Assembly: GCA_021161545.1 (NCBI GenBank)
Contig: JAGHAJ010000288.1
Span: 1 to 8,216 of the forward strand
DNA length: 8,216 bases
Direction: 5' to 3'
Source of the DNA: Synergistota bacterium
GTDB taxonomy: Bacteria; Synergistota; JAGHAJ01
Every line of letters starts with the position of its first letter. The stretch's first letter is position 1. The notes beneath the pieces were generated by a model. That model had not been told where the DNA came from, made no database searches, and saw nothing but the letters and a program-made list of their open reading frames with translations. Positions 1-8,216 of the stretch are shown one piece after another. The translations under genes were made by a program, and so were the position numbers.

Positions 1-1229
1 CCTATTACTTCCGTAATAGTAGCATTACCTATTGTACCTATAAACTTACCAAAATCTATTCCTCCACCTCCACCAGCCACTATCTTTCCTCCATACATGA
101 CACTATCCCATATCTTTCCCCCTATTGCTTCCCAAGAAAAACCTTCCTTATGAAGCTTAGTAAGGTTCACTTCTACTATGAGCGCCTTTATAAGAACCTG
201 CTTTCGGCTCTTGTCCATATATTTTATAACGGGCAGAAGTGCCTGATACTCCTCGGGAGTGGCTTTTACTATGATGGAGTTTGTACCTGTATCTGCAGCA
301 ACAGTAACAGTAGAAACAACTCCTTTACCACCTTTCATTGTCTTTACAATGGCAGATAGATTCTTTGCAACCTTTTTTGCATTTGCATTCGAAAGATGGT
401 AAATGTGAAATAGGCTCCTCCTCACAGGTGCCTTTCTGTCTAAGTGCTTCACAATTCCAAGAAGCCTTTTCATCAAGGGTTTCGAGGCAACTATGAGTAA
501 GGCATTCGCTCTATCGTATGCTGCAACCTTGAATTCCGGCAATCCTCCACCCTTACCCACAAGTTTAGAAAGTTTCTGCGCCACTATGTCTGCATCTGCA
601 ACCCTCAGTGTAACCACCCTCATCTCAACATTCACACGGTCTATTTTCCTCACAACAGAGAGTATGCGCCTTATGTTAGAAGCACTATCTGTTATAACAA
701 GGCTATTAGATGCAACAGCATAAGAGATGTTACCATATATGGATACCAGTGGTCTCACAACATTGTAAACATTTTTGACATCCACATTGTAAACAGGAAC
801 CACCTGCGTTACAAACACTACACCTCTCGCAGGCGAATATTTTCCCGAATACGAAGGTACCCCCTTTGTCCTTACATTTCTCAATGGCACTATCCTGTAA
901 AAGCTACCCGAAGGCACAACAGTAAAACCGTTTGCCTCAAGCACAGAAAGGAACGCTCTGTAGGCATCTTTTATGCTCACAGCAGTAGGTGAAATCACAG
1001 TGACTTTACCTCTCACCTGAGGGCTAACCACAAAATTTTTACCAGTAAGTTCTGATATAAACTTTATAAACACGGATATATCCGCATCCTTAAAATCCAA
1101 GTGCACTCTCCCTGCAAGTCTTGCTTCCCTTGCCTTCTTATCAATCTCAGAGGCCTTGGTAGCAGCATACACATGCCCTACTGCAAATGCAAAAAACACT
1201 ATAATCAGCACAACCAGGATGCTTTTCAT
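1..1229 (-). CDS. gspD: Type II secretion system secretin GspD, N-terminal part (cut by the window edge)
   Basis: GspD forms the multimeric outer-membrane channel of the T2SS. The frame stays open from ATG at 1229 to the window edge, giving 409 residues, and the C-terminal barrel is missing. A signal peptide is visible at residues 1-22 (hydrophobic core, then VYA before the likely cut). It is followed by an N0 domain at about 43-115 and three repeated N1-N3 modules at about 138-198, 200-264 and 272-338. The pattern RANALLIVAS at 240-249 is the usual N-domain signature and TNSIIVKA at 316-323 repeats it. The secretin domain begins near 345 (QVLIKALIVEV) and holds a Gly run at 386-390. No cysteine occurs in the visible part. 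The start is 18 nt after the gspC stop. An in-frame GTG at 1235 is a rival start, better spaced from the ribosome binding site. The domain order is that of T2SS GspD; a type IV pilus PilQ is unlikely given the gspC neighbour. Confidence 0.95.
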   Translation of the reverse strand, partial: MKSILVVLIIVFFAFAVGHVYAATKASEIDKKAREARLAGRVHLDFKDADISVFIKFISELTGKNFVVSPQVRGKVTVISPTAVSIKDAYRAFLSVLEANGFTVVPSGSFYRIVPLRNVRTKGVPSYSGKYSPARGVVFVTQVVPVYNVDVKNVYNVVRPLVSIYGNISYAVASNSLVITDSASNIRRILSVVRKIDRVNVEMRVVTLRVADADIVAQKLSKLVGKGGGLPEFKVAAYDRANALLIVASKPLMKRLLGIVKHLDRKAPVRRSLFHIYHLSNANAKKVAKNLSAIVKTMKGGKGVVSTVTVAADTGTNSIIVKATPEEYQALLPVIKYMDKSRKQVLIKALIVEVNLTKLHKEGFSWEAIGGKIWDSVMYGGKIVAGGGGGIDFGKFIGTIGNATITEVI

Positions 1230-1240
1230 CCTCACACCTA

Positions 1241-1250
1241 CCCCTCCTTA
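1241..1250 (-). promoter_or_regulatory. Strong ribosome binding site of gspD overlapping the gspC stop codon
   Basis: The minus strand reads TAAGGAGGGG here, and its first three bases are the gspC stop codon. The AAGGAGG core lies 13 nt before the ATG at 1229 but only 7 nt before the in-frame GTG at 1235, the usual optimum. The real GspD start may therefore be the GTG, adding two residues (Val/Met-Arg) to the signal peptide. This is seen directly; which start is used is inference. Confidence 0.7.
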
Positions 1251-2042
1251 TCTAACATCATACTCAAGCACTATATCTTTATTCCCCCTCGTTATCCTCA
1301 CTCTTATAATGTCAGACGACATTGCAGACTTCATAATGTTGAATATGTCCTGTGGCTGCTTCAGAGATATACCATTTATCTCCCTTACTATGTCTCCTGT
1401 TCGTAAACCCATGCGCCTGAGCACAGATTTAGAAGAAAGCCACCTTATCACATATCCTTTAATCTCCTTATCTCGGAAGTAAGGAGCTACATTAACCCTT
1501 GTCAGGAGCTTACTCACATTGCTGAAGTGAGAAAACAGGAAAGAGCGTGAAATTACATACCTATTATTACCCTCACTCCTTATATCTGCAACCTCATACT
1601 TACCTACAGTCCGCCCTGTGGTGCTTCCTTTAGAGTAAACAAATGTTAGATATAAGTGATCCCTACCTCTGCCAAATATCACCCTATCCCTTTGTATCTT
1701 CAAAACCTTTAAGTTACCAAAACTATCTCCCTCTTTCACCACTTTTATTTCTCCAGTGGCTACATCCCTTATCACAGCTCTATTCTCCTCTCCCACAGAT
1801 ATGCCGACAAGGAGAAGCTCGCCACCAGTGATGTTTTTAAGCACATGCGTTTCACCTACATCGGCATCGAGGATTTTCCATATCAGAGAATAGTCTTTTT
1901 CATGCTTGGCCGAAGTGGCTGTAGTAATTCTCCTTTTTTCTACTCTCTCTATTCCACCAAGATTCCTGTTAAAGTAGTCAACTATCACACCAGATGTAAA
2001 GAAAGCAAGTAAGATGACCATCGCAAACGGGAGGAATCTCAT
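1248..2042 (-). CDS. gspC: Type II secretion system protein GspC, inner-membrane connector with HR and PDZ domains
   Basis: GspC links the inner-membrane platform to the N0 domain of the secretin. Counting from ATG at 2042, the protein has 264 residues. It has one N-terminal membrane segment at about 4-22. The periplasmic HR domain lies at about 50-135, with the family pattern LLLVGIS..GE...AVI.D..TG, then GD at 105-106 and DRVIF at 119-123. A C-terminal PDZ domain lies at about 195-264 (GYVIRWL, MGLRTGDIV, INGISL). No cysteine is present. The frame can be extended to a TTG at 2066, but that would place the ribosome binding site inside the gene. The ATG at 2042 overlaps the gspN stop as ATGA, the junction type used elsewhere in this run, so it is preferred. 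The match of domain order and neighbours makes the call firm. Confidence 0.93.
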   Translation of the reverse strand: MRFLPFAMVILLAFFTSGVIVDYFNRNLGGIERVEKRRITTATSAKHEKDYSLIWKILDADVGETHVLKNITGGELLLVGISVGEENRAVIRDVATGEIKVVKEGDSFGNLKVLKIQRDRVIFGRGRDHLYLTFVYSKGSTTGRTVGKYEVADIRSEGNNRYVISRSFLFSHFSNVSKLLTRVNVAPYFRDKEIKGYVIRWLSSKSVLRRMGLRTGDIVREINGISLKQPQDIFNIMKSAMSSDIIRVRITRGNKDIVLEYDVR

Positions 2043-2596
2043 AGTCTGCCTTTCACCTCCACCCAATTACCTTCATTCACACCGATAGGTAAAAACCTCT
2101 CAAGCAATTTGTACAATACACCAGAAGGTTTAAGCTTTAACTCATAGCGAATGTGTCTTCCAGACAGATAAACCTTACCCATTGCTTCAATCCCTTTGCC
2201 CACAACGCGAATCTCCCTAACCTCCCAACCATCTCCTCGCCTCTTCAGTACCCCCTTACCCTCAGACATGTAAAGAACAGGTATGAAAGCACTCCCAACC
2301 TTGATATCGGTAGCATTCACCGTGAACTCCAACTTAAGCGAAAGAAGTCCCATTAATCTTGGCCTAACACGAACTCTCTGTATATCTACATTTACTCCCT
2401 CATACTCTATGCGAAGCTCCTTCAGGTATGCCGTTGCATAAAGCAGATTGATGTCCACATTCCCGACAGTGATACGTACATTGTGACCTTGTGCCATATC
2501 CTGCAGAAGCGATTCTATAGCACGGGTGTAAGGAAATCTCAACATTACAAACACCACAAGTGCCAAGACAAAAACAACTACCAGCCATTTGTACAA
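2039..2596 (-). CDS. gspN: Type II secretion system protein GspN, starting at TTG
   Basis: GspN is an optional T2SS component. It has one inner-membrane helix and a periplasmic beta-rich domain, and its exact job is unsettled. The protein has 185 residues, shorter than the roughly 250 of classical GspN/PulN. A membrane helix lies at about 4-19. Next come the family-like stretch VRITVGNVDINLLYATAYLKELRI (40-63), RLMGLLSLKLEF (80-91) and a C-terminal LKPSGVLYKLLERFLP (155-170). No cysteine is present. The frame has no ATG before residue 18, and the TTG at 2596 is well placed behind AGGAGGG, so TTG is the likely start. It lies 3 nt after the gspM stop and overlaps gspC by 4 nt. The call rests on topology, LLSLKLEF-type motifs and position between gspM and gspC. 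Confidence 0.8.
   Translation of the reverse strand: MYKWLVVVFVLALVVFVMLRFPYTRAIESLLQDMAQGHNVRITVGNVDINLLYATAYLKELRIEYEGVNVDIQRVRVRPRLMGLLSLKLEFTVNATDIKVGSAFIPVLYMSEGKGVLKRRGDGWEVREIRVVGKGIEAMGKVYLSGRHIRYELKLKPSGVLYKLLERFLPIGVNEGNWVEVKGRL
2049..2060 (-). promoter_or_regulatory. Purine-rich ribosome binding site deciding the gspC start
   Basis: The minus strand reads GGAGGTGAAAGG inside the last codons of gspN. GGAGG is 13 nt and AAAGG is 6 nt from the ATG at 2042. The tract lies downstream of the alternative TTG at 2066 and so could not serve it, which favours the ATG. Confidence 0.6.
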
Positions 2597-2599
2597 AAT

Positions 2600-3046
2600 C
2601 TATGCCCTCCTACTCACTACAATAACCACATCTATGGTGTGCTTCCCGTGTTCCGTTTTTATTCTCATACTCTCAATACCCACTCCACTGTAGTGTTCTG
2701 CCATGTATAGAAGGAAGGTTACGAGATTTTTGTAATCTATGCCATTCAACCTTACTATATATCCTCTATCACCAGAAGGCGTCACATCCACGAGATTCCC
2801 TCCAAGTCCCGTATCTTTTGCAACCTTACTTAGTAGCGTAAAGAGGTCTGTTTTACCCACAGAATCTACTCTCATCCCTATCTTATACTCCGTAACAATT
2901 CTTTGTAACTCATTTAGCCGGTCTCTTGCAGATTTCAACTTTCTCCCGTAAAGGGTAGCCTCTTGGGTAAAGTAAAAGATACCGAAAGCAAGGCACACTG
3001 ACACAATTCCCACCACAATAAAAAACCTACTCTTTAACATCTGCAT
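2600..3046 (-). CDS. gspM: Type II secretion system protein GspM, inner-membrane platform
   Basis: GspM pairs with GspL in the T2SS inner-membrane platform. The 148 residues are close to the family norm. They comprise a short cytoplasmic start, one membrane helix at about 8-27, a likely coiled coil at about 34-54 (RKLKSARDRLNELQRIV), and a periplasmic ferredoxin-like domain at about 66-148. Family features include LFTLLSKVAKDTGLGGNL (68-85), then GYIVRLNGIDYKNLVTFLLYM (95-115) and a final strand pair after a GKH turn. The start at ATG 3046 overlaps the gspL end by 20 nt and has AAGGTGAGG about 10 nt upstream. A second ATG two codons later (3040) is possible but more distant from that site. 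Sequence identity in this family is always low, so the call rests on fold pattern and position after gspL. Confidence 0.88.
   Translation of the reverse strand: MQMLKSRFFIVVGIVSVCLAFGIFYFTQEATLYGRKLKSARDRLNELQRIVTEYKIGMRVDSVGKTDLFTLLSKVAKDTGLGGNLVDVTPSGDRGYIVRLNGIDYKNLVTFLLYMAEHYSGVGIESMRIKTEHGKHTIDVVIVVSRRA
2605..2611 (-). promoter_or_regulatory. Ribosome binding site supporting the TTG start of gspN
   Basis: AGGAGGG on the minus strand sits within the last codons of gspM, 8 nt before the TTG at 2596. The nearest ATG (2588) is in a different frame with no recognisable product, so this site supports the non-ATG start. Confidence 0.6.
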
Positions 3047-4202
3047 CTATAACAAACCTCACCTTCTTTTTATCAGCACCCTGCCTTACACTTCTTATAG
3101 ATACAGCAGTAAATATACTCTGTTTATCCATATTATCCTTAACCCGTTTTACCACATCAAGTCCTATCCCGATGGCAGTGAATTCTACTTCACTACCATT
3201 CCACCATATAGAGTCTATTCTCACTCCATATCCACCTACAGCCCTGGCAAGGGCATAAAGCAAGTCCAGCACTCTGTATGAATTACCTGCTCTCCTACCC
3301 ATAAGTTTAATCTTCTGTCTTGCATTATAAAGTGGGTCATCTATCCCAACGCTACCAAAAACCTTTAAGTAAGTAGAGCTAATCTTTTTCTTGACTTCAC
3401 TATATTCACCCTTCAACTCATAATAGTCCATCACAGCAGAAAAAAAGAGCACACCCATTATGAGAACACCAACAACTGCAGATACTTTCAGCTCATTACC
3501 GCTTAAAGAACTTCTACCTGCTGAGAGAAGATTTACTACCTCAGTATGCATGAACTCCCATTGAGGACTCCCTACCTGCTTTGCTCCCGGGAAAGGACCG
3601 CAAATGGCATATATACCATCAAGTCTACCTTCAAACATTGAAATCACAGATGTTACATCTTGCTCACTCTCTAATGACTTATGAAAAACAATAGACATAC
3701 CATCAAATACCACCACATAGTTACTACCTATCAACAACTTTAAGCCATACCCAGACTCATCTCTTAACACCTCGTTGAAAGTAGCAACTGCTCCCAGAAA
3801 GTCAAAACCGGCAGAAACCGGTTTACTACCATGACTCCCCCACCACTGTACTTCATTCTGCACTATCTCCCTCTTGGCTGCCACAACGATAACCTTTCCC
3901 ATGTCCTTCTGTGCATCAACGAAGTAAAAGTCATACAAATAGTCCTCAAGCTTTCCGGGGAGTTCAGATAAAAGCTCAACCCTTACTGCATCCCGCACCT
4001 TCTTATACTCAGAAAACGGAAACGCAAACTCCTTCGTGATTGCATACCTCTCTGGCAGTACTACATGTACCTTTCGTTTGGATACAACTCCCTCTATATC
4101 AGCAGATGCATGGGTATCAAACTCCTTCAATTCCCCCTGCATCCATATCCACACTTCCTCCATACCCCTTTTGACAACGAGTCTCTTACTCAAACCCAAC
4201 AT
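3027..4202 (-). CDS. gspL: Type II secretion system protein GspL, platform protein with actin-like cytoplasmic domain
   Basis: GspL anchors the secretion ATPase GspE to the inner membrane and binds GspM. The 391 residues match the usual size. An actin-like cytoplasmic domain spans about 1-225, with the family pattern VHVVLPERYAITKEFAFP (45-62), RVELLSELPGKLEDYLYDF (74-92) and GKVIVVAAKREIV (102-114). The segment EVVNLLSAGR (221-230) precedes the membrane as in other GspL proteins. The membrane helix is at about 239-257. The periplasmic part has a coiled stretch at about 260-280 and a ferredoxin-like domain at about 308-391 (VLDLLYALARAV, IDSIWWNGSEVEFTAIG). Only one cysteine (C201) is seen. 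ATG 4202 has AAGG 7 nt upstream and overlaps gspK by 17 nt. PilM/PilN-type pilus proteins share folds, but the single-chain fusion of both domains is the GspL form. Confidence 0.93.
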   Translation of the reverse strand: MLGLSKRLVVKRGMEEVWIWMQGELKEFDTHASADIEGVVSKRKVHVVLPERYAITKEFAFPFSEYKKVRDAVRVELLSELPGKLEDYLYDFYFVDAQKDMGKVIVVAAKREIVQNEVQWWGSHGSKPVSAGFDFLGAVATFNEVLRDESGYGLKLLIGSNYVVVFDGMSIVFHKSLESEQDVTSVISMFEGRLDGIYAICGPFPGAKQVGSPQWEFMHTEVVNLLSAGRSSLSGNELKVSAVVGVLIMGVLFFSAVMDYYELKGEYSEVKKKISSTYLKVFGSVGIDDPLYNARQKIKLMGRRAGNSYRVLDLLYALARAVGGYGVRIDSIWWNGSEVEFTAIGIGLDVVKRVKDNMDKQSIFTAVSIRSVRQGADKKKVRFVIDADVKE

Positions 4203-5028
4203 AAAGCAGCCTTCCCCCAGCTTTTTCCCTCTTCATAACCACTCTATACCTTCGCAGGACACCGTCTCTCTGCAACCTCACATCCGCTGTGATATACTCT
4301 GCCTTAAATGTCAGAATAGAACCTATACGATAAAGGACAGAAGGAGGTACCCCCATCTTCATCAGCTCTCTAATAGAGTGTATCTTTCTCTTTCTCCTAA
4401 TAGTTACAATCCTTTCAACCATGTCCTTTGTCATTCTATCATCAAGCGACAACAAAAGCAACGCAGGAGCATAATTAACATTTATTTTACCCAGAGAATA
4501 CACAGTTACATAAGGAGCCATCTTCTCATAATAACTTTCTGTGATATGTGATACCTGAAGCAATTCTCTTGTGGAGAGTAACATCCTATTAGGCACATCT
4601 CTTTCATTGCCACCAATCCTCTCAGCATCATCTGTATCCATGTAATCCAGCACACATGCGGTATAATCAGGTAATCTCAAGCTCCCGCAAAGTCGCCTAA
4701 ACACGGAAACATACAGAGGGTCTGCAGTCCTGCAATCCGGTAGCAATAGAGAATTCAAGTTTAGAAGGCCATCATTGGAGGTTATACGAATCAAAACCCC
4801 CTCATCCGCCCAGTCTCTACCAACCATTTGTGAAACAGAAAACTTCTTCATTACATCAGAAAGCGATCTAATCACAGCTCTCAAGGAGAATGTAATCTCC
4901 TTACTCGCCCTATAGCTATTAGATGCTTTTACACTCATTCTTACAGCATAGGACATAAAGAGCACTATAGGAACAAGAACGGAAAAAACGATAATCGTCG
5001 AGATTAAAACAGACGCCTTTCTCCCCAT
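4186..5028 (-). CDS. gspK: Type II secretion system minor pseudopilin GspK, pseudopilus tip
   Basis: GspK caps the pseudopilus in a complex with GspI and GspJ. The 280 residues are somewhat shorter than typical (about 320). The prepilin leader is MGRKA, with the helix SVLISTIIVFSVLVPIVLF directly after. The cut would fall between A5 and S6, so the -1 residue is Ala rather than the usual Gly. As in all GspK, the mature protein lacks Glu5. The globular part carries the family hallmarks NDGLLNLNSL (85-94), CVLDYMDTDDAERIGGNE (125-142, the acidic stretch near the known calcium site), TRELLQV (153-159), PYVTVYSLGKINVNYAP (172-188; most relatives have NTA, here NYA), and helix-hairpin-helix-like MVERIVTIRRKRKIHSIREL (203-222). 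Three cysteines (99, 114, 125) stand out in this cysteine-poor run. Its ATG shares one base with the gspJ stop (TAATG). Confidence 0.93.
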   Translation of the reverse strand: MGRKASVLISTIIVFSVLVPIVLFMSYAVRMSVKASNSYRASKEITFSLRAVIRSLSDVMKKFSVSQMVGRDWADEGVLIRITSNDGLLNLNSLLLPDCRTADPLYVSVFRRLCGSLRLPDYTACVLDYMDTDDAERIGGNERDVPNRMLLSTRELLQVSHITESYYEKMAPYVTVYSLGKINVNYAPALLLLSLDDRMTKDMVERIVTIRRKRKIHSIRELMKMGVPPSVLYRIGSILTFKAEYITADVRLQRDGVLRRYRVVMKREKAGGRLLYVGFE

Positions 5029-5597
5029 TACAGTTTCAGCCTTATCTTGTCCCTCAGGTTCTGCTCTATTTCCGAGGCCTTGACTCTGAGTTCCAACACC
5101 AGATATTGTGGTAATGCCTCGTACTCTTTGTAGATTCCACTATAGATAATTCTTCCTTTATCCTGAAGATAGAGCCTCACGCTTTCAATATCCGTTATAA
5201 GGATGTGTGCCTTATTCTTATTAAAGCCGTTGGGTTTACCATCCACAGGTACATCTACCTGAGAGTAAACTTTACTTCCTTTAATCCAGTAAGTCCTCTC
5301 CACCACTCCAAGGCCCTTGCAAGAATAAGATGTCACCACAAAGAGGAGCAACCCATCTCCTCTATCAGGCGGTATGTAAAGATAGGTATAATCAGCAGGC
5401 AAAGAAGGTATGAGTCCGGTAATAGAAGCATTAAGGTCAAGGTCAAATGCAATAAGCATCCTGTTCAGTTCAGAATTTTCCTTTACAGATAGGTATCCCA
5501 CCACCGTTCCATGAAACACACCAAAAAGAGACAACAAAACCACCACAATAATAGAAACTGCAACGAGCAGCTCTACCAGAGTAAACGCCTTTTTCAA
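5028..5597 (-). CDS. gspJ: Type II secretion system minor pseudopilin GspJ, starting at TTG
   Basis: GspJ is part of the I-J-K tip complex of the pseudopilus. The 189 residues include a very short type IV prepilin leader (MKKA), then FTLVELLVAVSIIVV, with Glu5 of the mature protein present. The -1 residue at the prepilin peptidase site is Ala instead of Gly. The globular part follows the family pattern: LNRMLIAFDLDLNASITGLIP (44-64), GDGLLLFVVTS (80-90), RTYWIKGSKVYSQVD (101-115), LITDIESVRLYLQDKG (133-148) and LPQYLVLELRV (162-172). Translation begins at TTG 5597, which overlaps the gspI stop as TTGA. A very strong Shine-Dalgarno sequence 7 nt upstream and the short leader it produces both support this start. 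It is followed directly by gspK. Confidence 0.94.
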   Translation of the reverse strand: MKKAFTLVELLVAVSIIVVVLLSLFGVFHGTVVGYLSVKENSELNRMLIAFDLDLNASITGLIPSLPADYTYLYIPPDRGDGLLLFVVTSYSCKGLGVVERTYWIKGSKVYSQVDVPVDGKPNGFNKNKAHILITDIESVRLYLQDKGRIIYSGIYKEYEALPQYLVLELRVKASEIEQNLRDKIRLKL

Positions 5598-5863
5598 TAA
5601 TCTACCTCCTCAAACACAAAGCCATTCACCACAAAACGGTATTTTTTCAGCCTGATGGGGGGGCTACCCATATATCCAATCATCTTACCCTTTGACGGTT
5701 TATGCAATCGAAGAATAGTCCACTCATCTACAGCCATTCTCAAAGATAGAGCATACTTCTCGTTCTTTATGGAAGAAACTACCGCAGAAAGGATAGCACT
5801 ACCTAATGTTGCAATAACAACTACTGATATCAGGACTAATATAAGGCTGAAACCGCCTTTCAT
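5594..5863 (-). CDS. gspI: Minor pseudopilin, probably GspI, short and lacking Glu5
   Basis: This 89-residue protein starts with the prepilin leader MKGG, followed by FSLILVLISVVVIATLGSAIL. It would be cut by prepilin peptidase after G4. Mature residue 5 is Leu, whereas GspI and most pseudopilins have Glu there. After the N-terminal helix, LRMAVDEWTILRL (41-53) fits the GspI pattern around A-x-x-x-W/N...L. The remainder is short and ends in a strand-like KYRFVVNGFVFEEVDY, so the protein is about 30 residues smaller than usual GspI. Position immediately before gspJ supports GspI; GspH or an atypical pseudopilin cannot be excluded. The ATG overlaps the preceding stop as ATGA, with only a weak ribosome binding site, so coupling to the upstream gene is likely. 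A run of seven C (minus strand) encodes S-P-P at 67-69. Confidence 0.72.
   Translation of the reverse strand: MKGGFSLILVLISVVVIATLGSAILSAVVSSIKNEKYALSLRMAVDEWTILRLHKPSKGKMIGYMGSPPIRLKKYRFVVNGFVFEEVDY
5604..5611 (-). promoter_or_regulatory. Strong ribosome binding site of gspJ
   Basis: GAGGAGGT on the minus strand lies inside the last codons of gspI, exactly 7 nt before the TTG start at 5597. It is the strongest site by spacing and match in the pseudopilin genes and may offset the weak TTG initiation codon. Confidence 0.7.
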
Positions 5864-6549
5864 TTCTCAGACTTAAAGAGCTTTTTTACAGCTAACCTGA
5901 GTGCAGTAAAGGAGAGAAATTCTTTTTGTCCCGAGACAGTTCCCCTGAATGAGGCTATCGCATATCTGCTGTATGTGAGCTTATCGCCGTGATAGTAAGC
6001 TATACCTATTGCAGAGATACCCTGTCTGAGATTAAATATAGCAGGTATAATCAGGTCTGGCTTGGAAAGGTCCACAGGAAAAGCGGCAAGGAGTGTCGGG
6101 ACAAAAATAATGCCATGCCTGTAAACAACGAGTTTCACCACATCTGCATCAAGGCGTTCTGCAACCTGACCGATATCCTTAGATGCCATAGGCAGAAGAA
6201 AACTTGCATTTCTTGGCTTAAAGTGGAATGGCCTTTTAATAGTATATTCTATGCTCTCCTTACTGTACCCCAATGACCACAACTCTTCTGCAAGTTTCTG
6301 TGGATTATTTGCATTGCTCTTTATCTCCCTGATGAGTTTCATATCCTTTAACACGGAAACAACTTCATCCATGGGAAGTACTATCTTACCCTGTTTAGAA
6401 AACTCAGCAGATACCAGATAATAAAAGTCATTCAGCAGCTGAGATTCCAGTGGTATTCCATACGGCGGCAAGATTGCAATTCTATCACCTGCATGAGTAA
6501 CCCCACCCATAACCAACACTAAAAGCAACACCCATAGCGCCCTTTTCAT
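5860..6549 (-). CDS. Exported protein of unknown function at the head of the T2SS gene run
   Basis: The 229 residues start with a clear signal peptide (MKRALWVLLLVLVMGGVTHA, cut likely after A20). There is no lipobox cysteine and no other membrane segment, so a periplasmic or outer-membrane-associated location is expected. I do not recognise the family. The mature start DRIAILPP, an early helix (LLNDFYYLVSAEF), and AERLDADVVKLVVY (130-143) resemble the alpha/beta layout of TolB N-terminal, CsgG or LpoB-type domains, in which a strand 'aDvVv' follows a helix. That is only a fold-level guess. A Pro-rich, hydrophobic stretch IIFVPTLLAAFPVDLSKPDLIIPAIF (147-172) may be an insertion. No cysteine is present. 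The gene starts 15 nt after cysS with AGGAGGG 8 nt upstream, and its stop overlaps gspI as ATGA. A role in T2SS assembly or substrate handling is inferred from context only. Confidence 0.85.
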   Translation of the reverse strand: MKRALWVLLLVLVMGGVTHAGDRIAILPPYGIPLESQLLNDFYYLVSAEFSKQGKIVLPMDEVVSVLKDMKLIREIKSNANNPQKLAEELWSLGYSKESIEYTIKRPFHFKPRNASFLLPMASKDIGQVAERLDADVVKLVVYRHGIIFVPTLLAAFPVDLSKPDLIIPAIFNLRQGISAIGIAYYHGDKLTYSRYAIASFRGTVSGQKEFLSFTALRLAVKKLFKSEK

Positions 6550-6564
6550 CCATGCATCCCTCCT

Positions 6565-7977
6565 CTACACAACTTTCCACCTCGTGCCAAACTTTGTATC
6601 TTCTAAAACGACACCCATCTCTCTCAACCTCTCTCTTATCTCATCTGCAACCTCCCAGTTCTTATTCTTTCTCGCTTCCTCCCTTTCTCTTATGAGCCTT
6701 TCTATTTCCTGCACATCAAGGTCTTTGGATTTCGACTTCTCTTCAAAGATTCCCAAAACCGTATTTACAGAGAGAAGGGCTTCCCTCAACTTCTGTAAGA
6801 CCGTCTTCTTCGGATTACTCGAAAGGTAAGGACCAAGTTCCCTAATAGTACTGAAAACAGCAGCAACTGCCTTAGGCGTATTGAAATCGTCATCCATTGC
6901 CGAAGAGAACTCGTTAAGTAGGGTATCAGCAAGTTCAAGACTGGTAAAGTCCTCTTTACTCCTTGGCTCTACCATTATATCTCTTGATAACATATCTTCT
7001 ATATTGTAAAAGAAATTCTGCAATCTCTGTAAGCTTGATTCCACAGAACGAAGGAGTTCATCGGAGAAGTTAATCGGGCTTCTATAGTGTGCAGATAGCA
7101 TGAAGAGCCTTATAGCCATAGGTCGATACCTCTTAAGTGCTTCCCTCGCTGTGAGGAAGTTCCCCAGAGATTTCGACATCTTCTCTTGATCTATCAAAAG
7201 ATAAGCGTTGTGCAGCCAGTAATTGACAAATTTTCTTCCCGTAGCAGCTTCTGACTGAGCTATCTCATTCTCATGGTGGGGAAATATCAAGTCAGACCCA
7301 CCGCAGTGAATGTCAAAAGGCACCCCAAGATATTTCATCGACATTGCTGAACACTCTATGTGCCAACCCGGCCTTCCCCTTCCCCATGGACTGTCCCAGA
7401 ACGGCTCTCCCTCCTTTGTCGCCTTCCAGAGAGCAAAGTCCAGAGGACTCTTCTTACGTGTATCTACCTCTATTCTTGCACCAGACTGCAACTGCTCTAT
7501 AGATTGCCCAGAAAGCCTGCCATAACCATCAAATTTCATAACATCATAATATACATCCCCATCAACAACATAAGCAAATCCTTTATCCATAAGCACCTGA
7601 ATGAGATTTACTATCTCACCTATATGCTCGGTAGCACGTGGATATACAGATGCTCTCTTTATGCCAAGCGCATCCGCATCCTCAAAGTATGCCTTTATAT
7701 AGCGCTCCGCTACCTCGTTCGTGCTCACACCAAGCTCCCTCGCACGATTTATTATCTTGTCATCTACATCGGTAAAGTTCTCCACGTAGGTAACATCAAA
7801 TCCCTTGAACTCGAAGTACCTTCTAAAGACATCAAAGACAATAAAGGGTCTTGCATTGCCTATATGAAAGTAATTGTACACAGTGGGACCACATACATAC
7901 ATACCAACCTTACCGCTACTAACGGGTATAAACTCTTCTTTTCTTCTATTCAGCGTGTTAAATAGATAAATAGCCAT
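6565..7977 (-). CDS. cysS: Cysteinyl-tRNA synthetase
   Basis: This cytoplasmic class I aminoacyl-tRNA synthetase charges tRNA-Cys with cysteine using ATP. The 470 residues match the bacterial norm. The class I signature HIGN is at 38-41 and the KMSKS loop at 266-270. The zinc-binding residues that select cysteine thiolate are all present: C29, C209, H234 and E238, set in GMYVCGPTVYN, GWHIECSAM and FPHHENEIAQ. The catalytic Rossmann core covers about 20-300. A helical DALR-type region with MDDDFNTPKA (361-370) follows, and the tRNA-binding tail ends EDTKFGTRWK. The ATG at 7977 is followed directly by AIYLFNTL, the standard CysS beginning, and AGGGAGAG ends about 7-9 nt upstream. It is the first gene after the predicted promoter, and the next gene begins 15 nt past its stop, so it probably shares its transcript with the T2SS genes. 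Confidence 0.98.
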   Translation of the reverse strand: MAIYLFNTLNRRKEEFIPVSSGKVGMYVCGPTVYNYFHIGNARPFIVFDVFRRYFEFKGFDVTYVENFTDVDDKIINRARELGVSTNEVAERYIKAYFEDADALGIKRASVYPRATEHIGEIVNLIQVLMDKGFAYVVDGDVYYDVMKFDGYGRLSGQSIEQLQSGARIEVDTRKKSPLDFALWKATKEGEPFWDSPWGRGRPGWHIECSAMSMKYLGVPFDIHCGGSDLIFPHHENEIAQSEAATGRKFVNYWLHNAYLLIDQEKMSKSLGNFLTAREALKRYRPMAIRLFMLSAHYRSPINFSDELLRSVESSLQRLQNFFYNIEDMLSRDIMVEPRSKEDFTSLELADTLLNEFSSAMDDDFNTPKAVAAVFSTIRELGPYLSSNPKKTVLQKLREALLSVNTVLGIFEEKSKSKDLDVQEIERLIREREEARKNKNWEVADEIRERLREMGVVLEDTKFGTRWKVV

Positions 7978-8007
7978 TGCATCACTCTCCCTGAAATGTG
8001 CACTGTT

Positions 8008-8036
8008 ATTTTACTTTATACAATCTATCAAATCAA
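8008..8036 (-). promoter_or_regulatory. Predicted sigma-70-type promoter upstream of cysS
   Basis: The minus strand carries TTGATT (8036-8031), a 17-nt spacer and TAAAAT (8013-8008), matching the -35 and -10 consensus at four and five of six positions. TATAAA at 8020-8015 is an alternative -10. The -35 box overlaps the end of the micro-ORF upstream. Transcription would start near 8001, giving a leader of about 24 nt before cysS. No T-box or other riboswitch fits in so short a leader. This is pattern matching only. Confidence 0.5.
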
Positions 8037-8156
8037 CCTCTGAAAGAACCTATTGCTATACCTTCTCCAAGGATTGTTGTTAACGTCAACCAAAAAGTTT
8101 ACCACCATGATAACTAAAAACTTTACCACCCCTGCCAAAGATATAAATGACTTCAT
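8028..8156 (-). CDS. Possible small membrane protein of 42 residues
   Basis: An ATG at 8156 opens a 42-codon frame ending in TGA at 8028. Residues 3-23 are mostly hydrophobic (FISLAGVVKFLVIMVVNFLV) and are followed by a basic, aromatic tail (NPWRRYSNRFFQRLI), a layout seen in small bitopic membrane proteins. The ATG overlaps the stop of the preceding frame as ATGA, the same junction used in the T2SS genes, which is the main support for it being real. Against it, the ribosome binding site is weak, the hydrophobic part comes largely from a 24-nt DNA repeat, and I recognise no family. Another overlapping frame (8211-8086, 41 codons) is also open here. It may be chance. Confidence 0.35.
   Translation of the reverse strand: MKSFISLAGVVKFLVIMVVNFLVDVNNNPWRRYSNRFFQRLI
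8088..8130 (-). repeat. Two-copy 24-nt tandem repeat, imperfect
   Basis: Two 19-nt stretches, 8088-8106 and 8112-8130, match at 17 of 19 positions and are offset by 24 nt (eight codons). On the minus strand each reads GGTGGTAAA then G/C, TTTTT, A/G and GTT. In the micro-ORF frame they encode GVVKFLVI and MVVNFLVD. The repeat could be a duplication within a short coding frame or a pair of protein-binding sites upstream of the cysS promoter. Confidence 0.6.
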
Positions 8157-8216
8157 TTTTTCGTAATTTCTCTTCTCCAGGTACTCTCTTTGAATCTATA
8201 CGATTCTCCATTGAAC
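8153..8216 (-). CDS. C-terminal end of an unidentified gene (cut by the window edge)
   Basis: One frame enters from the right edge and ends in TGA at 8155-8153 after 20 residues (FNGESYRFKE...ITKK). The NGESYRF stretch faintly recalls the SYRL ending of DnaC/IstB-type ATP-binding proteins, but twenty residues cannot identify a family. Its stop overlaps the ATG of the micro-ORF by 4 nt. It could equally be noncoding, as two other frames are also open at the edge. Confidence 0.3.
   Translation of the reverse strand, partial: FNGESYRFKESTWRREITKK

Follow-up and report, generated by a model that had tools for sequence, protein, structure and literature searches.

It is probable that protein X, a 229-residue protein encoded between cysS and the pseudopilin genes of a T2SS cluster, belongs to the cell envelope, is exported by Sec and not lipidated, has a fold of the TolB-N/CsgG/GNA1162 type and may serve as a scaffold or assembly factor close to the outer membrane, and that its T2SS neighbourhood is lineage-specific. 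The window, that is the whole stretch of DNA analysed, is an entire contig of 8216 bases. The MAG to which it belongs measures 1.58 Mb, is 82% complete and is the only representative of family f1. The features of the window are collected in Table 1.

Table 1. Genes and protein X segments located in the window, with the basis of each assignment.
Feature	Position	Strand	Basis
cysS	6565..7977	-	TIGR00435, 1e-177; 15 nt upstream of protein X
protein X	5860..6549	-	229-aa ORF; homologues in 4 genomes; fold from models; predicted export
protein X, predicted Sec signal peptide (residues 1-20, MKRALWVLLLVLVMGGVTHA)	6490..6549	-	sequence and hydropathy; AlphaFold helix 2-15
protein X, hydrophobic Pro-rich segment (residues 147-172)	6034..6111	-	low-confidence insert between two core strands
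gspI-like short pseudopilin (89 aa)	5594..5863	-	position and N-terminus; no family match above cut-off
gspJ-like pseudopilin	5028..5597	-	N_methyl PF07963 over cut-off; weak gspJ match
gspK	4186..5028	-	PF21687, 4.5e-11; NF037980, 4.4e-22
gspL	3027..4202	-	NF041617, 4.1e-10
gspM	2600..3046	-	PF04612, 2.5e-4
gspN	2039..2596	-	TIGR04411, 4.4e-10
gspC, with PDZ	1248..2066	-	NF041515, 1.5e-23; PF17820
gspD, cut by contig end	3..1235	-	TIGR02517, 9.6e-81; N0 PF21305

The protein X frame runs from ATG to TGA, contains no cysteine codon and is preceded by a GGAGG motif 9 nt upstream of the start codon. It lies on the minus strand, and the plus frame across 5860-6549 is packed with stops. The GC and GC3 contents of the gene (0.423 and 0.413) resemble those of the neighbouring genes (0.40-0.45). 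This likeness, together with homologues in four other genomes, indicates that protein X is the product of a real gene, which is present in a single copy in the genome. The N-terminus, MKRALWVLLLVLVMGGVTHA/GD, was recognised by eye and from its hydropathy as a predicted Sec-type signal peptide with an AxA-like cleavage site, THA. Thus, the original prediction of an exported protein devoid of a lipobox at this place agrees with the reading frame. The hydrophobic, proline-rich segment that it pointed out is also present: residues 147-172 read IIFVPTLLAAFPVDLSKPDLIIPAIF and include 4 prolines. In alignments, the homologues of family f3 carry at this position a longer, strongly conserved Gly/Ala-rich insert.

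Scans of protein X against Pfam and NCBIfam matched no model. The same scans of its homologues returned nothing credible, the sole hint being FlgT_M at 0.032 for one of them, and sequence searches of the PDB found no relatives. Among 185 genomes of the phylum, homologues were found in four other genomes, all of family f3, and none was detected in the other 180. A search of genome contigs with the sequence of protein X itself gave no match, and a search with the homologue profile found bacterium GBS-1 and bacterium 42_11, both members of f3. No relative was found in the viral contigs and plasmids searched. Three weak matches (L006, L007, L009) were set aside as spurious because they are short stretches in unrelated genes, for example secF, a gene for a glycosyltransferase and a frame on the strand opposite cysS; a further weak match, L008, has an E value of 0.03. 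In full-length alignments, the f3 homologues are 24-32% identical to protein X; they are 60-67% identical to the GBS-1 protein. A profile built from the four f3 homologues alone gives protein X 43.6 bits, against at most 7.0 for 2000 shuffles of its sequence, and hhalign assigns a probability of 97% to the match between protein X and the homologues over 108 columns. Significant homology covers about residues 21-150. Judged from these sequence comparisons, the relationship of protein X to the four f3 proteins is distant but secure, and the protein family is known from five members.

AlphaFold2 models of protein X and of the GBS-1 homologue were examined, three sequences being used. The model of protein X has a mean pLDDT of 55.9, with residues 142-229 below 50, and that of the homologue a mean of 65.4, with core blocks at about 85-95. 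The order of elements in the homologue is strand-helix-strand-helix-helical insert-helix-three long strands-last helix, the helical insert being typical of the protein X family. The same order is seen in the model of protein X, which is a weak model. The models were then compared with known structures by VIA Z. For protein X the best match is GNA1162 (Z 6.6, 124 of 139 residues, 3.5 A), followed by LpoB; taken alone, a Z of 6.6 for such a model is within background. The homologue model reaches Z 8-13 with many members of the TolB-N/CsgG group, which fills the top of its match list: FlgT (Z 12.8, 147 residues, 4.4 A), GNA1162 (Z 12.2, 118 residues, 2.7 A), PelC (Z 11.5, 132 residues, 3.8 A), HpaA (Z 11.2, 141 residues, 3.3 A), TolB (Z 10.9, 118 residues, 2.4 A), LpoB (Z 10.5, 118 residues, 2.7 A), CsgG (Z 9.8 to 10.2) and TraT (Z 9.8, 119 residues, 2.8 A). 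Foldseek, run with the same model, gave GNA1162 at 8e-7, HpaA at 1e-5 and PelC at 6e-5. CsgG and TolB-N share one Pfam clan (PMC3173608). Through the homologue model, protein X shows the alpha/beta element order of the TolB-N/CsgG/GNA1162 superfamily, and its predicted fold is of this type. A CsgG/TolB-N-like layout had been offered earlier as a guess, which structure prediction and fold search now support. By predicted fold, the protein X family is a new, very divergent and lineage-restricted branch of a known fold.

What, then, of the T2SS genes next to which protein X is encoded? Its TGA overlaps the ATG of gspI by 4 nt (ATGA, 5860-5863), as had been noticed. However, gspI and gspJ also overlap by 4 nt, and several other gene pairs of the cluster by 1 to 28 nt. 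Since overlaps are ordinary in this cluster, the one at protein X is no sign of a special coupling, and the stoichiometric co-production with pseudopilins that had been deduced from it does not follow. The window copies of gspL, gspN and gspC match NCBIfam SYNERG models, which suggests that the phylum is probably Synergistota. Two further observations concern the pseudopilins of the window. The prepilin segment of the gspI-like protein is GG/FSLILVLISVV, and its FSLIL motif has a leucine at position 5, where a glutamate is nearly universal in prepilins. GspK starts with MGRKASVLISTIIVF, where the usual kind of prepilin cleavage site is absent.

In all four f3 genomes, the gene of the homologue stands by itself between a polyprenyl synthase (ispA-like) gene, transcribed in the opposite direction away from it, and an SDR gene that is transcribed towards it. 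No T2SS gene was found near it on the contigs fetched, and cysS is located elsewhere. On those fetched contigs that extend far enough, it is adjoined by dxs, a TlyA-like gene, an NAD kinase gene and recN (names given by sequence inspection). In one of these genomes, G006, the homologue and the SDR gene are separated by a gene (L040:9199-9735) whose 178-aa product looks exported. In the window genome, the neighbour of ispA is a geranylgeranyl-reductase-like gene. As protein X is moreover a single-copy gene, it has been relocated in one lineage or the other.

Conversely, the T2SS loci fetched from three f3 genomes (G002, G006 and G008) contain no homologue of protein X. The order in G002 is K-L-M-N-C-D-E-F-G-H; the G008 locus is cut inside gspK by the contig end and is otherwise arranged as in G002; that of G006 comprises D-E-F only, on a 5.7-kb contig. 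Neither GspK nor a full GspC was found in the G006 genome, and the gene upstream of its gspD (L037) is a repetitive, coiled-coil-like frame with FKDEM repeats, not gspC. In five other T2SS loci of the phylum, the corresponding place is likewise free of any X-like gene. T2SS gene content varies in the phylum (L036, L042, L043, L045): the complete f3 operon starts at gspK, with no gspI or gspJ upstream, and other families have a gspJ-like gene before gspK, some of them with a gspI-like gene between gspC and gspD. GspD scores above the curated cut-off in 115 of the 185 genomes, three of which have a detectable protein X homologue. In GBS-1 (98% complete), the secretin match reaches only 6e-34, against 1e-136 to 1e-141 in sister genomes; there is no GspK match and the GspC match is only PDZ-sized. 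Its ATPases are one full-length GspE/PilB-class protein and one PilT-like protein, one GspE/PilB-class protein fewer than in its sisters; G002 and G006 encode next to gspD another full-length ATPase, which scores above the GspE cut-off. Judged by GspD, GspK and GspE, GBS-1 thus has no recognisable T2SS, and since it has a homologue, X-type proteins do not need a T2SS.

These data bear on the proposal that protein X is a dedicated T2SS accessory of the window lineage, recruited from an ancestral TolB-N-fold envelope protein, which would help secretin localisation or the handling of the pseudopilus or of a substrate in the periplasm. The gene is on the same strand as the cluster, 15 nt from cysS and overlapping gspI, and no terminator-like site was found on that strand in the interval to cysS; it is single-copy, the ispA neighbour in its genome is another gene, and among its fold relatives PelC, CsgG and FlgT work for machines of the outer membrane. 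A dedicated component would, however, be conserved in T2SS loci and depend on the T2SS, whereas the four homologues all lie outside such loci, one of them in a genome with no recognisable T2SS, and protein X is absent from every other T2SS locus examined. With the loci of the three f3 genomes and the five others lacking it, protein X is not a conserved neighbour of T2SS genes, although a linkage kept within f1, represented by the window genome alone, may exist. Gene overlaps are ordinary in the window cluster, and classical pilotins are lipoproteins, whereas protein X has no cysteine. The dedicated role originally proposed is therefore unlikely, the homologues found outside T2SS loci speaking against it even if they come from few genomes.

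A bolder variant may be envisaged, in which a TolB-N-fold ring protein would have been built into the T2SS of the window lineage to serve, free of lipid, as a scaffold for the secretin or in place of a pilotin. T2SS pilotins of the GspS/AspS type are lipoproteins that bind the C-terminal S-domain of the secretin; having no cysteine, protein X has no lipobox either. A part of this kind is not known from any T2SS, and a literature search on a T2SS link of the TolB-N-type fold, or on T2SS in the phylum, gave nothing useful. This variant is quite improbable.

The fold relatives themselves suggest other functions. The GNA1162-like lipoproteins (PF05643, PDB 4hrv) rank first or close to first among the fold matches of both models. 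However, protein X has neither lipobox nor cysteine and carries an extra helical insert. No sequence match of protein X and its relatives to PF05643 was found at E values up to 10; across the phylum this model gave sub-threshold stretches only, with none in the protein X genomes. PelC, the ring lipoprotein of Pel export (PDB 5t10, 5t11, 9h80), shares its fold with the homologue (Z 11-11.5). It forms a dodecamer ring in which a loop contacts the outer-membrane partner (PMC12141448). In contrast to PelC, protein X has no lipid anchor and no pel genes nearby; a ring of protein X would be a proposal by analogy. The TolB N-terminal domain and CsgG also share the fold of the homologue (Z 10.9 and about 10), but protein X lacks the beta-propeller of TolB and a sequence match to it, as well as the second membrane hairpin of CsgG. 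Neither protein X nor its homologues match CsgG PF03783, and no signal emerged (1.6%) when the family was compared, profile to profile by hhalign, with the CsgG proteins that the protein X genomes encode. The lipidated N-terminal cysteine of CsgG has no counterpart in protein X. FlgT (PDB 3w1e) and LpoB (4q6l), with Z of 12.8 and 10.5 for the homologue, have periplasmic or outer-membrane partners; no flagellar or penicillin-binding-protein genes were seen near any copy of protein X, which is a single-domain protein and, unlike LpoB, no lipoprotein. Among the fold relatives known at the outer membrane, lipoproteins predominate, and protein X differs from them in this respect.

Since the homologue finds some of its best fold matches in PelC and CsgG, it might be imagined that protein X is itself a channel or ring exporting a fibre or a polysaccharide. 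In CsgG, a first membrane hairpin lies between core strands and a second one between the last strand and the last helix. The hydrophobic insert of protein X falls between core strands, at the place of the first. However, in the homologue model the place of the second is a short loop that leaves no room for it, which makes a CsgG-type pore unlikely. Furthermore, protein X has no lipobox, none of the five copies has curli or Pel genes beside it, and four of the five genomes encode a separate CsgG-family protein. An exporting channel is thus very improbable. A conserved protein of 457-467 aa is found in the window genome and in three f3 genomes (L049-L052), in which an N-terminal CsgG domain is joined to a TPR-like C-terminus by a linker that is rich in proline or of low complexity; its gene adjoins that of a protein of about 310-320 aa. 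Finally, although the f1 copy is known just once and from an 8.2-kb MAG contig, a chance open frame or assembly join without function is hardly conceivable, being already refuted by a homology that spans the length of protein X, and a chance ORF or a foreign insertion is ruled out by this homology and by composition, the GC3 being that of the neighbours, the ribosome site good and the base composition even along the whole contig.

Hence, we favour the view that protein X has a general place in the envelope of two related lineages. As several proteins with the TolB-N-type fold act on the inner face of the outer membrane, some of them as rings, protein X may act there too, as a scaffold or assembly factor. 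CsgG and TraT are oligomers, and the core sheet of protein X could likewise pack into homo-oligomers or against partners. The hydrophobic segment 147-172 would make contact with the membrane or with a partner, much as PelC reaches PelB through its D-loop. Taken alone, this mechanistic part, with its oligomer, membrane contact and scaffold role, is put forward tentatively and by analogy. The place between cysS and the pseudopilin genes would be specific to the lineage, perhaps allowing co-expression with the T2SS; protein X would not be a conserved T2SS part.

Because the superfamily is broad and well known, the gain is modest. Protein X, annotated by no model, is here assigned a predicted fold and a small family. 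The present study also corrects an inference drawn from operon structure: across the genomes compared, in which family f1 is represented by the window genome alone, the link between protein X and the T2SS is not conserved.
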